Below, piece by piece: positions 1-63,839 of a DNA stretch of 63,839 nt (position 1 is the first letter of the stretch; each line of letters opens with the position of its first letter). Position numbers and translations under genes: made by a program. The notes beneath the pieces were generated by a model. It was given only the letters and a program-made list of their open reading frames with translations, did not search any database and was not told the origin of the DNA. Source of the stretch: Nitrospirota bacterium (lineage in GTDB: Bacteria > Nitrospirota > Thermodesulfovibrionia > Thermodesulfovibrionales > JdFR-88); NCBI GenBank assembly GCA_021813405.1, contig JAKAKS010000023.1, positions 1 through 63,839 on the forward strand. The letters are read 5' to 3'.

Positions 1-1
1 G

Positions 2-97
2 CAAGCGGCCTGGCGCATCGCCGCCGAGGCCTGGCTGAAAATGAAGGGGTATATCACCGTCACCATCAATGGGAAAGTGTTACCCAGTTTTTTCTAA
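2..97 (+). pseudogene. C-terminal tail of an unidentified protein, possibly a transposase
   Basis: An open frame enters from the window edge and ends at a TAA at 95-97, leaving about 31 codons. The tail is basic and ends in KVLPSFF. It stops two bases before the truncated ATPase frame that follows, which is what an insertion-sequence end fused to a broken gene would look like. I do not recognise the family; transposase is an inference from context only. It could instead be the genuine end of an unrelated gene cut by the window edge. Confidence 0.3.
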
Positions 98-99
98 TT

Positions 100-849
100 T
101 TGGTATCATTAACTCCTGGTGTGCACAAGATCCTAAATGGAGGAATGCCCAGCGTTTGCCTGGAAGAGATAAAAGATAGAGCGCTCTGGTTTAAGGGTTA
201 TGAACAGACATATCTTGAAAGAGATGTCAGAGAGCTTAGCCAGATAGGTAATGTTATTGCGTTCAGGCACATGCTGCATCTGGCCGCAATGCGATCTGGG
301 CAGCTTTTGTCCCCAAGCGAGCTTGGCCGGGATGTGAAATTAAATGCCGCGACTTCGTCCCGGTATCTTGCCCTGCTGGAGGCCTCTTTTGTCAGCTACC
401 GGCTGAATCCATTTTTTGGAAACAGGGCAAGCAGGCTGATAAAGTCTCCAAAACTCTATATGGGAGATTCAGGGCTCGCATGCTATCTTTCTGGAATAAC
501 TGATCTTGGGCTAACTGCGGAAGAACCCCTCTTTGGAGCAATGTTCGAGACGTATGTCGCACAAAATTTATCGTCCATGATAGACGCCAGGTGGCCGGAA
601 GCGCATCTCTATTTCTGGAGTGTCCAAGGCAGGCACGAAGTTGATTTCGTTATCGAAGCAGGAAGATCATGTATTGCCATTGAGGTAAAGGCAAGCGCCA
701 AATGGGATGACCGGGACCTTTCAGTCCTTCGGACATTTCTAGCAGCCACCCCGCATTGCAAAGCTGGCATTCTTGCTTATAACGGAACTGAGGCGGTAAG
801 GCTTGGAGATAAACTATGGGCCATCCCGCTTGGAGTTGTGCTGTCCTGA
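100..849 (+). pseudogene. DUF4143 C-terminal half of an AAA-type ATPase, N-terminal ATPase domain missing
   Basis: The 249 residues match the C-terminal part of the common bacterial AAA_14/DUF4143 ATP-binding proteins. Visible features are the ILNGGMPS element, the YLERDVREL motif, a winged-helix-like stretch around residues 60-95, KSPKLYMGDSGLA, and a PD-(D/E)XK-like end containing HEVDFVIE and IEVKAS. The usual N-terminal P-loop domain of roughly 170-200 residues is absent, and the frame can only begin at a TTG without a ribosome binding site, directly after the tail of another reading frame. It is therefore most likely a remnant cut by a rearrangement or insertion. Base composition is lower in GC than the core of the window. 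Family assignment is firm; function of the intact family is poorly known. Confidence 0.75.
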
Positions 850-930
850 TTCTGTCCCCAAAGTGTCCCCAGCTTTATTGGAAAGTAGCATAATATCTTG
901 AATTTAAAAAGAAATTAGCTTTTTCTGTGC

Positions 931-959
931 GGGTTCGATTCCCACACGCTCCCGCCAAA
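931..959 (+). repeat. tRNA 3'-end-like direct repeat, copy 1 (att-like)
   Basis: The segment carries a T-loop core GGTTCGATTCCC followed by a strand ending GCTCCCGCCA. Between the T-stem (CCCAC) and the discriminator G there are eight bases (ACGCTCCC), the spacing typical of the 8-bp acceptor stem of selenocysteine tRNA rather than the 7 of ordinary tRNAs. No matching 5' half lies upstream, so this is a 3'-end fragment only. It is identical at 28 of 29 positions to 1971-1999. Such fragments are typical integration-site scars. Confidence 0.6.
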
Positions 960-1137
960 AAAGTCTTTATAAATCAAGAAGTTGTATTGACTAACCCTCT
1001 GAAAAACACCGCCACCAAACAGGCAGCAAAAAATACGACATCGAATTAATATATTCGGCAATATTTTAAAAGCTAATTTGAGTAGCTTTTGATATCTATG
1101 ATATTATTGATATATAAGTTATCAATGGAGGTGCTGT

Positions 1138-1383
1138 ATGACATCACAAATATTGGTAAGAGTGGATAAGGACCTTAAAGATAAATTCCGTAAGCTGAGC
1201 GGAATAGAGCAAAAATCAGTAAATGAAAAGATGAGAGAGCTCATGGAGGAGTACGTCCGGGAACACAGCATCGAACCAGCAATAAATGCCCTTTGGGATG
1301 AGATCGGCGGGGCTATGAGGAAAAAAGGATACAAAGAGTCCGATGTCGAGAAAATGATAAAAAAAGTCAGATCGGGTAAATGA
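1138..1383 (+). CDS. Ribbon-helix-helix-type antitoxin
   Basis: This 81-residue protein starts with a short strand (QILVRVDKDL) followed by two helices, the layout of ribbon-helix-helix DNA-binding antitoxins; the charged C-terminal part (about residues 45-81) would be the toxin-binding tail. It has a clear ribosome binding site (GGAGGT at about 1126) and its stop overlaps the start of the PIN toxin by ATGA, so the two are translated together. The upstream AT-rich stretch around 1090-1125 holds repeated GATAT steps that could be the autoregulatory operator. Expected role: neutralise the downstream toxin and repress the pair. The exact antitoxin family is not identified. Confidence 0.7.
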   Translation: MTSQILVRVDKDLKDKFRKLSGIEQKSVNEKMRELMEEYVREHSIEPAINALWDEIGGAMRKKGYKESDVEKMIKKVRSGK

Positions 1384-1781
1384 GGGTAGTTATTGATACA
1401 AATGTCTTTGTTTCTTCTTTTTTTGGCGGGAAGCCCAGGCAAATAATAGAACACTGGTTTTCAGGCGGTCTGAGTCTTTGTGTCTCAAAGCCAGTATTAA
1501 AAGAATATTATGACGTGCTTGGCCGATTCCAGTTCGATAATGATTCTCTTCTATTAAAATTTGTTTCAGCAATAGAAAAGAGTTCAAATATCATCTTCGT
1601 AGAAAACCCTAAAGAGGAGCAATGGGTCTCAGAAGATCCCGCCGATAACAAATTTATCGCATGCGCTCTGGCATTAAAGGCTGAATATATAGTTTCCGGT
1701 GATGCACATCTGAAAAACTTAAAAAAGATTTCAAACATAAAAATTCTTACTCCGTCAGAAATGCTGAGCCTGATAGAATAG
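1380..1781 (+). CDS. PIN-domain ribonuclease toxin of a toxin-antitoxin pair
   Basis: The 133-residue protein is a complete PIN domain of the group annotated as putative toxin-antitoxin toxin, PIN family. Metal-binding acidic residues are visible in VIDTNVF (Asp6), KPVLKEY (Glu near 42), SEDPADNKF and VSGDAHL. PIN toxins of this kind are magnesium-dependent RNases that inhibit translation. Its start lies inside the antitoxin stop codon. The module sits between two 29-nt direct repeats, in AT-rich DNA, so it probably arrived on a mobile segment. RNA target unknown. Confidence 0.85.
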   Translation: MRVVIDTNVFVSSFFGGKPRQIIEHWFSGGLSLCVSKPVLKEYYDVLGRFQFDNDSLLLKFVSAIEKSSNIIFVENPKEEQWVSEDPADNKFIACALALKAEYIVSGDAHLKNLKKISNIKILTPSEMLSLIE

Positions 1782-2208
1782 GCGAAATGGGCTCCCCCCC
1801 GGATTATCAAGGGGTACAATCCAAGATTTCTGCTTTCTGAAGTGAATCAGTGCTGTCTGCTAAAAATTAACCCGCGCGCTGGATATTACGAAGGAACTAC
1901 AGTCATACATAGACCGACACCAAACCGCCGCCACGGGGCTTACAAACCCAGCACTGCAGCCAAACTCTATGGGTTCGATTCCCACAAGCTCCCGCCAAAT
2001 ATTTTCTTTTAAATCAATAGCTTAACCCCGATAAGCCCCGAAAAATAACTCAAAAATTGTGTCCCCAGTTCATTACAATTGAAATCTCGCTCACTGGGCC
2101 TTTGTCAAAAGGTGTGTTAAAAAGCAGTCAGGCGGCTTTCCTTTCCTGGACAAAAGATATAAAAAAAACTGAAAGGAGAGGGATTTTATGATTAAAGAAT
2201 TCTCAGGC
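1782..2208. other. Gene-poor stretch between toxin gene and RNA ligase partner gene
   Basis: No supported gene. The stretch contains copy 2 of the tRNA-3'-end-like repeat (1971-1999) and, after it, a diverged continuation resembling the sequence that follows copy 1 (both run on through AAATCAA and a CC-rich, GAAAAA-containing stretch), so the duplicated unit may be 80-90 nt long. The word GTGTCCCCAG occurs here near 2060 and also near 870. A 17-codon frame at 2188-2241 has a good SD-like GAAAGGAGAGGG but runs antisense into the end of the next gene and is not called. Confidence 0.5.
1971..1999 (+). repeat. tRNA 3'-end-like direct repeat, copy 2 (att-like)
   Basis: It is the same 29-nt unit as at 931-959 with one substitution (position 16, A for C), lying exactly 1040 nt downstream. 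Again there are eight bases (AAGCTCCC) between the T-stem CCCAC and the discriminator G before CCA. The preceding bases (CTAT) pair with CCCAC slightly differently from copy 1, and no anticodon arm is found upstream. Together the copies flank the antitoxin/PIN pair. Confidence 0.6.
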
Positions 2209-2841
2209 CTAGCCTTCTTCAACCTGCTTGGAATCAGCTAAGTACTTTGATTTTTTTATCAGCGCGTGCATGTATTCCTTGAACCTCTCCGGGATCAGCC
2301 ATTTTACCCCCATCTTGTCGGCCCATTTTATTGCGCCCTGGTCCGCGGTCACCAGAAGCCCATCCAGTTCCTTGGCAAGCAGGATAAGGTCCACATCCTC
2401 TTTGCTGTCTATGATGCCTTCACGCAGGGCCTCCCTGTATTTGCGCCGCAGGTCCTGTATTACGTCGTCCGCGGACTTGCCCTCGGCTGTCCTTACCGCC
2501 CTTTCAGCAAGGCGCAGCCCCTTGTTGACCCGGTCCCTGATGTCTTCAACCAGTTCGTAAAGCAGAATGCCGGGCACCATTATCTCGTGTTTTTTTGGAG
2601 ACTTCTGGTGTATGTACACCAGCAGGTCCGCTGGTATCTTTGCAGGCTCTATGAAATTCTGGAGCTCCCTGAATATGGAAGGCGGCATGTAAAACTCGAA
2701 GATGGGCACCTGAGCCGCCATGAACAGGAAATTCTCCAGTGCCTCAGTCGGGTTTTCGCCAAAGCTCGCCCTTACGTCCGGGTTCACAAAGAGGCTTGTG
2801 TCCAGGACTGCTATGCCTGTTTTAAAGCTTTGTTCTTCCAT
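2209..2841 (-). CDS. RNA ligase partner protein (PIN-like family)
   Basis: About 210 residues, matching the RNA ligase partner family: VLDTSLFVNPDVR near the N-terminus, PPSIFRELQNF, and the C-terminal SKEDVDLILLAKEL and TADQGAIKWADK stretches, a PIN-like fold with conserved Asp residues. The family is named for its frequent gene pairing with an archaeal-type RNA ligase; the biochemical role is not settled. I place the start at the ATG at 2841, which begins MEEQSFKTG and overlaps the upstream TPR gene by about 20 nt, implying translational coupling; an upstream in-frame start would add an atypical 11 residues. No RNA ligase gene is present nearby. Downstream lies the repeat-flanked accessory segment, so a former partner could have been displaced. 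Confidence 0.8.
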   Translation of the reverse strand: MEEQSFKTGIAVLDTSLFVNPDVRASFGENPTEALENFLFMAAQVPIFEFYMPPSIFRELQNFIEPAKIPADLLVYIHQKSPKKHEIMVPGILLYELVEDIRDRVNKGLRLAERAVRTAEGKSADDVIQDLRRKYREALREGIIDSKEDVDLILLAKELDGLLVTADQGAIKWADKMGVKWLIPERFKEYMHALIKKSKYLADSKQVEEG

Positions 2842-4129
2842 ATAGATCGAAACTGAAAGTATTCCAGAGACCACAGCCCGGACACCTGCCCGCCCAGTCC
2901 GTGGCCAGATGGCCGCAGGAACCGCAGGAATAAAAAAGACGCCAGGGCTGTACGTCTATAGCTTTTCTGAATGCACGGGCTGCCTTTTCAAATTGTTCCC
3001 TCCGCAGATAAAGCTCGCCCAAAAGGCCGTACAGCGACGGATAGTTCTCGGCCGCCTCAAAGCCCTTCAGCATTTCAAGCGCCTCGTCTACCATCTCCAA
3101 CCTGTAATAGAGCTTGGCAAGCATTATCTTCAGCGCGGGATCCCCCGGTTTCCTGTTCAGTGCCTTGCGGTAAACCTCGATGGCCTTGTCGGGCTCGCCA
3201 AGGTTCAAAAGTAGGTCCTCAAGCCTGGCCAGCACCACAACGGAGCCGGTCTGCTCATAGCCTTTCTCCAGCAGTTCAACTGGCTCATCCGGCTCGCCCT
3301 CGTACAGCAGCACTTCGGCCGTTCCCAGATAGGCCGGGACAAAATCCTTGTCGAATTTTATTACGGAGCGGAAGTGCTTTCCAGCTTTTTCCATATCGCC
3401 CGCCTCCAGCCCCTGCCTGCCGCATTCGTAACGGTAGCCCTGAAGCCGGGCCTCCTCTTTCTTTGCGTCTATAAGATCCTGGTGCTTGAGGATGGATTTC
3501 TGCACCTCTATCAGCTCCGGCCAGTTTTCCATTTTTTCAAGTACAAAACGCTTTCTTTCAAGCGCGGAGAGGCTGTCGGCATCAATTTCTAGTATGTTTT
3601 CGGCAAAAGCCAGGGCCTCATCCAATCGGGAGAGGGCGCGCATCTGGGCCTCCAGTGAAAAGAGCGCCTCCAGGCTCCGGCCGCCAGTAGACGAAAGCGC
3701 CTTACGGTAGAACCCGGCGGATTCCTCGTGCCTCCGCGCCTTGGCCATAAGGTCCCCCATGCGTAAAAGCGCCTTTGTATGATTTGGCGATTCCCGCAGG
3801 ATATCACGCAATATCTTTTCGGCATCGGCCCTGTCGTTAGACAGGATGGCGTTTAAGGCCTTGGAGTAAAGCCCCTCTATGCGCTCCTCTTTTTTTTGCC
3901 TTTTTACGTCCCGGTAGTTATTTATGAACCGCTTTGTGTCCCGGAGGGCCACCAGAACGATCATCAGAAGCGCGCCAGCCAGTATCGCGCACAGCACAAG
4001 GCCGTACTTGGGCAGCTCATATGTATTGCCAAGAGGCACTCTGAACGTAATCGTCTCGGAATTGGGTATGGAAAAGGCGGCGATCATCAGCATGAAAAGG
4101 AGGAATATGATAGTTGCTATTTTGTTCAT
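2822..4129 (-). CDS. lapB: LapA-LapB fusion: membrane-anchored TPR protein with C-terminal rubredoxin-like zinc motif
   Basis: The 435-residue protein begins with two hydrophobic segments (about residues 4-22 and 43-63) separated by NSETITFRVPLG, the pattern of the small LapA (DUF1049) protein. A cytoplasmic run of tetratricopeptide repeats follows (about 90-390), and the C-terminus carries two Cys pairs, CGSCG and CPGCG, as in LapB/YciM. In E. coli LapB works with the FtsH protease to control LpxC and so lipopolysaccharide amount; lpxC lies elsewhere in this window (40616). Here the anchor of LapA and the body of LapB appear to be one polypeptide. The start overlaps the rlmH stop by 4 nt. 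LapB-type is confident; regulation of LpxC here is inferred. Confidence 0.82.
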   Translation of the reverse strand: MNKIATIIFLLFMLMIAAFSIPNSETITFRVPLGNTYELPKYGLVLCAILAGALLMIVLVALRDTKRFINNYRDVKRQKKEERIEGLYSKALNAILSNDRADAEKILRDILRESPNHTKALLRMGDLMAKARRHEESAGFYRKALSSTGGRSLEALFSLEAQMRALSRLDEALAFAENILEIDADSLSALERKRFVLEKMENWPELIEVQKSILKHQDLIDAKKEEARLQGYRYECGRQGLEAGDMEKAGKHFRSVIKFDKDFVPAYLGTAEVLLYEGEPDEPVELLEKGYEQTGSVVVLARLEDLLLNLGEPDKAIEVYRKALNRKPGDPALKIMLAKLYYRLEMVDEALEMLKGFEAAENYPSLYGLLGELYLRREQFEKAARAFRKAIDVQPWRLFYSCGSCGHLATDWAGRCPGCGLWNTFSFDLYGRTKL

Positions 4130-4587
4130 GCGTGGTGATAACCCTTTCCGCCGATTATTGAAAGGCCCCGGTATATCTGCTCCAGAAGGAAAACCCTGGC
4201 CAGCTCATGTGGCAATGTCATTTTTGAAAGAGACAGCATGCTGGCGGCCTTTTCCCTTACCTCGCCGGACACCCCGAACGCGCCGCCTATCACAAAGCGC
4301 CCCCCGCCTGAGGTTTCGATAAAGCGCGCAAACTCCGGGGAGCTCATCTGCTTTCCCCTTTCGTCCAGCAGAACATAGCCCTGCCCTGTGCCATGGGTAC
4401 CTTTTTCAGCCTGCTCCAGTATGCGCCTTCCTTCTTCGTCCAGCGCCTTGCCACCTGCCCCTTTTGCTTCTTTTATTTCCACAACCTCTACCTTGGCCAT
4501 CGACCTTATGTATTTAATATACTTCTCTATGCCTGATTTTATGAAATCCTCTTTTGTTTTGCCGGGCCAGATTAGTACGAATTTCAC
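4126..4587 (-). CDS. rlmH: 23S rRNA (pseudouridine1915-N3)-methyltransferase RlmH
   Basis: With the GTG start at 4587 the protein is 153 residues, the normal RlmH length; longer starts run into the preceding gene and encode a non-conserved Arg-rich stretch. It has the SPOUT features: an N-terminal strand VKFVLIWPGK, GYVLLDERGKQMSSPEFA, the glycine-rich FVIGGAFGVS of the trefoil knot, and a C-terminal LLEQIYRGLSII ending in YHHA. RlmH methylates the 3-position of pseudouridine 1915 in helix 69 of 23S rRNA using S-adenosylmethionine. GTGA overlap with rsfS shows operon translation with the ribosome-related neighbour. Confidence 0.93.
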   Translation of the reverse strand: MKFVLIWPGKTKEDFIKSGIEKYIKYIRSMAKVEVVEIKEAKGAGGKALDEEGRRILEQAEKGTHGTGQGYVLLDERGKQMSSPEFARFIETSGGGRFVIGGAFGVSGEVREKAASMLSLSKMTLPHELARVFLLEQIYRGLSIIGGKGYHHA

Positions 4588-5039
4588 TCTTTTGATCCGG
4601 CGCGGCCCCGTCTTCCGGGCGCGCCCGTCTTGCCGACCACGTCCTGTTGCATCTCTACGCGTGGCGCATCCAGCCAAAGCTTTTCAAGGTCATAAAAAAG
4701 CCGCGTGTCAGGGTCGAATATATGCGCTATCACATCTGCGTAATCAAGAAGCACCCATTTGGACTGCGAAAGCCCTTCCACGCTTAAAGGCCGCTGACCC
4801 TCCTTCTGCATGTTTTCAACTATATTGTCTGATATGGCCTTAATCTGGGTGGAACTCTCAGCCGTGCAGATAACGAAATAATCCGCATAGGACGTGAGGT
4901 CTTTCATCTCCATGATGACCAGGCCGGAGGCTTTTTTATCTGAGGCGAGGGAGGCAATCCTGATGGCCTTGTCCCTGCTGGACGCCTGAACGCTTTTCGT
5001 GCTCCCCTGACTAGCTGGATTTTTCTTTTCTTTGGCCAA
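4584..5039 (-). CDS. rsfS: Ribosomal silencing factor RsfS (Iojap family)
   Basis: The 151-residue protein contains the Iojap core: the VIMEMKDLTSYADYFVIC segment, SSTQIKAISDNI, and WVLLDYADVIAHIFDP with the family Asp and His residues. RsfS binds ribosomal protein L14 and blocks joining of the subunits when growth stops. The first ~20 and last ~20 residues are low-complexity and charged, longer than in E. coli. It overlaps nadD by 29 nt upstream and rlmH downstream; the nadD-rsfS-rlmH order is widespread in bacteria and supports all three calls. Confidence 0.93.
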   Translation of the reverse strand: MAKEKKNPASQGSTKSVQASSRDKAIRIASLASDKKASGLVIMEMKDLTSYADYFVICTAESSTQIKAISDNIVENMQKEGQRPLSVEGLSQSKWVLLDYADVIAHIFDPDTRLFYDLEKLWLDAPRVEMQQDVVGKTGAPGRRGRAGSKE

Positions 5040-5745
5040 GACCTTCCCGTTTCCCGTAAAGATTCCTTGTCATTATAAAAGATTCCACACTCTGCGGCAA
5101 CAGATAACGCACACTTTTACCCGTCCGGATGCGGGCCCTAATCCCGGTTGCCGAGATATCCATTGCTGTTGCATTTATCAGGCTGAGCATGCCAAACGGA
5201 GACAGCCTGATAGATACCGGCCTTTTTTTGCCCCCGGCGGCTTCCAGCGCCTTTTTTATGCTGCCCCTCGGGACAAACGGGGATTTTTCCGCGGCAAGCC
5301 ATCCGCCACCTTGCCCGCAATCAAATTTCGCTGGCCTGGAGACCACGGCAAGCTGGGCCAGCTCCAGAATGCGTTTGGGACTCCTCCACAAATGAAACTC
5401 CAGAAACGCATCCATCCCCATAATAAGAAAAAGTCTGCCGCCCCGGTTTGAAAACGCCTCCAGCGTATCTACCGTATACGAAATCCCTTCATTCCGGCAT
5501 TCGATACCGGACAATTCAAAAAGGGGATTGCCCCTGATGGCCAGGCGCACCATCGCGGCCCTTTCGTCTGTCCCGGCCATGTAAGCCTTCCCCCTCTTGC
5601 ACTTGAACGGCGGCTTGCCAGCCGGAACAAATATCACCTTGTCCAGGCGGAGGGCCTCAGCGGCCTCTTCGGCCATCCTTAAATGGGCAAGATGCACGGG
5701 ATTGAAGGTGCCTCCGAATATCCCCACCCGCTTAAATTCGTTCAT
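5011..5745 (-). CDS. nadD: Nicotinate-nucleotide adenylyltransferase NadD
   Basis: 244 residues. The nucleotidyltransferase signature GIFGGTFNPVHLAHL is at residues 8-22, followed by VIFVPAGKPPFK, and the C-terminal ISATGIRARI corresponds to the ISST-type motif. NadD adenylates nicotinate mononucleotide with ATP to give deamido-NAD in NAD synthesis. First gene of the minus-strand group that continues with rsfS. It is divergent from the phospholipase-D-type gene, with about 110 nt between the two starts to hold both promoters. Confidence 0.93.
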   Translation of the reverse strand: MNEFKRVGIFGGTFNPVHLAHLRMAEEAAEALRLDKVIFVPAGKPPFKCKRGKAYMAGTDERAAMVRLAIRGNPLFELSGIECRNEGISYTVDTLEAFSNRGGRLFLIMGMDAFLEFHLWRSPKRILELAQLAVVSRPAKFDCGQGGGWLAAEKSPFVPRGSIKKALEAAGGKKRPVSIRLSPFGMLSLINATAMDISATGIRARIRTGKSVRYLLPQSVESFIMTRNLYGKREGLGQRKEKSS

Positions 5746-5858
5746 TTTTTCAGCATTTCACCTGGAAACCCCGGCTCACCTAAAAGTTTAACATAGACTA
5801 TGGCAAGACAGGCTTGCCCACTGGCTTTCAGCCCCTCCGGCTCTGATATAATTTTATA

Positions 5859-7289
5859 ATGCCTGGGGATTTCAACCCGCACGATATCGAACGAATTTAT
5901 CAGGGCAGGTTCGCTGAAGGCGCCCTGGTGGAACTTCTGTCGACCGGACGTGACGCGTTCCAGAAGATATTCGACGCGGTAAAAATCGCCCGGCGGTTCA
6001 TCTGCCTCGAATTCTATATCTACAGAAACGACGAGACCGGTTTGGAGCTTGCCTCCCTTCTGAAACAGAAGGTGCGGGAAGGCGTTAAGGTATACATACT
6101 TTACGACCATTTCGGCTCTTTCGGCACGCCAAGGAGTTTCTGGCAGGACCTTAAGGCTTCCGGCGTGCTGGTGGGGGCCTCTTACGGATTTAAAATTACC
6201 ACCCCTCTCAAATATGCTCACAGAGACCATAGAAAGCTAATCATTGTAGACGGCGAGACCGTGTTTACCGGAGGGCTTAACATTGCCAATGAATACAGCG
6301 GGTTTCATCTAAGAAAGAACAGGCCCTGGAGAGACACCGGAGTTATTTTAAAAGGCCCGGTGGCGCTTTCAATCCTGGAGAGTTTCAGGAAATCATGGAA
6401 AATTTGGGGCCGCGGAGGCGCGCTTCCGGGCGAGCATTCTGTTTCTCATTCGTTTTTAAAAGGCCTTTCTGGCAGGCACGCCGCATTAAGATTTCCGGGC
6501 AGCCCGGGCATTGAGGCTGGCAAAACAATCGCATCTGTCCAGACAGGGCCAGATCCACTTGTTATCAACCCCCTTATGGCCGCGGCTTATGGTGCCCCTT
6601 CCGGCCCGGTGGCAGCTGATCCGGGCACCGGATTTACAGGAGGTGGCACGGTCCCGGACGCAATGAATGTTTCCACAGGCCCAGGCAGCTATATGGCTGG
6701 CGCCGCATCGGAAATAGGCGCTGGCGCTTCTGAGAATGGCCCGCTTCAGGTAATGCCTATCTTTGCCGGCTCCGGGAAGGGCAGGCGCAGGCTGCGGAGG
6801 CTTTTATATTTCAGCATGAACAGGGCAAGGAAAACAATTTACGTTTCTACGGCGTATTTCGCCCCCAGCTGGAGGATGCTGGAGATACTGGAGGCGGCCG
6901 CCCACAGGGGCGTTGATACCCGGCTTCTGCTCCAGGGGGCAACGGATGCGCCTGTTGTGCGCTATGCCGCCATGTCCTGCTACAAGCGGCTTCTTGAATC
7001 GGGGGTCCGCATATTCCACTATATGGGGCAGGTTTTGCACGCAAAGACATACGTGTTTGACGGAAAGTGGAGCATAGTGGGCTCGGCCAACCTGGATTTT
7101 CAGTCCCTCAGATGGAACGACGAGGGCAATGTGGGTATCCTTGATGCCGGGTTCGGTAATTCGCTCGGTCGCCTGTTTGAGGAAGACCTTGGCCGCTCCG
7201 AAGAGATCACACTTACAAAATGGAAGGCAAGGCCGTTTTCCAGCAAGGTAAAAGAAAAGGTCTTTTCGGTATTCAGGACAAGGTTTTGA
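5859..7289 (+). CDS. cls: Cardiolipin synthase-like phospholipase D protein with a long central insertion
   Basis: 476 residues with two phospholipase D HKD motifs: HRKLIIVD at residues 124-131 and HAKTYVFD near 394-401, each followed by GG/GSAN(L)-type residues (TGGLN, GSANLD). Such enzymes condense phosphatidylglycerol or related lipids to cardiolipin at the membrane. There are no N-terminal membrane helices, so it resembles ClsB/ClsC more than ClsA. Residues about 190-300 between the two catalytic halves are an unusually long Gly/Ala/Pro-rich, probably disordered insertion not expected in the family. The ATG at 5859 follows TATAAT-like bases so closely (5847-5860) that the mRNA leader may be very short; no SD is seen. 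Confidence 0.85.
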   Translation: MPGDFNPHDIERIYQGRFAEGALVELLSTGRDAFQKIFDAVKIARRFICLEFYIYRNDETGLELASLLKQKVREGVKVYILYDHFGSFGTPRSFWQDLKASGVLVGASYGFKITTPLKYAHRDHRKLIIVDGETVFTGGLNIANEYSGFHLRKNRPWRDTGVILKGPVALSILESFRKSWKIWGRGGALPGEHSVSHSFLKGLSGRHAALRFPGSPGIEAGKTIASVQTGPDPLVINPLMAAAYGAPSGPVAADPGTGFTGGGTVPDAMNVSTGPGSYMAGAASEIGAGASENGPLQVMPIFAGSGKGRRRLRRLLYFSMNRARKTIYVSTAYFAPSWRMLEILEAAAHRGVDTRLLLQGATDAPVVRYAAMSCYKRLLESGVRIFHYMGQVLHAKTYVFDGKWSIVGSANLDFQSLRWNDEGNVGILDAGFGNSLGRLFEEDLGRSEEITLTKWKARPFSSKVKEKVFSVFRTRF

Positions 7290-7406
7290 AAAGGTTTTTC
7301 TTCCCGTTGCGCGAGAATGACTGAAGAAGCCTTTGAGTTTTCAGCAATAGAGCCCGTGTCAAAACTGATTTCAAAGCAAAAGACAGAGGAAATCTTGAGA
7401 CAGCTT

Positions 7407-8015
7407 CTACCTGTAAGCGGACTTGTCCCCGATGTCGCTGTGAATGGGCATGAATATCTTGCGCAGGGTAAAAAGCAGGTAAAGCGCCGCGATTAAGATA
7501 AGCCCGGTAAGGCTTGCCGCTTTCCCCATAATCCCGCTTGCAAGCAGTACAAGATATAGCGGCATCAGCATGGCCAGCAGATAACCTTCCACCAGCCGGA
7601 AACACATGGCCTCCTTGGCAGTAACAAACCCGATGCAGCCAGCCAGAGGCAGCATCAGGATCGGCCCCAGGTGAAAGCCGTTGGCAGTGAAATATGAGAG
7701 GCAATCCCCCTTGCTGATTATGACAAACAGGATAAGCCCGGCCAGGGCAACGTTATAAAGCCATGTTAGGTTGGTCTTCAGTTTCCTTATGTAAAGATGG
7801 ATGCAAAAAACGCTGAGCCCGGTTGCGCAGTAGAGGAGGAAAAGAAAAACATTAAACAGCAAGGCGGCCGTTGGGGGCGTAATTGCCGCGGAGACAGCAA
7901 GAAACACAGCCATTGCCGCAAACAATATGCACGTAAGGGCAATGCCGGCCCTGTACAGCATAACCGTGATCCTGTCATTGCGCGTGAGAGGCTGGTATAA
8001 GATGTAATCGCCCAT
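7407..8015 (-). CDS. Integral membrane protein, DUF2301-like
   Basis: 202 residues with about six hydrophobic segments and short loops. The conserved-looking part is in the second half: FTANGFHLGPILMLPLAG, then AKEAMCFRLVEG, which resembles the KE.FCFR..E motif of DUF2301 membrane proteins known from cyanobacteria and other phyla. Function unknown. The ATG overlaps the stop of the small upstream frame (TAATG), so the two are probably co-translated. No enzymatic motif is visible. Confidence 0.65.
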   Translation of the reverse strand: MGDYILYQPLTRNDRITVMLYRAGIALTCILFAAMAVFLAVSAAITPPTAALLFNVFLFLLYCATGLSVFCIHLYIRKLKTNLTWLYNVALAGLILFVIISKGDCLSYFTANGFHLGPILMLPLAGCIGFVTAKEAMCFRLVEGYLLAMLMPLYLVLLASGIMGKAASLTGLILIAALYLLFTLRKIFMPIHSDIGDKSAYR

Positions 8016-8179
8016 TATTTCTTTCCCCCCTTTTTCTTTAAGCCCAGATCGGCAAGCGCCATCTTCATCAGTTCAGCCGGGGTCTTTTGGGCCGCTTCCT
8101 TGCACCTGCATTCTCCCGCGGCCTTACCAGCTTTCTTGCCGCCCCGTTCCGGTTTCTGCGGTTTTTTGTCCTTGCCCAC
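8015..8179 (-). CDS. Small basic protein with a CxC motif, coupled to the DUF2301 gene
   Basis: A GTG-initiated frame encodes 54 residues, rich in lysine, with ECRCKE in the middle and a helical AELMKMALADLGLKKK tail. Its TAA shares bases with the ATG of the membrane protein gene (TAATG), which is the main support for calling it. No SD is apparent and no family is recognised. The CxC pair could bind a metal, but that is speculation. Confidence 0.45.
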   Translation of the reverse strand: MGKDKKPQKPERGGKKAGKAAGECRCKEAAQKTPAELMKMALADLGLKKKGGKK

Positions 8180-8275
8180 GTGCTTATTTTACAAAAAAAC
8201 CGCCGCAGATGTTTGAAGCGCCAATAAAACAATCAGTTTCAAATCTGTTTACCCTTTAAAGCCAGGCGCGGCAAC

Positions 8276-9592
8276 TCACCGCGCCCCGTTTTTGGAGGTG
8301 AATTTATCTTCCAGTTTAAAGAGCCTCATTTTGGCCTTGAAGGTATTTCTGCTTAAGCCTAGGGCCTTGGCTGCCTTCAGTTTATTCCCGGCCGTTTCCC
8401 TTAAGGCAAGCGATACCAGGGCCTTTTCCACCTCGGTTATAACCGTATCGTAAATCCGCGAACCCCCTGCATCCGAGCTTTTCCTGATGTACCCCCGCAG
8501 CCTTTCCTCTATAAAATCCCCAAGCGAACACCTGCCCAGAAATTCGGAGCCAAAAAGATCTTTTTCTCCAATGGACAAGCCTTTGCTAAGCATATATGCC
8601 CGGTGAATAAGCTGTTTCAGCTCCGCCACGTTGCCCGGGAAGGGCCTTGCGGCCAGCGCCTGCTTGGCCTTCTGTGTAAGATGCTTCCTGCCAAGGTGAA
8701 GGAACAAAGAGAGCTCTTCCATAAAGCATTCCGCAAGCGGCAGGATATCTTCCTGCCTGTCCCTGAGGGGTGGCAATTTTATCCTGGCAATCCGCGCCTG
8801 CTGCAGCCAGGCCGGCTCAGGCGAGGAGGAGCAACCGATTATTACCCGCAACTCCGCTTTTTCACGGCCCGCCCCGTTTCCGCCCCAGACGCCTTCGGCT
8901 AACAGCAGCTTAAGCCTTTCCGCGGTTTCCTGCCCAAATATGGCAGCCTCTTTTATAAAAAGTGTGCCGCCCCTGGCCTGCCGTACTGCCGCATCGATGA
9001 GATCCTCAGAGACAACCTTTATGAAAGGGCTGCTAGTGAAACCGCCGCTGTTTTCATGAATAAATGCCGCAAGGGTTTCCCGGCCGGTGCCCGGTTCCCC
9101 GTTCAACAGGATATGCCCGGCCTTTCCGGCTGCATCATCTGCATTGCCAAGAGCCTTCTTCATGGCCGCGCTCTTTGCTATTATCTTCTGCTCGGTCAGG
9201 GATTTCAGTTTTTCAAGCTGATATTCTCTTTCCGCCTCGGCACGGGCCCTCTGCGCCGTTTCACGGACGGCCTCGGCGTCATTGCGCTCGAATATAACAA
9301 ACTTTGCGCCGCTCCTGAGGGCCTCTTCCGTCTTTTTAGGATCGCCATTTGAAAGCACGAGGATGCGGCACTCCGGATGATAGGCCTTAAGGGATTTCAG
9401 CGCTTCCATTGAGCCTGGCAGATTAAGGTCTATTATGAGCGGCCTTTCGGCAAATGACGCCCTGCGCATCTTCGGGCCAGACGGGACGCAGTCTCTAAGC
9501 TCGAACCCGAACCCGAAAGGCGCAACCTTCTCCGTAAAAAGAGAAATAAACGAGCTGTCAGCCGTTATTAAAAAGAAATCCCCAGTCTTCAA
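8276..9592 (-). CDS. Degenerate NtrC-like response regulator lacking key sigma54-activator motifs
   Basis: 438 residues laid out as receiver (1-115), AAA+ domain (about 140-345) and Fis-type helix-turn-helix (about 395-430, NKLKAAKALGLSRNTFKAKM). The receiver keeps a likely phosphoacceptor Asp55 but has only one acidic-pocket Asp (Asp12) and no KP near residue 100. In the AAA+ domain the Walker A is GEPGTGRE (165-172, Arg for Lys), the Walker B reads TLFIKE (210-215, Lys for Asp), and the A-to-B spacing is about 23 residues shorter than in the intact homologue at 30386, removing the GAFTGA loop. It should bind DNA and perhaps sense a signal but not hydrolyse ATP or contact sigma54. Likely a repressor or a decoy; target unknown. 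Confidence 0.8.
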   Translation of the reverse strand: MKTGDFFLITADSSFISLFTEKVAPFGFGFELRDCVPSGPKMRRASFAERPLIIDLNLPGSMEALKSLKAYHPECRILVLSNGDPKKTEEALRSGAKFVIFERNDAEAVRETAQRARAEAEREYQLEKLKSLTEQKIIAKSAAMKKALGNADDAAGKAGHILLNGEPGTGRETLAAFIHENSGGFTSSPFIKVVSEDLIDAAVRQARGGTLFIKEAAIFGQETAERLKLLLAEGVWGGNGAGREKAELRVIIGCSSSPEPAWLQQARIARIKLPPLRDRQEDILPLAECFMEELSLFLHLGRKHLTQKAKQALAARPFPGNVAELKQLIHRAYMLSKGLSIGEKDLFGSEFLGRCSLGDFIEERLRGYIRKSSDAGGSRIYDTVITEVEKALVSLALRETAGNKLKAAKALGLSRNTFKAKMRLFKLEDKFTSKNGAR

Positions 9593-9665
9593 AAAAAGCC
9601 GTCCCCCCAGAGAAGATGAAAAAGGTTGGTGAAATGTAATATCAGTTCCAGCCCGCGCTTGTCAA

Positions 9666-9694
9666 GCCATTTCCCCCGAACCGGGGGCAATGGC
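9666..9694 (-). terminator. Strong hairpin between leuB and the degenerate regulator
   Basis: GCCATT and AATGGC flank CCCCCG/GGGGG halves, giving a near-perfect 11-12 bp stem with a tiny loop just past the leuB stop. There is no U-run on the minus strand, so termination would not be classical; it may instead stabilise the leuB 3' end. Confidence 0.45.
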
Positions 9695-9728
9695 CTGACA
9701 ACGCAGACAGCCTTTTAATTAAAGAGGG

Positions 9729-10790
9729 CTATGCGGAGGCCAGCCTGGCGCAAAGGTCCCCGATTTCGCGCGTGCCCATGCCCATCTTGCCGGCGGCAAG
9801 GCTTTTTATGTGCCTGGCGGTTATTTCCATAACCGCGCCTTCTATTGCTGCGGCGGCCTTGGCCTCGCCCAGGGTGTCCAGCATCATGCCAGCTGCGCAG
9901 ATTGCCGCCAGCGGGTTTATAACGTTTTGCCCCGTGTATTTGGGGGCGGAGCCGCCTATGGGCTCGAACATCGATACGCCTTCGGGGTTTATGTTGCCCC
10001 CGGCCGCTATTCCCATGCCGCCCTGGATCATCGCACCAAGGTCCGTGATTATGTCGCCAAACAGATTGTCCGTTACAACCACATCAAACCATTCGGGGTT
10101 CTTCACAAACCACATTGTTATAGCGTCCACATGGGCGTAGTCGGTTTTTACAGCCGGGTAGCTGGGGGCAAGCTCGTCAAACGCCCTTTTCCAGAGGTCA
10201 AAGGCATAGGTAAGCACGTTTGTCTTGCCGCACAACGTGAGCTTGTTTGCCTTGTTTCTCTTTTTGGTCAGCTCGAAGGCGTACCTGAGGCACCGCTCCA
10301 CGCCTTTCCGGGTGTTTATGGACTCCTGTGTTGCCACTTCATCCGGGGTGCCCTTCTTAAGCACGCCTCCCGCGCCGGCGTACAGCCCCTCGGAGTTTTC
10401 CCTGATGACAACAAAATCTATGTCCTTTGTCGTTTTGTCCTTAAGCGGGCATTCAACGCCGGGATAGAGTTTTACGGGGCGCAGGTTTATGTACTGGTCC
10501 AGCTTGAAGCGGATCTCAAGGAGTATGCCCTTTTCAAGTATTCCGGGCTTTACGTCCGGATGGCCGATGGCCCCCAGAAAAATGGCGTCGAATTGCTTCA
10601 GGTCGTTAATGGCGGACGCGGGCAGCACCTCGCCGGTTTTAAGATATCTGTTTCCGCCGAAATCAAAATGGGTATATTCATTTTTAAAGCCGAATTTTGA
10701 GGAAACGGCGTCAAGCACCTTTACGCCCTCGGCAACTACTTCCGGACCGGTGCCGTCGCCCGGTATAACTGCAATCTTGTAGGATTTCAT
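9729..10790 (-). CDS. leuB: 3-isopropylmalate dehydrogenase LeuB
   Basis: 353 residues of the isocitrate/isopropylmalate dehydrogenase family: AVIPGDGTGPEV at the N-terminus, FVVIRENSEGLYAG, the metal-binding VTDNLFGDIITDLGA, and the nucleotide-binding FEPIGGSAPKYTGQNVINP near residue 265-290. The HGSAP-type motif is GGSAP here, also common in this branch. It oxidises and decarboxylates 3-isopropylmalate to 2-oxoisocaproate in leucine synthesis. It follows leuD with 21 nt between genes and is presumably co-transcribed. Related 3-isopropylmalate/homoisocitrate specificities cannot be excluded by sequence alone, but pairing with leuD favours leucine. Confidence 0.88.
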   Translation of the reverse strand: MKSYKIAVIPGDGTGPEVVAEGVKVLDAVSSKFGFKNEYTHFDFGGNRYLKTGEVLPASAINDLKQFDAIFLGAIGHPDVKPGILEKGILLEIRFKLDQYINLRPVKLYPGVECPLKDKTTKDIDFVVIRENSEGLYAGAGGVLKKGTPDEVATQESINTRKGVERCLRYAFELTKKRNKANKLTLCGKTNVLTYAFDLWKRAFDELAPSYPAVKTDYAHVDAITMWFVKNPEWFDVVVTDNLFGDIITDLGAMIQGGMGIAAGGNINPEGVSMFEPIGGSAPKYTGQNVINPLAAICAAGMMLDTLGEAKAAAAIEGAVMEITARHIKSLAAGKMGMGTREIGDLCARLASA

Positions 10791-10811
10791 CTTCTTTTTA
10801 AAAACCTCCCT

Positions 10812-11303
10812 TTATTTGGCCGCCAGTTTTTTCTTGGTCCATTCAACAAGCCCGCCAGCCGAGATAAGCTCATTCATGAACGGCGGTATTGGTTTAACCT
10901 GAAACTCGCCTTTTGACGTGCGGACAACACCCTTGCCGGTATCTACCTCCACGGTCTCCCCTTCGGCCACATTATCAAAAACGTCCGCGGTCTCGAATAT
11001 GGGCAAACCGATATTAAATGAATTCCTGAAAAATATGCGGGCAAAGCTCTTTGCAATCACGGTCTGCACGCCGGAGGCCTTGATGGCTATGGGGGCATGC
11101 TCCCTGGAGGAGCCGCAGCCAAAATTCTTGCCAGCCACAATTATGTCGCCCTTTTGCACCCTGGAGGCGAAGGTCTTGTCTGCATCCTCCATAACGTGCT
11201 TCGCAAGTTCGGCAGGGTCCGAGGTGTTTAGATACCTTGCCGGGATTATCGCATCCGTGTCTATATCGTTGCCGAATTTCCAGACTTTCCCCTTTATAAT
11301 CAC
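10812..11303 (-). CDS. leuD: 3-isopropylmalate dehydratase small subunit LeuD
   Basis: 163 residues, the short prokaryotic/archaeal-type LeuD. Conserved stretches: GNDIDTDAIIPARYLNT, GDIIVAGKNFGCGSSREHAP (substrate-binding SREH), and the FARIFFRNSFNIGLP strand. With the iron-sulfur large subunit LeuC (not in this window) it isomerises 2- to 3-isopropylmalate. Start is a GTG at 11303 preceded by a good GGAGG eight bases upstream. First gene of the leuD-leuB unit; the long leader upstream contains a stable hairpin and the 47-bp dyad element. Confidence 0.9.
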   Translation of the reverse strand: MIIKGKVWKFGNDIDTDAIIPARYLNTSDPAELAKHVMEDADKTFASRVQKGDIIVAGKNFGCGSSREHAPIAIKASGVQTVIAKSFARIFFRNSFNIGLPIFETADVFDNVAEGETVEVDTGKGVVRTSKGEFQVKPIPPFMNELISAGGLVEWTKKKLAAK

Positions 11304-11338
11304 TTTAAACCTCCGGAAAGAAAGATAAGGAAGATTTT

Positions 11339-11373
11339 AACCGGAAAAGGGGGGAAATTTCATCCCTCCGGTT
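11339..11373 (-). promoter_or_regulatory. Hairpin in the leuD leader
   Basis: AACCGGA and TCCGGTT form a perfect 7-bp stem around an inner GGGGGGAAATTTCATCCC that can pair further. It lies 36 nt upstream of the leuD GTG. Without a following U-run on the minus strand it is not a standard terminator; an attenuation or mRNA-stability role is possible. Confidence 0.4.
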
Positions 11374-11600
11374 TGATTCTACTAAGCGGATTTCAAATTG
11401 CCGTTTTGGGCCGCATGCCGGGGCGCTGTTTCCAGAAATCAGGGCCTTTCTTTTTATATGTTCCAGCTTTTTCAGAACTTTGTTTATTTTCCGGCCACTT
11501 AGGCCTAAATTTTTGTTCCGTTTGTTTCATTTGTTTCATGTTGTATAAATCGCACCGGAACACAGGGGTATTCCTGTCACGGGCATTTTAACCCGACAAA

Positions 11601-11647
11601 ACATGACATGGTCAATATGACATGCTACATGGGGTTGATGTCATGCT
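11601..11647. repeat. Dispersed dyad element, copy A
   Basis: Contains ATGACAT, again ATGACAT 14 bp later, and the inverted ATGTCAT, in the same register as copy B at 38143 (35 of 47 positions identical). It lies downstream of ftsY and about 300 bp upstream of leuD. See copy B for the fuller symmetry. Confidence 0.6.
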
Positions 11648-11684
11648 GGTAAAACAGGCTCTGGATTCCGGCCTTTTTGATTTT

Positions 11685-12596
11685 CTACTTCTCGAAAAGG
11701 GCTTCTGTGAACTCTGCCGGGTCGAAGTCCCTCAAGTCCTCTATCCCCTCGCCAACGCCTATCAGCTTTATGGGAATGCCAAGCTCTTTCCGTACGGCAA
11801 AGACGATGCCGCCCCTGGATGTGCCGTCTAATTTGGTGAGGGCTATGGATGTAACGCCCACGGCCTCGTTAAAGAATTTTGCCTGGCTCATTGCGTTCTG
11901 GCCGGTTGTGGCGTCCAGCACCAGAAGCACCTCCTGGGGGGCCTCCGGCATTGCCTTGCCAATGACACGTTTAACCTTTTTCAGTTCATCCATCAACGGG
12001 GCTTTGGTGTGCAGCCTTCCGGCGGTGTCCACAATAACCACATCGGCATTTTTTGCCCTGGCGGCGGAAACGGCGTCGAAGGCTACGGCGGCGGGGTCGC
12101 CCCCGGCCTGCTGTTTTATAACAGGCACGTCCGCCCGTTTGGACCATATCTCAAGCTGTTCGATGGCGGCGGCCCTGAACGTGTCCGCAGCGGCCAGTAT
12201 TACCGAGTGCCCGTCCTGCCTGAACCGCGACGCCAGCTTTCCGATGGTGGTGGTCTTTCCGGTGCCGTTTACGCCCACCACCAGTATCACAAACGGTTTC
12301 TCGCCGAACAATACAAGCGGCGCGCGCTTGCCCAGCACCTGGGCCATCTCCGATTTTAAAAAATCGCGCGGGGAGCCGGTCTTCCTGATTTCGGCCTCCC
12401 TGCTTTTCATGTGCTCTATAACTTCGGTGGCTGTTTGCACGCCAACATCGGCCGAGATGAGCGCCTCTTCCAGTTCCTCAAGGGTCTCCTCATCCAGCGC
12501 GCGGCCACCGGAGAATATCTGGTCCACCTTGCCGGTAAACGCCTTCCGGGTCTTTTCCAGGCCGCCTTTAAGCCGCTCAAAAAGTGAAAAAGCCAT
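11685..12596 (-). CDS. ftsY: Signal recognition particle receptor FtsY
   Basis: 303 residues: an N-domain four-helix bundle (about 1-85) and the SRP-type G domain with G1 GVNGTGKTTTIGKLA, G2-region DTFRAAA, G3 VDTAGR, G4 TKLDGTSRGG and the closing GVGEGIEDLRDFD. FtsY docks signal recognition particle with translating ribosomes at the inner membrane. The acidic A domain of E. coli is absent, as in many bacteria. Single gene on the minus strand, divergent from the glycosidase gene (59 nt between starts). Confidence 0.95.
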   Translation of the reverse strand: MAFSLFERLKGGLEKTRKAFTGKVDQIFSGGRALDEETLEELEEALISADVGVQTATEVIEHMKSREAEIRKTGSPRDFLKSEMAQVLGKRAPLVLFGEKPFVILVVGVNGTGKTTTIGKLASRFRQDGHSVILAAADTFRAAAIEQLEIWSKRADVPVIKQQAGGDPAAVAFDAVSAARAKNADVVIVDTAGRLHTKAPLMDELKKVKRVIGKAMPEAPQEVLLVLDATTGQNAMSQAKFFNEAVGVTSIALTKLDGTSRGGIVFAVRKELGIPIKLIGVGEGIEDLRDFDPAEFTEALFEK

Positions 12597-12655
12597 TTAA
12601 AAAACCTTTTGCCTCCGGGAAATTTTTTCCTAACGGGGATTATCATAATAATAAC

Positions 12656-14065
12656 ATGGTGGAAAAAATACGTAACAACCCTTACGAATATCTTATGCCC
12701 AGGCTGGAGGGAAGCCTGCTGGCAAAGTCCCCCGCGCCATACCTGGAGCTTGTTAAAAAGGGCGTCTGCGGCTTCATCCTTTTTGACGGGGAGCTGGAAG
12801 AGGTGAGAGAGGGGATTTCACTTCTCCAGGAGGCCGGCATGCGGGAGGCCGGCTTTCCCCTGCTTATCGCGTCGGACCTGGAGCGCGGCCTGGGGCAGCA
12901 GGTAAGGGGCGGCACGGTCTTTCCCCCGGCCATGGCGTTTGGACAGGCGTACCTGAACGGATTTGACGAACTGAAGATAAGAAAGGCATTTAATGCGATT
13001 GCCGTAGAGGCATTGTGGGCGGGCATAAACCTGATATTCGCCCCGGTGCTTGATGTAAACTCCAACCCGCTGAATCCAATAATAGCCACAAGGGCCTTTG
13101 GCGAGGATACTGGGACAGTTTCCGGACTGGGCGTGATGATGATAGAAGAGTTTCAGGGCAGGGGAGTAATGGCCTGCGGGAAACATTTCCCCGGCCATGG
13201 GGACACGCACCTGGATTCCCACCTGACGCTCCCATCCGTTGACAAGCAATTAGGTGAGCTTCACAATTTCGAGCTTCTGCCGTTTAAAGAGGCGGTAAAT
13301 GCCGGTGTGAAATCTCTCATGTTTGCCCATCTGAGTGTGCCTGCTATAGAGCCCTCCGCCATCCCCGTCAGCCTTTCAAAAAATGCGGTTAAACTTGCCC
13401 GCGAAGGCCTTGGGTTTAAAGGCCTCATATTCACGGACGCAATGAACATGGGCGGGATCAATATAAAAGAGCAAGAGGCCGCGGCGATGGCCCTTAAAGC
13501 GGGAGTGGATGTGCTTCTTCACCCATCCAGCCCGGATGAAATGGCAAAACATCTTTCCAGCATTGAATTGCCGGAGCCTGTGCTTTTAAGAAGAATAAGG
13601 CATGAATTAACTGAAACAAAAAGGCGGACTGGTCCGCCCGATTTCAGAATGCATGAGGCCCTTGCCCAGGAGATCGCGTTTGCCGCGATAAGATATGAAG
13701 GCAGCCAAAAAAGCCTGGGTAAAAGCCCGGTTGTAATAATCCTCTCGGACGATCCGGAGGCGCTGTCCCCATTCGTAAAAGAGGCCGCCTCCGCGCTCCC
13801 CGGTTTGCCTGTGCTTGTAAACCCGGAGCCGCAGGATATGCCACGCAATAAGGAAACGCTTGCGGTCATCCATTCGGTGCCGCGCGCATGGAGGCCGCCG
13901 CCGGAGCAACTTAAGCGGAAGATAGAGGCCGCCTCCGAGCTTGGCCCGTTGTGGCTCTCTTTCGGCAACCCGTATGCGATACACAACGAGAAGAACAAGA
14001 TTCTTGCGTACTCCGATTCCGAAGCCGTGCAGAGGGAGATGGCAAGAAGGGTTTTGAGGGCATAA
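12656..14065 (+). CDS. nagZ: Glycoside hydrolase family 3 beta-N-acetylhexosaminidase (NagZ-like)
   Basis: With the ATG at 12656 the protein has 469 residues; an upstream start would enter the ftsY promoter area. The GH3 catalytic domain shows SDLERGLGQQV, a central GKHFPGHGDTHLDSH signature (general acid/base His loop typical of NagZ) and FTDAMNMGGI with the nucleophile Asp. The C-terminal ~120 residues are an extra alpha/beta part not found in the minimal ~340-residue E. coli NagZ. No signal peptide, so cytosolic: it would cleave N-acetylglucosamine from recycled anhydromuropeptides. Two bases separate it from the Smr gene. Confidence 0.85.
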   Translation: MVEKIRNNPYEYLMPRLEGSLLAKSPAPYLELVKKGVCGFILFDGELEEVREGISLLQEAGMREAGFPLLIASDLERGLGQQVRGGTVFPPAMAFGQAYLNGFDELKIRKAFNAIAVEALWAGINLIFAPVLDVNSNPLNPIIATRAFGEDTGTVSGLGVMMIEEFQGRGVMACGKHFPGHGDTHLDSHLTLPSVDKQLGELHNFELLPFKEAVNAGVKSLMFAHLSVPAIEPSAIPVSLSKNAVKLAREGLGFKGLIFTDAMNMGGINIKEQEAAAMALKAGVDVLLHPSSPDEMAKHLSSIELPEPVLLRRIRHELTETKRRTGPPDFRMHEALAQEIAFAAIRYEGSQKSLGKSPVVIILSDDPEALSPFVKEAASALPGLPVLVNPEPQDMPRNKETLAVIHSVPRAWRPPPEQLKRKIEAASELGPLWLSFGNPYAIHNEKNKILAYSDSEAVQREMARRVLRA

Positions 14066-14066
14066 A

Positions 14067-14375
14067 ATGGGCGGGCGGGACGAAGAGGATGTCTTTGGCG
14101 GGCCGGTGGAACTGCCGGTTGACGGCGTGCTGGATTTGCATGCCTTCAACCCGCGTGACGTGGAGGACCTGCTGCCGCACTATCTTTCGCTGTGCAGGCA
14201 GAAGGGGATTTTTCAGGTGCGCGTAATACACGGCAAAGGAAGCGGCCAGCTCCGGGAAAAGGTGCATTCGATATTAAGGCGCAATCCGGAAGTGGACTCC
14301 TTCCGCCTAGCCGGGGAAGGCGCGGGCGGCTGGGGGGCCACTATCGTAACACTGAAGCGGCCCGGGCGGGCATAG
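14067..14375 (+). CDS. Small MutS-related (Smr) domain protein
   Basis: 102 residues consisting of little more than an Smr domain: LDLHAFNPRDVEDLL at residues 22-36, VIHGKGSGQLREKV (the HGxGxG nuclease/binding loop) and GGWGATIVTL. Smr domains occur in nicking endonucleases and in ribosome-rescue nucleases that cut mRNA at collided ribosomes; which applies to this short stand-alone form is not known. It follows the GH3 gene immediately and precedes the radical SAM gene by 19 nt. Confidence 0.85.
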   Translation: MGGRDEEDVFGGPVELPVDGVLDLHAFNPRDVEDLLPHYLSLCRQKGIFQVRVIHGKGSGQLREKVHSILRRNPEVDSFRLAGEGAGGWGATIVTLKRPGRA

Positions 14376-14394
14376 GCCCGCAAAGTTATAATTA

Positions 14395-15315
14395 ATGATG
14401 AGGCGTTACAACTCTTTCAGCCAGTATGCCAGCCAGAGGTTCGGCGGTAAAAAGATCTACAAGGTAAACGTGGACGCGGGGTTTACCTGCCCCAACCGCG
14501 ACGGGACGCTGGGCTTTGGCGGCTGCGTGTACTGCAATAACGACAGCTTCCGTCCGGAGGCCTGCAAGCCGGCCCTGCCTATAAGGCAGCAGATAGAAAA
14601 CGGCATGGAGTACCTCCGGCGGCGTTACGGGGCCGAGCTTTTCCTTGCTTACTTCCAGCCGTTTACAAACACGTACGCGCCGGTTGACACATTGCAAAAA
14701 TATTACCGCGAGGCCCTTGAAGTCCCGCTGGTGGCGGGGCTTGCCATAGGCACAAGACCCGACTGCGTGGACTCTGAAAAGATATCACTTCTCCAGGACA
14801 TAGCCAGGACAAAATTTGTTCTGGTGGAGTACGGCCTTCAGTCCATATACGACAAATCGCTGCGCTTCATAAACCGGGGCCATGATTTCAGCCGGTTTTT
14901 TGAGGCGGTGCGCGCAACCGCCGGAGGGGAGGTTGAGATTGGCGCGCACATAATCGCAGGTTTCCCCACCGAGACCAGCGAGGAGACCCTGGCCATGGCC
15001 GGGGCCCTCTCGGAGACAGGGATCCGGTTTTTAAAGATACACCAGCTACAGATAGTGAAAGGGACAAAACTTGCAAACATGTTTGCCCAAAACCCATTTC
15101 ACGTGTTCGGGTATGATGAATACGTTTCGTTTGTGGTGGATTTTCTTGAACGGCTATCCCCGGAAATAGTGATACAGAGGCTGTTTGCCACCGCGCCGGA
15201 CGACATCCTTATCGCGCCCAGATGGGACTCTGACAGGCACAGGCTTTTAAGGGATATCGAAGGCGAGCTGGAGCGCAGGGGTTCCTTTCAGGGGGAAAAA
15301 TTCAGCGCCAAATAA
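14395..15315 (+). CDS. Radical SAM protein, TIGR01212/YhcC family
   Basis: 306 residues. The iron-sulfur motif is the unusual spacing CPNRDGTLGFGGCVYC (CX11CX2C, residues about 31-46) seen in the YhcC family. Also characteristic are the YFQPFTNTYAP, IGTRPDCVD and VEYGLQSIYDKSL segments. The family is part of the Elp3-like radical SAM group and its substrate is not established. Two consecutive ATG codons begin the frame; the first is used here. It ends in a convergent arrangement with cbiO. Confidence 0.87.
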   Translation: MMRRYNSFSQYASQRFGGKKIYKVNVDAGFTCPNRDGTLGFGGCVYCNNDSFRPEACKPALPIRQQIENGMEYLRRRYGAELFLAYFQPFTNTYAPVDTLQKYYREALEVPLVAGLAIGTRPDCVDSEKISLLQDIARTKFVLVEYGLQSIYDKSLRFINRGHDFSRFFEAVRATAGGEVEIGAHIIAGFPTETSEETLAMAGALSETGIRFLKIHQLQIVKGTKLANMFAQNPFHVFGYDEYVSFVVDFLERLSPEIVIQRLFATAPDDILIAPRWDSDRHRLLRDIEGELERRGSFQGEKFSAK

Positions 15316-15604
15316 AATTGGCTTTTTAGGATTTATTGCGGATTTTATTAGCCGCGCGGGTTTGCCGTACCTGGGGAACGCGGGCGGTTTATTGAAGTGG
15401 GCAGCGCGTGCGTACGTCTGCAAGCGCCTTGCTGGAAACGGCTCCGGCGCAAGTAATGCCGCAAGGCTTGTATAACGTGAGATGCGGTCCTGACGCAAGC
15501 AAACACCGCCCCGCGAAAAAACCAGATAAGCAACTGGCACCGTACAAATGTGCAAGAGTGATGGCAGAAGCAAAGCCGCTGGATGCCGGCTTTCGCCGGT
15601 ATGG
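15316..15604. other. Convergent intergenic region
   Basis: About 290 nt between the radical SAM gene and cbiO, whose 3' ends face each other. No gene is supported. It ends with a REP-like hairpin (15579-15604). Several CTTG/CAAG and GCGG/CCGC words suggest further structure but no clean terminator was found. Confidence 0.4.
15579..15604. repeat. REP-like hairpin sequence
   Basis: CTGGATGCCGGCTTTCGCCG followed by GTATGG: the halves GCCGGC (15585-15590) and GCCGGT (15595-15600) pair around TTTC. Sequences of the form GGAT-CCGGCTTTCGCCGG-ATG are commonly dispersed many times in proteobacterial and related genomes. Only one copy is seen in this window. It lies directly at the cbiO stop. Confidence 0.5.
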
Positions 15605-16603
15605 TTAAAGCTTATGTTTTGCCTCTTCAAAAAGCCCGGACAGATTTTTGCTTTCCTTGGCGATCTTTTTAAGTATTTCGGCCAGCGCGGCATTGCCTTC
15701 TTTTCGGGCCTTTTCAGCCCATTCAAGATAGGTTGTTGCGTGCTCCTCGTTGTGTTCCTTCCAATGCTCCAGTAATACTTTCAGCTTTGCGTCCACTTGC
15801 ACCTCCTTGAATGCGGCCGGTTCCTGTTTAATTTCATTGTGGTCATGAGCGCCAAAATGGCTGTGCTCGTGCTTGTAGCCCTCGTGGGCATGCATATGCT
15901 CGTGAATAAGGTTGGCCTTTAAAAGCACGTCTTTTTTTGCCAGCACCTTGGCCGGCAGACCGTCTTCCAGAAGCCTGTGGTTCTCGCCAAGCACTATCGC
16001 CCGTTCAGAAAGGTCCTGGATTATGTGCAGGTCGTGCGTGGCTGTAATGATGGTTTTGCCCGCCTTGCGGAGCCCGGCAATCAGCTCCATGAACTCCACC
16101 TGGCTCCTGGGGTCCAGCCCGGCGGTGGGCTCGTCCAGCAACAATACATCAGGGTTTGTGCTAAGGCAGGTGCCAAGGGCCACCTTCTTCATCTCGCCGC
16201 CGCTTAACTGCCAGGGGGAGCGGTCCTTCAAATGCCCTATCGCCAGAAGCTGCAATATATCTTCTGCCCTCTCATTTGCAGCGGTGGCGCCCATCCCGCG
16301 CTGAAGCGGGCCGGAGACAAGCTCGTCCCAAACGCTAAGGCAGAAAAGCTGCGCCTGCGAGTTTTGAAAGAGCATGCTTATCCTTGGGTCTATCATGCCG
16401 GACGCCTCTTTTTCAAATGCCGAAAGTTCCCCCGAAGACGGCTTCAACAGCCCCTGAAGCATATACAAAAGAGTGCTTTTCCCGGAGCCGTTTGCCCCCA
16501 GGATGCTTATCGATTCGCCCTGGCTGATATCGAAGCTTACGTTTTCAAGGGCCGTACGCCCCTTGTACGAATATGATATGTTTCTTAACCCGAATATCTT
16601 CAT
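15605..16603 (-). CDS. cbiO: Nickel/cobalt ECF transporter ATPase CbiO with His-rich tail and helical extension
   Basis: Starting at the ATG at 16603 (MKIFGLRN), the protein has 332 residues. Residues 1-220 are an ABC ATPase: Walker A GANGSGKST, Q-loop LFQNSQAQLF, signature LSGGEMKKVAL, Walker B LLLDEPTAGLD, switch His in TATHD. A His-rich stretch follows (about 245-270, with HEHMHAHEG and HEHSHFGAHDH), probably metal-binding. The final ~60 residues are a charged helical unit containing LLEHWKEHNEEHATTYLEWA, a pattern I associate with extra domains on nickel transporter ATPases. It powers import through CbiMNQ. Last gene of the nik/cbi unit, two bases after the cbiQ stop. Confidence 0.9.
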   Translation of the reverse strand: MKIFGLRNISYSYKGRTALENVSFDISQGESISILGANGSGKSTLLYMLQGLLKPSSGELSAFEKEASGMIDPRISMLFQNSQAQLFCLSVWDELVSGPLQRGMGATAANERAEDILQLLAIGHLKDRSPWQLSGGEMKKVALGTCLSTNPDVLLLDEPTAGLDPRSQVEFMELIAGLRKAGKTIITATHDLHIIQDLSERAIVLGENHRLLEDGLPAKVLAKKDVLLKANLIHEHMHAHEGYKHEHSHFGAHDHNEIKQEPAAFKEVQVDAKLKVLLEHWKEHNEEHATTYLEWAEKARKEGNAALAEILKKIAKESKNLSGLFEEAKHKL

Positions 16604-16604
16604 T

Positions 16605-17528
16605 TCAAAACAATCCCGGGGAACGGAGGAACGCCATAAAGATAAACACAGAGCAGAGCAGCACAAGGATTGCGCCTGGCAGAAACTCGCCCGGCCTGGA
16701 AATATTTCCGGACGGCTGCGGATACTCATAGGTTATGCCGCGGGCCTGCATGGCCATCGTAAGCTCGTCTTTCAGGCCAGCGCCTATAAGCAGCAGCGTA
16801 GCGGCACGGGAGCCCACCCATCTTCTGCCCTCCGCGCCGGGCACCCCGCCGGAAAAACGCGCCTTCATGGCAAAAACAAACTCCTCAAGTTTCCGGACAA
16901 AAAAGAAGATATAGCGGTAGCCGGTCTCGAATGTCACGCGGAAAAATCCGGGAGCCATCGCCCCAATCGCCTTTACCAGCCGCACCGGCGGCGTAGTAAA
17001 ACTTACAAGGAAAATGAACATCACCGACCCAACGGCCCTCAGCACAAGCCCCGCGGCGGACAAAAGCCCCGGTTTTGTAACATATATACCGCCAAAGAGC
17101 TCAAAGACGTAATGTCCTTTTGTCACGATATTAAGTGCTGCCGGAAACGCGATTAGCGCGCTAAGCATAAGAGGCGGAAGCAGCCTTTTTAATAACATAA
17201 CAGGCGGGATGAACGACGCTGCGGCCAGAAGCAGCGCGAAAAAGACAAACGGCAACATCCCCTGCGGCCCCTTCTGAAAACTGAGCGCGATTATAAGCGC
17301 AACAGCGCAAATCATTTTTATGCGCGGGTCCACTTTCTGTAAAAAACCTTTTTTTGCCGAGACCGATTCGTTAAACAGAATTTCGTCCATAAAACGCACG
17401 GCCCCGGCCAATGTGCGCTCGAAAAATGGCCTTCTCCCGCCAGGTGAAGCCGTGGCCTGCGCTGGTTCCGGCGCCAGCAGCCACAAAGGCAAAGCTCTTG
17501 CGCCTTCAGCCTTTTGGTTTTCCGGCAT
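16605..17528 (-). CDS. cbiQ: Energy-coupling factor transporter transmembrane protein CbiQ
   Basis: The ATG at 17528 (MPENQKAEG) is preceded by AGGAAAGG and overlaps the cbiN end by 23 nt, giving 307 residues. The family start is recognisable at FFERTLAGAVRF...KVDPRIKM, followed by about six membrane segments and the cytoplasmic coupling region (ETGYRYIFFFVRKLEEFVFAMKAR, with an A-R-G motif later at MQARGI) that contacts the ATPase. It links CbiO to the substrate-binding CbiM. The N-terminal ~35 residues are an unusual extension compared with typical CbiQ. Confidence 0.85.
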   Translation of the reverse strand: MPENQKAEGARALPLWLLAPEPAQATASPGGRRPFFERTLAGAVRFMDEILFNESVSAKKGFLQKVDPRIKMICAVALIIALSFQKGPQGMLPFVFFALLLAAASFIPPVMLLKRLLPPLMLSALIAFPAALNIVTKGHYVFELFGGIYVTKPGLLSAAGLVLRAVGSVMFIFLVSFTTPPVRLVKAIGAMAPGFFRVTFETGYRYIFFFVRKLEEFVFAMKARFSGGVPGAEGRRWVGSRAATLLLIGAGLKDELTMAMQARGITYEYPQPSGNISRPGEFLPGAILVLLCSVFIFMAFLRSPGLF

Positions 17529-17820
17529 CTTTTGTAAGCGCCTTTCCTGTTGCCAGCGCTGCAATCACTATGATAACGGCCCCCGCCAGGGCCGAAAGCA
17601 GATACCCGGCCTTACCGCCCATATGCCTTATCCTGTAACCTGCGGCCGGGGCGTTCCAGAGGCCGGAATATCTTTTAAATCCGCCCGGAACGTATCCGGT
17701 TATCTTTTTGAGTTCCGATGCGCCCCATTCGCCCCATCCCCCACCCGAAAATATTATCCCGAGCGGCGTAAGGACGATAAGCACGGCCAAAAACACCCAC
17801 AGTTTTTTCCATTTCTTCAT
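17506..17820 (-). CDS. cbiN: CbiN/PDGLE-type small subunit of the nickel/cobalt transporter
   Basis: 104 residues: an N-terminal membrane helix (about 6-24), an extracytoplasmic loop with GWGEWGASELKKITGYVPGG, and a second helix (about 71-91). This matches the PDGLE-domain component that assists CbiM in metal loading. Start overlaps the cbiM stop by 4 nt (ATGA), so the order cbiM-cbiN is translationally coupled. Confidence 0.85.
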   Translation of the reverse strand: MKKWKKLWVFLAVLIVLTPLGIIFSGGGWGEWGASELKKITGYVPGGFKRYSGLWNAPAAGYRIRHMGGKAGYLLSALAGAVIIVIAALATGKALTKDAGKPKG

Positions 17821-18500
17821 TGCGTAATATTCTTGATTCCTATCAGTTCCGGATATGCCTTTTGAAGATACGCAACGGCCAGCATGGTGAATGCCGCCTC
17901 CACCAGGCCGTAAACCGCCAGGTGTGCGCCAACTATGGCAGGTATGGTCACGCTCAGTGGGAACGGGCTGTAAAGCGGCCTGCCGTCAGCCGCATGGTGC
18001 AGAAGCGGCTGTACGCCCAGCTCCAGCGCGGCACAAAAGGCCGATGCATTAAGCGAGGCATAGCCTGCCAGCCCTGCCGCCAGAACGGTCCTCTTCTTTT
18101 TCCCGCCGGTTGCCCTTAACATCCTGTACACCGCGCCCCCCACAATGGCGCCCACGAACGCCATGTTGAAGCAGTTTGCCCCGTAGGAAGTTATGCCGCC
18201 GTCTCCAAACAGCAGCGCCTGTACAGCCAGAGCGATTGACACCGCGATGACCGCCGCCCACGGCCCAAGCACAATTGAAAGCAGTGCCGACCCTGTTGCA
18301 TGCCCGGTTGTTCCGCCCACCACCGGCACATTGAACATCATTATCACGAAACTCACGGCCGCCCCAAGGGCCAGAAGAGGCGTTTCAGCGGCCTTCATAG
18401 TTTTTTTTACCTTCATTGCGGCGCTCCGCCATACGGCAAGCATGGCCGCCCACAGCGCGGCGTAAGTTGGCGGGCCAAGATAACCGTCCGGGATATGCAA
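17817..18500 (-). CDS. cbiM: Substrate-capture subunit CbiM of the nickel/cobalt ECF transporter
   Basis: 227 residues with seven or so membrane segments. The mature N-terminus begins MHIPDGYLGP; the conserved Met1-His2 of CbiM/NikM coordinates the metal. A second conserved His lies in VVGGTTGHATG. Location directly after nikR suggests nickel rather than cobalt as the substrate. It sits in the inner membrane and binds metal ion for transport driven by CbiO. Confidence 0.92.
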   Translation of the reverse strand: MHIPDGYLGPPTYAALWAAMLAVWRSAAMKVKKTMKAAETPLLALGAAVSFVIMMFNVPVVGGTTGHATGSALLSIVLGPWAAVIAVSIALAVQALLFGDGGITSYGANCFNMAFVGAIVGGAVYRMLRATGGKKKRTVLAAGLAGYASLNASAFCAALELGVQPLLHHAADGRPLYSPFPLSVTIPAIVGAHLAVYGLVEAAFTMLAVAYLQKAYPELIGIKNITQ

Positions 18501-18502
18501 TT

Positions 18503-18919
18503 TTATTTAAGCCCTTCCCCGGATGTGGTGGCGGTAAACCTGCCGTGCTTTACACCGCGAGTGCCTATCAGCCTGTCTGCAACCTCTTTTAAATCCCTGG
18601 CCCGCCCCCGGACAATTACCACCTCTATGCAGTTGTGTCCGTCCAGGTGCACGTGCGTGCTGGAGAGTATGGCCTTGTGGAACCTGTGCTGCAGGTCTGT
18701 AAGTGTGTCGGCAAGCTCACGAGTGTGGTGGTCGTAAACAAGGGTGATGGTGCCCACGGTCCTTGCCGAGCCATGCTCCCATTCCTCGTTGACCAGCGAG
18801 CCCCTTATCAGGTCCCTTATGGCCTCGCTGCGGTTTGTGTAGCCCTTGCGCTTTGTAACGGAATCGAAGCGCTCAAGCAGGCTTGCGTCCAGTGAGATGC
18901 CGAACCGGACAACGGACAT
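18503..18919 (-). CDS. nikR: Nickel-responsive regulator NikR
   Basis: From the ATG at 18919 (GGGAGG upstream) the protein has 138 residues. The N-terminus ([11 protein letters not shown]) is a ribbon-helix-helix DNA-binding domain; the C-terminus is an ACT-type nickel domain. The nickel ligands of E. coli NikR (His76, His87, His89, Cys95) correspond exactly to His78, His89, His91 and Cys97 here. It should repress nickel uptake when nickel is plentiful, and it lies three bases upstream of cbiM in the same transcript, implying autoregulation. A clean palindromic operator was not found upstream; GTGCTAC and ATGCTAC repeats near 18970-19000 are candidates. Confidence 0.93.
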
Positions 18920-19084
18920 GAAAACCTCCCGTTTCAACCCGTATGCCCCCGCCAAACGGCGGGAGGATATCGTGCTACTATTTTCCAAAAAATGCTACCG
19001 GATGTCAAGCGCCACATTGGCGGCGCTGAAGGCATATTCGCGCAGGCGCAGGTGGCGCCAGTTCAGGAAGGCCGGGCGGATTGT

Positions 19085-20818
19085 CTAATGGATATCCGCG
19101 TCTGCAAGTATGTTGTCCAGTGGTTTTAATTTGTAATCGCCCCGTGGCAGGGCCTGCAGTTCGCCCAATGTAGTTACCCCTTTTAAAAAAAGCCGGAGGC
19201 CTTCCTCAAAGAGCATGTTCAGCCCTTCGGAGGCGCGGGCGGCGACCACTATGTCGGCCGAACCCATTTTCCTGTGTATAAGCTCTCTTATCTCACGCCT
19301 GAGCACTATCAGCTCGAATACACCCTGCCGCCCGCGGTAGCCCGTCTGGCGGCACAGGCTGCAACCCTTGCCCTGGCCCATGCTGAACCTGACCGGGGCG
19401 GACAATATCTGGTCTGCCATTTCGCCGTCCAGCCCGCTGTCCAGCATCTCTACCCTGGTGGGCACAAAATCTTCCGCGCAGTTAGGGCATATCTTTCTTA
19501 CAAGCCGCTGGTTCACTGCGGACACCACTGTGGCGGACACAAGGAAATGCTGCACGCCTATGTCTATAAGGCGTGCGATTGAGCCGGCCGCATCCTCGGT
19601 GTGAAGAGTGGTAAACACCCGGTGGCCTGTAAGGGCCGCCTGCACCGCTATTTCCGCGGTCTCGCGGTCCCTGACCTCGCCTATGAGAATAACGTCCGGG
19701 TCCTGCCGCATGATGGCCCTTAGGGCGCGGGCGTAAGTGTAATCTGCCTGGGGCATAAGCGTGCTCTGGTTAACGTAATCGGGTGCCTGGTACTCAACGG
19801 GGTCTTCCACGGTTACAATGTTGATGCCGGGGCTGTTAATCTCGTTTATCACGGCATGAAGTGTTGTGGTCTTGCCGGAGCCTGTTGGGCCGGTGACTAT
19901 ATTTATCCCGCTTGGCTGCCGGACGCAGCGCCTGTATCGAAGCTCCATCCGCGCGGGCATCCTTAAATCCTTGATGCGGCTTACGTAATTCACTTTGTCC
20001 TTGTCAAAAATCCTGATCACCACTTTCTCGCCGAAGATATTCGGCATGCTGGACACCCTGCAATCAACCGCATGCCCCATGATATCGCGGGAGAAGGAGC
20101 CGTCCTGCGGAAGCCGCCGTTCCTCTATCTTCATAAGCGAGTTCTGCTCGCTGGCCATTATCTTTATCCGTGAGACTATAGGGGCGTGCTTTGAAAGCGG
20201 ATACGCTGCCGCGGGCTCCAGCACGCCGTCTATCCTCATCCTTATGTGCGCCTCCCTGGCGTGAGGCTCTATATGGATATCGCTTGCCCCAAGGGCCACC
20301 GCCTTCTGAAGCGCGTCATTAACAAGCGATACCGCGCTTCCTTCCTCAATCTCTATGCCGCCGCCGTCGGGGCTTATCTTCAGGGAATAGAGCTTTGCGA
20401 TGCCCTTTTCTATTGAGGACGAGGTGGCCAGCACAGGGGTGACTCGGCATCCTGTAAGGGCCTCTGCCTCCCCTATTGCGCCGCTGTCCAGCGGATTGGC
20501 CATGGCAAGTGTAAGCTCTTTTGTCTCGGTATCCATTATCCTGAATACTGGCAGCACCTTGTACTGCTGGCATACCTCAAGCGGCAGCGTGCGGGAAAGG
20601 GACATGTCTACAATACTGTAATCGTTTTCAGATATATTGATGGCTTCCACCCCAAGGTGCCTGCTGAGGGTCTCCAGCATCATGTCCTCGCTTACAAATT
20701 TCAGCTTTATAAGCGTTTCGCCCAGCGGCAAAGAGAGATCCTTCATCCTTTTCAGGGCCTCTTCAAGCTGGGCCGTGGATATGACCTTTTTTTCTATCAG
20801 GAGCTGGCCTAGACGCAT
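19085..20818 (-). CDS. Type II secretion/type IV pilus assembly ATPase (PilB/GspE family)
   Basis: 577 residues: N-terminal MshEN-type domain (MRLGQLLIEKKVISTAQLEEAL and a repeat of the GETLIKLKFVSED form), then the ATPase with Walker A GPTGSGKTTT, Asp box, Walker B-like DVILIGEVRDRETAEIA, His box (TLHTEDAAGS) and a zinc-binding tetracysteine (CPNC and CSLCRQTGYRGR). It is the hexameric motor that would drive pilus extension or secretion at the inner membrane. No pilC, pilin or secretin genes are nearby. Its start overlaps the STAS gene, tying it to the anti-sigma/chemosensory block. PilB versus GspE cannot be decided. Confidence 0.88.
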   Translation of the reverse strand: MRLGQLLIEKKVISTAQLEEALKRMKDLSLPLGETLIKLKFVSEDMMLETLSRHLGVEAINISENDYSIVDMSLSRTLPLEVCQQYKVLPVFRIMDTETKELTLAMANPLDSGAIGEAEALTGCRVTPVLATSSSIEKGIAKLYSLKISPDGGGIEIEEGSAVSLVNDALQKAVALGASDIHIEPHAREAHIRMRIDGVLEPAAAYPLSKHAPIVSRIKIMASEQNSLMKIEERRLPQDGSFSRDIMGHAVDCRVSSMPNIFGEKVVIRIFDKDKVNYVSRIKDLRMPARMELRYRRCVRQPSGINIVTGPTGSGKTTTLHAVINEINSPGINIVTVEDPVEYQAPDYVNQSTLMPQADYTYARALRAIMRQDPDVILIGEVRDRETAEIAVQAALTGHRVFTTLHTEDAAGSIARLIDIGVQHFLVSATVVSAVNQRLVRKICPNCAEDFVPTRVEMLDSGLDGEMADQILSAPVRFSMGQGKGCSLCRQTGYRGRQGVFELIVLRREIRELIHRKMGSADIVVAARASEGLNMLFEEGLRLFLKGVTTLGELQALPRGDYKLKPLDNILADADIH

Positions 20819-21177
20819 CTTGCCTTCTCCGCCGCGCCCCAGGCGTGCAGCCCGGCAAGCGCTTCGGCACGGGTGGCGGCTACATTCAGCTTCTGGCCGA
20901 TCTTCGTTATGCGGAAAACCTTGGCCACAAGCCCTTCGGGCCTGGCAAACACGATCATGCCGTTTCTTTCCACTACCAGTTTGTGGATAGCGATGCAGGC
21001 CCCCAGGCCGGAACTGTCCATAAAATGTATCTTGCTTAAATCGGCCAGTATCTGCCTGAAATTCTTCTCAACCAGCTTTGCCACCTGGGTTTTGAACTGC
21101 TCGGCCGTGCTTGCCACAAGGTCGCCGGCCGGCTCTATTACTACTACTTCCGCGTCCATCCCCATCACAATTTCCAT
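20809..21177 (-). CDS. STAS-domain anti-anti-sigma factor-like protein
   Basis: 122 residues from the ATG at 21177, which follows GGAGGGTGAG formed by the end of the kinase gene. The STAS fold is evident: VVVIEPAGDLVASTAEQFK, ADLSKIHFMDSSGLGACIAIHK with the phosphorylatable Ser in DSSGLG, and FRITKIGQKLNV. Such proteins bind a cognate HATPase (here the gene just upstream) and release its target when unphosphorylated. Overlap with the PilB-type gene suggests that this switch acts on that machine or on a shared regulatory path. Confidence 0.87.
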   Translation of the reverse strand: MEIVMGMDAEVVVIEPAGDLVASTAEQFKTQVAKLVEKNFRQILADLSKIHFMDSSGLGACIAIHKLVVERNGMIVFARPEGLVAKVFRITKIGQKLNVAATRAEALAGLHAWGAAEKARCV

Positions 21178-21178
21178 C

Positions 21179-21598
21179 TCACCCTCCGATTGCCCGCCTT
21201 CGGAATTTCTTGCGGATTGTAAGGACATTCTCCCCGTTGCTGTATTCATAAGACAGCCCGTCTGAAAGCCGCCTGATTACGGACAGGCCAAACCCTCCCT
21301 CCGGAAGCTCCTTGCCATCCAGCGCGGGCAGGGGCCTTTTTTTTGTGGGGTCGAACTTCTTCCCCGTGGTAATAAGCTTGACAACGGCGCTCTGCCTGTC
21401 TGCCGCCAGCTCCAGCCGGATGCATACGGCCCCGGAATGCTCCACGGCGTTGTTCATCGCCTCCACGGCGGCCAGGCTGAAATCCCGAATGCCGGCCGCG
21501 TCCTTCCCGAAAAAGCTCTTGCAGAACCCTTCGATTGCCGCCCGCGCGCAGTCCACATTCTCAAAGGCGGGCTCTAACACAAGCGAAATCTTGTTCAT
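21179..21598 (-). CDS. Anti-sigma factor-type serine kinase (HATPase, RsbW-like)
   Basis: 139 residues forming a small GHKL ATPase: N box AAVEAMNNAVEHSG (about 43-56) and a G box EGGFGLSVIRRLSD (about 100-113). No DHp domain, so it is of the RsbW/SpoIIAB kind that phosphorylates a STAS antagonist, which is encoded directly downstream. No sigma factor lies in the window. The pairing with chemotaxis genes makes a partner-switch control of motility or pili plausible. Confidence 0.85.
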   Translation of the reverse strand: MNKISLVLEPAFENVDCARAAIEGFCKSFFGKDAAGIRDFSLAAVEAMNNAVEHSGAVCIRLELAADRQSAVVKLITTGKKFDPTKKRPLPALDGKELPEGGFGLSVIRRLSDGLSYEYSNGENVLTIRKKFRRRAIGG

Positions 21599-21700
21599 GA
21601 TGCAATTATAGCGGGAAATGACAGCAACTCAAACGGGTGTTTTTTACGGGCGGCTTTTGAGGGCAAGGCGGCAAAAAGAGCGCCGGGCAATAAAACTTCT

Positions 21701-22762
21701 TCAGCCGGCCATTGTTAAAACGTGCGGCGCTATTAAACCAAGAGGGAGCACCTTTTGCGCGCCCCCCAGTTTTATGGCCTCGCCCGGCATGCCAAACACC
21801 ACGGAAGTCGCCTCGTCCTGCGCTATCGTGTATGCCCCTGCCTCTTTCATGGCAAGCATGCCTTTTGCCCCGTCGTTTCCCATCCCGGTCATGATAACGC
21901 CTATGACCTTTTTGCCTGCATACTGCGCGGCGGAGTTGAAGAGGACATCCACCGAAGGCCGGTGGCGGCATACAAGAGGGCCGTGCCGGACAGCCACGTA
22001 GTATCCGGCCCCGCCCTTTTTTAACAGGACGTGCCGGTTGCCTGGGGCTATGAGCGCCTGGCCGCGGACGAGGGCATCCCCGTCCCTTGCTTCTCTTACC
22101 GATATTCTGCAAAGCCTGTCAAGACGGTTTGCGAAGGCCTCCGTAAACCGCTCCGGCATATGCTGGACTATTACGATGGCCGGGCCATCTGGCGGGATTG
22201 CCTCAAGGAAAACCCTGATTGCCTCCGTCCCTCCGGTTGACGCGCCTGCTACCACTATGTTGCCGGTTAAACCGGGAAAGAAATTACGCCCTGGCCGGGA
22301 TGCTGAAGAATTTTCCGTTTTGGCAATTTCACCGGGCAATTCCGGCCCCGCAATCCCTGGGCCGGCAATTGCCGCGGCCCTGATGGCGTCGCAGATGCGC
22401 ACCTGCGCCTCCTGAAGAAGTTCCTCCCGGCCGCCTGGCTTCTGGATCACCTCCACGGCCCCGTACCCTAGCGCGTTCATGGCGGTCTGCGCCCCCCTGT
22501 CTGACAGGCTGGAACAGATCACCACAGGCATGGGATGCTGCGTCATTATCTTTCGCAAAAATGTGATGCCGTCCATGCGGGGCATCTCCACATCAAGCAG
22601 TATCACATCGGGCAATTCCCAACGTATCTTTTCCGCCGCTATAAAAGGGTCCGGCGCCGTTGCTATTACCTGAAGGCCGGGATCCGAAGAAATTATCTGC
22701 GTGAGCACCCGCCTTGCGACAGCCGAATCGTCCACTATCAGCACCCTTATTGCCCCGGTCAT
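21701..22762 (-). CDS. cheB: Chemotaxis protein-glutamate methylesterase CheB
   Basis: 353 residues. Receiver domain with Asp11/Asp12 and phosphoacceptor Asp57; a Pro/Ala-rich linker of about 30 residues; C-terminal methylesterase with catalytic Ser175 (GASTGG), His201 (VQHMPERF) and Asp297 ([11 protein letters not shown]). It removes methyl groups from receptor glutamates and can deamidate glutamines, resetting receptor sensitivity. The start overlaps cheD by 4 nt. Confidence 0.95.
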
Positions 22763-23289
22763 TCCGTGCCTCCGCGGACATTTCTTTTGGAATGTCCATG
22801 CACAGCAGCCCCGCCTTTCAGGCGTTTCAGCAGTACCTCTCCGGTGTGCGGGAAAAATATTATCTTGCGGCCTTGGGAGTCCCCGGTGTCCGACGCGGAG
22901 ACAGCAAGCCCCGCTGCCTTGAGCAGTTTAAGGGCGGTGCTTACGTTGCGCTTGCCAACGGGATTGGCGCTGCCAATGGAACCCGCCCCGCCAAAGAGCT
23001 TTACCTCCAACTCCCCGCGGGAAACGCCGGCGGCTTCAAAGGAAGACAGCATGAACCGCAGCGAGCAGGTTACGTAACGGAAGGCGTTGGCGCAAAACCC
23101 CGTGCACCTTTCTTCAAGACCGCATTCGGGCAGCGTGCTGTGGCAGATGGCGGCGGCCCCGGTTCTGCGGCAGTGCATAATAACGGAAACGCAGGAGCCA
23201 AGGACCGTTGTTACCCTGGCCCGCTCTTCGAAAATGGCAAGCTCCCCCGGCCTCAAATATACAAGCGGCAGGCGGGAGCGGCCGGTCAT
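22759..23289 (-). CDS. cheD: Chemoreceptor glutamine deamidase CheD
   Basis: 176 residues with the Cys-His-Thr catalytic set: Cys33 in VLGSCVSV, His50 in AICHSTLP, and the Thr region in the C-terminal half; KLFGGAGSI is also typical. CheD deamidates specific receptor glutamines and in some systems cooperates with CheC, for which no gene is seen here. Encoded between cheR and cheB with 4-nt overlaps on both sides. Confidence 0.92.
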
Positions 23290-24167
23290 GGCACCTTCTT
23301 ATATACCATGGGACCTGCGGACATCAGGGGCATACTGAGCCCGTTCAGCGTCTCTGAATGCCCCATGAAAAGATAACCGCCCGGCAGCAGGTTGGCGCAC
23401 AGCCGCCCAAGGAGTTTTTCCTGCGTTGGCCTGTCGAAGTAAATTATCACGTTACGGCAAAAGATAATGTCCACCGGGGCATCGAAGCCGAAATCCCTGT
23501 CCATCAGGTTTAATTTTCTGAAGGCCACCATGGCCCTCACCTCCGGGGCCACCCTCACCAGTTCGCTTGATTTATCTTTACTGCGCATCATGAATTTCTT
23601 TTTTAAGCAGGCGGGCACGGGAGCGATCCTCTCCTCCTTGTAAACGCCCCGCTTTGCGTGTGCAAGGGCCCTTGTGCAGATGTCCGTGGCTTCGATGGAA
23701 AAATCGAGCTCTGGATAATTCTCGTCCCGGGCATTGGCAAGCACCATGGCTATGGTGTAAGGCTCCTCGCCGGTTGAGCACCCGGCCGACCATATTTTCA
23801 ACCCACGCCTCATGCCAGTGCCGCAGGCAGACATCAAATCCGGCAGCGCGGTGCCTACCAGGAAATCGAAATGCCTGGGCTCGCGGAAAAAATCGGTTTT
23901 GTTGGTGGTAACTGCATTAATCATCTCCGGAAGCTCTTGCTGCATGCCCTCCGGACTGAAAAGGAAATCGCAGTATTCCCTGAACGAGCTTATGACAAGC
24001 GCGCGCAGCCGCTTGCGGAGCCTGGCCTCCAGCATCACCTTTTTTGCATCTGGCATCTTTATGCCGCACTGGCTGTGGATAAGAGCGCTGAGCCTGCGGA
24101 AATCGCTGTGCGGCAAGGCTGCCGTTGCATACGGCACGTTTGAAAAGACGCCGGGCGCGATATTCAT
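23286..24167 (-). CDS. cheR: Chemotaxis protein methyltransferase CheR
   Basis: 293 residues: an N-terminal helical domain (about 20-80) and a SAM-dependent methyltransferase with TNKTDFFREPRHFD, the SAM-binding WSAGCSTGEEPYTIAM, EATDICTRALAHAKRG and DIIFCRNVIIYFD. It methylates receptor glutamates. The two receptors in this cluster end with xFxxF pentapeptides that could tether it. It overlaps cheD and cheW. Confidence 0.95.
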   Translation of the reverse strand: MNIAPGVFSNVPYATAALPHSDFRRLSALIHSQCGIKMPDAKKVMLEARLRKRLRALVISSFREYCDFLFSPEGMQQELPEMINAVTTNKTDFFREPRHFDFLVGTALPDLMSACGTGMRRGLKIWSAGCSTGEEPYTIAMVLANARDENYPELDFSIEATDICTRALAHAKRGVYKEERIAPVPACLKKKFMMRSKDKSSELVRVAPEVRAMVAFRKLNLMDRDFGFDAPVDIIFCRNVIIYFDRPTQEKLLGRLCANLLPGGYLFMGHSETLNGLSMPLMSAGPMVYKKVP

Positions 24168-24697
24168 AGGGAAGGCTGGGCGGGCGCCTGCCCGTCGGAT
24201 ATGGCCCCGGCCTCCTCAACCATGGCCATCTCCGTGCCGGAGAATACCTTGTCCGTATCCAGGATAATCACGAACCTCTCTCCGTTTGGGCCGGTCCTCT
24301 TGCCAAGCCCTTTTATGAACTCCGAATTGAGGCGCATGCCGATTTTGGGGGCCGCCTCCACCTGGTCCGGCCCCAGGTCCATGACTTCCTGTACGGAGTC
24401 CGCAAGCGCACCGAGCACGGCCGCCTCGCCATCAAAATTTATCTCGATGATTATGACGCAGGTGTTCACCGTTTTTTCTGTCCTGGTCATCCCGAACTTG
24501 AGGCGCATGTCCACAACCGGCACCACATTGCCCCTCAGGTTTATAACACCGCGCACAAAATCCGGCGTGCCCGGCACTTTTGTGATAACGGAAAAGTCCA
24601 GCACCTCCCTTACCCTGGATATCTCTATGGCGAATGTCTCTTCGCCCAGCCTGAAGGTAAGGTATTGCGTTGTCTGTGTGATAGTGGATATTTCCAT
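24164..24697 (-). CDS. cheW: Chemotaxis adaptor CheW
   Basis: 177 residues, a single CheW domain: QYLTFRLGEETFAIEISRVREVL, PDFVRGVINLRGNVVPVVDMRLKFG and the late EFIKGLGKR. It couples the receptors to CheA. It follows the soluble PAS receptor gene by eight bases. The C-terminal ~20 residues form a short acidic/Pro tail. Confidence 0.94.
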   Translation of the reverse strand: MEISTITQTTQYLTFRLGEETFAIEISRVREVLDFSVITKVPGTPDFVRGVINLRGNVVPVVDMRLKFGMTRTEKTVNTCVIIIEINFDGEAAVLGALADSVQEVMDLGPDQVEAAPKIGMRLNSEFIKGLGKRTGPNGERFVIILDTDKVFSGTEMAMVEEAGAISDGQAPAQPSL

Positions 24698-24705
24698 GTT
24701 CCTCC

Positions 24706-26232
24706 CTAGAACCTTTCAAATTCTGTGTCTTCGCTGTCCAGACCCGAACCGTTGCCGCCCAAATCAAGGGCCACTCCGGCGTGCCCGGCCCCAACATATA
24801 CAGGCCTGGCCCCGTGGAACTTCGGCGCCTTTAAGGCCGTGGCTGTGTTGGAGAAGCCCCTGGCCGCCTGCGCGCCTTTTACATGCCGGCGCTGAGCCGC
24901 GCCTTTGACTGCGGAGGCCGGGTTCCCCTCCACCCTGAAGAATTCAATTGTGCCCTGAAGCTGTTCGGCCTGGCTGGACAACTCCTCGGCGGTGGACGAA
25001 ATCTCCTCAGCAGCGCCGGCGTTCTGCTGCACCACCTGGTCAAGCTGCTGTATGGCCTTGTTTATCTGCTGGGCGCCGGCATTCTGCTCCGCGCTGGCCA
25101 CATTTATCTCCTGTACCAGCTGGGCGGTTTTCTGTATATCGGGCACCAGCTTTTCAAGCATTACCCCTGCCGTTTCGGCCACGTGCACGCTTGCAGTGGA
25201 GAGGTCGCTTATCTCAGCCGCGGCCGTCTGGCTCCGCTCGGCAAGCTTTCTGACCTCGGCGGCCACCACGGCAAAACCTTTACCGTGCTCTCCGGCACGC
25301 GCGGCCTCTATCGCCGCATTCAAGGCAAGCAGGTTTGTCTGCCTGGCTATCTCCTCTATAATCGATATCTTGCCCGCTATGTCCTTCATCGCCTGCACGG
25401 TTGATAAAACCGTCCTGCCGCTTCTAAGCGCGTCCTCGGCCGATTTCCTTGCGATATTTTCCGTCTGCTGTGCGTTTTCGGCGTTCTGCCTGATATTGGA
25501 AACCATCTGCTCCACAGAGGACGATATCTCTTCAACGGAGCTGGCCTGCTCCGACGCCCCCTGGGACATGCCCTCGGCGCCGGAACTAAGCTGGTTGCTG
25601 CCGTCGGCAACATTGTCCGAGGCGGCCTTGACCTCGCCGACTATTTCTTTCAACGTCATCACGGTTTTGTTTACGGCGCTTACAACCTGCCCAATCTCAT
25701 CATCCTTTTTAGCCGTTAAATTGATGGTGAGGTCCCCTTCGCTTAGCCTGCCCAGGCTTTCCACCAGCATTTTGACCTCGCCTTCAAGGTATTCCTTCTG
25801 CTCGGTGGCTTCGTTTTGAAGGCGTATCTGCTCGGTTATGTCTATAATCACTTCCATGCCGCCATAGGGTTGCCCATCATCGTCCAGCAACGGCGAGCAA
25901 GCGGCTTTTATCGGTATCTGCCTGCCGTTCCTGGTCTCGGCCACTGTTGTTCCCATGACCACGTCTTTGGTGGCCATGCATCTTTTCAGCGTGCAATCGG
26001 CGGTATTGCAGATGCGTGTTTTCTGGAATTGCGCGCAGGTCATCTTGCCCAAGACTTCTTCGCGGGTGTACCCCATCGTGTTAAGGGCCGCGTCGTTGAC
26101 GAAGGTCACCTTCAGGTCCTTGTCCACCACCACCATAGGGGCGGCTATGGACGCGACCATACGTTCTGTCAGTTTCAGCCTGTTGTTAAGTCTGGCGTTT
26201 TCCTCAAGCATATCCTTTTTTATACCAAACAT
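24706..26232 (-). CDS. Cytoplasmic methyl-accepting chemotaxis protein with N-terminal PAS domain
   Basis: 508 residues from the ATG at 26232, which has AAGGAGG six bases upstream. There is no membrane segment. An N-terminal helix leads into a PAS domain (about 22-135) containing four cysteines (Cys66, 75, 80, 85; CX8CX4CX4C), suggesting a metal, FeS or redox sensor. Then come a HAMP-like linker and the long signalling coiled coil with the hairpin tip [23 protein letters not shown] Gly/Ala-rich linker of about 70 residues ends in DTEFERF, whose last five residues fit the CheR/CheB tether pattern xFxxF. Strongly similar in its signalling half to the next receptor, indicating duplication. Confidence 0.93.
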
Positions 26233-26297
26233 GTTTTCCTCCTTCAGGGGTTTTACTGCCGGCTGCAATCTGCCTGTGCCAGCCGGTGCATTATCCC

Positions 26298-28058
26298 CTA
26301 GAACCTCTCAAAATCCTTGTCTTCATTGTCCGTGCCATTGCCGCCATTGCCGCTGGAATTCGCGGTTCCGGCCATGCCAGGCATGGCCATGTTAAACGCG
26401 AAGCCCTGGTGTTTTGATATACCCACTGCAGGCTTGGCGTGGACGGCCCCGGCGCTTTTTTCCCTGCCTCCCATATGTGCGAATTTTATCTGATGGAAGC
26501 CGGGGGCCGCGCTGCGCCTGCCCCGCGCGCCGTCGCCCATCCTGAAAAATTCTATCGTGCCTTGCAGATGTTCGGCCTGGCTTGAGAGTTCTTCGGCGGT
26601 GGAGGACATCTCCTCGGCTGCTCCTGCGTTCTGCTGGACAATCTGATCGAGTTGCTGTATGGCCCGGTTGATCTGCTCGGCGCCGGCATTCTGCTCCGAA
26701 CTGGCCTTGCTTATCTCCTGCACCAGTTCGGCCGTCTTCTGTATGTCCGGCACCAGCTTTTCAAGCATGGCCCCGGCTGCCTCTGCCACGCTTACACTGA
26801 CCGATGACAGATCGCTTATCTCGGCTGCGGCCGCCTGGCTTCTTTCGGCCAGCTTCCTGACCTCGGCGGCCACTACGGCAAAGCCTTTCCCGTGCTCCCC
26901 GGCGCGCGCCGCCTCTATTGCCGCGTTCAGCGCTAGCAGGTTGGTCTGGCGGGCAATTTCCTCTATAATCGATATCTTGCCTGCTATGTCCCTCATCGCG
27001 TTTACCGTTGACAGGACCGACCTTCCGCTTTCCGTTGCGTCTTCGGCGGATTTTCTTGCGATCTTTTCGGTCTGCTGAGCGTTTTCGGCGTTCTGCCTTA
27101 TATTAGAGACCATCTGTTCCATGGAGGACGACACCTCTTCCACGGAGCTGGCCTGCTCCGACGCCCCCTGGGACATTTCCTCTGAGCTGGAGCTGAGTTC
27201 CTGCGAACCCGAGGTCACGTTATCTGCCGCGGATTTCACATCGGCCACGATATCGCGCAATTTGAAAATCATATTGCTCATTGCAAGCAGCAGCTGGCCG
27301 GTTTCGTCCTTGCTCCTGGAATCCACGGTGATTTCAAGATTGCCCTCTGCCAGGCTGTTTGACACCGCAACAGCCTTGTTGAGCGGCACGGTTATGCCCC
27401 GGATAATCGCAACCGCCACCGCTATGCCAAGTATTACCCCCACGATGATAATCAAAAGGGAGGCGGACAAAACCGAAGTGTACTGGCTTTCAGCCTGCTT
27501 CGTGGCATTAGCGAAAGCCTGATTTTCCTGTTTCTCCAATGAAGCCGCGATGGCGTCGATATAGTCTGTGGGGGGGCGGTCCATGCCGCGCACCAGATCG
27601 TCAACCGTGTGTACGCCTTTTATATCGCCGGAGCCGTAATGGGCAAGCGCGCCGGCGTACCTGGAATCAAGTTCATCATGCGTTTGAAGGAACCGGTCCA
27701 CCTTCTCCGTGTCCAGCCCAAGTTTTGCCATGTCGTCCTTTAGCTGCTTGCCGGTGCTTTTTACCCCGGAGTCATCGTCCAGAAAATCCTGATGGTATTT
27801 TGCGAAATCAGCGGGCTTGTAGCCCCTGAGCAAGGTGTCTTTCCATCCCTGCACCTGCTTCTTGAAATAAAGCTCGGTGCTGTCGGCGTCGCGTACAACC
27901 TGAGTATACGCCCTGGCGGTTTGCAGGTCCGAGGACATTTGTTTGTTCACGGCGGAAAGTTCGCGTAAAAGGAAGATGCCTGAGCCTGCAAACAATAAAG
28001 ACATAAAGCCTACAAGCAAGAACAGCTTTTTCCCGATTTTCATATCAGTCAGAAACAT
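26298..28058 (-). CDS. Membrane methyl-accepting chemotaxis protein
   Basis: 586 residues. A membrane helix at about 8-31, a periplasmic all-helical sensor (about 32-195, probable four-helix bundle with an acidic DDDSGVKST loop), a second membrane helix at about 198-222, HAMP, and the methyl-accepting signalling domain with the same tip as its neighbour. It ends [10 protein letters not shown] after a flexible Gly/Ala/Met-rich linker. An AGGAGG lies about ten bases before the ATG. Ligand unknown. Encoded between cheA and the PAS receptor. Confidence 0.93.
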
Positions 28059-28080
28059 GTATCCAGATTCCTCCTGTCTG

Positions 28081-30087
28081 TCAGTGCAATAAATTTTGGC
28101 TGCATGTGAATTTCCCTGCGTGCATCACGCCGGCCGCCCTTTTTGTTAGGGCCTCTTCCATCTCCGCCGTCCTTGCGATATCCGGCATATCAACTATCAG
28201 GGCCAGTGTCCCGTCGCCCAGTATGGTTGCTCCCGATATCCCTCCAATGTCTTTAAACACCTTGCCCAGCGGTTTTATTACGGTCTGATGGCCGCCGATT
28301 ACCTGGTCCACGGCTATGCCAATCATCTCTCCGTCTACGTTCATGACAATCACGTGCTCTATTGACGGCAGTGCGCCTCCGATTGCAAACTGCTCCCGAA
28401 GGCGGACATAGGGGACCAGCCTGTCGCGTACCTGCACGATATGCCCTGCCCGCATGCTGCCGCTTCCTGCGGAAAGCTCCACACACTCCCGTACGTCGGA
28501 AAGCGGCAATATGAAATACCCTTCGCCGGCCTTCACAAGCAGGCCCTCGATAATGGCCAAAGTAAGAGGCAGGCTGAGGACGATAATTGTGCCTTCGCCC
28601 TGGCTGCTTTCCAGGCTTAAAGACCCGCCAAGGGCATCTATGGTCTTTTTAACCACGTCCAGGCCAACACCTCTGCCGGAAATGTCCGTAACGTCCTTTG
28701 CCGTACTGAAACCCGGCGTCAGCACAAGAAGGGCCGTTTCTTTTTCCGGAGGCGATTCGCCCGGAGCTATAAGCCCTTTTTCAGCCGCCTTGGCCAGGAT
28801 GGCTTCGCGGTCCAGCCCCGCGCCGTCATCAGCAATGCGGATGACTACCTTGTCGCCCGAATGGGCTGCCGAAAGGCTTATGGTACCCTTGCGGGGTTTG
28901 CCCGCCAGTTCTCTTTTATCAGGCGGCTCAACCCCATGGTCTATGCTGTTTCTTACAATGTGCACAAGCGCATCGTTGAGTTTTTCGATTACGGTTTTGT
29001 CCAGTTCCGTCTCACCGCCTTCAGCCACCAGTTCAGCTTCCTTGCCAAGGCCCGTTGCCAGGTCCCGGACCAGCCGCTTGAAAGTGCCGAATATAGTCCC
29101 GATTGGCATCATGCGGATGTTCATCGCATTTGCCCGCAGGTCTGCAGTAAGGCGTTCCACCTCCTCGGAGATAGAGATTATCTGGGGGTCCGCCTTGATT
29201 GCGGCCACCCGGCTTAAACGCGCCTGAACGGTCACCAGCTCGCTTACCAGGTTCAGCAGCTCATCCAGCTTTGAAAAGGGCACCCTGATGCTGGATATCG
29301 AGCTCCGGCTGTTTTCAGGGGCCGTTTGAACGCAGGAAGCCAGCTCGCTTTTCGCCAATGACCGGGCTGGCATTTGTGAAGCCGGCCCCTTGTCCCGCTC
29401 TATGCTCTGGATATCGGGTATGCATGCGGCGCCGGAGATTATGAATACGTCCCTGATATCATCCGCCGTCATTTCTGTTCCAATATAAATCTCCAGCCCG
29501 GCATCTCCGGAGGTAACAGCGCATTCTCCCAATTTCCGCAGTTCTTGAATCAGAAATCCGGTTTCAGGCCCGGATAAAGCAGTTCCCTCACCGGAACTCA
29601 GCCGGATGCGGTACACCGCTTTTCCGCTGGCTAAATTCTCCTCGAAGGCTTGGGTGTCGGCCTGCCCATTATCGGCGAGGCTGTCAAAAAGAGCGAGTAA
29701 TTCGGCCTGCCGTTTTGACATAGCTTCCTGGTCCTGCCGTCCGGCTGTGATCATCAGCTTTATCAGATCGCAGGCTTTCAGCGTGAGTTCTATAACGGCT
29801 TTATCCAGGGCCATCCGGCCGCTCCTTACAAGGTCATACACGCTTTCCAGGTGGTGCGTGAAACCCGAAACGTCATCAAAGCCGCACATTGCCCCCGAGC
29901 CCTTGAGCGTGTGAAAATCCCTCAATACCGAGGATATGGCCGCGGCATTGAGGGGGTTTTTTTCAAGCGCCAGGAGCGAGGACTCGAGTTCCTGGATTAT
30001 CTCGGCAGCTTCAGCCCGGAACTCTTCTCTCAAAATATCGCCGTCTTCGAATTTTTCTTCCATGCGGAAGTGAAAGGCAAATTCCAT
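28081..30087 (-). CDS. cheA: Chemotaxis histidine kinase CheA
   Basis: 668 residues: HPt domain with phosphorylatable His59 in [11 protein letters not shown], a middle response-regulator-binding-like part (about 155-235), dimerisation helices from about 265, the HATPase with [20 protein letters not shown] and [13 protein letters not shown], and a C-terminal CheW-like domain (about 535-665). First gene of the minus-strand che cluster. An internal Met9 (30063) could be the real start; neither has a strong SD. The cluster contains no cheY, but two single-domain receivers are encoded at 35949-36741. Confidence 0.94.
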
Positions 30088-30385
30088 GCCTTATGTCATT
30101 TGGCTATGGGAAATCATGTAACTGCCTGATCCTGATGGTTTTTTAAGTTTTTTCCAGAAAAGGGGGAAAAGCATTCTTTGCGTACAAAATCAGGACAACT
30201 GGCCGGAATCCGTACGTAATACCCGGCATGTTTGCATGGACCAAAATTATTCGTGATTTGCGTGATTGTGTTTTAAAATCTAAAACTGTAATTATAAGGT
30301 GTTTTTATATTTTTTAAGTTATAATTTCATCGCGTCCGATTTTTTTTAGCGTGAGGAGAATTAGCCGCATTCCCAGGGGAAAACA
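30088..30385. other. Divergent promoter region between cheA and the response regulator gene
   Basis: About 300 nt, clearly more AT-rich than its surroundings, holding the starts of two opposite transcripts. TATAAT occurs at 30322-30327 on the plus strand, 59 nt before the regulator ATG, without a convincing -35. No sigma54 -24/-12 element was recognised although the downstream gene belongs to a sigma54 activator family. An SD-like AGGGG lies just before the ATG at 30386. Confidence 0.45.
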
Positions 30386-31741
30386 ATGCCTCGAATACTT
30401 ATGATTGATGATGAGCGCAGTCTCGCCCTGGTCTTTGGAAGGCTTTTCGAAAAAAACGGCTACGATTTCCTCTCCGCTCAGACCGCCAAAGAGGGGCTTG
30501 ATCTTGCCTTCAGGGAGCTTCCGGATTTAATCCTGCTGGACCTTTATCTGCCGGACATGTATGGGCTGGACGTGCTCAAGGAACTTCGCAGGCAAAGGGA
30601 TTTCCTTGTCATCGTAATAACCGGCCAGGGTGAGGTGCGTGAGGCCGTGGAGGCGATAAAGCTGGGGGCGGGACATTACCTTCAGAAGCCCATAGACCTG
30701 GATGAATTTCTGATCATGGTGGAAAAGAACATCCGGTATGTCCAGCTGCGCGAAGAAGCCAACCTGTTAAGGAAATCGAAATCGCCCTATTCGATAATAG
30801 GCAGAAGCAGGCAGACGCTGGCCTTAAACAGGATCATCGGCCTGATGGCGGCAAACCCGTCGGCCACTGTGCTTATACAAGGGGAAACCGGTACCGGTAA
30901 GGAGCTTGTGGCCAGGAACATCCATTGCCAGAGCGCCAGGGCCGAAAGGAGCTTCATAGACATAAACTGCGCGGCTATCCCGGACACGATATTTGAAAGT
31001 GAGTTTTTCGGTTATGAGGCCGGGGCCTATACGGATGCCAAGTCCACCAAAAAAGGGCTTCTGGAAACGGCTGATGGCGGCACCGTATTTCTGGACGAAA
31101 TAGGCGAGATGGCGCCAAACTCCCAGGCAAAACTGCTCCGGGTGCTTGAGACACATTCCTTCAGGCGGGTGGGCAGCACAAGGGACATAAAGGTGGATGT
31201 GCGCATCGTGGCCGCAACAAACAAGGACCTCTCCCAGAGCGTCAAGCAGGGCAGCTTCCGCGAGGACCTGTTCTACAGGCTGAACGTGCTGCCGGTAAGG
31301 CTTGCCCCGCTCCGGGAAAGGCCGGAAGACATTCCCATGCTGGCCGCATGGTTTGCCGGGCAGATAGCAAAGGAGATGGGACGCGGTAACGGAAGGCTTG
31401 CCGAAGAGGCCATGAAAAAAATGTGCGGCTATTCCTGGCCAGGCAATGTAAGGGAGATGAGAAACGTAATCGAGAGGTCTGTTATCCTGTCCGGCGGGCA
31501 CGAGATAACCGCTGCGGATATCCTCTTGCAGGAAGACCACGGCAGCCGGCCGGTATCCGGGGCCGCCCCCGCGGCGGATGGTGATCTGAGTCTGGAGCGG
31601 GCCGAAGTGGCGCATATTACCAAGGTGCTGGGCCTTACCGGCGGCAACCGCTCCTCCGCGGCACGCGCACTGGGCATTTCCCGGTCCACCTTGAATGAGA
31701 AGATCAAAAAATTCGGCATCGCTTGCGGGCAGGAGGACTGA
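30386..31741 (+). CDS. Sigma54-dependent response regulator (NtrC family)
   Basis: 451 residues: receiver with Asp52 as phosphoacceptor and KP at 101-102; AAA+ domain with Walker A GETGTGKE (166-173), sigma54-contact loop GAYTDA (213-218, in place of GAFTGA), Walker B VFLDE (234-238) and FREDLFYRLNV; C-terminal Fis-like helix-turn-helix (NRSSAARALGISRSTLNEKI). The variant contact loop is found in a known branch of the family and is probably functional. It is encoded one base ahead of the histidine kinase that very likely phosphorylates it. Target promoters are unknown. Confidence 0.93.
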   Translation: MPRILMIDDERSLALVFGRLFEKNGYDFLSAQTAKEGLDLAFRELPDLILLDLYLPDMYGLDVLKELRRQRDFLVIVITGQGEVREAVEAIKLGAGHYLQKPIDLDEFLIMVEKNIRYVQLREEANLLRKSKSPYSIIGRSRQTLALNRIIGLMAANPSATVLIQGETGTGKELVARNIHCQSARAERSFIDINCAAIPDTIFESEFFGYEAGAYTDAKSTKKGLLETADGGTVFLDEIGEMAPNSQAKLLRVLETHSFRRVGSTRDIKVDVRIVAATNKDLSQSVKQGSFREDLFYRLNVLPVRLAPLRERPEDIPMLAAWFAGQIAKEMGRGNGRLAEEAMKKMCGYSWPGNVREMRNVIERSVILSGGHEITAADILLQEDHGSRPVSGAAPAADGDLSLERAEVAHITKVLGLTGGNRSSAARALGISRSTLNEKIKKFGIACGQED

Positions 31742-31742
31742 T

Positions 31743-34610
31743 ATGAAAATATTCAGGTCTGTGCTGGGCAGGCGATTAATGCTGATTCTGCTTGCGGGCG
31801 TTCTCCTTAGCTTCGGGCTCCTGACCTTTCTTATAATCCGCAGGGAAGATGGGCTGATGATCTCGCTGGAAAGGGACAAGGCCGCCTGGATATCAGGTGA
31901 CACGGTTAACCACCTTAATTGCCTCATGACAAGCGGCAGGATGAAGACACTTGAGCAGCTTGTAAAAAACGAAGACTCGCCGGGCAATGTTTCCGTGGCG
32001 ATATTCAGGAACGACGGCTCGGTTTATTATGGCAATGCTGCCTTCCCGATGCCCGCAGGCGCGCTTTCAAGGCGGGAAGGGACGTTTGTGGAATCCGGCG
32101 GGCAATACGCCTTTTTCAGACCTGTTTATAATAAGCAGGCTTGCCTGAGATGCCACCCGGCTGCAGACGTGCGCGGCGTAGTAGCTGCCTATGTGTCTGC
32201 GGGGAAAACACGGGCCGCAACTAAAAACACTTTAAACAGGATGCTTGCCTTCATTGCGGTTACCGCGCTTGTAAGCGGGATTGGCGTTGTGGTGGCCACA
32301 AGGAAGATAATCATACAGCCACTGGAATCACTGCGGGACGGTGTAAGAAAAATGAGCGGCGGGGATTTCGGCCATGAAATACAGGTAAAGGGGAAGGACG
32401 AAATTGGCGAACTGGCCCTTGCCTTCAATGACATGTCCAGCAAGGTGGGGAATTTTCAAAAACATCTCACCGATGAAATATGCAGGCAGACAAAAGACCT
32501 CCAGTCGATTGCCCAAGTCTCGATGGAGGCATTCAGAAGCGACCAGCCGCTGGATTTGACAATCGAAAAGGCCCTTGGCGCCCTGACCAAGGATTTAGGA
32601 TGCGATTTCTACTGCTTTGCCCTGCTGAACAAGGAGACGGGGCTCTTTGAGAAGAAGTATCACCAGGGTATGGACAGTTGCCCTTTCCCCGATGATTTCA
32701 CGGCCCAAAAGGAAACGCCTGTTGCCAATATAATCTATAATCTTTCGCCGCAGGTGATAAATGCAGAGATGGGCGGGATGCCCGCCGCAAGCGGCCAGCT
32801 GGCCGTAATCCCGGTGCTTCCGCAGCAAAGGCAGCGCTGCCAGGCAATTAATAATTGCGAAATGCACAAATGCCCGGCATTCGACAGCCCGGACGAAAAA
32901 TGCTGGCTCAAGGAATGCACTAGGTGCGGCAGCTATTATTCCAACGCCAAAGACAAGCTGCCGGGGTGCGTAGTCTGCCCGGCATTTCCGGTTTTGGGGG
33001 TGCTGGTGGCCGGCAAGCAGGTTGTGGATACGCCCGCTCTTCTTTCCATGCAGATACTGGCCTCGGGGATAGCGGCCACAATTGAAAACCATAAATTGCT
33101 GGAAAAACAGAAGAAGGACATGCAGGACCTGGTGAAGCTTTATGACCTGTCCATCCAGATATTCTATTCCCTCGATTCAAGCGAACTGCCTGGCGCGATA
33201 GCGCGCGCCGCCGTGTCGCTGTCCGGCACAGATGCCGCCGCACTTTGGACAAATACCGGCGGCGTATTCGATTTAAAGGCTGTATTCCGCATAGACAGCA
33301 GGGACCTGCCCCTTTCCCTTGAAACAGACATTTTGCCTGAGGTAACAGCCGGACCTCAGATAGAAAAACTGATGGAATTAAAATCTATTCCTGCCGCCTT
33401 CCTGCCCGCCATGGATTCAGCCGGGTTTAAATATATTTGCCTTGTTCCCGTAAAGGCCGAAGAGCGTACGGCAGGCTGGCTTGCCCTTTTTAAAAAGAAG
33501 CACATCCTGATGTCCGGCGCGGAGAAGGCCATAATCCTTCTTTATACGAACCAGGCCGCTTCAGCCCTTGACGCCGTCCGGCTTTACAAGGCCCTGCAGG
33601 GCAGCGTGCTGGCCCTCAGCGAAGAGAAGGAATTTTCCGACGCGGTGTTCAACAGCACGGCAAGCGGCATAATGGTGCTGGACAATGAAGGCAAAATACT
33701 GCGGCTGAACAATTCCGGGTCGGAAATACTGGAAATAGACACGGACGTCTCGGCCGGAATGCCGCTTGGCGCAGTGAATCCTGCTCTTGAGGAGATGTTG
33801 CTGAACGTCAACAGTTTAAACAGAGAGCTTGCCATTGAGTTTGAAAAAGGGCGGGCAAAGCCCATAGGCTTTACAAGCTCGCCGGTACTGGATTTCAACG
33901 GAAGCAAGAGAGGCCATATCATAGTTTTCAGGGATTTGACCGAGCTTAAAAAGCTGCAGGCCGAGGTCAGTAAAAAACAGCATTTTGAATCCATGGGCAA
34001 GGTAATTTCCGGAGTTGCCCACGAGATAAGAAACCCTCTGTTTGCCATCCAGTCAATAGGGCAGCTTCTGGAAAGGGAGATAGCCGCCCCGGAACACCAG
34101 GCGCTGATTGGCGCCATGCTGAAAGAGACCACGCGGATGAAAAACCTTGTAGAGGAACTGCTTCTGTATAGCCGGCCCTCCAAACTGAATTTTATCGGCA
34201 TAGACCTTGACGAATTCATCGAAGAGCTCAAGTCCCGTTACAGGCTGAAGGGTATGGACACGCTTATAGCCGCTGAAACCGCACCCGGCATTACTTTCAG
34301 AGCCGACAAGGACAAGCTGACACAGGTCTTCATAAACCTTATCCAGAACTCGCTGGAAGCGTCTGCAAAAAAAGTGGAGATAAAGGCCAGGAAAGCAGAC
34401 GGCAGACTTGAAATATCAGTGAAGGACGACGGCGCCGGAATAGGGACCGGACATGATGAATTAGTATTTGATCCTTTCTTTACCACGAAAAAGGAAGGCA
34501 CCGGCCTGGGGCTGCCCATCTGCAAAAAAATAATCGAGGAGCATGGGGGCTCCCTTGTGCTTAAAAAAGGTGCTCCAGGCGTGGAAATCCTTATTTCGCT
34601 TAAATTGTAG
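31743..34610 (+). CDS. Heme-type sensor histidine kinase with cysteine-rich GAF region
   Basis: 955 residues from the ATG at 31743. A membrane helix (about 10-30), a periplasmic sensor ending with CLRCH (134-138), a c-type heme attachment motif of the kind found in Tll0287/DUF3365-like sensors, a second membrane helix (about 165-187), HAMP, a GAF-like region with a dense cysteine cluster (about residues 366-420, including CEMHKCPAF, CTRCG and CVVCPAF), a second GAF-like region, PAS (about 635-735), then HisKA with His in GVAHEIRNP near 760 and HATPase boxes NLIQNSLEAS, DDGAGI and GTGLGLPI. Probably senses a redox signal or small ligand in the periplasm and cytoplasm, and controls the regulator encoded just upstream. 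Confidence 0.9.
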   Translation: MKIFRSVLGRRLMLILLAGVLLSFGLLTFLIIRREDGLMISLERDKAAWISGDTVNHLNCLMTSGRMKTLEQLVKNEDSPGNVSVAIFRNDGSVYYGNAAFPMPAGALSRREGTFVESGGQYAFFRPVYNKQACLRCHPAADVRGVVAAYVSAGKTRAATKNTLNRMLAFIAVTALVSGIGVVVATRKIIIQPLESLRDGVRKMSGGDFGHEIQVKGKDEIGELALAFNDMSSKVGNFQKHLTDEICRQTKDLQSIAQVSMEAFRSDQPLDLTIEKALGALTKDLGCDFYCFALLNKETGLFEKKYHQGMDSCPFPDDFTAQKETPVANIIYNLSPQVINAEMGGMPAASGQLAVIPVLPQQRQRCQAINNCEMHKCPAFDSPDEKCWLKECTRCGSYYSNAKDKLPGCVVCPAFPVLGVLVAGKQVVDTPALLSMQILASGIAATIENHKLLEKQKKDMQDLVKLYDLSIQIFYSLDSSELPGAIARAAVSLSGTDAAALWTNTGGVFDLKAVFRIDSRDLPLSLETDILPEVTAGPQIEKLMELKSIPAAFLPAMDSAGFKYICLVPVKAEERTAGWLALFKKKHILMSGAEKAIILLYTNQAASALDAVRLYKALQGSVLALSEEKEFSDAVFNSTASGIMVLDNEGKILRLNNSGSEILEIDTDVSAGMPLGAVNPALEEMLLNVNSLNRELAIEFEKGRAKPIGFTSSPVLDFNGSKRGHIIVFRDLTELKKLQAEVSKKQHFESMGKVISGVAHEIRNPLFAIQSIGQLLEREIAAPEHQALIGAMLKETTRMKNLVEELLLYSRPSKLNFIGIDLDEFIEELKSRYRLKGMDTLIAAETAPGITFRADKDKLTQVFINLIQNSLEASAKKVEIKARKADGRLEISVKDDGAGIGTGHDELVFDPFFTTKKEGTGLGLPICKKIIEEHGGSLVLKKGAPGVEILISLKL

Positions 34611-34637
34611 GGTTCTGCAAAACCGGAAGCGGGGTTT

Positions 34638-35792
34638 CTAAAGTCCGTCCGTATCCTTATTTGTTCTGGTCTGCATGGAATTCAGTGCGGCAGCCCGCAC
34701 GTGCTCATCCGGGTCATCGGCTAGCTGCCTGAGAAGCTTGTATGCCCGCCTGGAATTTACGCGCCCAAGCGCCGAAGCCGCTTCAGCCCTTATAAGCGGG
34801 TCATTGTCCGAGGCAAACTGAGCCAGCGCCTCATCCTCTCCTATCGCGGTAAGTATCACTGCGCAAAGGAACCTGCCTTCGGAGCCGCCGGATTTCATGA
34901 AATCCACTATCGCGGGGACGCCCTTTCTGCCTACGTTAATGAGCCCGCTTACCGCATATTGCTTCATTTCTTCGTTGCCCAAGGCATCCAGCAGTCTTTC
35001 AATCCCGCGCGCATCGCCGGACCAGCTGAGGGCTATCAGGGCGCATCTGGCTGTATCCTTGCGGGGCGAGCCTGCCAGTTCGGCCATAAAGGGCACCTCG
35101 GGATAAAAGAATTCGGGAGGGAACCTGTACCCTGTTTCCAGGCATATGTTTACTATGGATTTGAGAGCAAGCTCCCTTATGGCGCCGTTGTTTTTGCTTA
35201 AGTATGGGGAAAGCACCCTTAATGCCTTCAGGTCTTTTATCTTTTCAAGCACGCTGATTATAACGCCGGGGTTGGAATAGTTTTTCAGGTTGGAGCAAAG
35301 CAGCTCCAAAGCTTCCGGGCCTCCTATCTGGGCCATGGCGTCCAGTGCCGCCATGGAGACCCACGGCGCGTCTTTTACCGCTTCGGCAAGAACGGGCAGG
35401 CCCTCTTGGAGGCCCGTTTTTCCAATGGCCTCAATGGCCGCAATCCTGACGTTCTCTTCCGGGTCTTTGGCGGCGGCCATAAGCGCATGCAACACCCGGA
35501 TGTCTCCGCCGTTTCCGCTGCCTTCAATGTCACCGAGGATATTGGCGGCGTACATGCGGATATTCCAGTCCGAATCCTTAAGGAGCTTCAGCAGCGAATC
35601 CACGGATTTGCGGCCGAGCTTCCGGTATGCATCCATCGATGCGCCCCTCAGGTTTCTGTCCTCCTGGCTTCTGATTCCCTGTTCGAGGACTCTGATGTAC
35701 ACCTCGTGCGGCGCGCAGAGCAGGCTGTCTATGGCCGCTTGCCTGGCCTGCGGGTCCTTAACTGCAAGGTGGCTGAGGAAAAATTCCTTCAT
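34638..35792 (-). CDS. HEAT-repeat (PBS lyase-like) scaffold protein
   Basis: 384 residues made almost wholly of ~31-residue HEAT-type helical pairs, e.g. NIRMYAANILGDI, NVRIAAIEAIGKTG, LIRAEAASALGRV and HVRAAALNSM. Such repeats serve protein-protein binding; there is no catalytic motif. It starts with MKEFFLSHLAV and lies 156 nt downstream of the receiver gene on the same strand, so it may be part of the same signalling output. Function unknown. Confidence 0.85.
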   Translation of the reverse strand: MKEFFLSHLAVKDPQARQAAIDSLLCAPHEVYIRVLEQGIRSQEDRNLRGASMDAYRKLGRKSVDSLLKLLKDSDWNIRMYAANILGDIEGSGNGGDIRVLHALMAAAKDPEENVRIAAIEAIGKTGLQEGLPVLAEAVKDAPWVSMAALDAMAQIGGPEALELLCSNLKNYSNPGVIISVLEKIKDLKALRVLSPYLSKNNGAIRELALKSIVNICLETGYRFPPEFFYPEVPFMAELAGSPRKDTARCALIALSWSGDARGIERLLDALGNEEMKQYAVSGLINVGRKGVPAIVDFMKSGGSEGRFLCAVILTAIGEDEALAQFASDNDPLIRAEAASALGRVNSRRAYKLLRQLADDPDEHVRAAALNSMQTRTNKDTDGL

Positions 35793-35948
35793 TCCCCTGT
35801 AAGCTCCGCGCTTGAATTTATTTGTGCTGCAATGCCCGCTTTAATCCGGCCCTCAATAACCGGGCCGCGCGTGAAACTCAAAAGCCTGAAACCAGACGGG
35901 CCAAAAAACCGGGCATGCAGATGGCGATCCCGATTGCCCAAAAGCCTG

Positions 35949-36347
35949 CTAGCAGATCCTGCTTGTTTTAAGCACGGGCGCGCTTCCAGCCATAACCTGG
36001 TCCACAAGCGAATAAAGCTCTTCGCTCTTGAAAGGTTTTCTCAAATACCCCCATGCCCCCAGCTTCATCGCCTGGAGGGCGGCCTTTTCCTTGTCCTCAG
36101 TGCTTATCACCACAACGGGTATGTGCCTGTGCTTGAGTTCCTTCATTTTTTCCAGGAATTGAAGCCCGTTCATCAGCGGCATGTTCATGTCCAGGATTAT
36201 CATGTCAAAATCTCTGTCATGCGAAAGGACTTCCAGGGCTTCCACCCCGTTGCCGGCCTGGGCCACCTCGCAATTCTTGTACTTCATAAAAAGAAGCCCA
36301 TACATCCTCTGGATAAGCCTTGAGTCGTCAACCGTAAGGACCTTCAT
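35949..36347 (-). CDS. Single-domain response regulator, CheY-like
   Basis: 132 residues: acidic pocket Asp7/Asp8, phosphoacceptor Asp53, Ser82 at the switch position and Lys104 in LRKPF. This is the best CheY candidate near the che cluster, which has none of its own. It starts one base after the preceding receiver gene, with an AGGAGG inside the end of that gene. A short C-terminal tail ends in Cys. Confidence 0.9.
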   Translation of the reverse strand: MKVLTVDDSRLIQRMYGLLFMKYKNCEVAQAGNGVEALEVLSHDRDFDMIILDMNMPLMNGLQFLEKMKELKHRHIPVVVISTEDKEKAALQAMKLGAWGYLRKPFKSEELYSLVDQVMAGSAPVLKTSRIC

Positions 36348-36348
36348 G

Positions 36349-36741
36349 TTACCCTATGCCTCCTTTCGAAGCCAGAACTGGAATGCCGCATGCCAGCACC
36401 TTTTCAACCAGATTTCCTATATCGACGGGTTTTTCATAATAGTGAAATGCCCCGCGCTGGTACGCCTGGTTTTTCATCTCCGGGGTGCCATAGGCCGTCA
36501 TGATTATCACCTCGGTGGTGGGACTCTTCTCTTTGACGTAGGCAAGAAGTTCAAGCCCTTCCACCCCGTAAACTCCGCTGAGCCTGATATCGGCTATCAC
36601 AAGATCAAACCGGTACAGCTCCAGCGCCTCTTCAGCTTCTTCCATGTTTGCCGTGGTTATAACCGCCACATCCTTGTTTCTTAAAAGATGCGACAGGCTT
36701 AAAAGGATGCTCGGTTCATCATCCACTATCAAAACCCTTTT
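36349..36741 (-). CDS. Single-domain response regulator
   Basis: 130 residues from the ATG at 36741, preceded by GAGGAGG. Asp8/Asp9, phosphoacceptor Asp52, Thr83 and Lys105 are all present, so it should be phosphorylated. The TAYGTPEMKNQAYQRGAFHYYEKP stretch resembles NtrC-class receivers more than classical CheY. First of the two-receiver pair. The kinase is not known; CheA or the heme-type kinase are candidates. Confidence 0.9.
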   Translation of the reverse strand, partial: KRVLIVDDEPSILLSLSHLLRNKDVAVITTANMEEAEEALELYRFDLVIADIRLSGVYGVEGLELLAYVKEKSPTTEVIIMTAYGTPEMKNQAYQRGAFHYYEKPVDIGNLVEKVLACGIPVLASKGGIG

Positions 36742-36970
36742 CATAATTGCGCCTCCTCTGTTTGCGGTTATTTGACGCAATCAAATAAAGCAATGGTGGT
36801 GCCAGGCAAAAAATCAAATAAAAACATTAAGTTAAGGGTTAAGCATAAAATCAATTTACTCAGGTGTGACCGGAAATAAAACATACTGTCCGGAAATCGT
36901 GCATTTATTCATATCCGGGGGAAGCGCCCGGCCTTGAAATTAGTTTCCTCCATGTGATAGTTTTATAGTC

Positions 36971-37852
36971 ATGCCAAAATCCAGAACATTGCGGATAGGG
37001 CTTCCCAAGGGGAGCCTGCAGGAATCCACGCTTAAGCTGTTCCGTAAGGCCGGGTTCCACATATCGGTTTCATCCCGGTCATATTACCCGACCGTTGATG
37101 ACCCGGAGATCGAGGCCATGCTCATAAGGGCGCAGGAGATGGCCGGATACGTGGAAAAAGGCATACTGGACTGCGGGCTTACCGGGCTGGACTGGATACT
37201 GGAGCAGGACGCCGACGTCAGGCAGGTGGCCGAGCTGAAATACGCAAAGGAAGGCCTGAAGCCCGTGCGCTGGGTGATTGCCGTTCCCAACGACTCTCCT
37301 ATAAAGAAAATAAAGGATCTGAACAACAAGCGGATATCCACAGAGCTTGTGGCATACACAAAGCGGTACCTTAAAAGCAAAGGCGTGAAGGCCGATGTGG
37401 AGTTCTCCTGGGGCGCAACGGAGGTGAAACCGCCGCACCTGGCGGATGCCATTGTGGAGCTGACCGAGACGGGCACATCGCTACGGGCCAACAACCTGCG
37501 GGTGATAGAGACCATGATGGAGTCCAGCACCCGGTTTATCTCCAACAAGGCCGCCTGGAAGGATGCCTGGAAGAAGAGGAAGATGGAAAACCTTGTCCTG
37601 CTTCTGCAAGGGGCGCTTGCGGCCGAGGAAAAGGTGGGGCTGAAGATGAATGTGCCGGAGAAAAACCTGAAGGCCGTTCTTAAAACCATCCCGGCCATGC
37701 ATTCGCCCACAATTTCCCCATTAACAGACACGGGCTGGTACGACCTGGACATCGTGATAGACGAAAAGGTGGTAAGGGAGCTTATACCCGAGTTGAAGCG
37801 CGCCGGGGCCACCGGTATTGTAGAGTACCCGCTTAATAAAGTGATCCCTTAA
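36971..37852 (+). CDS. hisG: ATP phosphoribosyltransferase HisG, long form
   Basis: 293 residues. The start [34 protein letters not shown] and the phosphate-binding [18 protein letters not shown] are typical; the last ~75 residues form the ACT-like regulatory domain that identifies the long, HisZ-independent form inhibited by histidine. It catalyses the first step of histidine synthesis, joining ATP and PRPP. Stand-alone here, without other his genes. Confidence 0.94.
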
Positions 37853-38223
37853 AAACGGACTTGGCAGGTTATTGCGATTCCTCCTTTTTTTAATGTTCAA
37901 GCTGAAATTCCTAAGCCCCCGATTTAAAGGCTTTTTTGTGGTTTTCTTGTTCAACCCCGTTTAATCTTAAGCCCCTTTTTGAGCTGTGTTAATTTTATTA
38001 TGCTTTTGATTTTAAAGGGGCCGGCCGGATTAAATTAATGCCCGGGCTTTCGTCCACACATGCCGTCGTCTTTTCAAACAGCAAACCGGGCGCCCGGCCT
38101 CTGAGTGCCCCGCCTCACACAGCGCAATCATAACCTTTACAGATATGACATTGTCCATATGGCATGTGTCATGAATTTCATGTCATGGTTGCCGGAGGCG
38201 AAAAACTTTACGGCAACGGGCGA
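37853..38223. other. Convergent intergenic region after hisG
   Basis: About 370 nt between the 3' ends of hisG and the phosphorylase gene. No gene supported. It contains a GGCCGGCCGG word near 38020, a palindrome CCGGGCGCCCGG near 38085, and copy B of the dyad element. No clean intrinsic terminator for either gene was found. Confidence 0.45.
38143..38189. repeat. Dispersed dyad element, copy B (four half-sites)
   Basis: The arrangement is ATGACAT-N7-ATGGCAT directly followed by GTGTCAT-N7-ATGTCAT: two direct half-sites 14 bp apart and their mirror images, forming a 42-bp imperfect dyad. Copy A at 11601-11647 aligns without gaps. The spacing and symmetry suggest a protein-binding or structured element; it lies between two converging genes, so it is not a simple promoter operator. 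Confidence 0.6.
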
Positions 38224-39024
38224 TTAAAGCCTTGAATCTTTAAGGGCCGCAGCGCAAAGGCAGTTGCTTCTTTCGTCCGGCACAAGGGAAATGGCCCGCC
38301 TTAAAATATCCTGAAGCAGGGGAACGGATTGCCGCATGTTCTCAAGCACTTCCCCGGTGGTGAGCCTGGCTGAAGGGTTTATCCCTGCCGCATAGTTTGT
38401 GATTACCGCCAATGCGCAGTAGCACATCTCGGACTCGCGGGCCAGGACGGCTTCGGGCATACCTGTCATCCCGATAATAGAGCCTCCCAGTTTGGCATAA
38501 GCCGATATCTCAGCCGCTGTCTCCAGCCTTGGCCCGTTCACGCAGACATAGACACCGGAATCAAAAAAGGGCGCCGCGGGGGATGCCTGCCTGCACGCAT
38601 CGGCCAGTGTGTTTCTGAGCTCAGGGCAGTACGGGTCCGTAAAGTCCACGTGCACTACTTCCCGGTCCTCAAAGAAGGTGGCGGCCCTGGCCCCGGCCGT
38701 ATAATCGATCAGCTGATGGGGAATCACAATGCTTCTGGGCGGCACGCTTTCCAGCAGCGAGCCGGTGGCGTTCACCGCTATTATTCTTTTCACCCCCAGA
38801 TGCCGCATCCCCCATATGTTTGCCCTGTAATTTATTTTATGGGGGGCAACGGCATGGCCGGAACCGTGCCTTGGGAGAAACACCACCGCGCGCCCGTCCA
38901 GTTCAGCTATCAAATAGGAATCGGATGGCTCCCCAAACGGGGTTTCCACCCTTTTTTCATCAGTTTTCCGGAGCCCCGGGATGGAATAAATCCCGCTTCC
39001 TCCTATAACCCCTATATCCGGCAT
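38224..39024 (-). CDS. MTA phosphorylase-family enzyme, probably 6-oxopurine nucleoside phosphorylase
   Basis: From the ATG at 39024 (MPDIGVIGGSGIYSIPGL) the protein has 266 residues, the usual length; the open frame upstream of it is antisense to tldD. Phosphate-binding GSGIY and RHGSGHAVAPHKINYRANI, the base/ribose-contacting GMTGMPEAVLARE, and the specificity loop AVITNYAAG are visible. True methylthioadenosine phosphorylases have Asp in that loop; Asn210 here is the substitution known to switch the family to hypoxanthine/guanine nucleosides. It would split inosine or guanosine with phosphate in purine salvage. Activity on methylthioadenosine or methylthioinosine remains possible. Confidence 0.85.
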   Translation of the reverse strand: MPDIGVIGGSGIYSIPGLRKTDEKRVETPFGEPSDSYLIAELDGRAVVFLPRHGSGHAVAPHKINYRANIWGMRHLGVKRIIAVNATGSLLESVPPRSIVIPHQLIDYTAGARAATFFEDREVVHVDFTDPYCPELRNTLADACRQASPAAPFFDSGVYVCVNGPRLETAAEISAYAKLGGSIIGMTGMPEAVLARESEMCYCALAVITNYAAGINPSARLTTGEVLENMRQSVPLLQDILRRAISLVPDERSNCLCAAALKDSRL

Positions 39025-39067
39025 GATATAATTTACAAAAAAGAGAGAGAGAGCGCAAAATATAATC

Positions 39068-40456
39068 ATGGTCCCGCCAGAACTTCTTTCTGAAACTATA
39101 AGTGCGATAATGTCCCGGACCGGGGCCGGTTTTAGTGACGTGTATGTTGAACTTAGCCGCTCCAAAGCCATCGTGATGGAGGACGGCAAGATAGAAAAGA
39201 TACTCGGCGGTACGGACTCGGGCGCGGGGTTAAGGGCCATCTCCGGCGGAAAGACCTCTTACGCATATACAAACGTACTGAGGAAGGACGCCTTTCTGGA
39301 TGCCGCGGGCCGCCTTGCCACTGCGGCAGGAGAGCGGGAAGAAAAAACCCTGGATTTAACAAAGAAAACCCCTTTGACCGATTTCCGCGTGCGGGTTCTG
39401 CCTGATGACGTCCCGCTGGATAGAAAGCTTCTATTGCTGACCATGGCCGATAAAGCGGCACGCGGAGTTAGCAGCCATGTAAAGCAGGTGAGTATTTTAT
39501 ACCGGGACCTGATCCAGAAAGTGCAGATCGCGTCCTCTGACGGCCTTCTGGCCGAGGATGAGCGGCTTCAGAGCGTTTTTACAATTACCGTGATAGCCGA
39601 AAAAGACGGCGTTGTGCAGACCGGATATGAATCGGCCGGGGGATTTGCCGGTTTTGAGCTTTTCGACAGCGTTTCAACTGAAGAGCTTGCCGTTAAAGCC
39701 GCCCAAAAGGCCGTTATGATGCTATCGGCAAGACGGGCCCCGGCTGGCCGGATGCCTGTGGTGATATCGTCCGAGGCCGGAGGCACAATGATACATGAGG
39801 CCGTCGGGCACTCGCTGGAAGCAGACCTGGCGCTGGAAGGGCTTTCGGTTTACACGGGTAAGGTAGGGCAGAAGATAGCGGCGGACATCGTCACTGTTTT
39901 AGACGATTCCACAATACCGGGGAAAAGGGGTTCTTTCAGGTTTGACGACGAGGGGACCTTTTCCAGGAGAAACGTGCTGGTTAAAGACGGCGTGCTGGCC
40001 AGCTATATGTACGACAGGCTTTCAGCCATAAAGGCCGGCACCGAATCCACCGGCAATGGCAGAAGACAGTCCTACAGATTCAGGCCTATCCCCCGCATGA
40101 CAAATACATTGATTGCCCCGGGCAAGACCCCAGCCGCGGAAGTCCTTAAAAGCACCGGCAAGGGGCTTTTTGTAAAGAAAATGGGAGGCGGCCAGGTAAA
40201 TACTTTAACCGGGGATTTTGTTTTCGATGTCCAGGAAGGCTATTTAATAGAAAACGGTGAGGCCGGAGAGCCGGTGCGTGGGGCCACTTTGGCCGGCAAC
40301 GGCCCGCAGGTTCTTATGCAAATTGATATAGTAGGCTCGGACCTGGGCTTTTCAATAGGCACTTGCGGGAAAGACGCCCAAGGCGTGCCTGTTTCCGATG
40401 CCCAACCAACTATCAGAGTGCCCGAGTTTGTAGTTGGTGGCGCCAGCGAAAAATAA
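39068..40456 (+). CDS. tldD: TldD-family metalloprotease
   Basis: 462 residues with the zinc-binding HEAVGH (His243, Glu244, His248) followed by SLEAD, and the MGGGQVNTLTGDFVFDVQEGY region typical of TldD/PmbA. TldD normally works with TldE (PmbA) to degrade unfolded peptides or trim modified peptides; no second subunit gene is adjacent. 43 nt separate its start from the divergent phosphorylase gene. Small stem-forming CAGC/GCTG around a T-run after the stop may end transcription. Confidence 0.9.
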   Translation: MVPPELLSETISAIMSRTGAGFSDVYVELSRSKAIVMEDGKIEKILGGTDSGAGLRAISGGKTSYAYTNVLRKDAFLDAAGRLATAAGEREEKTLDLTKKTPLTDFRVRVLPDDVPLDRKLLLLTMADKAARGVSSHVKQVSILYRDLIQKVQIASSDGLLAEDERLQSVFTITVIAEKDGVVQTGYESAGGFAGFELFDSVSTEELAVKAAQKAVMMLSARRAPAGRMPVVISSEAGGTMIHEAVGHSLEADLALEGLSVYTGKVGQKIAADIVTVLDDSTIPGKRGSFRFDDEGTFSRRNVLVKDGVLASYMYDRLSAIKAGTESTGNGRRQSYRFRPIPRMTNTLIAPGKTPAAEVLKSTGKGLFVKKMGGGQVNTLTGDFVFDVQEGYLIENGEAGEPVRGATLAGNGPQVLMQIDIVGSDLGFSIGTCGKDAQGVPVSDAQPTIRVPEFVVGGASEK

Positions 40457-40615
40457 AAGTCTTCAGCTTTTTTGCTGGTCTGTTGTCCCCCGATTGTTTT
40501 TTGAGTATGTGTCTCTTTTACAACAATGAGCATTAAACACTACAAGTTCAAGATGAGCAACTCCTTGAAAAAAAAGCAATTTCATCTGGCATATTCATTG
40601 CAAAGAATAGCAATT

Positions 40616-41509
40616 ATGAGACTGCAACGCACATTGCAACGGGAAGTCAGGATTGAAGGCATTGGGCTGCATACCGGACGGCACGCTTCTATTACCCTGA
40701 GCCCGGCGCCCAGGGACCATGGCATAGTTTTTTACCGCAAAAATGAAAACACTGCAATACACGCTAATGTGAACGCCATATGCGAGACCTCGTTTGCAAC
40801 CACGCTTGGCTCAAACGGCTCGAAAATAAGGACAGTGGAGCACCTTCTTGCAGCCCTGGCCGGCCTGGGAATAGACAACTTGATAATAGAGGTAGACGGG
40901 CCTGAAATCCCCATCCTGGACGGCAGTTCGATGGGTTTTGTAGAGGCCATCAGTGGCGCCGGCATAGTCAGCCAATCCTCCCGGAGGCCCCACCTTGTTA
41001 TAGTAAAGCCATTTGGCTTCGCGGATGGGGACGCTGAATTCACCGCAGTGCCGTACAATGGAAGGCGCATAACATACCGGACATTCTATCCTCACCGGTT
41101 ATTAGGGGCGCAGCAGATGGCCTTTGAGGTGCGCGAGGATACATTCCGGAAAGAGATAGCCCCGGCCAGGACGTTTGGATTCCTTAAGGACGTCCAGCAC
41201 ATGAGGAGCAAGGGCCTTGCAAAAGGCGGCTCTCTGGATAATGCCATAATCCTGAGCGACACCGGGCTGGTAAACGTGACAGGGTTGCGGTTCAAGGACG
41301 AGTTTCTTCGCCATAAGCTCCTTGATTTCATCGGGGATGTATCGCTTATAGGCTTCCCTATTCAAGGCCACCTTTCGGCAGCCAAAAGCGGGCACGGCAG
41401 CAACTTGAAATTCGTACAGGCCCTGCTGGCTTCGCCGGAATGCTGGGAACTGGATTCTGCCGAATCATCAGTACCAGTTCGCAAGGCCGTCAATTTCAAA
41501 TACGCCTGA
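40616..41509 (+). CDS. lpxC: UDP-3-O-acyl-N-acetylglucosamine deacetylase LpxC
   Basis: From the ATG at 40616 (MRLQRTLQREVRIEG) the protein has 297 residues, standard for LpxC; upstream ATGs encode a basic unrelated stretch. Motifs: GIGLHTGRHASI, TVEHLLAALAGLGIDN with the zinc His, GPEIPILDGSS, and FLRHKLLDFIGDVSLIG with the second zinc His and Asp. It is the committed step of lipid A synthesis, so the organism has an LPS outer membrane. Its level is probably controlled by the LapA-LapB fusion encoded at 2822. Confidence 0.95.
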   Translation: MRLQRTLQREVRIEGIGLHTGRHASITLSPAPRDHGIVFYRKNENTAIHANVNAICETSFATTLGSNGSKIRTVEHLLAALAGLGIDNLIIEVDGPEIPILDGSSMGFVEAISGAGIVSQSSRRPHLVIVKPFGFADGDAEFTAVPYNGRRITYRTFYPHRLLGAQQMAFEVREDTFRKEIAPARTFGFLKDVQHMRSKGLAKGGSLDNAIILSDTGLVNVTGLRFKDEFLRHKLLDFIGDVSLIGFPIQGHLSAAKSGHGSNLKFVQALLASPECWELDSAESSVPVRKAVNFKYA

Positions 41510-41534
41510 ATAAACCTTGCTATTAAGCTAATAA

Positions 41535-41570
41535 AAAAGGCCGGGCGGATTTTATCCCCCGGCCTAGATA
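41535..41570. terminator. Bidirectional terminator between lpxC and the H1-like gene
   Basis: GGCCGGG (41539-41545) pairs with CCCCGGCC (41557-41564) around a GATTTTAT loop; an A-run precedes and T-rich bases follow, so it can act for both converging genes. Confidence 0.7.
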
Positions 41571-41581
41571 TTTTGCGGAAT

Positions 41582-41782
41582 TTACTTCTTCTTTGCGGCG
41601 GTTGCCTTTTTAGGGGCAGTCTTCTTCGTCGCAGCAGCCTTTTTAGGGGCGGCTTTCTTCGTTGCGGTTGCCTTCTTGGGGGCAGCCTTCTTCGTCGCTG
41701 TCTTTTTAGCGGTGGTGGTCTTCTTCGCGGCCGGTTTCTTTGCGGCCGTCTTCGTCGTAGCAGCCTTCTTCACAGTTGCCAT
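41582..41782 (-). CDS. Lysine/alanine-rich histone H1-like protein
   Basis: 66 residues from the ATG at 41782, preceded by a full-length AAGGAGGTGATC ribosome binding site, which signals heavy translation. After MATVKK the chain is almost only Ala, Lys and Thr in AAKKA/APKKA/ATKKA repeats to the end (KKK). It resembles the C-terminal tail of histone H1 and bacterial H1-like proteins that bind and compact DNA. No globular domain. A second protein with such a tail is encoded at 47275. Confidence 0.8.
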   Translation of the reverse strand: MATVKKAATTKTAAKKPAAKKTTTAKKTATKKAAPKKATATKKAAPKKAAATKKTAPKKATAAKKK

Positions 41783-41833
41783 CCGGATCACCTCCTTTCC
41801 TCCGCTCCGGCCAAGCAGGCCCGGCAACGGGAG

Positions 41834-42379
41834 TTAGACTCTCCCTAATAATGGGATCCTTCGTTCCGCCAGGATCAGGCGCAGAGATTTCTCGCGCCGT
41901 TTTTTCTTGTGGCGGTATTCATCCTCTTCCATAAAAATCATGTCCAGCCTGTAGCCAAAATGCCTGGCGACTTTTTTAAGGGCCTTCTCATCCGGCTGTT
42001 GCGGGCCCGTTACGAACAAACTCACCGTCTTTACATCCTGGCCTTCGGCATAAGGCCCGAATATAAACGCGCGCGAAGCTCCGCTGTTGCGGAGCGCGGT
42101 CTTCAGGTTGCCAGCAATGCCCAGGGATTTTGTTATCAGGCTTTTTAGTTCGGAATAGAGAGGAGAACCGGTGTCGGAGCGGAAGTACTTCAGGTTTGCT
42201 ACCTTCTCGCTTGTAACGATCCCTATTTTTTCAAGGTTGTCCAACTCGCGCTTTACAGCGGAGGGGTTCTTCTCCAGTAGTTTGGCTATCTCCCTTACAT
42301 AGAACCTCTCTTCAGGCGCGTTTAGCAGCAGTGAAAGCACTTCCGCCCGCACTGCCGATGAAAAGAGCTGTTTTAGCAT
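41834..42379 (-). CDS. Winged-helix regulator fused to a degenerate nucleotidyltransferase-like domain
   Basis: 181 residues. Residues 1-85 are an ArsR-type winged helix (SSAVRAEVLSLLLNAPEERF, YVREIAKLLEKNPSAVKREL, DNLEKIGIVTSEKV). Residues about 95-150 look like a MNT/KNT-type nucleotidyltransferase core (AFIFGPYAEGQDVKTVSLFV), where the usual GSYARGE...DID-L signature has lost its catalytic Asp pair (GPYAEGQ, SLF). It is probably a DNA-binding regulator with a ligand-binding or vestigial enzyme domain. A pair of ~46-nt repeats with inverted ACGATT/AATCGT halves lies 70-170 nt upstream and may be its own operator. Confidence 0.75.
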   Translation of the reverse strand: MLKQLFSSAVRAEVLSLLLNAPEERFYVREIAKLLEKNPSAVKRELDNLEKIGIVTSEKVANLKYFRSDTGSPLYSELKSLITKSLGIAGNLKTALRNSGASRAFIFGPYAEGQDVKTVSLFVTGPQQPDEKALKKVARHFGYRLDMIFMEEDEYRHKKKRREKSLRLILAERRIPLLGRV

Positions 42380-42447
42380 CACTTATATAAAAGAACAAAT
42401 AATTTCAAATGTCAACAAAAAAATCATATTTGCATACAAAGGATGCC

Positions 42448-42552
42448 AAATTGCAAACGATTCTTTTTAGTAAACAATCGTAGCCAAATCCGGCTTGAAA
42501 GGTTTCAATTGCAAAACGATGCCTTAAAGTGAACGATTGTAGCCTAATCCGG
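42448..42552. repeat. Two-copy direct repeat (about 46 nt, period 59)
   Basis: Units at 42448-42493 and 42506-42552 share ATTGCAAA(A)CGAT, a variable T/A-rich middle, and A-C-GATTGTAGCC-AATCCGG. Unit 1 contains a perfect ACGATT-N13-AATCGT inverted repeat. Unit 2 runs into the last codons of nfo. Located upstream of the winged-helix gene. Confidence 0.65.
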
Positions 42553-43410
42553 AATAATAAGAGAGCGGGCTGCCTTTAAATTCATCAAGTCGTCGCTTTC
42601 TGCTTCTTTAGGGGTCTCCAGCACAACGGGAACTTCCGCAAAACCGGCAGAGGCAAGGAAACGCCTCAGCCCGGCTGAACCGATCTTTCCCTTGCCCAGG
42701 TGCTCATGCCTGTCCAGACCGGAACCGAGGGCCCCCTTGGAATCATTGAGGTGTATAAGTTTTATTTTCCCTTGCCCCAGGCGTGAACTGACCTCCTCAG
42801 CTATCGCGTCCGCCTGGCCCGGCTCTCTTATATCGTAACCGGAAGCAAAACCGTGGCAGGTGTCAAAACAGATGCCAGCAATCCCACACTCTTCCACAAT
42901 CTGCGCCAGGGCAGACAGGGAAGATGCGGCGGCCCCGGTGTCCTTCGGGCCACCTGCCTTCCCGGGCAGCCCGGCTGTATTCTCAAAAAGAAGGCCCGCC
43001 CTGAATCGTTTTTTGCCCTTGCGCCCGATGACAGACCTTATCTGCATGATAAGGCTTTCAATCCCGTCTTCGCCTGCGGACTGCGCCAGATGCAGAATGA
43101 CGTAATCGGCCCCGATTACGTCCGCCCTGGCCAGTTCCTGCCCAAGCATCCAGAGCGAACGCTCCCTTATCTCAAGATACTGGCTGGCCAGGTTGATTAG
43201 ATAGCAGGAGTGGATAAATACGGGGTCCAGCCCAAGTTTTTCCCTGGTCTTTCTAAACGCAGCCGCTTCATCCGGGGCAACATCGCTCAATGCCCACCCC
43301 CTCGGGTTATGCGAAAAGATTTGCAGCGTATCGCAGCCCAGCTCCTTTGCCCTTACCAGGGATTTATCCAGCCCCCCGGCGATTGAGGTGTGTACGCCTA
43401 ACCTTCTCAT
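42544..43410 (-). CDS. nfo: Deoxyribonuclease IV (AP endonuclease) Nfo
   Basis: 288 residues, TIM-barrel endonuclease IV: LGVHTSIAGGLDKSL, LQIFSHNPRGW, FIHSCYLINLAS, GADYVILHLAQ, LFENTAGLPGK, ICFDTCHGFASGYDI, KLIHLNDSKG, DRHEHLGKGKIG and VVLETPKE carry the trinuclear-zinc ligands. It cuts DNA at abasic sites in base excision repair. Last codons overlap the second direct repeat unit. Confidence 0.95.
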   Translation of the reverse strand: MRRLGVHTSIAGGLDKSLVRAKELGCDTLQIFSHNPRGWALSDVAPDEAAAFRKTREKLGLDPVFIHSCYLINLASQYLEIRERSLWMLGQELARADVIGADYVILHLAQSAGEDGIESLIMQIRSVIGRKGKKRFRAGLLFENTAGLPGKAGGPKDTGAAASSLSALAQIVEECGIAGICFDTCHGFASGYDIREPGQADAIAEEVSSRLGQGKIKLIHLNDSKGALGSGLDRHEHLGKGKIGSAGLRRFLASAGFAEVPVVLETPKEAESDDLMNLKAARSLIIPD

Positions 43411-43485
43411 GGTTAAATTATAAAGCAGAATACAAAACCTGAGGTTCTATTTGCTTTGCAAAAGGGGTTATTGCTAAAATCGCCT

Positions 43486-44850
43486 ATGATAACAGCGCTT
43501 CTGGTTCTGATAATTGCCCTGCTTGCCGCCGTCATCTTCCTTATATATAAATCCCGGCCCGTGCAAAAGGACGGCGCGGTTGAAAACCGGCTTGCATATA
43601 TGGAAAAGGGCATCAAGGACGATCTGGCAAGAAACATGGATGCATCGGCAAAGCAGGCCCGCGAGGCCAGAGAGGAACTGGGCAACTCCTTCAAAGGGCT
43701 TGGCGATTCAATCTTCAAGCAAATGTCCGAGACGGCACAGCTTCTAAATAGACAGCTTGAATCATTTTCAGGGCGGCTTTCCGACCTCACCCGCTCCAAC
43801 GCCGAGCAGCTTGAAAGAATGACCACCAGACAGGGCGAGCTTATACAGACAGTGGAGCAGAAGATGGAGAGTGCGAGGCAGGCCGTTGAGGCCGGGCTTA
43901 AGGCCATTCAGGCCGATACCAACCTGAAACTTGAAAAGATGCGCGAGACGGTGGATGAAAAACTCCAGACCACCCTGGAGCGCAGGCTGGGAGAGTCCTT
44001 CAAGATAGTAAGCGAGCGGCTGGAACAGGTGCATAAGGGATTGGGCGAGATGCAGAGCCTTGCAAACGACGTGGGTGACCTTAAAAAAGTGCTCTCCAAT
44101 GTGAAGACCAGGGGCATACACGGTGAAATCCAGCTTGGCAGCATCCTTGAACAACTTCTGGCCCCCGGCCAGTACGAAACCAATGTGGCCACTAAAAAAG
44201 GCTCACGCGACAACGTGGAGTTCGCCATAAAGCTGCCGGGCACGGGAAATCCGGGCATCTCTTCTGGCGGCAACGGGGCCGTTTATCTTCCGGTGGACTC
44301 CAAATTCCCGCTTGATAAATACGAAGCCCTCGTAAATGCCTACGAACACGGCGAGGCGGAAAAGATAGAGGAAGCCGGGCGCGATCTGGAGACGGCCATA
44401 AAGAAATGCGCAAAGGACATCCGGGAAAAGTACATAGACCCGCCTGGCACCACGGATTTCGGCATCATGTTCCTGCCAATAGAAGGGTTGTACGCAGAGG
44501 TAGTAAGGAGAACCGGCCTCTTTGAAACGCTCCACAGGGAATACAAGATAAGCATAACCGGGCCCACCACGCTTTCGGCCTTCTTAAACAGCCTTCAGAT
44601 GGGCTTCAGGACCCTTGCAATCGAGAAACGCTCCAGCGAGGTGTGGGAGGTGCTGGGCGTCGTGAAAAATGAGTTCGAGAGATTCGGCGACGTGCTGATG
44701 AAGACCCAGACAAACCTTTCCAGAACAAGTGACGAGCTTGAAAAACTTGTTGGCGTAAGGACAAGGCAGATACAGCGCGCCTTAAAAACGGTGCAGCAGC
44801 TTCCTGCCGGCACTTACAAAGCCGGCCTGCCGGATGAGGAGGCAAGCTGA
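43486..44850 (+). CDS. rmuC: RmuC-family DNA recombination protein
   Basis: From the ATG at 43486 (MITALLVLIIALLAAVIFLIY) the protein has 454 residues: an N-terminal membrane anchor, a long coiled coil (about 40-190), and the RmuC domain with ARGIHGEIQLG-type TRGIHGEIQLGSILEQLL, VYLPVDSKFPLDKYEAL and FGIMFLPIEGLYAEV. RmuC limits recombination at inverted repeats and contains a nuclease-like fold. A TTG 30 nt upstream is possible but lacks support. It is followed after one base by the methyltransferase gene, whose SD lies in the rmuC end. Confidence 0.9.
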   Translation: MITALLVLIIALLAAVIFLIYKSRPVQKDGAVENRLAYMEKGIKDDLARNMDASAKQAREAREELGNSFKGLGDSIFKQMSETAQLLNRQLESFSGRLSDLTRSNAEQLERMTTRQGELIQTVEQKMESARQAVEAGLKAIQADTNLKLEKMRETVDEKLQTTLERRLGESFKIVSERLEQVHKGLGEMQSLANDVGDLKKVLSNVKTRGIHGEIQLGSILEQLLAPGQYETNVATKKGSRDNVEFAIKLPGTGNPGISSGGNGAVYLPVDSKFPLDKYEALVNAYEHGEAEKIEEAGRDLETAIKKCAKDIREKYIDPPGTTDFGIMFLPIEGLYAEVVRRTGLFETLHREYKISITGPTTLSAFLNSLQMGFRTLAIEKRSSEVWEVLGVVKNEFERFGDVLMKTQTNLSRTSDELEKLVGVRTRQIQRALKTVQQLPAGTYKAGLPDEEAS

Positions 44851-44851
44851 G

Positions 44852-45832
44852 ATGGACCCGATGAAAAAAGCCGCAGAACTGAGGAAATTCTGGCACGGCT
44901 TCTGGCCCTCAAGGATGCTTATAACCGCAAACAACCTTGGCGTTTTCGAGGCCACCAAACAGAAAAGGGATTCTTCAGAGATCGCCCGCAAGCTGAAAAC
45001 CGATCCCCGTGGCACAGAGATACTGCTGGACGCGCTGGCCGGGCTTGGGCTTTTAAAAAAATCGCGCGGGCCATATGCAAATACCTATGTAAACACCAGG
45101 GACACATCAGTCTTCCTATGCCGCGGCTCCGCCTATTACCAGGGCGACATCCTCCGGCACGCGGAAAATATCTGGCAGAGCTGGTCCAACCTGGACCGTG
45201 TGGTGAAAACCGGGCAGAAAGCGCCCAGCAGACAGATGGATTTCGATTTCGAGGCGTTCATACTTGGCATGCACAACATAGCCGTCTTGAAGGCCGGGCC
45301 CGTTTTAAAAGCAGTGGGGCTGAAAGGGGTTAAAAGCGCGCTTGATCTAGGCGGCGGCCCAGGCACCTATGCAATGGAGATGATGAGGGGCGGGGTAAAT
45401 AATGTTACGCTGTTCGACGCACCGCAGACCGTCAAAATAGCCTCCCGGTTCATAAAAAAGTCCGGCGTAGGCGGGGTGAAATTTCTAAAGGGCGATTTTC
45501 TCAAGGATGATATCGGGCGCGGCTATGACATGGTATTCATGAGCAATATCCTGCACTCCCATTCTGCCGAGGACTGCGTCCTGCTTGCCAAAAAAGTAAA
45601 AGCGTCGCTTAACCCGGGCGGGCGGGCGGTTATACACGGCTTCAACCTGGAGGAAAACAGGACGACACCCGTTTCCTCGGCTTTGTTTTCCATTAACATG
45701 CTTGTAAATAACGCCGGGCGCTGCTATACCTACTCCGAATACAAATCTTTTCTGAAAAATGCCGGGCTAAACCGGATAAAAAAGACTGTGCTCGTGGATT
45801 CAATTATCGTCCAGGGCCGTTTCCTTGGCTGA
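44852..45832 (+). CDS. SAM-dependent methyltransferase (O-methyltransferase-like, winged-helix dimerisation domain)
   Basis: 326 residues. An N-terminal winged-helix dimerisation domain (about 10-80, TANNLGVFEATKQK, ILLDALAGLGLLKK) and a class I methyltransferase with SALDLGGGPGTYAMEM (motif I), VTLFDAPQTVKIA, GDFLKDDIGRGYDMVFMSNILHS and LNPGGRAVIHGF. This is the plan of acetylserotonin/hydroxyneurosporene-type O-methyltransferases. Substrate unknown. Start chosen at 44852 because GAGGAGG lies upstream and the rmuC stop ends at 44850. Overlaps the yggU start by 8 nt. Confidence 0.85.
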   Translation: MDPMKKAAELRKFWHGFWPSRMLITANNLGVFEATKQKRDSSEIARKLKTDPRGTEILLDALAGLGLLKKSRGPYANTYVNTRDTSVFLCRGSAYYQGDILRHAENIWQSWSNLDRVVKTGQKAPSRQMDFDFEAFILGMHNIAVLKAGPVLKAVGLKGVKSALDLGGGPGTYAMEMMRGGVNNVTLFDAPQTVKIASRFIKKSGVGGVKFLKGDFLKDDIGRGYDMVFMSNILHSHSAEDCVLLAKKVKASLNPGGRAVIHGFNLEENRTTPVSSALFSINMLVNNAGRCYTYSEYKSFLKNAGLNRIKKTVLVDSIIVQGRFLG

Positions 45833-46115
45833 CCCATCGTACATCAAAACATACCGGAATACGGCGCGCGGCATAGAATTAAATATCAAGGTATATCCCC
45901 GCTCCGCCAAACGGGGCATAGCGGGGATATACGGGGACGCCCTCAAGGTAAAGCTCACTTCCGCCCCGGTGGAAGGCAAGGCAAACGAGGAACTGGTGGA
46001 GCTTCTTTCGGACTTCCTCAAGGTAAAGAAATCCGATATAAGGATACTCAGGGGCGGCACTTCCAAGCGCAAGGTGGTTGAAATAACAGGGCTGAAGGAA
46101 TTAAAGCTTCCATAA
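45825..46115 (+). CDS. DUF167 protein, YggU family
   Basis: 96 residues with IELNIKVYPRSAKRGIAGIYGDALKVKLTS (shown here split as family strands), APVEGKANEELVELLSDFL, and ILRGGTSKRKVVEI, all hallmarks of DUF167. The frame starts at TTG inside the methyltransferase 3' end, so translation is coupled. The role of this small conserved protein is not known. Confidence 0.87.
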   Translation: MADPSYIKTYRNTARGIELNIKVYPRSAKRGIAGIYGDALKVKLTSAPVEGKANEELVELLSDFLKVKKSDIRILRGGTSKRKVVEITGLKELKLP

Positions 46116-46194
46116 CTTGCGCAGTAAATTTAATATACTATACGAATAAAGAAACGGCAGGGGCAACGGCCTGTCATTACCTCAGGAGGAGCTG

Positions 46195-46692
46195 ATGGCT
46201 GACGAGCATTCTTTTGATATCGTGTGCGAAGTGGATATGCAGGAAGTGACCAATGCCGTGAACCAGGCCGTAAAGGAGATCGGCCAGCGGTTCGATTTCA
46301 AGGGCAGCAAGAGCTCCATTGATTTTGATAAGGGCAAAGGCGCTATAACGCTTATATCTGATGATGAGCAGAAGCTCAAGAGCGTTATAGACATCCTCCA
46401 GTCCAAGCTGATAAAGCGCGGCGTGGCAATAAAAGCGCTCAGCTACGGCAAGCTGGAGCAGGCCGCCGGCAATACCGTGCGGCAGGTGGTTACGCTTCAG
46501 CAGGGCGTGCCTCAGGAAAAGGCAAAAGAAATCGTCAAAGTGATAAAGGACATGAAGCTGAAAGTCAGCCCCGAAATCCAGAAGGACCAGGTGCGCGTCA
46601 AAGGCAAAAAGATAGATGACCTTCAGGCCATAATGTCGCACCTGAAGGAAATGGATTTCGGCATCCATCTGCAATTTTCCAATTACCGGTAG
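46195..46692 (+). CDS. yajQ: YajQ-family (UPF0234) nucleotide-binding protein
   Basis: 165 residues: [35 protein letters not shown], the middle [16 protein letters not shown] and the closing [15 protein letters not shown] are family signatures. Members bind nucleotides, and one in Xanthomonas binds cyclic di-GMP to affect transcription; here the ligand is unproven. A strong AGGAGGAG ribosome site precedes the ATG. A GC-rich terminator follows at 46708. Confidence 0.93.
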
Positions 46693-46701
46693 CGCAGCCC
46701 T

Positions 46702-47058
46702 TTAGATAAAAGGGGGCGGCCGCTTGCCCCCTTTTATAATGTTCAATCCGAAATCTGCAAGAAACAGCCAACCTGCAGGAGTCCGTTTCTTAACAAAGTT
46801 GCTATTTAAGCGCGCCAGGTATTCTTCAACATTTTTTTTGGAGGCAAGAGCCGGTAATCCGGCGGCGATGCCTTCCAGAACAGTCAACCCAAATCCTTCA
46901 TATCGTGATGGATGCACAAGCAGGTCGTAATTGCACAAATTTTCATAAATCCGGGCTCTATTCATTGGGCCAAGAAAACTGCGGAACTCCTCGGCATCGA
47001 GCCGGGCAGCCAATATCAGGAATTGCGGATTTAAGTCCTCCAGAAAGGCTGGCGCCAA
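46702..47058 (-). pseudogene. Remnant of a family 1-type glycosyltransferase
   Basis: Only the central C-terminal-domain part is left: ARIYENLCNYDLLVHPSRYEGF, GLTVLEGIAAGLPALAS (the E-x7-E nucleotide-sugar motif region). The first ~250 residues are missing, and the last ~20 codons read through the yajQ terminator, so the end is not genuine. Upstream sequence shows no continuation in other frames that I could recognise. A decayed gene. Confidence 0.75.
46708..46737. terminator. Strong bidirectional terminator after yajQ
   Basis: AAAAGGGGGC (46708-46717) pairs perfectly with GCCCCCTTTT (46726-46735), giving a 10-bp stem with flanking A- and T-runs in both directions. Confidence 0.85.
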
Positions 47059-47202
47059 CCCACCCCAGCCTTGTTTAAGAAGACAGGAATGATTCTATCT
47101 AAAATGAGAGCTGTTGCAGGGAAAGGCAGGGGGGCTCACGTACCATCAAAGTGTTGCCGGTGCAGAATCAGCATGGGCCATGGCTTATCAAAAGAGATTT
47201 AA

Positions 47203-47247
47203 CCCCCTCCCAAAAAGGGAGGGGGATTACCCCGCCCTTTTTGGGAG
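47203..47247. repeat. Twin hairpin sequence
   Basis: CCCCCTCCC-AAAAA-GGGAGGGGG (47203-47225) is a perfect 9-bp hairpin, followed at once by CCGCCC-TTTTT-GGGAGG of nearly the same design with the loop complemented. It lies 28 nt before the 3' end of the H1-like/zinc protein gene. It may be a terminator pair or part of a dispersed repeat. Confidence 0.5.
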
Positions 47248-47274
47248 GGAAGATGTATATTTATGGTTATGCCG

Positions 47275-47565
47275 CTAGCTGGTTTTTGTCATCGGCTCGT
47301 TGCAGCAGATGATCTCGGTTGTTTCCACACAGCCGCACTCTTCATCCACGGTAACGGCCAGCCCGCAAACCTCGCATTCAAACCTGTCACCGCCGCTGAC
47401 TTCCATGGTCTTTTTTGCAGCCGTCTTCTTTACCGCCTTTTTCGGGGCCGTCTTCTTAGCGGCGGTTTTCTTTTTGGCCGCTGTTTTTACCGCGGTCTTT
47501 TTTACAGCCTTGCCAGCCGGTTTGGCCGCACTTTTTTTCGCTGCCGGTTTTGTTGCCTTCGCCAT
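47275..47565 (-). CDS. H1-like lysine-rich tail fused to a C-terminal cysteine-rich ribbon
   Basis: From the ATG at 47565 (MAKATKPAAKK) the protein has 96 residues. Residues 1-57 are AKK/AAKK repeats as in histone H1 tails. The last ~35 form a small cysteine motif: FECEVCGLAV, then EECGCVETTE and IICCNEPM, i.e. CxxC, CxC and CC. The CxxC...CC pattern recalls desulforedoxin/rubredoxin-like iron or zinc knots. A DNA-binding tail with a metal-binding head is therefore likely; its role is unknown. An SD-like AAGGGGG lies 5' of the ATG. Confidence 0.75.
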   Translation of the reverse strand: MAKATKPAAKKSAAKPAGKAVKKTAVKTAAKKKTAAKKTAPKKAVKKTAAKKTMEVSGGDRFECEVCGLAVTVDEECGCVETTEIICCNEPMTKTS

Positions 47566-47677
47566 TTTTTCCCCCTTAGGTTTCCTCCGCTTAAAAGCGG
47601 TCAAATTATTGAGAGTATATAGGAAAACGGACTGCACCGCAAATGTTAGCGGCAGGCCGGGTTTGTTGATTTTTTAA

Positions 47678-47706
47678 TGCACAGATGATACCGTTTTAAA
47701 TATAAT
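47678..47706 (+). promoter_or_regulatory. Candidate promoter of the nuo operon
   Basis: TATAAT at 47701-47706 with TGCACA at 47678-47683 (four of six matches to TTGACA) and a 17-nt spacer, about 100 nt before the nuoA GTG. Sequence match only. Confidence 0.35.
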
Positions 47707-47803
47707 TTATTACGGTTTTTTGTTCGGGGACGCAGGCGAAACCGGTAATTCTTCATCAAGACTTCAAGGGCGCAGCCAGAAAGAGTGCCACGGAGAGGAT
47801 ATT

Positions 47804-48199
47804 GTGGATGGAAATGTAAATACGCTGCTGTGGCCGATAATCGTCTATTCGGGCGCAGTGCTGCTTCTTGCGGCCAGCCTGCTTGTAATCTCCTACTTCC
47901 TGGGCCAGAGGCATGAGGAGAGGGCCACGGGGCTGCCGTATGAGTCCGGCATATTTGCGACCGGCTCGGCCCGGGTGCGGTTTGACATTAAATTCTATCT
48001 GCCCGCGATATTCTTTGTGATATTCGACCTGGAGGCTGTATTCATCTTTGCCTGGGCCGTGGCCATCAGGCAGACAGGATGGGCAGGGTACATGGAGGTG
48101 CTTGTATTTGTGCTGGTGCTTCTGGCGGCACTGGCATATATATGGAAAATAGGCGCGCTGGACTGGCGAACCAAACCGTCCCGCAAGGGGGCGCGATGA
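47804..48199 (+). CDS. nuoA: NADH-quinone oxidoreductase subunit A
   Basis: 131 residues starting at GTG 47804, preceded by GAGAGG. Three membrane helices (about 9-32, 68-90, 96-116) and the conserved loop [23 protein letters not shown]-type segment, including the E-S-G of the quinone-site region. NuoA is a small membrane subunit next to NuoH at the quinone channel. The longer open frame upstream carries no conserved residues. ATGA overlap with nuoB. First gene of a 13-gene operon. Confidence 0.93.
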
Positions 48200-48831
48200 A
48201 TTACAGGCTGAGAAAACCGGAGCATCATTCCCTGGGCGACGGCGACGGCTACACAGAGGACGCCGTGCGCAAAAACGTGGTGCTTACCCGGCTGGAGGAC
48301 ATGGTGGCCTGGAGCAGAAAAAACTCCGTATGGCCCTTCAACTTCGGCCTTTCCTGCTGTTTTATAGAGTTTGCAACAAGCATCACAAGCAAATACGACC
48401 TTGCGCGGTTCGGGTCGGAGGTGATACGCGGCACCCCGCGCGAGGCGGACCTTATAATTATCGCCGGCACCGTGTTTAAAAAAATGGCCCCCATTGTCAA
48501 ATGGCTGTACCAGCAGATGATGGAGCCAAGATGGGTAATATCGATGGGCTCCTGCGCCAACTCCGGCGGAATGTATGACATTTACAGCGTGGTGCAGGGA
48601 GTGGACCAGTTTTTGCCGGTGGACGTTTACGTGCCCGGCTGCCCGCCCAGGCCGGAGGCGTTTCTGGAGGGCCTGATGCTCCTTCAGGACCAGATAGGCA
48701 AGGAGCGCAGACCGCTTAGCTGGGTGGTGGGCCCGCAGGCCACACAGAAACCCGTGATGCCTTGCATGAGAGATTTAAAAAGGCAAGCCAGGCAGGCGGC
48801 GAAGGATTTGCCAACGCCAGATAAGATATGA
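48196..48831 (+). CDS. nuoB: NADH-quinone oxidoreductase subunit B
   Basis: 211 residues from the ATG at 48196. The ligands of the terminal cluster N2 are present: tandem Cys in [10 protein letters not shown], Cys in [10 protein letters not shown] and Cys in [10 protein letters not shown]. NuoB passes electrons to quinone at the junction with NuoD. The C-terminal ~40 residues are a charged extension ([11 protein letters not shown]...). Overlaps nuoA and nuoCD by 4 nt each. Confidence 0.95.
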
Positions 48832-50624
48832 GCTTTCAAGAGACCCCTGCACAAGCCGCGGGTGGCACGGCCGCGGACAATACAGCAATAAGCGAGCTTG
48901 CCCAGGTTTTCAAGGACGCCGTTATCGGCCCTGAGCATACAAAGGACGGCGTGCCAACCGTGTGGATAAATCCGGACCGGGCCAAAGAGGTGCTTGCATA
49001 CCTGAAAAACCAAAGTTCAAGACGTTTCAGCATGCTTTACGATCTTACAGCGATAGACGAGAGGGTAAGGCAGCACGGGCCGGCCTTTCAGGAGCAGACC
49101 GGCGGCGATTACACCGTTGTTTATCACTTGCTTTCTTATGAGGCAAATGAAGACATCCGGATAAAAGTCCCGCTTTCCGGAGAGTCCCCGGCCGCAAGCA
49201 GCATAACGGACATCTGGCCCGCAGCCAACTGGTATGAGCGTGAGGTGTGGGACATGTTTGGAATCGGGTTTACGGGCCACCCTTTTTTAAAACGCATACT
49301 CATGCCGCACGACTGGCAGGGCCACCCTTTAAGAAAAGACCACCCGGCAAGGGCCACCGAAATGGGCCCATTCAGCATGCCGGATGCCAAAGAGGTGCAG
49401 ATTGAACATGAGATCCAGTTCCGCCCGGACCAATGGGGGATTACGCCCAAAAAGGCAGACACCGACTTCATGTTTCTTAATCTGGGGCCGCACCATCCGG
49501 GCACACATGGCGTGCTGCGTATAGTGCTGGAACTGGACGGGGAAGAGATAGTGGATTGCGTGGTGGACATAGGCTATCACCACCGCGGGGCCGAGAAGAT
49601 GGGCGAACGGCAGTCCTGGCATACATTCATCCCCTATACAGACCGGATTGATTATTTAAGCGGGGTAATGAACAACCTTGCCTATCTTCTGTCCGTAGAG
49701 AAACTGGCGGGCATTGAGGTGCCGGACAGGGCCAAGGTAATAAGGATAATGATGACCGAGCTGTTCCGGATAGCAAGCCACCTGGTATGGTATGGCACCT
49801 TCGCGCAAGACCTGGGCGCGCTTTCTCCCGTCTTTTACACCTTTACGGACAGGGAGATGGCATACCGTGTAATCGAGGCGGTCTGCGGAGGGCGCATGCA
49901 CCCTGAATGGTTCCGCATAGGCGGAGTTGCGCAGGACCTGCCGCAGGGCTGGCAGACGCTTATAAAGGACTTTCTGGATTACATGCCGAAAAGGCTTAAG
50001 GAATATGACGTGCTGGTAATGAAAAACCCTATATTCAAGGCCCGCACAAAGGGCATCGGCAAGTTGACGCCGGAGGAGGCCATAGACTGGGGGATTACCG
50101 GGCCCAACCTGAGGGCGTGCGGCTTTGAATGGGACTTCAGGAAAAAAAGGCCGTATTCGGGGATAGAGCACTTTGAATTCGAGATACCCACCGCTGCGGA
50201 CGGTGATTGCTGGAGCCGCGCGGCCGTGCGCGTGGAGGAGATAAAGCAGAGCATGAGGATTATAAGGCAGTGCATGGACAACATGCCTGAAGGGCCGTAC
50301 AAATCCGGCCATCCTCTTGCCACCCCGCCAATAAAAAAACACACCATGCACGATATTGAGACGCTGATAGACCATTTTTTAAATGTAAGCTGGGGGCCGC
50401 CCATCCCTCCCGGTGAGGCCGCAATAGGCATAGAAGCGGCAAAGGGCAACAACACTTATTATCTTGTAAGCGACGGCGGCACTACGGCCTACCGCACAAG
50501 GATAAGGACGCCATCTTTCCCACACATCCAGGCGCTGCCGATGATGAGCCGGGGGCTGATGATACCGGACCTGATAGCAATATTGGGGAGCGTGGATTTC
50601 ATACTTGCCGATCTTGACAGGTAA
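48828..50624 (+). CDS. nuoCD: NADH-quinone oxidoreductase fused subunits C and D
   Basis: 598 residues. The first ~190 are NuoC (30 kDa) with [29 protein letters not shown]-type blocks ([19 protein letters not shown]); a short linker with [21 protein letters not shown] begins NuoD (49 kDa), which continues with [14 protein letters not shown] and the C-terminal [11 protein letters not shown]. The fused form is as in E. coli. NuoD lines the quinone cavity. Confidence 0.95.
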
Positions 50625-50630
50625 ATATAT

Positions 50631-51095
50631 ATGCTTACACCTTCCGAGATAGAAGAGATAAAGCACGAAGTGGAGCGCGCCGGGCGCGGGCTGAACGCGT
50701 CTGTGGAAGCACTCAAGATAGTGCAGCGCCAAAGGAGATGGGTGCCGGATGAGGAGCTTGAAGAAGTTTCAAAACTCCTTGGCGTCACCACGCATGAGCT
50801 GGACGCCGTGGCAACGTTTTATTCGTTCATATTCAGAAGGCCGGTAGGGAAAAACCTTATCCTTGTATGCGACGGGCCCGCCTGCTGGATGTTAAACGGA
50901 CATATGCTGGCGGAAACGATAAAAGCCGAACTTGGGATTGGGCTGGGCGAGACTACAAAAGATGGTGAATTCACGTTTCTGCCCATATCCTGCATCGGGC
51001 TTTGCGACAAGGCCCCCGCAATGATGATTAATGATGACGTTTACGGCGGCCTTACGCCGGAGAAGGTTAGAGAGGCCCTGAAGAAATACAGATGA
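50631..51095 (+). CDS. nuoE: NADH-quinone oxidoreductase subunit E
   Basis: 154 residues, thioredoxin-like 24-kDa subunit. The [2Fe-2S] cluster N1a ligands are CDGPACW and CIGLCD. N-terminal helices include VPDEELEEVSKLLGV and TFYSFIFRRPVG. It forms the NADH dehydrogenase tip with NuoF. Overlaps nuoF by 4 nt. Confidence 0.95.
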   Translation: MLTPSEIEEIKHEVERAGRGLNASVEALKIVQRQRRWVPDEELEEVSKLLGVTTHELDAVATFYSFIFRRPVGKNLILVCDGPACWMLNGHMLAETIKAELGIGLGETTKDGEFTFLPISCIGLCDKAPAMMINDDVYGGLTPEKVREALKKYR

Positions 51096-52384
51096 GCGCT
51101 AAAGACCCTCAGGCATATCCGCTTACGGCTGGAATGGAAATGAACGGCAAGGCCGTGGGACTGCAAAAGTACGAGGCTTTGGGCGGTTACGAGGGGGCAA
51201 AGAAGGCGCTCTTGCAGATGGGCCCGGCCCAGGTGATGCAGGAGGTAAAAGACTCCAACCTGAGGGGGCGGGGCGGGGCGGGATTTCCCACCGGGCAGAA
51301 ATGGAGTTTTGTACCGATGGGGGAAAACGCGCCCAATACCAGATACCTGGTTGTAAACGCAGACGAGATGGAGCCGGGGGCATTCAAGGACAAGTTCCTC
51401 CTGGAAGGCAATCCGCACCAGTTGATAGAGGGAATGGTCATAAGCTCATACGCCATAGGGGCAAGCGTTTCCTATGTATTTTTGCGCTGGGCCTATAAAG
51501 AGGCGGCAAAAAGGATTGAACAGGCCATATCGGAAGCGCACTCCAAAGGATACCTGGGCAAAAACATCTTCGGATCCGGGTTTGATCATGAGGTGCGCCT
51601 GCATACAAGCGCGGGCCGTTATATCTGCGGAGAGGAAACGGCCCTTCTAACGGCGCTGGAGGGGAAACGCGGAATCCCAAGGGCAAAACCGCCCTTCCCG
51701 CAAATATGCGGCTTATGGGGAAAACCCACCGTGGTAAATAATGTGGAGACCATGGCCAATGTGCCCCATATCATACGAAACGGCGCAAAGTGGTTTAAGG
51801 AAATCAGCCGCAGCTCCGACGGAGGCACAAAGATTTACGGCGCAAGCGGGCGGGTAAACAGGCCGGGGGCATGGGAACTGCCCATGGGCACGCCTTTAAG
51901 AGAACTATTGGAAATTCATGCGGGTGGGATGAAAGATGGGTATAAGCTGAAAGGGATAATGCCCGGCGGTGCCTCCACGGAGTTCATGCTGGAAGAGCAC
52001 CTGGACACTCCCATGGACTTCGATTCCGTGCCGAAGGCGGGCAGCAGGCTTGGCACCGGCACCCTGATGGTTATGGACCACAAGACCTGCCCGGTTGGCC
52101 TGGTGCTCAATATCATGGAATTCTTCGCGCGCGAGTCCTGCGGCTGGTGCACCCCGTGCCGTGAGGGCCTGCCCTGGCTAACCGGCATCCTGAGGAAGGT
52201 TGAACACGGAGACGGCAACCCGGAGGACCTGGAGATACTTAATGAACATATACCCCTTTTAGGCATGGGGCGCACATTCTGCGCGTTGGCCCCAGGGGCC
52301 ATTGAGCCGCTTCAAAGCGCTCTTAAGTATTACAAACAGGATTTTGAAGCGCATATTGAAAAAAAGACATGTCCGTACAAGTGA
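51092..52384 (+). CDS. nuoF: NADH-quinone oxidoreductase subunit F
   Basis: 430 residues, NADH- and FMN-binding 51-kDa subunit: glycine-rich LRGRGGAGFPTGQKW, GAGAYICGEETAL-type ICGEETALL, and the N3 cluster ligands CGWCTPCREG plus a distal Cys in GRTFCALAPGA. It accepts hydride from NADH and passes electrons to the FeS chain in NuoE/NuoG. Confidence 0.96.
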   Translation: MSAKDPQAYPLTAGMEMNGKAVGLQKYEALGGYEGAKKALLQMGPAQVMQEVKDSNLRGRGGAGFPTGQKWSFVPMGENAPNTRYLVVNADEMEPGAFKDKFLLEGNPHQLIEGMVISSYAIGASVSYVFLRWAYKEAAKRIEQAISEAHSKGYLGKNIFGSGFDHEVRLHTSAGRYICGEETALLTALEGKRGIPRAKPPFPQICGLWGKPTVVNNVETMANVPHIIRNGAKWFKEISRSSDGGTKIYGASGRVNRPGAWELPMGTPLRELLEIHAGGMKDGYKLKGIMPGGASTEFMLEEHLDTPMDFDSVPKAGSRLGTGTLMVMDHKTCPVGLVLNIMEFFARESCGWCTPCREGLPWLTGILRKVEHGDGNPEDLEILNEHIPLLGMGRTFCALAPGAIEPLQSALKYYKQDFEAHIEKKTCPYK

Positions 52385-52388
52385 ACAC

Positions 52389-55196
52389 ATGGCAATCATA
52401 TTCATAGATGGCAAACCATACCAAGCAAAAGACGGCGTCAGCCTGCTTGACGCCTGTCTTTCGCTTGGGTTTGACGTCCCCTATTTCTGCTGGCATCCTG
52501 CCCTGCATTCCGTTGGGGCGTGCAGGCAGTGCGCGGTAAAGGTGTTCAAGGACGAAAAAGACGCCAAAGGCAAGATAGTGATGTCCTGCATGACCCCGGT
52601 GGCCGACGGCATGAGATTGTCCATAGACGACCCCGAGGCCATAAAATTCCGGGCCTCGGTTATCGAATGGCTTATGCTCAATCACCCGCACGATTGCCCC
52701 GTGTGCGACGAAGGCGGCGAGTGCCATCTTCAGGACATGACGCTCCTGGCCGGCCATGTTTACCGGCGCACCACGCTTAAAAAAAGGACGCATACCAACC
52801 AGGACCTTGGGCCTTTTGTGAATCACGAGATGAACCGCTGCATCCAATGTTACCGCTGCGTCCGCTTCTATAAGGATTACGCAGGCGGAAAGGACCTGGA
52901 CGTGTTTGGCTGCCATGATCATGTTTACTTCGGCAGAAGCCGGGACGGGGCGCTGGAAAGCGAGTTCAGCGGGAACCTGGTGGAAGTTTGCCCCACGGGG
53001 GTATTTACAGACAAGACGTTTAAAAAGCATTACACGCGCAAGTGGGATTTGCAGGCCGCACCCTCCGTATGCGTACATTGCTCACTGGGCTGCAATACCC
53101 TGCCCGGCGAAAGATACGGAACGCTGCGGCGGATAAGAAACCGTTACAACCAATCCGTAAACGGCTATTTCCTGTGCGACAGGGGCCGCTATGGATATGA
53201 ATTCGTAAACAGCAAAATAAGAATTCGCACAGCATCCGTCAAAACAAATGGCGCCGCCCCGGCAGATGAAGCTGCTCCGGAATTGGCCATCAGCGAGATA
53301 CGGAAGAAATTAAACGGAACGCACGAAGGTGGGATAATAGGCATCGGTTCCCCCAGGGCCTCTCTGGAGTCCAATTATGCACTTCGTGAGCTGGTGGGGG
53401 CTGAAAATTTTTACCATGGCGTATCAGACACGGTTTTTAATATGATGGGTGAGATAGTCCGGATTATAAAGGACGGCCCCGTTGCGGCGGCCTCGCTGGA
53501 AGACGCAAGAGAGGCCGATGCCGTGCTGGTGCTTGGAGAAGACGTGTCCAATACAGCTCCGATGCTTGCCCTTGCGCTCAGGCAGGCATCCAGAAATGCG
53601 CCAATGGTCAACCTTGCCAAATTCAAAATACCGCACTGGGACGACGCGGCAGCCAGAAACGCGATACAAAACGAAAAAAGCCCGTTCTTTGTCGCCTCTT
53701 TTACCGGCACCAGGCTGGACGGACTGTCTTCTGAAAAACCTTACCGCGCGGCCCCGGATGACGTGGCCAGGCTGGGGTTTTTAATAGCCCATGAATTGGC
53801 CCCGGAATCGCCCGGCGTGCCAGACGCGAGCGCAGAAGAGAAATCCCTGGCCAGGCGCATTGCCGTGGCGCTCCGGAATTCAAAAAAGCCGCTAATAGTC
53901 TGCGGCACAGGCCCGCAGAGCATTCATATCCTGAGGGCCGCGGCCAACGCCGCATGGGCGCTTAAGCGGGCAGTGCCTGATGCAAGGATTGCGTTTAGCC
54001 TGCCCGGATGCAACAGCATGGGGCTTGCCCTGATGGATTTTCCATCCGGCAGACCGGTCTCTGAAGCCCTCAAGCGGGTGCAGGCCGGAGGCGCCAAGGC
54101 CGTTATAGTGATTGAAAACGAGCTGGATGAGTCCATCGGCAAGGAAGGTGCGGAAGAAATAATGTCGCTGCCCTGCTCCGTGGCAATCGACTTCATTGCC
54201 ACGCGCACCTCGCAACTGGCTGGCGTTGCACTTCCCGCAGCCAGTTTTGCGGAATCACAGGGGACTTTTGTAAATAATGAGGCCAGGGCGCAGCGGTTCT
54301 ATATGGTAATGCAGCCGCAGAACAAAAATATCCATGGGGTATGGAGATGGATAATGGAAATTAAGGCTGCGCTGGGCACTGAAAAACAATGCCCGGAAAT
54401 AGACGCGCTGACGGCAGAACTGGCAAAAAGGATGCCGCAGTTTGCCCCAATTGCGGACCGGGCGTATTTCCCGCCCCCAGGCTTCAGGATAGCCGGGATG
54501 AAGATACCAAGACAGCCGCACCGCTATAGCGGACGGACGGCCATGCACACCAATATTGGAATGGTGGAACCAAAACCTCCGGCAGACACAGGCTCCGCGC
54601 TTTCTTTTTCAATGGAGGGTTTTTATGATGCCTCAAAAAAGCAAAAAATCCCTTCCGCCCTGCTTACGCATTACTGGGCGCCGTTCTGGAATTCCGTGCA
54701 GGCTTTAAATAAATTCCAAAGCGGCACCGGTGGGCCGCTCCTTGGCGGGGAGTCCGGAAAAAGACTGATGGAGCCGTCCGGTTCCGCGCCCGCTTATTTC
54801 ACGGACATCCCGGAAAAACAGAAAAAAGCCCCTGGGCCATCCGGTGCAAACAATAAAGGATTTTTTGCCGTGCCGCTTTATCATGTATTCGGCTCCGAAA
54901 GATTGAGTATGGAGAGCCAGGCCGTTGCAGGCCTTTGCCCCGAAGAGGGGCAGCCGTTTATTGCCGCTTCGCCCAGAACATTAAGCGCGCTGGGTTTAAA
55001 CAAAAGCGATACAATGGAACTGGAGATAGGCGGGGCCGTCTTCGATTTTAAAACCGTGGCGGATGAGGAAATGGCTGAAGGGCTTGCAGGCGTGTTCGTA
55101 CCAAAAAACGCAAACATCGCCGCTGATTTGGCCGGCCTTTATTCAAAGCTTCCGGCCTGGGCGCGTTTTTTAGTGAAAACGGAGCGCAAACAATGA
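52389..55196 (+). CDS. nuoG: NADH-quinone oxidoreductase subunit G with N7 cluster motif
   Basis: 935 residues from the ATG at 52389, four bases after the nuoF stop. An N-terminal ferredoxin domain ([19 protein letters not shown]1b), the N5-type [16 protein letters not shown], the N4 ligands [11 protein letters not shown] and VCPTGVF, then CVHCSLGC followed 27 residues later by Cys (CX2CX3CX27C), the extra N7 cluster of E. coli/Thermus-type NuoG. The rest is a molybdopterin-oxidoreductase-like scaffold without cofactor ligands. Long Ala/Pro-rich C-terminal part. Peripheral arm subunit. Confidence 0.94.
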
Positions 55197-56143
55197 GCAC
55201 CCTGCAATATCTTATATTGATACCGGGGCTTATCTTTGTATTGATGTCTGTGGCCTCCGGGCTTATATGGCTTGAAAGAAGGCTGCTTGGAATCTGGCAG
55301 GACAGGTACGGGCCAAACCGGGTGGGGCCGTTTGGCATTCTTCAGGTGCTGGCGGATATCCTGAAGGTGTTTACAAAAGAGGACTGGGTGCCGCCGTTTG
55401 CGGACAAGCCGGTCTTTATTATTGCACCGGCCATTATAGTTGTTACGGTGCTTATAACCTTTGCCGTGGTGCCGTTTGGGCCGCGCGCCGGGCTGGCGGA
55501 TTTAAATATTGGGCTGCTCTTCTTCCTTGCGATGTCCTCTTTGGGCGTTTACAGCGTGGCGCTTGCGGGCTGGGCCTCGGACAGCAAGTATTCGCTTCTG
55601 GGCGGGCTGCGGGCGTCGGCCCAGATGATCAGCTACGAGGTTTTCATGGGGCTGTCGCTGATGGGGGTGGTAATGCTGGCAGGCTCCTTCAACTTAAGGA
55701 CGATTGTGCTGGCCCAAAAGCACATGTGGAACATCGTGCCGCAGTTTTTAGGCTTTATCATATTCATGATAGCGGGCATAGCCGAAACGCACAGGCTTCC
55801 TTTTGACCTGCCCGAGGCCGAAAGCGAGCTGGTGGCCGGCTTCCATTCGGAATACTCCGGCATGAAATTCGGCATGTTCTTTCTGGGGGAATATTTCGGG
55901 ATAACGCTGATATCGGCAATGATGACCACCCTGTTTCTTGGCGGATGGTTTGGGCCGGTGCTGCCGCCCATAGTGTGGTTTGCCGTAAAGACGCTTGCGT
56001 TCATCTGCTTTTTCATACTGTTGCGGGCAACGCTGCCCAGGCCGCGGTACGACCAGTTGATGTCGTTTGGATGGAAGGCAATGTTTCCGCTGTCACTTGT
56101 AAACCTGCTTGTGACGGGCGGGCTGATACTGGCAGGCAGATGA
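55193..56143 (+). CDS. nuoH: NADH-quinone oxidoreductase subunit H
   Basis: 316 residues with eight or so membrane helices. Typical blocks: [33 protein letters not shown], the [21 protein letters not shown] segment and the [15 protein letters not shown] helix. NuoH forms the membrane part of the quinone site. Overlaps nuoG by 4 nt. Confidence 0.96.
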
Positions 56144-56156
56144 GAGGGGAAAACAC

Positions 56157-56672
56157 TTGCTGGCATTATTAAGGGCACTATGGCTGATTTTACTGCACAC
56201 CTTCAAAAAACGGGTGACGGTGCAATACCCGGAGCGGAAAGCCTATGTGCCCCCAAGATGGCGGGGCAGGATAATACTGTCGCGAGACCCGGACGGCGGC
56301 GAAAGGTGCGTGGCCTGCTGCCTTTGCGCCGTTGCCTGCCCGGTGGACTGCATAGCCCTGCAAGCAACTGAGGACAAAACCGGCAGGCGCTATCCGGAAA
56401 CGTTCAGGATAAATTTCTCCAGGTGCATATTCTGCGGCTATTGCGAGGAGGCTTGCCCAACCTATGCCATACAGCTTACAACCGATTACGAGATGGGCGA
56501 GTACCGGCGGGCAAACCTTGTATATGAAAAGGAAGACCTCCTCATAAGCGGCCAGGGAAAATACCCCGGCTATAATTTTTACCGTGTTGCCGGGCTTGAA
56601 ATCGGCGGCAAAGCCAAGGGCGAGGCCGAAAACGAGCGCCCGCCGGTTGACGTAAGGGGGCTTCTGCCATGA
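56157..56672 (+). CDS. nuoI: NADH-quinone oxidoreductase subunit I
   Basis: 171 residues with two 4Fe-4S ferredoxin motifs for N6a and N6b: [15 protein letters not shown] and [15 protein letters not shown]. The frame starts at TTG 56157 after GAGAGGGG, a rare but well-placed start that retains the N-terminal amphipathic helix [13 protein letters not shown]. It links the peripheral arm clusters to NuoB. Overlaps nuoJ by 4 nt. Confidence 0.94.
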
Positions 56673-57199
56673 CCACGTCCTTCTATCTGGCGGCTGCGGT
56701 GGCCCTTGCCTCCACCCTGATGGTGATAACCAGGGCCAGGATAATCCATGCGCTCCTGTATTTCATAATTTCACTTTTTTCGGTTTCGATAATGTTTTTT
56801 GCAGCTGGGGCCCCGTTTGCAGCCGCCCTGGAGGTAATCATATATGCGGGCGCGATAATGGTACTTTTCCTGTTTATTATAATGATACTTAACCTTGGCG
56901 CGGAGGCCGCCGCGCAGGAGAGGCAATGGCTTACGCCCGGCATCTGGCTTGGCCCTTCGATGCTGGCGCTCATCCTGATTGCGGACCTGGCATTTTTAAT
57001 AAGCCGCGGCGGGGGGTATGCAAACGGTCTTTATGCAGTCACAGTACAGCCAAAGGACGTTGGCATTGCGCTCTATGGCCCTTATCTTTTAGGTGTGGAG
57101 CTTGCATCGCTGCTGCTTCTGGCAGGGCTGATTGGGGCACTGCACCTTGCAAGAAGAAACGTGCCGGAGGAAGGTGAAGATGGCACCGGTATCAATTGA
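56669..57199 (+). CDS. nuoJ: NADH-quinone oxidoreductase subunit J
   Basis: 176 residues with five membrane helices; the conserved third helix reads [18 protein letters not shown], the pi-bulge region of NuoJ. A C-terminal charged stretch overlaps nuoK by 20 nt. Part of the proton-translocating membrane arm. Confidence 0.94.
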
Positions 57200-57488
57200 C
57201 AACGGGCTGATGGTGGCCTGGGCGCTTTTTGTGCTGGGGTTTATTGGCGTGCTGGTACGCAGGGACCTTGTATTTGTGCTGATGTCCATAGAAGTGATGC
57301 TTAATGCCGCAGGACTTGCCTTCATACTGGCCGGGGCAAAATGGGGAAAGCCGGACGGGCAGGTGATGTTTATTTTCATACTGGCCACTGCGGCGGCCGA
57401 GGTGGCCCTTGGGCTTGGGCTGGTGCTGCGCTTCCATCATAAATTCAAAACACTGGATACTGACGCGGCCAGCAAGATGAGAGGCTGA
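57180..57488 (+). CDS. nuoK: NADH-quinone oxidoreductase subunit K
   Basis: 102 residues, three helices. The conserved Glu residues lie in [16 protein letters not shown] and the later [14 protein letters not shown]. Start at 57180 is preceded by GGAAGGTGAAG within the nuoJ end. Antiporter-like small subunit (MrpC type). Ends in TGATG shared with nuoL. Confidence 0.94.
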
Positions 57489-59356
57489 TGGAAAATTTAT
57501 TCTTCCTGATTCCGGCCTTGCCCATTCTGGGGTTCATTGCGCTTGCGCTTTTTGGCAGGCGCATGAGCGCCGGGGCCATACGGACAATGGGCGTGGGCTC
57601 AATCGGCTTTTCTTTGCTCTGCGCCCTGGCATCCGCCGGACAGTTTTTAAACGCATTCCAGGCCGGCAGGCCATGGGTGCAAACATTATGGCAATGGTTT
57701 GCGGTGCCAGGGCTTGCGGTCTCGGTAAGCCTGAAGCTGGATTCGCTCTCGCTTATCATGGCCCTGGTTGTTGTATTTGTAAGTTTTCTTATCCACGTCT
57801 ATTCCGCATGGTACATGGATGGCGACGAGGAGTACGGAAGGTTCTTTGCCTGGATGAACCTGTTTACCGGGGCCATGCTCACGCTTGTTCTGGCCGGCGA
57901 CATTCTGCTTTTGTACCTGGGATGGGAGGGCGTGGGGCTTTGCAGCTATCTGCTTATCGGGTTTTGGTACAAGGAGCCTGCAAACGCGCGGGCTGCAATA
58001 AAGGCCTTTATAGTAACCAGGGTTGGCGACACGGCCTTTCTTATCGGGCTGTTTCTTATAGCGCTGAAAACCGGGACTCTGGATATAGCGCAGGCATCCA
58101 CAAGCATTGGCGCCATGAAGGCAAGCGGGCTGCCAACGCTGATAGCCATGCTTCTTCTTGGAGGGGCGGTTGGCAAATCGGCCCAGCTTCCGCTTCAGAC
58201 ATGGCTTCCGGACGCGATGGCGGGCCCTACCCCGGTCAGCGCGCTGATACACGCCGCCACTATGGTGACGGCCGGCGTATACCTGATAGCCCGCATGAAT
58301 GCCTTTTTCGTCCTGTCGCCCGTAGCAATGGAGGCAGTGGCGGCAATCGGCGCGCTTACCCTTTTTCTGGCCGCCGTAAGCGCGCTATTCCAGACTGATA
58401 TAAAAAGGATGCTTGCATATTCGACAATGAGCCAGATAGGCTACATGTTCCTGGGGCTGGGCGTGGGGGCCTGGTCCGCATCGTTGTTCCATTTTATGAC
58501 GCACGCTTTTTTCAAGGCGCTGCTCTTCATGTCGGCAGGCGTAATCATAAAAGCCATGCACGAGGAGCACGATATCTTCAAAATAAGAAAAAAACTGCTG
58601 TCCGGCACGGCGTTCCCGGTCCCTCCAATTGCGTTCTGGAGTTTTTTAACAGGCGGGGCGGCGCTTGCCGCATTGCCCTTTATTACATCCGGGGCGTATA
58701 GCAAGGACATGATAATATCTGGCGCCTGGACCTCCGGCCATGTTTGGGTGTGGGCGCTGGCATTGGCAGGCTCGTTTCTTACCGGGCTTTATACGTTCCG
58801 GGTATTTTTTACCGTGTTTGCCGGGACCGGGCAATCTGTTTATTCATTTGGCGGCAAGAGGAATTTACTTGTTTTAATTCCGCTTGCGGTTCTTTCCGTA
58901 TTCTCGGTAGTGGCCGGATATATAAAGTCAAACATTATTCCCTTCTTGGGTATGGTTTTGCCCGCAGTTGCCCCTGTGAAGGGCGAACCATTCATCGTAT
59001 ATATTGCGCCAATGCTTCTTCCTCTGATAGGCATCGCACTTGCGTGGCTGCTTTATTCGCCGCGCGCCAAGGCAACTGCGCTAAAGGCCTGGGCAGAGGC
59101 TGCTCCACTTTCCGGCTTTTTCCTCAGGGGATGGGATTTTGACCGGCTTTATGATTTTCTTATCATCAGGCCGTACAAATTTGCGGGCCGGTTGATACAG
59201 ACGGACCCTGTGGACCTTATCTATTCCCTAATTGCCGTGATAAGCGGATTGTTCCATTTTGTGCTGGGGACGTCGCAGACCGGAAAGATAAGGCTGTACG
59301 CGGCCCTGATAGGCATAGGGACGGCAATTATCATTACATGGGCGGTGCTGTTTTGA
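57488..59356 (+). CDS. nuoL: NADH-quinone oxidoreductase subunit L
   Basis: 622 residues, antiporter-like subunit with about 14 or more helices and the lateral helix at its C-terminus. Signatures: GWEGVGLCSYLLIGFW, LQTWLPDAMAGPTPVSALIHAATM, and SQIGYMFLGLG. Key Glu in WEGVG and Lys/His residues for proton transfer are retained. Start and stop are both TGATG overlaps with neighbours. Confidence 0.96.
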   Translation: MENLFFLIPALPILGFIALALFGRRMSAGAIRTMGVGSIGFSLLCALASAGQFLNAFQAGRPWVQTLWQWFAVPGLAVSVSLKLDSLSLIMALVVVFVSFLIHVYSAWYMDGDEEYGRFFAWMNLFTGAMLTLVLAGDILLLYLGWEGVGLCSYLLIGFWYKEPANARAAIKAFIVTRVGDTAFLIGLFLIALKTGTLDIAQASTSIGAMKASGLPTLIAMLLLGGAVGKSAQLPLQTWLPDAMAGPTPVSALIHAATMVTAGVYLIARMNAFFVLSPVAMEAVAAIGALTLFLAAVSALFQTDIKRMLAYSTMSQIGYMFLGLGVGAWSASLFHFMTHAFFKALLFMSAGVIIKAMHEEHDIFKIRKKLLSGTAFPVPPIAFWSFLTGGAALAALPFITSGAYSKDMIISGAWTSGHVWVWALALAGSFLTGLYTFRVFFTVFAGTGQSVYSFGGKRNLLVLIPLAVLSVFSVVAGYIKSNIIPFLGMVLPAVAPVKGEPFIVYIAPMLLPLIGIALAWLLYSPRAKATALKAWAEAAPLSGFFLRGWDFDRLYDFLIIRPYKFAGRLIQTDPVDLIYSLIAVISGLFHFVLGTSQTGKIRLYAALIGIGTAIIITWAVLF

Positions 59357-61011
59357 TGCTTGCATTGCTGATAGCGGCGCTTCTGGCAGGCGGCCTGCTG
59401 GCCTGGATGGCGGGGCGCGTTAAACCCCTGTACGCCAGGCTGGTATCCCTGGCTTCGCTTGCCGCGGCCGCGGCGCTTTGGGCCGTCACTTTTGCGCTAA
59501 ATATTTCCAGCCTTGGCAAGGGCCAATTCATATCAGGGTTCAAGGCGGCATGGATACCGCAGATTGGCGTGAACATACACTTTGCAGCAGACGGGCTTAG
59601 CATGGCCTTTGTGGCGCTTACCATCGTCCTGGGGGTTGTTGCCGTATTCAGCTCCTGGAGCGAGATAGAAGAGCGGACCGGTTTTTTCCATTTCAACCTG
59701 ATGTGGGTGCTTGCCGGCGTTGCCGGCGTGTTCCTTTCATTCGACATGTTCCTTTTTTACTTTTTCTGGGAGATGATGCTTATCCCGATGTATTTCCTTA
59801 TTGCCGTCTGGGGGCACGAGAAAAAGACCTATGCCTCCATAAAATTCTTCATTTTCACACAGGCAAGCGGGCTTCTGATGCTTATGTCCATACTGGCGCT
59901 GTTCTATTTTCACGGCAGGGCCACGGGCAATTTCACGTTCGACTATTTCACGCTTCTGGCGGACAAGGCCAAGCCTTATTTTGGCGCAGGCACCGCGTTT
60001 ATCGTGATGCTTGGGTTTTTTACGGCGTTTGCTGTAAAACTGCCTGCATTTCCGTTCCATAGCTGGCTTCCGGACGCGCACACGGAGGCGCCAACGGCGG
60101 GCAGCATAGTGCTTGCCGGTTTGCTTCTTAAAACAGGCGGCTACGGGCTTATAAGGTTTGTGCTCCCTTTTTTCCCGGATGCTTCCGCCCGGTTTGCCCC
60201 GGTTGCGCTTGCGCTTGGAGTAGCGGGCGTGCTGTATGGCGCGGTGCTGGCATTTGCCCAGCAGGATTTAAAGCGGCTGATAGCGGACACCAGCATAAGC
60301 CACATGGGGTTTGTGCTGATAGGGATTTACGCCCTTAACCCTGTGGCATTAAACGGCGCCTTTATTGAAATGATAGCGCATGGCATAAGCACGGGCATGC
60401 TCTTTTTCATCGCTGGAACACTTGCCGGGCGGGTAGGCACAAGGGACATGTCACGGATGAGCAAGGCCGCAAACGGGCTGCCGCTGTGGTCCGTAATGCC
60501 GCGGCTTGGCTCCGTTGGGATAATTTTTGCGCTTGCCTCCATGGGATTGCCCGGCACGGGCAATTTTGTTGGCGAATTCCTGGCCCTGCTAGGCGCGTTT
60601 GCCTCCTCACCGGTTATCGCCATTACAGGCTCCCTTGGGTTGATAGCTGCAACGGCCTATTCTCTCCGGATGATAAGGAAGGCATTTTTTGAGGGCTCAA
60701 AGCCCACGGAACCGGCAGGCGTGAGAATAACGGATTTTAACGCAAGGGAGGCCGCTGTATCGGCAGTGATGATACTTGCAATTGTGTGGCTTGGGGTTTA
60801 TCCCCAGCCTGTCATCAACACGGCAGGACCTGTGCTGGCCAGGCTTATTCCAACATCTGCGAGCGCCGCCCCAGGCCGGCAGGCCGGTTACATCCCCGGC
60901 GGCGGGGCCGTGCAGCCGTGCCATAACTTTACAAAATGCAGCTTGAAAACCACGCCATCAGGCTTTGCGGCCGTATTTGGCAAAGGAACAAAATGGGCGC
61001 CAGGGAACTGA
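59356..61011 (+). CDS. nuoM: NADH-quinone oxidoreductase subunit M with an atypical C-terminus
   Basis: 551 residues from the ATG at 59356, sharing bases with the nuoL stop. Signatures: FFWEMMLIPMYFLIAVWG, PAFPFHSWLPDAHTEAPTAGS and DTSISHMGFVLIG. The final ~45 residues (from about SASAAPGRQAG to KGTKWAPGN) are polar, Gly/Pro-rich and unlike NuoM, and overlap the start of nuoN; a small frameshift near the end is possible. Proton-pumping antiporter-like subunit. Confidence 0.94.
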   Translation: MLALLIAALLAGGLLAWMAGRVKPLYARLVSLASLAAAAALWAVTFALNISSLGKGQFISGFKAAWIPQIGVNIHFAADGLSMAFVALTIVLGVVAVFSSWSEIEERTGFFHFNLMWVLAGVAGVFLSFDMFLFYFFWEMMLIPMYFLIAVWGHEKKTYASIKFFIFTQASGLLMLMSILALFYFHGRATGNFTFDYFTLLADKAKPYFGAGTAFIVMLGFFTAFAVKLPAFPFHSWLPDAHTEAPTAGSIVLAGLLLKTGGYGLIRFVLPFFPDASARFAPVALALGVAGVLYGAVLAFAQQDLKRLIADTSISHMGFVLIGIYALNPVALNGAFIEMIAHGISTGMLFFIAGTLAGRVGTRDMSRMSKAANGLPLWSVMPRLGSVGIIFALASMGLPGTGNFVGEFLALLGAFASSPVIAITGSLGLIAATAYSLRMIRKAFFEGSKPTEPAGVRITDFNAREAAVSAVMILAIVWLGVYPQPVINTAGPVLARLIPTSASAAPGRQAGYIPGGGAVQPCHNFTKCSLKTTPSGFAAVFGKGTKWAPGN

Positions 61012-62426
61012 TAGCGCTTTTGCCAATAATACTGATCTCAGTTTCAGCCGTGCTGGCGATGCTTGCCACAGCCTTCATCAAATCCGAATCGGCCCCGGCG
61101 TACGTAAGTGCAATCGGGTTTGTGATAGCTTTCATTTCATTGTTCGTTGCTTATCCGGAGCTGCCCAGGGCTGTAACGCCGCTGCTTATAATGGACTACT
61201 TTTCATATTTTTATATCGGGCTTATAATCCTTGCCGGGCTGGCCGTTAGCCTGCTAGCCTATCCGGATTTCAAAAAAAGAGGGGTCCGGCAGGGCGAGTT
61301 TCACGTGCTTTTGCTTCTGTCCGTGGCCGGATCGGCAACGTTGGCCGCAAGCGCCCATTTTGCCTCTTTCCTTTTGGGATTGGAGATTTTGAGCGTTTCG
61401 CTTTATGCGATGATAGCTTACGACAGGCCCGATATCAAGGGGCTGGAGGCGGGCACAAAATACCTGGTGCTTGCGTCGGTGTCGGCCGCGTTTCTTTTCT
61501 TCGGGATGGCTATGGTATATGCCGGAGTTGGGACAATGGACCTGGCGGGCATTGCCGTAAACGGGATTGGCGGCAGCATCTCCGCGCTTGCGGGCATCGC
61601 TATGATCCTTGTGGGTATAGGTTTCAAGCTGGCGCTGGTGCCCTTCCATATGTGGACCCCCGATGTTTACGAGGGCGCGCCATCTCCGGTTACCGCTTTT
61701 GTGGCAAGCGCATCAAAGGGGGCGGTTTTTGCGCTGGTGCTAAGGTATTTCACCCAGGCGGGAATACATGACACCGGCGCGCTTGCCTATGTGCTTCTGG
61801 CTGTTTCGATAGCATCAATGTTCATTGGCAATCTCCTGGCGCTTTTGCAGGAGAATTTGAAGCGGCTGCTTGCATATTCCTCAATAGCCCACCTGGGATA
61901 TTTATTGCTGCTGATAGCTGCGGGAGGACGCGGGGCTTTCATAGCAGGCGGATATTACCTGGCAGCTTATTTCGCGGCGATTATAGGGGCTTTCGGCATT
62001 ATCTCCGCGCTTAGCACGGGACGAAAAGAGCCCAGGATGCTTGACGATATCCGCGGCCTTGCCTGGGAAAGCCCCTGGCTGGCGGGGTTTTTGTCTGCTA
62101 TGCTGCTGTCGCTGGCGGGCATCCCCCTTACAGCCGGTTTTATAGCCAAGTTCTATATCATATCGCTGGGGATATCAAAGGCAATGTGGTGGCCGGTAAT
62201 CATGCTTATAATAAACAGCGTGATAGGGCTTGCCTATTATCTGCGGGTAATCGCGGCCGTTTATGAAAGGCCGCAAAAAGAGCTATTCAACGCCATGCAA
62301 ACCGGCGCAGAGGCAGGGAAAATATCCTTAATAAGCGGTGGCGTGCTCGCAGTGCTTTCCGTCATTACAGTTATCCTTGGAATATACCCACCCCTTCTTC
62401 TAAAAATAATAGAACGAACTCTGTAA
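60993..62426 (+). CDS. nuoN: NADH-quinone oxidoreductase subunit N
   Basis: 477 residues from the ATG at 60993 (MGARELIALLPI). Antiporter-like helices with FLLGLEILSVSLYAMIAYDR, VGIGFKLALVPFHMWTPDVYEGAPSPVTAFVAS and SSIAHLGYLLLL. Earlier in-frame starts would give polar, non-conserved N-termini inside nuoM. Last nuo gene; a tandem AGTTCTGGCC decamer (62431-62450) follows but no strong terminator. Confidence 0.95.
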   Translation: MGARELIALLPIILISVSAVLAMLATAFIKSESAPAYVSAIGFVIAFISLFVAYPELPRAVTPLLIMDYFSYFYIGLIILAGLAVSLLAYPDFKKRGVRQGEFHVLLLLSVAGSATLAASAHFASFLLGLEILSVSLYAMIAYDRPDIKGLEAGTKYLVLASVSAAFLFFGMAMVYAGVGTMDLAGIAVNGIGGSISALAGIAMILVGIGFKLALVPFHMWTPDVYEGAPSPVTAFVASASKGAVFALVLRYFTQAGIHDTGALAYVLLAVSIASMFIGNLLALLQENLKRLLAYSSIAHLGYLLLLIAAGGRGAFIAGGYYLAAYFAAIIGAFGIISALSTGRKEPRMLDDIRGLAWESPWLAGFLSAMLLSLAGIPLTAGFIAKFYIISLGISKAMWWPVIMLIINSVIGLAYYLRVIAAVYERPQKELFNAMQTGAEAGKISLISGGVLAVLSVITVILGIYPPLLLKIIERTL

Positions 62427-62512
62427 CCCCAGTTCTGGCCAGTTCTGGCCAGACAATTTGACCAGGTCTCCAATGATGATTTAAAATTATCGCTGGCAGT
62501 TTCGTCCGGAAA

Positions 62513-62587
62513 GCCGGGGTAGCTCAGTGGCAGAGCAGCTGATTCGTAATCAGCAGGTCGTGAGTTCAACCCTCATCCCCGGCTCCA
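62513..62587 (+). tRNA. tRNA-Thr (anticodon CGT)
   Basis: 75 nt including encoded CCA. Acceptor GCCGGGG pairs perfectly with CCCCGGC; D-arm GCTCAGTGGCAGAGC; anticodon stem GCTGA/TCAGC with loop TTCGTAA, anticodon CGT; T-arm with GTTCAAC. The discriminator is T. A strong terminator follows directly. Confidence 0.95.
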
Positions 62588-62598
62588 TTTAAAATTCA

Positions 62599-62635
62599 GG
62601 GATTTCAGGGGGTTTTCCCCTGAAATCCCTTTTTT
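62599..62635 (+). terminator. Intrinsic terminator after tRNA-Thr
   Basis: GGGATTTCAGGGG pairs with CCCCTGAAATCCC (13 bp, loop of about five bases), followed by TTTTTT. Confidence 0.93.
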
Positions 62636-62847
62636 CATGCCTTCCGTAAAATGAGGGAAAATGGCGCAAAATACCCCCTTTTTGTAAGCAAAATGCACTC
62701 ACCCCATCTTCCCCTAGGGTAAACAAGATTTAATTAAAGCAATTGAGGAAATTGAATCACCATCGGCGGAATCGTCCGGGGCGTCGCCAACCTGATGCCA
62801 ACAGCCTAGCAGGTTTGTCACCTTTCTACTTCTACCTAACATTTAGC

Positions 62848-62875
62848 TTTACAAGCCTTGCATCTATCTTATAAT
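62848..62875 (+). promoter_or_regulatory. Near-consensus promoter of the deaminase gene
   Basis: TTTACA (62848-62853), 16-nt spacer, TATAAT (62870-62875). Transcription would start near 62882, about three bases before the ATG at 62885, implying a leaderless or nearly leaderless mRNA; no SD can fit. Confidence 0.6.
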
Positions 62876-62884
62876 GTATTCGAA

Positions 62885-63729
62885 ATGGCCAAGAGAGTGT
62901 TTATTGGCTTTACGGGATCTCTAGGCAGCGGCTGCACAACCGCTGCTAAGCAGCTATCGCAAAAAGGTTATAAATACATTTCAATCAGTTCCGATATTTT
63001 GGCCCCATTTGCTGCTGAAAAAAACATGCCATTTAGTACGGGCGAAGAAAAGCAGAATTTCGGGAATGTGGCTAGAAAGCTTTTTAGAGATGAATACAAA
63101 AAAAGATTTTTGAATGCAGTAGATGACGGAACCGACAAAATTGTCATTGAAAGCTTCCGTAACCCAATAGAAATAGATTTTTTTTAAGAGATGAATTCCC
63201 TCATTTTTATCTTATTGCCTTGTTTGCCCCCAAAAATTTACGAAGAGAAAGAAAGAATATTGATGAGAAGGAATTTGATACATTAGATAAAAGGGACCAA
63301 GGCGAAGTGGACAAACTCGGGCAGCAAGTAACGCGATGTGTTACTAATGCTGATATAGTCATTGACAATACAGAACATTGGAACACAGTAATAGATGCCA
63401 GAAACTTCTTTCAAAAAGTTGATGATTTCATCCAATTACTAGAGAAACCATACAGGGCGCCAACCTCAAAAGAAATGATGATGCACCTGGCTTACTCAGT
63501 TAGTTTGCAATCTAACTGCATTGGACGACAAGTAGGTGCAGTTATAGTTGATGAGCAATACCGGGTTATGTCAACAGGGTTCAACGATGTGCCTCCAAAA
63601 AGTGAATCGTGCTATGACCTTTATAGCGAATGCTATAGAAAAATAAAAAAACAGAAGAATTTTCAAGGACTGAAAGACGTAAGATATTGCTTTGCCTGTG
63701 GGGCTGAATTATCCGAGGCCGTTCAGTAA
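62885..63729 (+). pseudogene. P-loop kinase/deoxycytidylate deaminase fusion, frameshifted and C-terminally truncated
   Basis: The first frame (ATG 62885) encodes a CoaE-like P-loop domain (FIGFTGSLGSGCTTAAKQL, KYISISSDIL, FGNVARKLFRDEY) and stops at TAA right after a run of eight T (63178-63185). Reading one base back in that run continues smoothly (DFFLRDEFPHFYL, then LIALFAPKNLRRERKN) into the second frame, giving a 281-residue chain. It ends with the start of a cytidine/dCMP deaminase (MMHLAYSVSLQSNCIGRQVGAVIVD, GFNDVPPKSESCYDL, YCFACGAEL), but the stop comes before the catalytic HAE and PCxxC motifs. The fold combination resembles deoxycytidylate deaminases with an N-terminal kinase-like domain, including anti-phage dCTP deaminases. 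AT-rich, unlike the nuo region; most likely acquired. As it stands it cannot deaminate. Confidence 0.75.
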
Positions 63730-63839
63730 ACTGTGTCAATCCGTCTGACCCAGTAATCATATCAGACCCTCAGGTCCAGTTTCATCCTCCCTTCGAAAAA
63801 TACTGAAAGCTGTGAAACGGTTTGGCCCCAGTTCCTGGG
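63730..63839. other. Sequence after the truncated deaminase
   Basis: About 110 nt to the window edge with no recognisable continuation of the deaminase in any frame. It begins immediately at the premature stop, so a junction with foreign DNA here is plausible. It ends with CCCCAGTTCCTGGG, a partial palindrome. Confidence 0.35.

Follow-up and report, generated by a model that had tools for sequence, protein, structure and literature searches.

The right-hand end of the window, a 63,839-nucleotide stretch of Nitrospirota bacterium DNA that constitutes one contig (C41), carries what is probably a degraded copy of an anti-phage module that comprises two genes, has been moved horizontally and belongs to the deoxycytidine-nucleotide-deaminase kind. 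The gene in the window is doubly inactivated, by a shift of reading frame within a T run and by the insertion of an IS256-family element within the deaminase domain; it is an ordinary fossil, and the module cannot work as it stands in the source genome. The second gene of the module encodes a small zinc-ribbon protein and was not seen in the window because it is located on another contig (C52).

Deaminase-based nucleotide depletion is a known form of phage defence, the control of which has been described through the AvcI RNA. The clade to which the window's gene is assigned seems, when taken together with the zinc-ribbon gene coupled to it, to represent a form of this defence that has not been described before. 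A widespread sister clade with a conserved and closely coupled zinc-ribbon protein is a concrete candidate for a second control system, and its recognition would split a family that is now called by a single-gene model.

Anatomy of the broken gene and its missing half

The gene is contained in two forward-strand frames that are offset by one base. The kinase-like N-terminal domain (P0001, 62885–63187) comprises 100 residues from an ATG at 62885, begins MAKRVFIGFTGSLGSGCTT and ends IEIDFF at a premature TAA downstream of the frame slip; its P-loop reads GSLGSGCTT, with a cysteine where lysine is usual. The second ORF (P0002), beginning DEFPHFYLIALFAPKN, runs from 63190 to a stop at 63727–63729 (179 residues), and its residues 1–175 (63190–63714) form a linker and the front half of a deaminase, reaching the first two cysteines (CFAC) of a zinc-knuckle insert. 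The frame changes in a run of eight T (63178–63185, forward strand), across which homology is uninterrupted. The pieces were compared separately, without rebuilding the gene, and the breaks were entered as X in the alignments. P0001 and P0002 matched residues 3–103 and 105–275 of an intact relative (L048) with identities of 52 and 58%, and because both frames are homologous to this one continuous protein the slip is real and not a chance juxtaposition. An earlier note had likewise joined the P-loop to the deaminase front half across a one-base slip. That note also had the frame stopping before the HAE and PCxxC motifs, which is correct, but its four terminal residues (EAVQ) and the stop codon come from an insertion sequence that starts at 63715, the gene's own sequence on C41 ending at 63714. 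Homologues do not end at this residue but continue past it, and L048 runs through both breaks.

The gene is cut at 63714/63715 by the right end of an IS256-family element (63715–63839, reverse strand), which holds the 3' end of a leftward-reading transposase gene. The contig genuinely terminates at 63839, inside the element. Contigs C4, C36 and C26 also have these last 125 bases at their ends, and the assembly of C41 stops here because the element is repeated in the genome. The leftward product corresponds to a transposase C-terminus, with best matches of 60–72% identity to annotated IS256-family transposases; the 60-residue fragment had no Pfam match and the family was named through annotated plasmid matches, the assignment drawing on transposase homology (up to about 72% identity) together with short target duplications. 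The opposite end of the element, which includes the start of the transposase, lies at the beginning of contigs C52, C56 and C16. The flanks of C4 and C56 pair with a perfect 8-bp target duplication (TCCAAATC), as do those of C36 and C16 (TTTTAATA). C41 and C52 have matching inverted ends in matching orientation, and their duplication agrees at seven of eight bases, AATTATC being common and one base differing (AATTATCC at 63707–63714 on the forward strand, AATTATCA on C52 at L011:128–135). The assembly is also broken by at least three more copies of this element (C4/C56, C36/C16 and C26). Near the far end of C52 there is also a different transposase-like ORF (L011:9397–10785, reverse strand), which we take to be of IS256 (mutator) appearance.

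A whole-genome scan with the deaminase profile gave one front half (PF00383 positions 3–51) on C41, one back half (positions 51–101) on C52, and no further split of this sort. A single-sequence search of the genome contigs with the front half gave no match, and a search using a two-row alignment of the back half as the query succeeded. The remainder of the deaminase is thus present on C52, where the piece P0003 continues in frame through the zinc knuckle (CDSC), LHAEENA and FPCMLCAKK and matches residues 295–424 of L048. The paired IS ends, the complementary halves and the in-frame remainder together indicate that the gene was split by the IS256-family insertion. The gene had previously been thought either inactive or cut at the assembly edge; both hold, with the correction that the break is the insertion and the edge its consequence.

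Two other readings of these breaks were considered. The slip could be a phase-variation or programmed-frameshift switch and not a lesion, given that it sits in a homopolymer and that in another relative (L064) the frame likewise shifts within a T run near the slip position. This is very improbable: the two closest relatives (L048 and L049) pass through the region in a single frame and have no T run there, eight consecutive T are found at five further sites in the window, which makes the run at the slip unremarkable, other relatives are broken elsewhere, and the gene is in any case cut by the IS. C41 and C52 are separate contigs and their target duplication carries one mismatch, so that they might not be neighbours and might each carry an unrelated truncated deaminase; this is extremely improbable, as the halves are complementary and single-copy, each contig has the correct IS end and strand with a duplication at seven of eight bases, and both halves have the same best relative at consecutive coordinates. 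The only other unpaired right end, that of C26, has a flank that mismatches C52.

Family assignment and predicted fold

The earlier note had proposed a broken kinase-deaminase fusion related to the anti-phage dCTP deaminases, and the profile matches to the pieces bear this out. On sequence, the gene is a member of the anti-phage dCTP-deaminase superfamily, with a strong match along both the kinase-like and deaminase parts. The PADLOC dCTPase profile gave E-values of 2.2e-10, 7.5e-42 (front) and 7.8e-32 (back) for the three pieces and 6.9e-97 for L048. With the NCBIfam model 'anti-phage dCTP deaminase' (NF041025) the pieces scored 18, 117.9 (front) and 90.8 (back) bits, missing the equivalog cut-off of 400 bits, and the intact relatives also scored below 400 (L048 260, L072 270, L057 239 and L077 214 bits). 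A housekeeping dCMP deaminase of the ComEB type was excluded by scores of 15.1 and 41.2 bits against a 219-bit cut-off and by the fused kinase-like domain, ComEB being a stand-alone deaminase. Of the families suggested beforehand for a profile search, the gene belongs neither to the housekeeping dCMP deaminases nor to the AvcD clade, which is separate in the tree (SH-aLRT 100).

The tree of 54 proteins contained three groups: the AvcD-type proteins, long forms of approximately 560–800 residues (SH-aLRT 99) and short forms of approximately 380–500 residues (SH-aLRT 91). The window's gene groups with L048 and L049 (SH-aLRT 99) inside the short forms, and its identity and placement agree with gap-free comparisons; by its position in the tree it is a member of a third, 'short-form' clade of the superfamily. 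In 32 relatives HAE and PCxxC do not vary, and both are present in the C52 motifs given above, so that the family should be catalytically competent. In a further Clostridia copy (L221) HAE is replaced by HGE, and the zinc-ribbon gene still follows.

The AlphaFold model of L048 (pLDDT 90.4) consists of an adenylate-kinase-like domain and a dCMP deaminase, and a fold search of the PDB with this model matched archaeal adenylate-kinase-related proteins and dCMP deaminases. The N-terminal domain shares the fold of the archaeal proteins 3lw7 and 3h0k (UPF0200), with TM-scores to the target of 0.74–0.83, and differs from them in being fused to a deaminase and in having cysteine at the Walker A lysine position. 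This lysine to cysteine replacement occurs in the intact short forms and in most of the long forms inspected, which suggests that the domain has a sensing or regulatory task instead of kinase activity. The deaminase fold and zinc site are shared with the dCMP deaminases of T4 (1vq2), S. mutans (2hvw/5c2o) and human (2w4l) and with the bi-functional dCMP/dCTP deaminase of PBCV-1 (7fh4), all of which are stand-alone enzymes without a kinase-like domain or partner gene.

The short forms share with AvcD, the anti-phage dCTP deaminase (NF041025; PADLOC dCTPase; AvcID of Vibrio and E. coli, PMC10511110), the order of a kinase-like domain followed by a deaminase, the catalytic motifs HAE/PCxxC and a rare, mobile distribution. 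They differ from it in forming a separate clade, whose intact relatives reach 214–270 bits against the cut-off of 400, and in the zinc-ribbon gene that follows them; the searches described below gave no sign here of an AvcI-like RNA. The GSGC-type long forms (approximately 560–800 residues; Pseudomonas, Bacteroidota and provirus contigs) have the same GSGC P-loop and HAEEN/PCELCAKK motifs, but their kinase part contains a large extra region and no zinc-ribbon partner was present in any locus seen.

The zinc-ribbon partner gene

The partner ORF on C52 (L011:566–775) is intact, encodes 70 residues beginning MDRCPKCKKFTIGYDRYRGVSRCMSDGCSC, and starts one base after the deaminase stop. It is followed by a shortened GT87 glycosyltransferase (L011:784–1275, reverse strand) and then by sugar-transferase genes. 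The homologues in L048 and L049 have identities of 52 and 47% and overlap the deaminase end. In a survey of all loci most short forms were followed by a protein with the core CPKCG...YNSYFxxYxCxxC, whose start frequently overlaps the deaminase stop by 1 or 4 bases, and none of the long-form loci surveyed had it. Four invariant cysteines and the YNSYFxxYxC core are retained across Bacillota, Planctomycetota, Schekmanbacteria, WOR-3 and Desulfarculus; the protein is conserved at the protein level and its silent sites are saturated.

When the deaminase profile was applied to 391 Clostridia genomes it matched five, and the four strong partner matches all fell within those five and all adjoined the deaminase, an arrangement expected by chance at about 5e-9, with three of the five short-form genomes already in the sample where the partner was first counted. 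Of the two that were new to the sample, the partner was present in one (L221/L225) and absent from the other (L220).

Among the 33 short forms on the tree the partner was found in 18 of the 20 without a zinc insert and in 4 of the 13 with one; 18 therefore had the partner only, nine the insert only, four both (the window's gene, L048, L049 and L067) and two neither. The raw counts suggest a trade-off between insert and partner (Fisher p 0.0007), which is a hint only, because the tree contains just four or five changes and, with common descent taken into account, independent pairs do not support it.

No Pfam, NCBIfam or PADLOC family passed its cut-off with the partner, its fold was predicted poorly (pLDDT 62), and a fold search with this model gave nothing usable. 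No description of the deaminase/zinc-ribbon pair was found in the open-access literature, which is weak evidence of novelty, and the partner is apparently undescribed. Its conserved coupling to the deaminase is consistent with a small protein that probably regulates the enzyme.

An RNA resembling AvcI was also sought. Only the tRNA exceeded the Rfam gathering score, and the stretch upstream of the gene folds no better than shuffled sequences (z 0.41). Upstream gaps across the loci range from approximately 50 to 800 bp, and that of L049, at 53 bp, is shorter than the reported AvcI minimum of about 171 nt (PMC10511110). Small annotated ORFs occur just upstream of AvcD-type genes in E. coli (L045:2301–2486) and Photobacterium (L046:2249–2419), at positions where the AvcI RNA is expected, and have similar C-terminal endings (KKITW and QKIRW); they were checked as possible zinc-ribbon relatives and are unrelated.

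Distribution, proposed mechanism and alternative readings

The acquired AT-rich tract next to a tRNA that the earlier note described was confirmed, with 38.6% against 53.5% GC and, as its chromosomal neighbour, a tRNA-Thr (CGT; 62513–62587, forward strand) identified by ARAGORN and Rfam. No att-like copy of the tRNA end reaching 12 bases was detected in C52. None of the other searched members of the same genus or family carried the gene, and in three other classes short forms occurred in 1 of 113, 5 of 391 and 1 of 288 genomes (about 1% per class), so the clade is rare and patchy. The Desulforamulus putei copy (L072; deaminase 3128–4291, partner 4291–4470) is located 118 bp downstream of an HmaC-like protein (1121 bits), and the L055 copy lies between a type IIG-like protein and AbiEi/AbiEii, while L048, L049 and L057 sit among ordinary genes. 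Five relatives (L049, L056, L064, L086 and L087) are broken by frame shifts or stops. Short forms were looked for in viral contigs, phages and plasmids; the viral matches with a recognisable P-loop were long forms and the best plasmid matches were AvcD-type.

A defence role is favoured by the family link, the rarity, the AT-rich tract beside the tRNA-Thr, the defence neighbours and the breakage in relatives. The analysis establishes the gene anatomy, the insertion, the second half, the clade and the partner gene with its conservation and co-occurrence; this role is inferred, as are the substrate, the trigger and a regulatory function for the partner. In the mechanism proposed, which is part of the reading graded as probable at the outset, the first gene would be of the short form, its degenerate P-loop (kinase-fold) domain fused to a dCMP/dCTP-type deaminase, and the second the 70-residue zinc-ribbon protein, whose predicted ORF is still open in the source genome. 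The P-loop domain would sense nucleotide or infection state, and the deaminase, when released, would convert dCTP/dCMP to dUTP/dUMP and starve phage DNA synthesis. The zinc-ribbon protein may bind the deaminase on, or close to, the loop that separates the first motif from HAE, a putative contact through which it would hold or license the enzyme. Such control is likened to that in Vibrio, where AvcD depletes dCTP/dCMP on infection and the AvcI RNA controls AvcD (PMC10511110). More tentatively, and with greater doubt than confidence, we suggest that the short-form genes with their coupled zinc-ribbon microprotein might constitute a distinct two-gene defence type, in which the zinc protein or the zinc-knuckle insert replaces AvcI as the controller.

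The fusion could instead be a metabolic dCMP deaminase-nucleotide kinase of the salvage pathway that plays no part in defence, the zinc protein serving as its structural subunit. The deaminase half does resemble housekeeping and phage dCMP deaminases in its fold, the kinase part has the fold of nucleotide kinases, and ordinary genes surround some of the relatives; a salvage enzyme is nevertheless unlikely in view of the occurrence of about 1% per class and the absence from the searched genus and family relatives, the low GC beside the tRNA, the degenerate P-loop in which lysine is changed to cysteine, the defence neighbours of L055 and L072, and the frequent breakage of relatives. It is less likely again, and decidedly improbable, that the small zinc-ribbon ORF, though conserved, has no function or no relation to the deaminase and is merely carried downstream. 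This would fit the lack of a family match above cut-off and the short forms that have no partner, but not the four invariant cysteines and the conserved core motif across several phyla, the start codons that overlap or abut the deaminase stop, the conservation of the protein while silent sites are saturated, or the restriction of strong partner matches to deaminase loci among the 391 Clostridia genomes.

Several related loci show further arrangements. Downstream of the D. putei module (L072, after 4470) there is a sequence resembling a tRNA 3' end, which suggests that this module, too, was inserted at a tRNA gene. Viral and provirus contigs of IMG/VR (L134, L137, L139–L143, L145 and others) carry long-form genes without the zinc-ribbon partner. 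In another genome of the same phylum (G265) an AvcD-type gene (L040/L044) is divided between two frames and contains two TAA stops.
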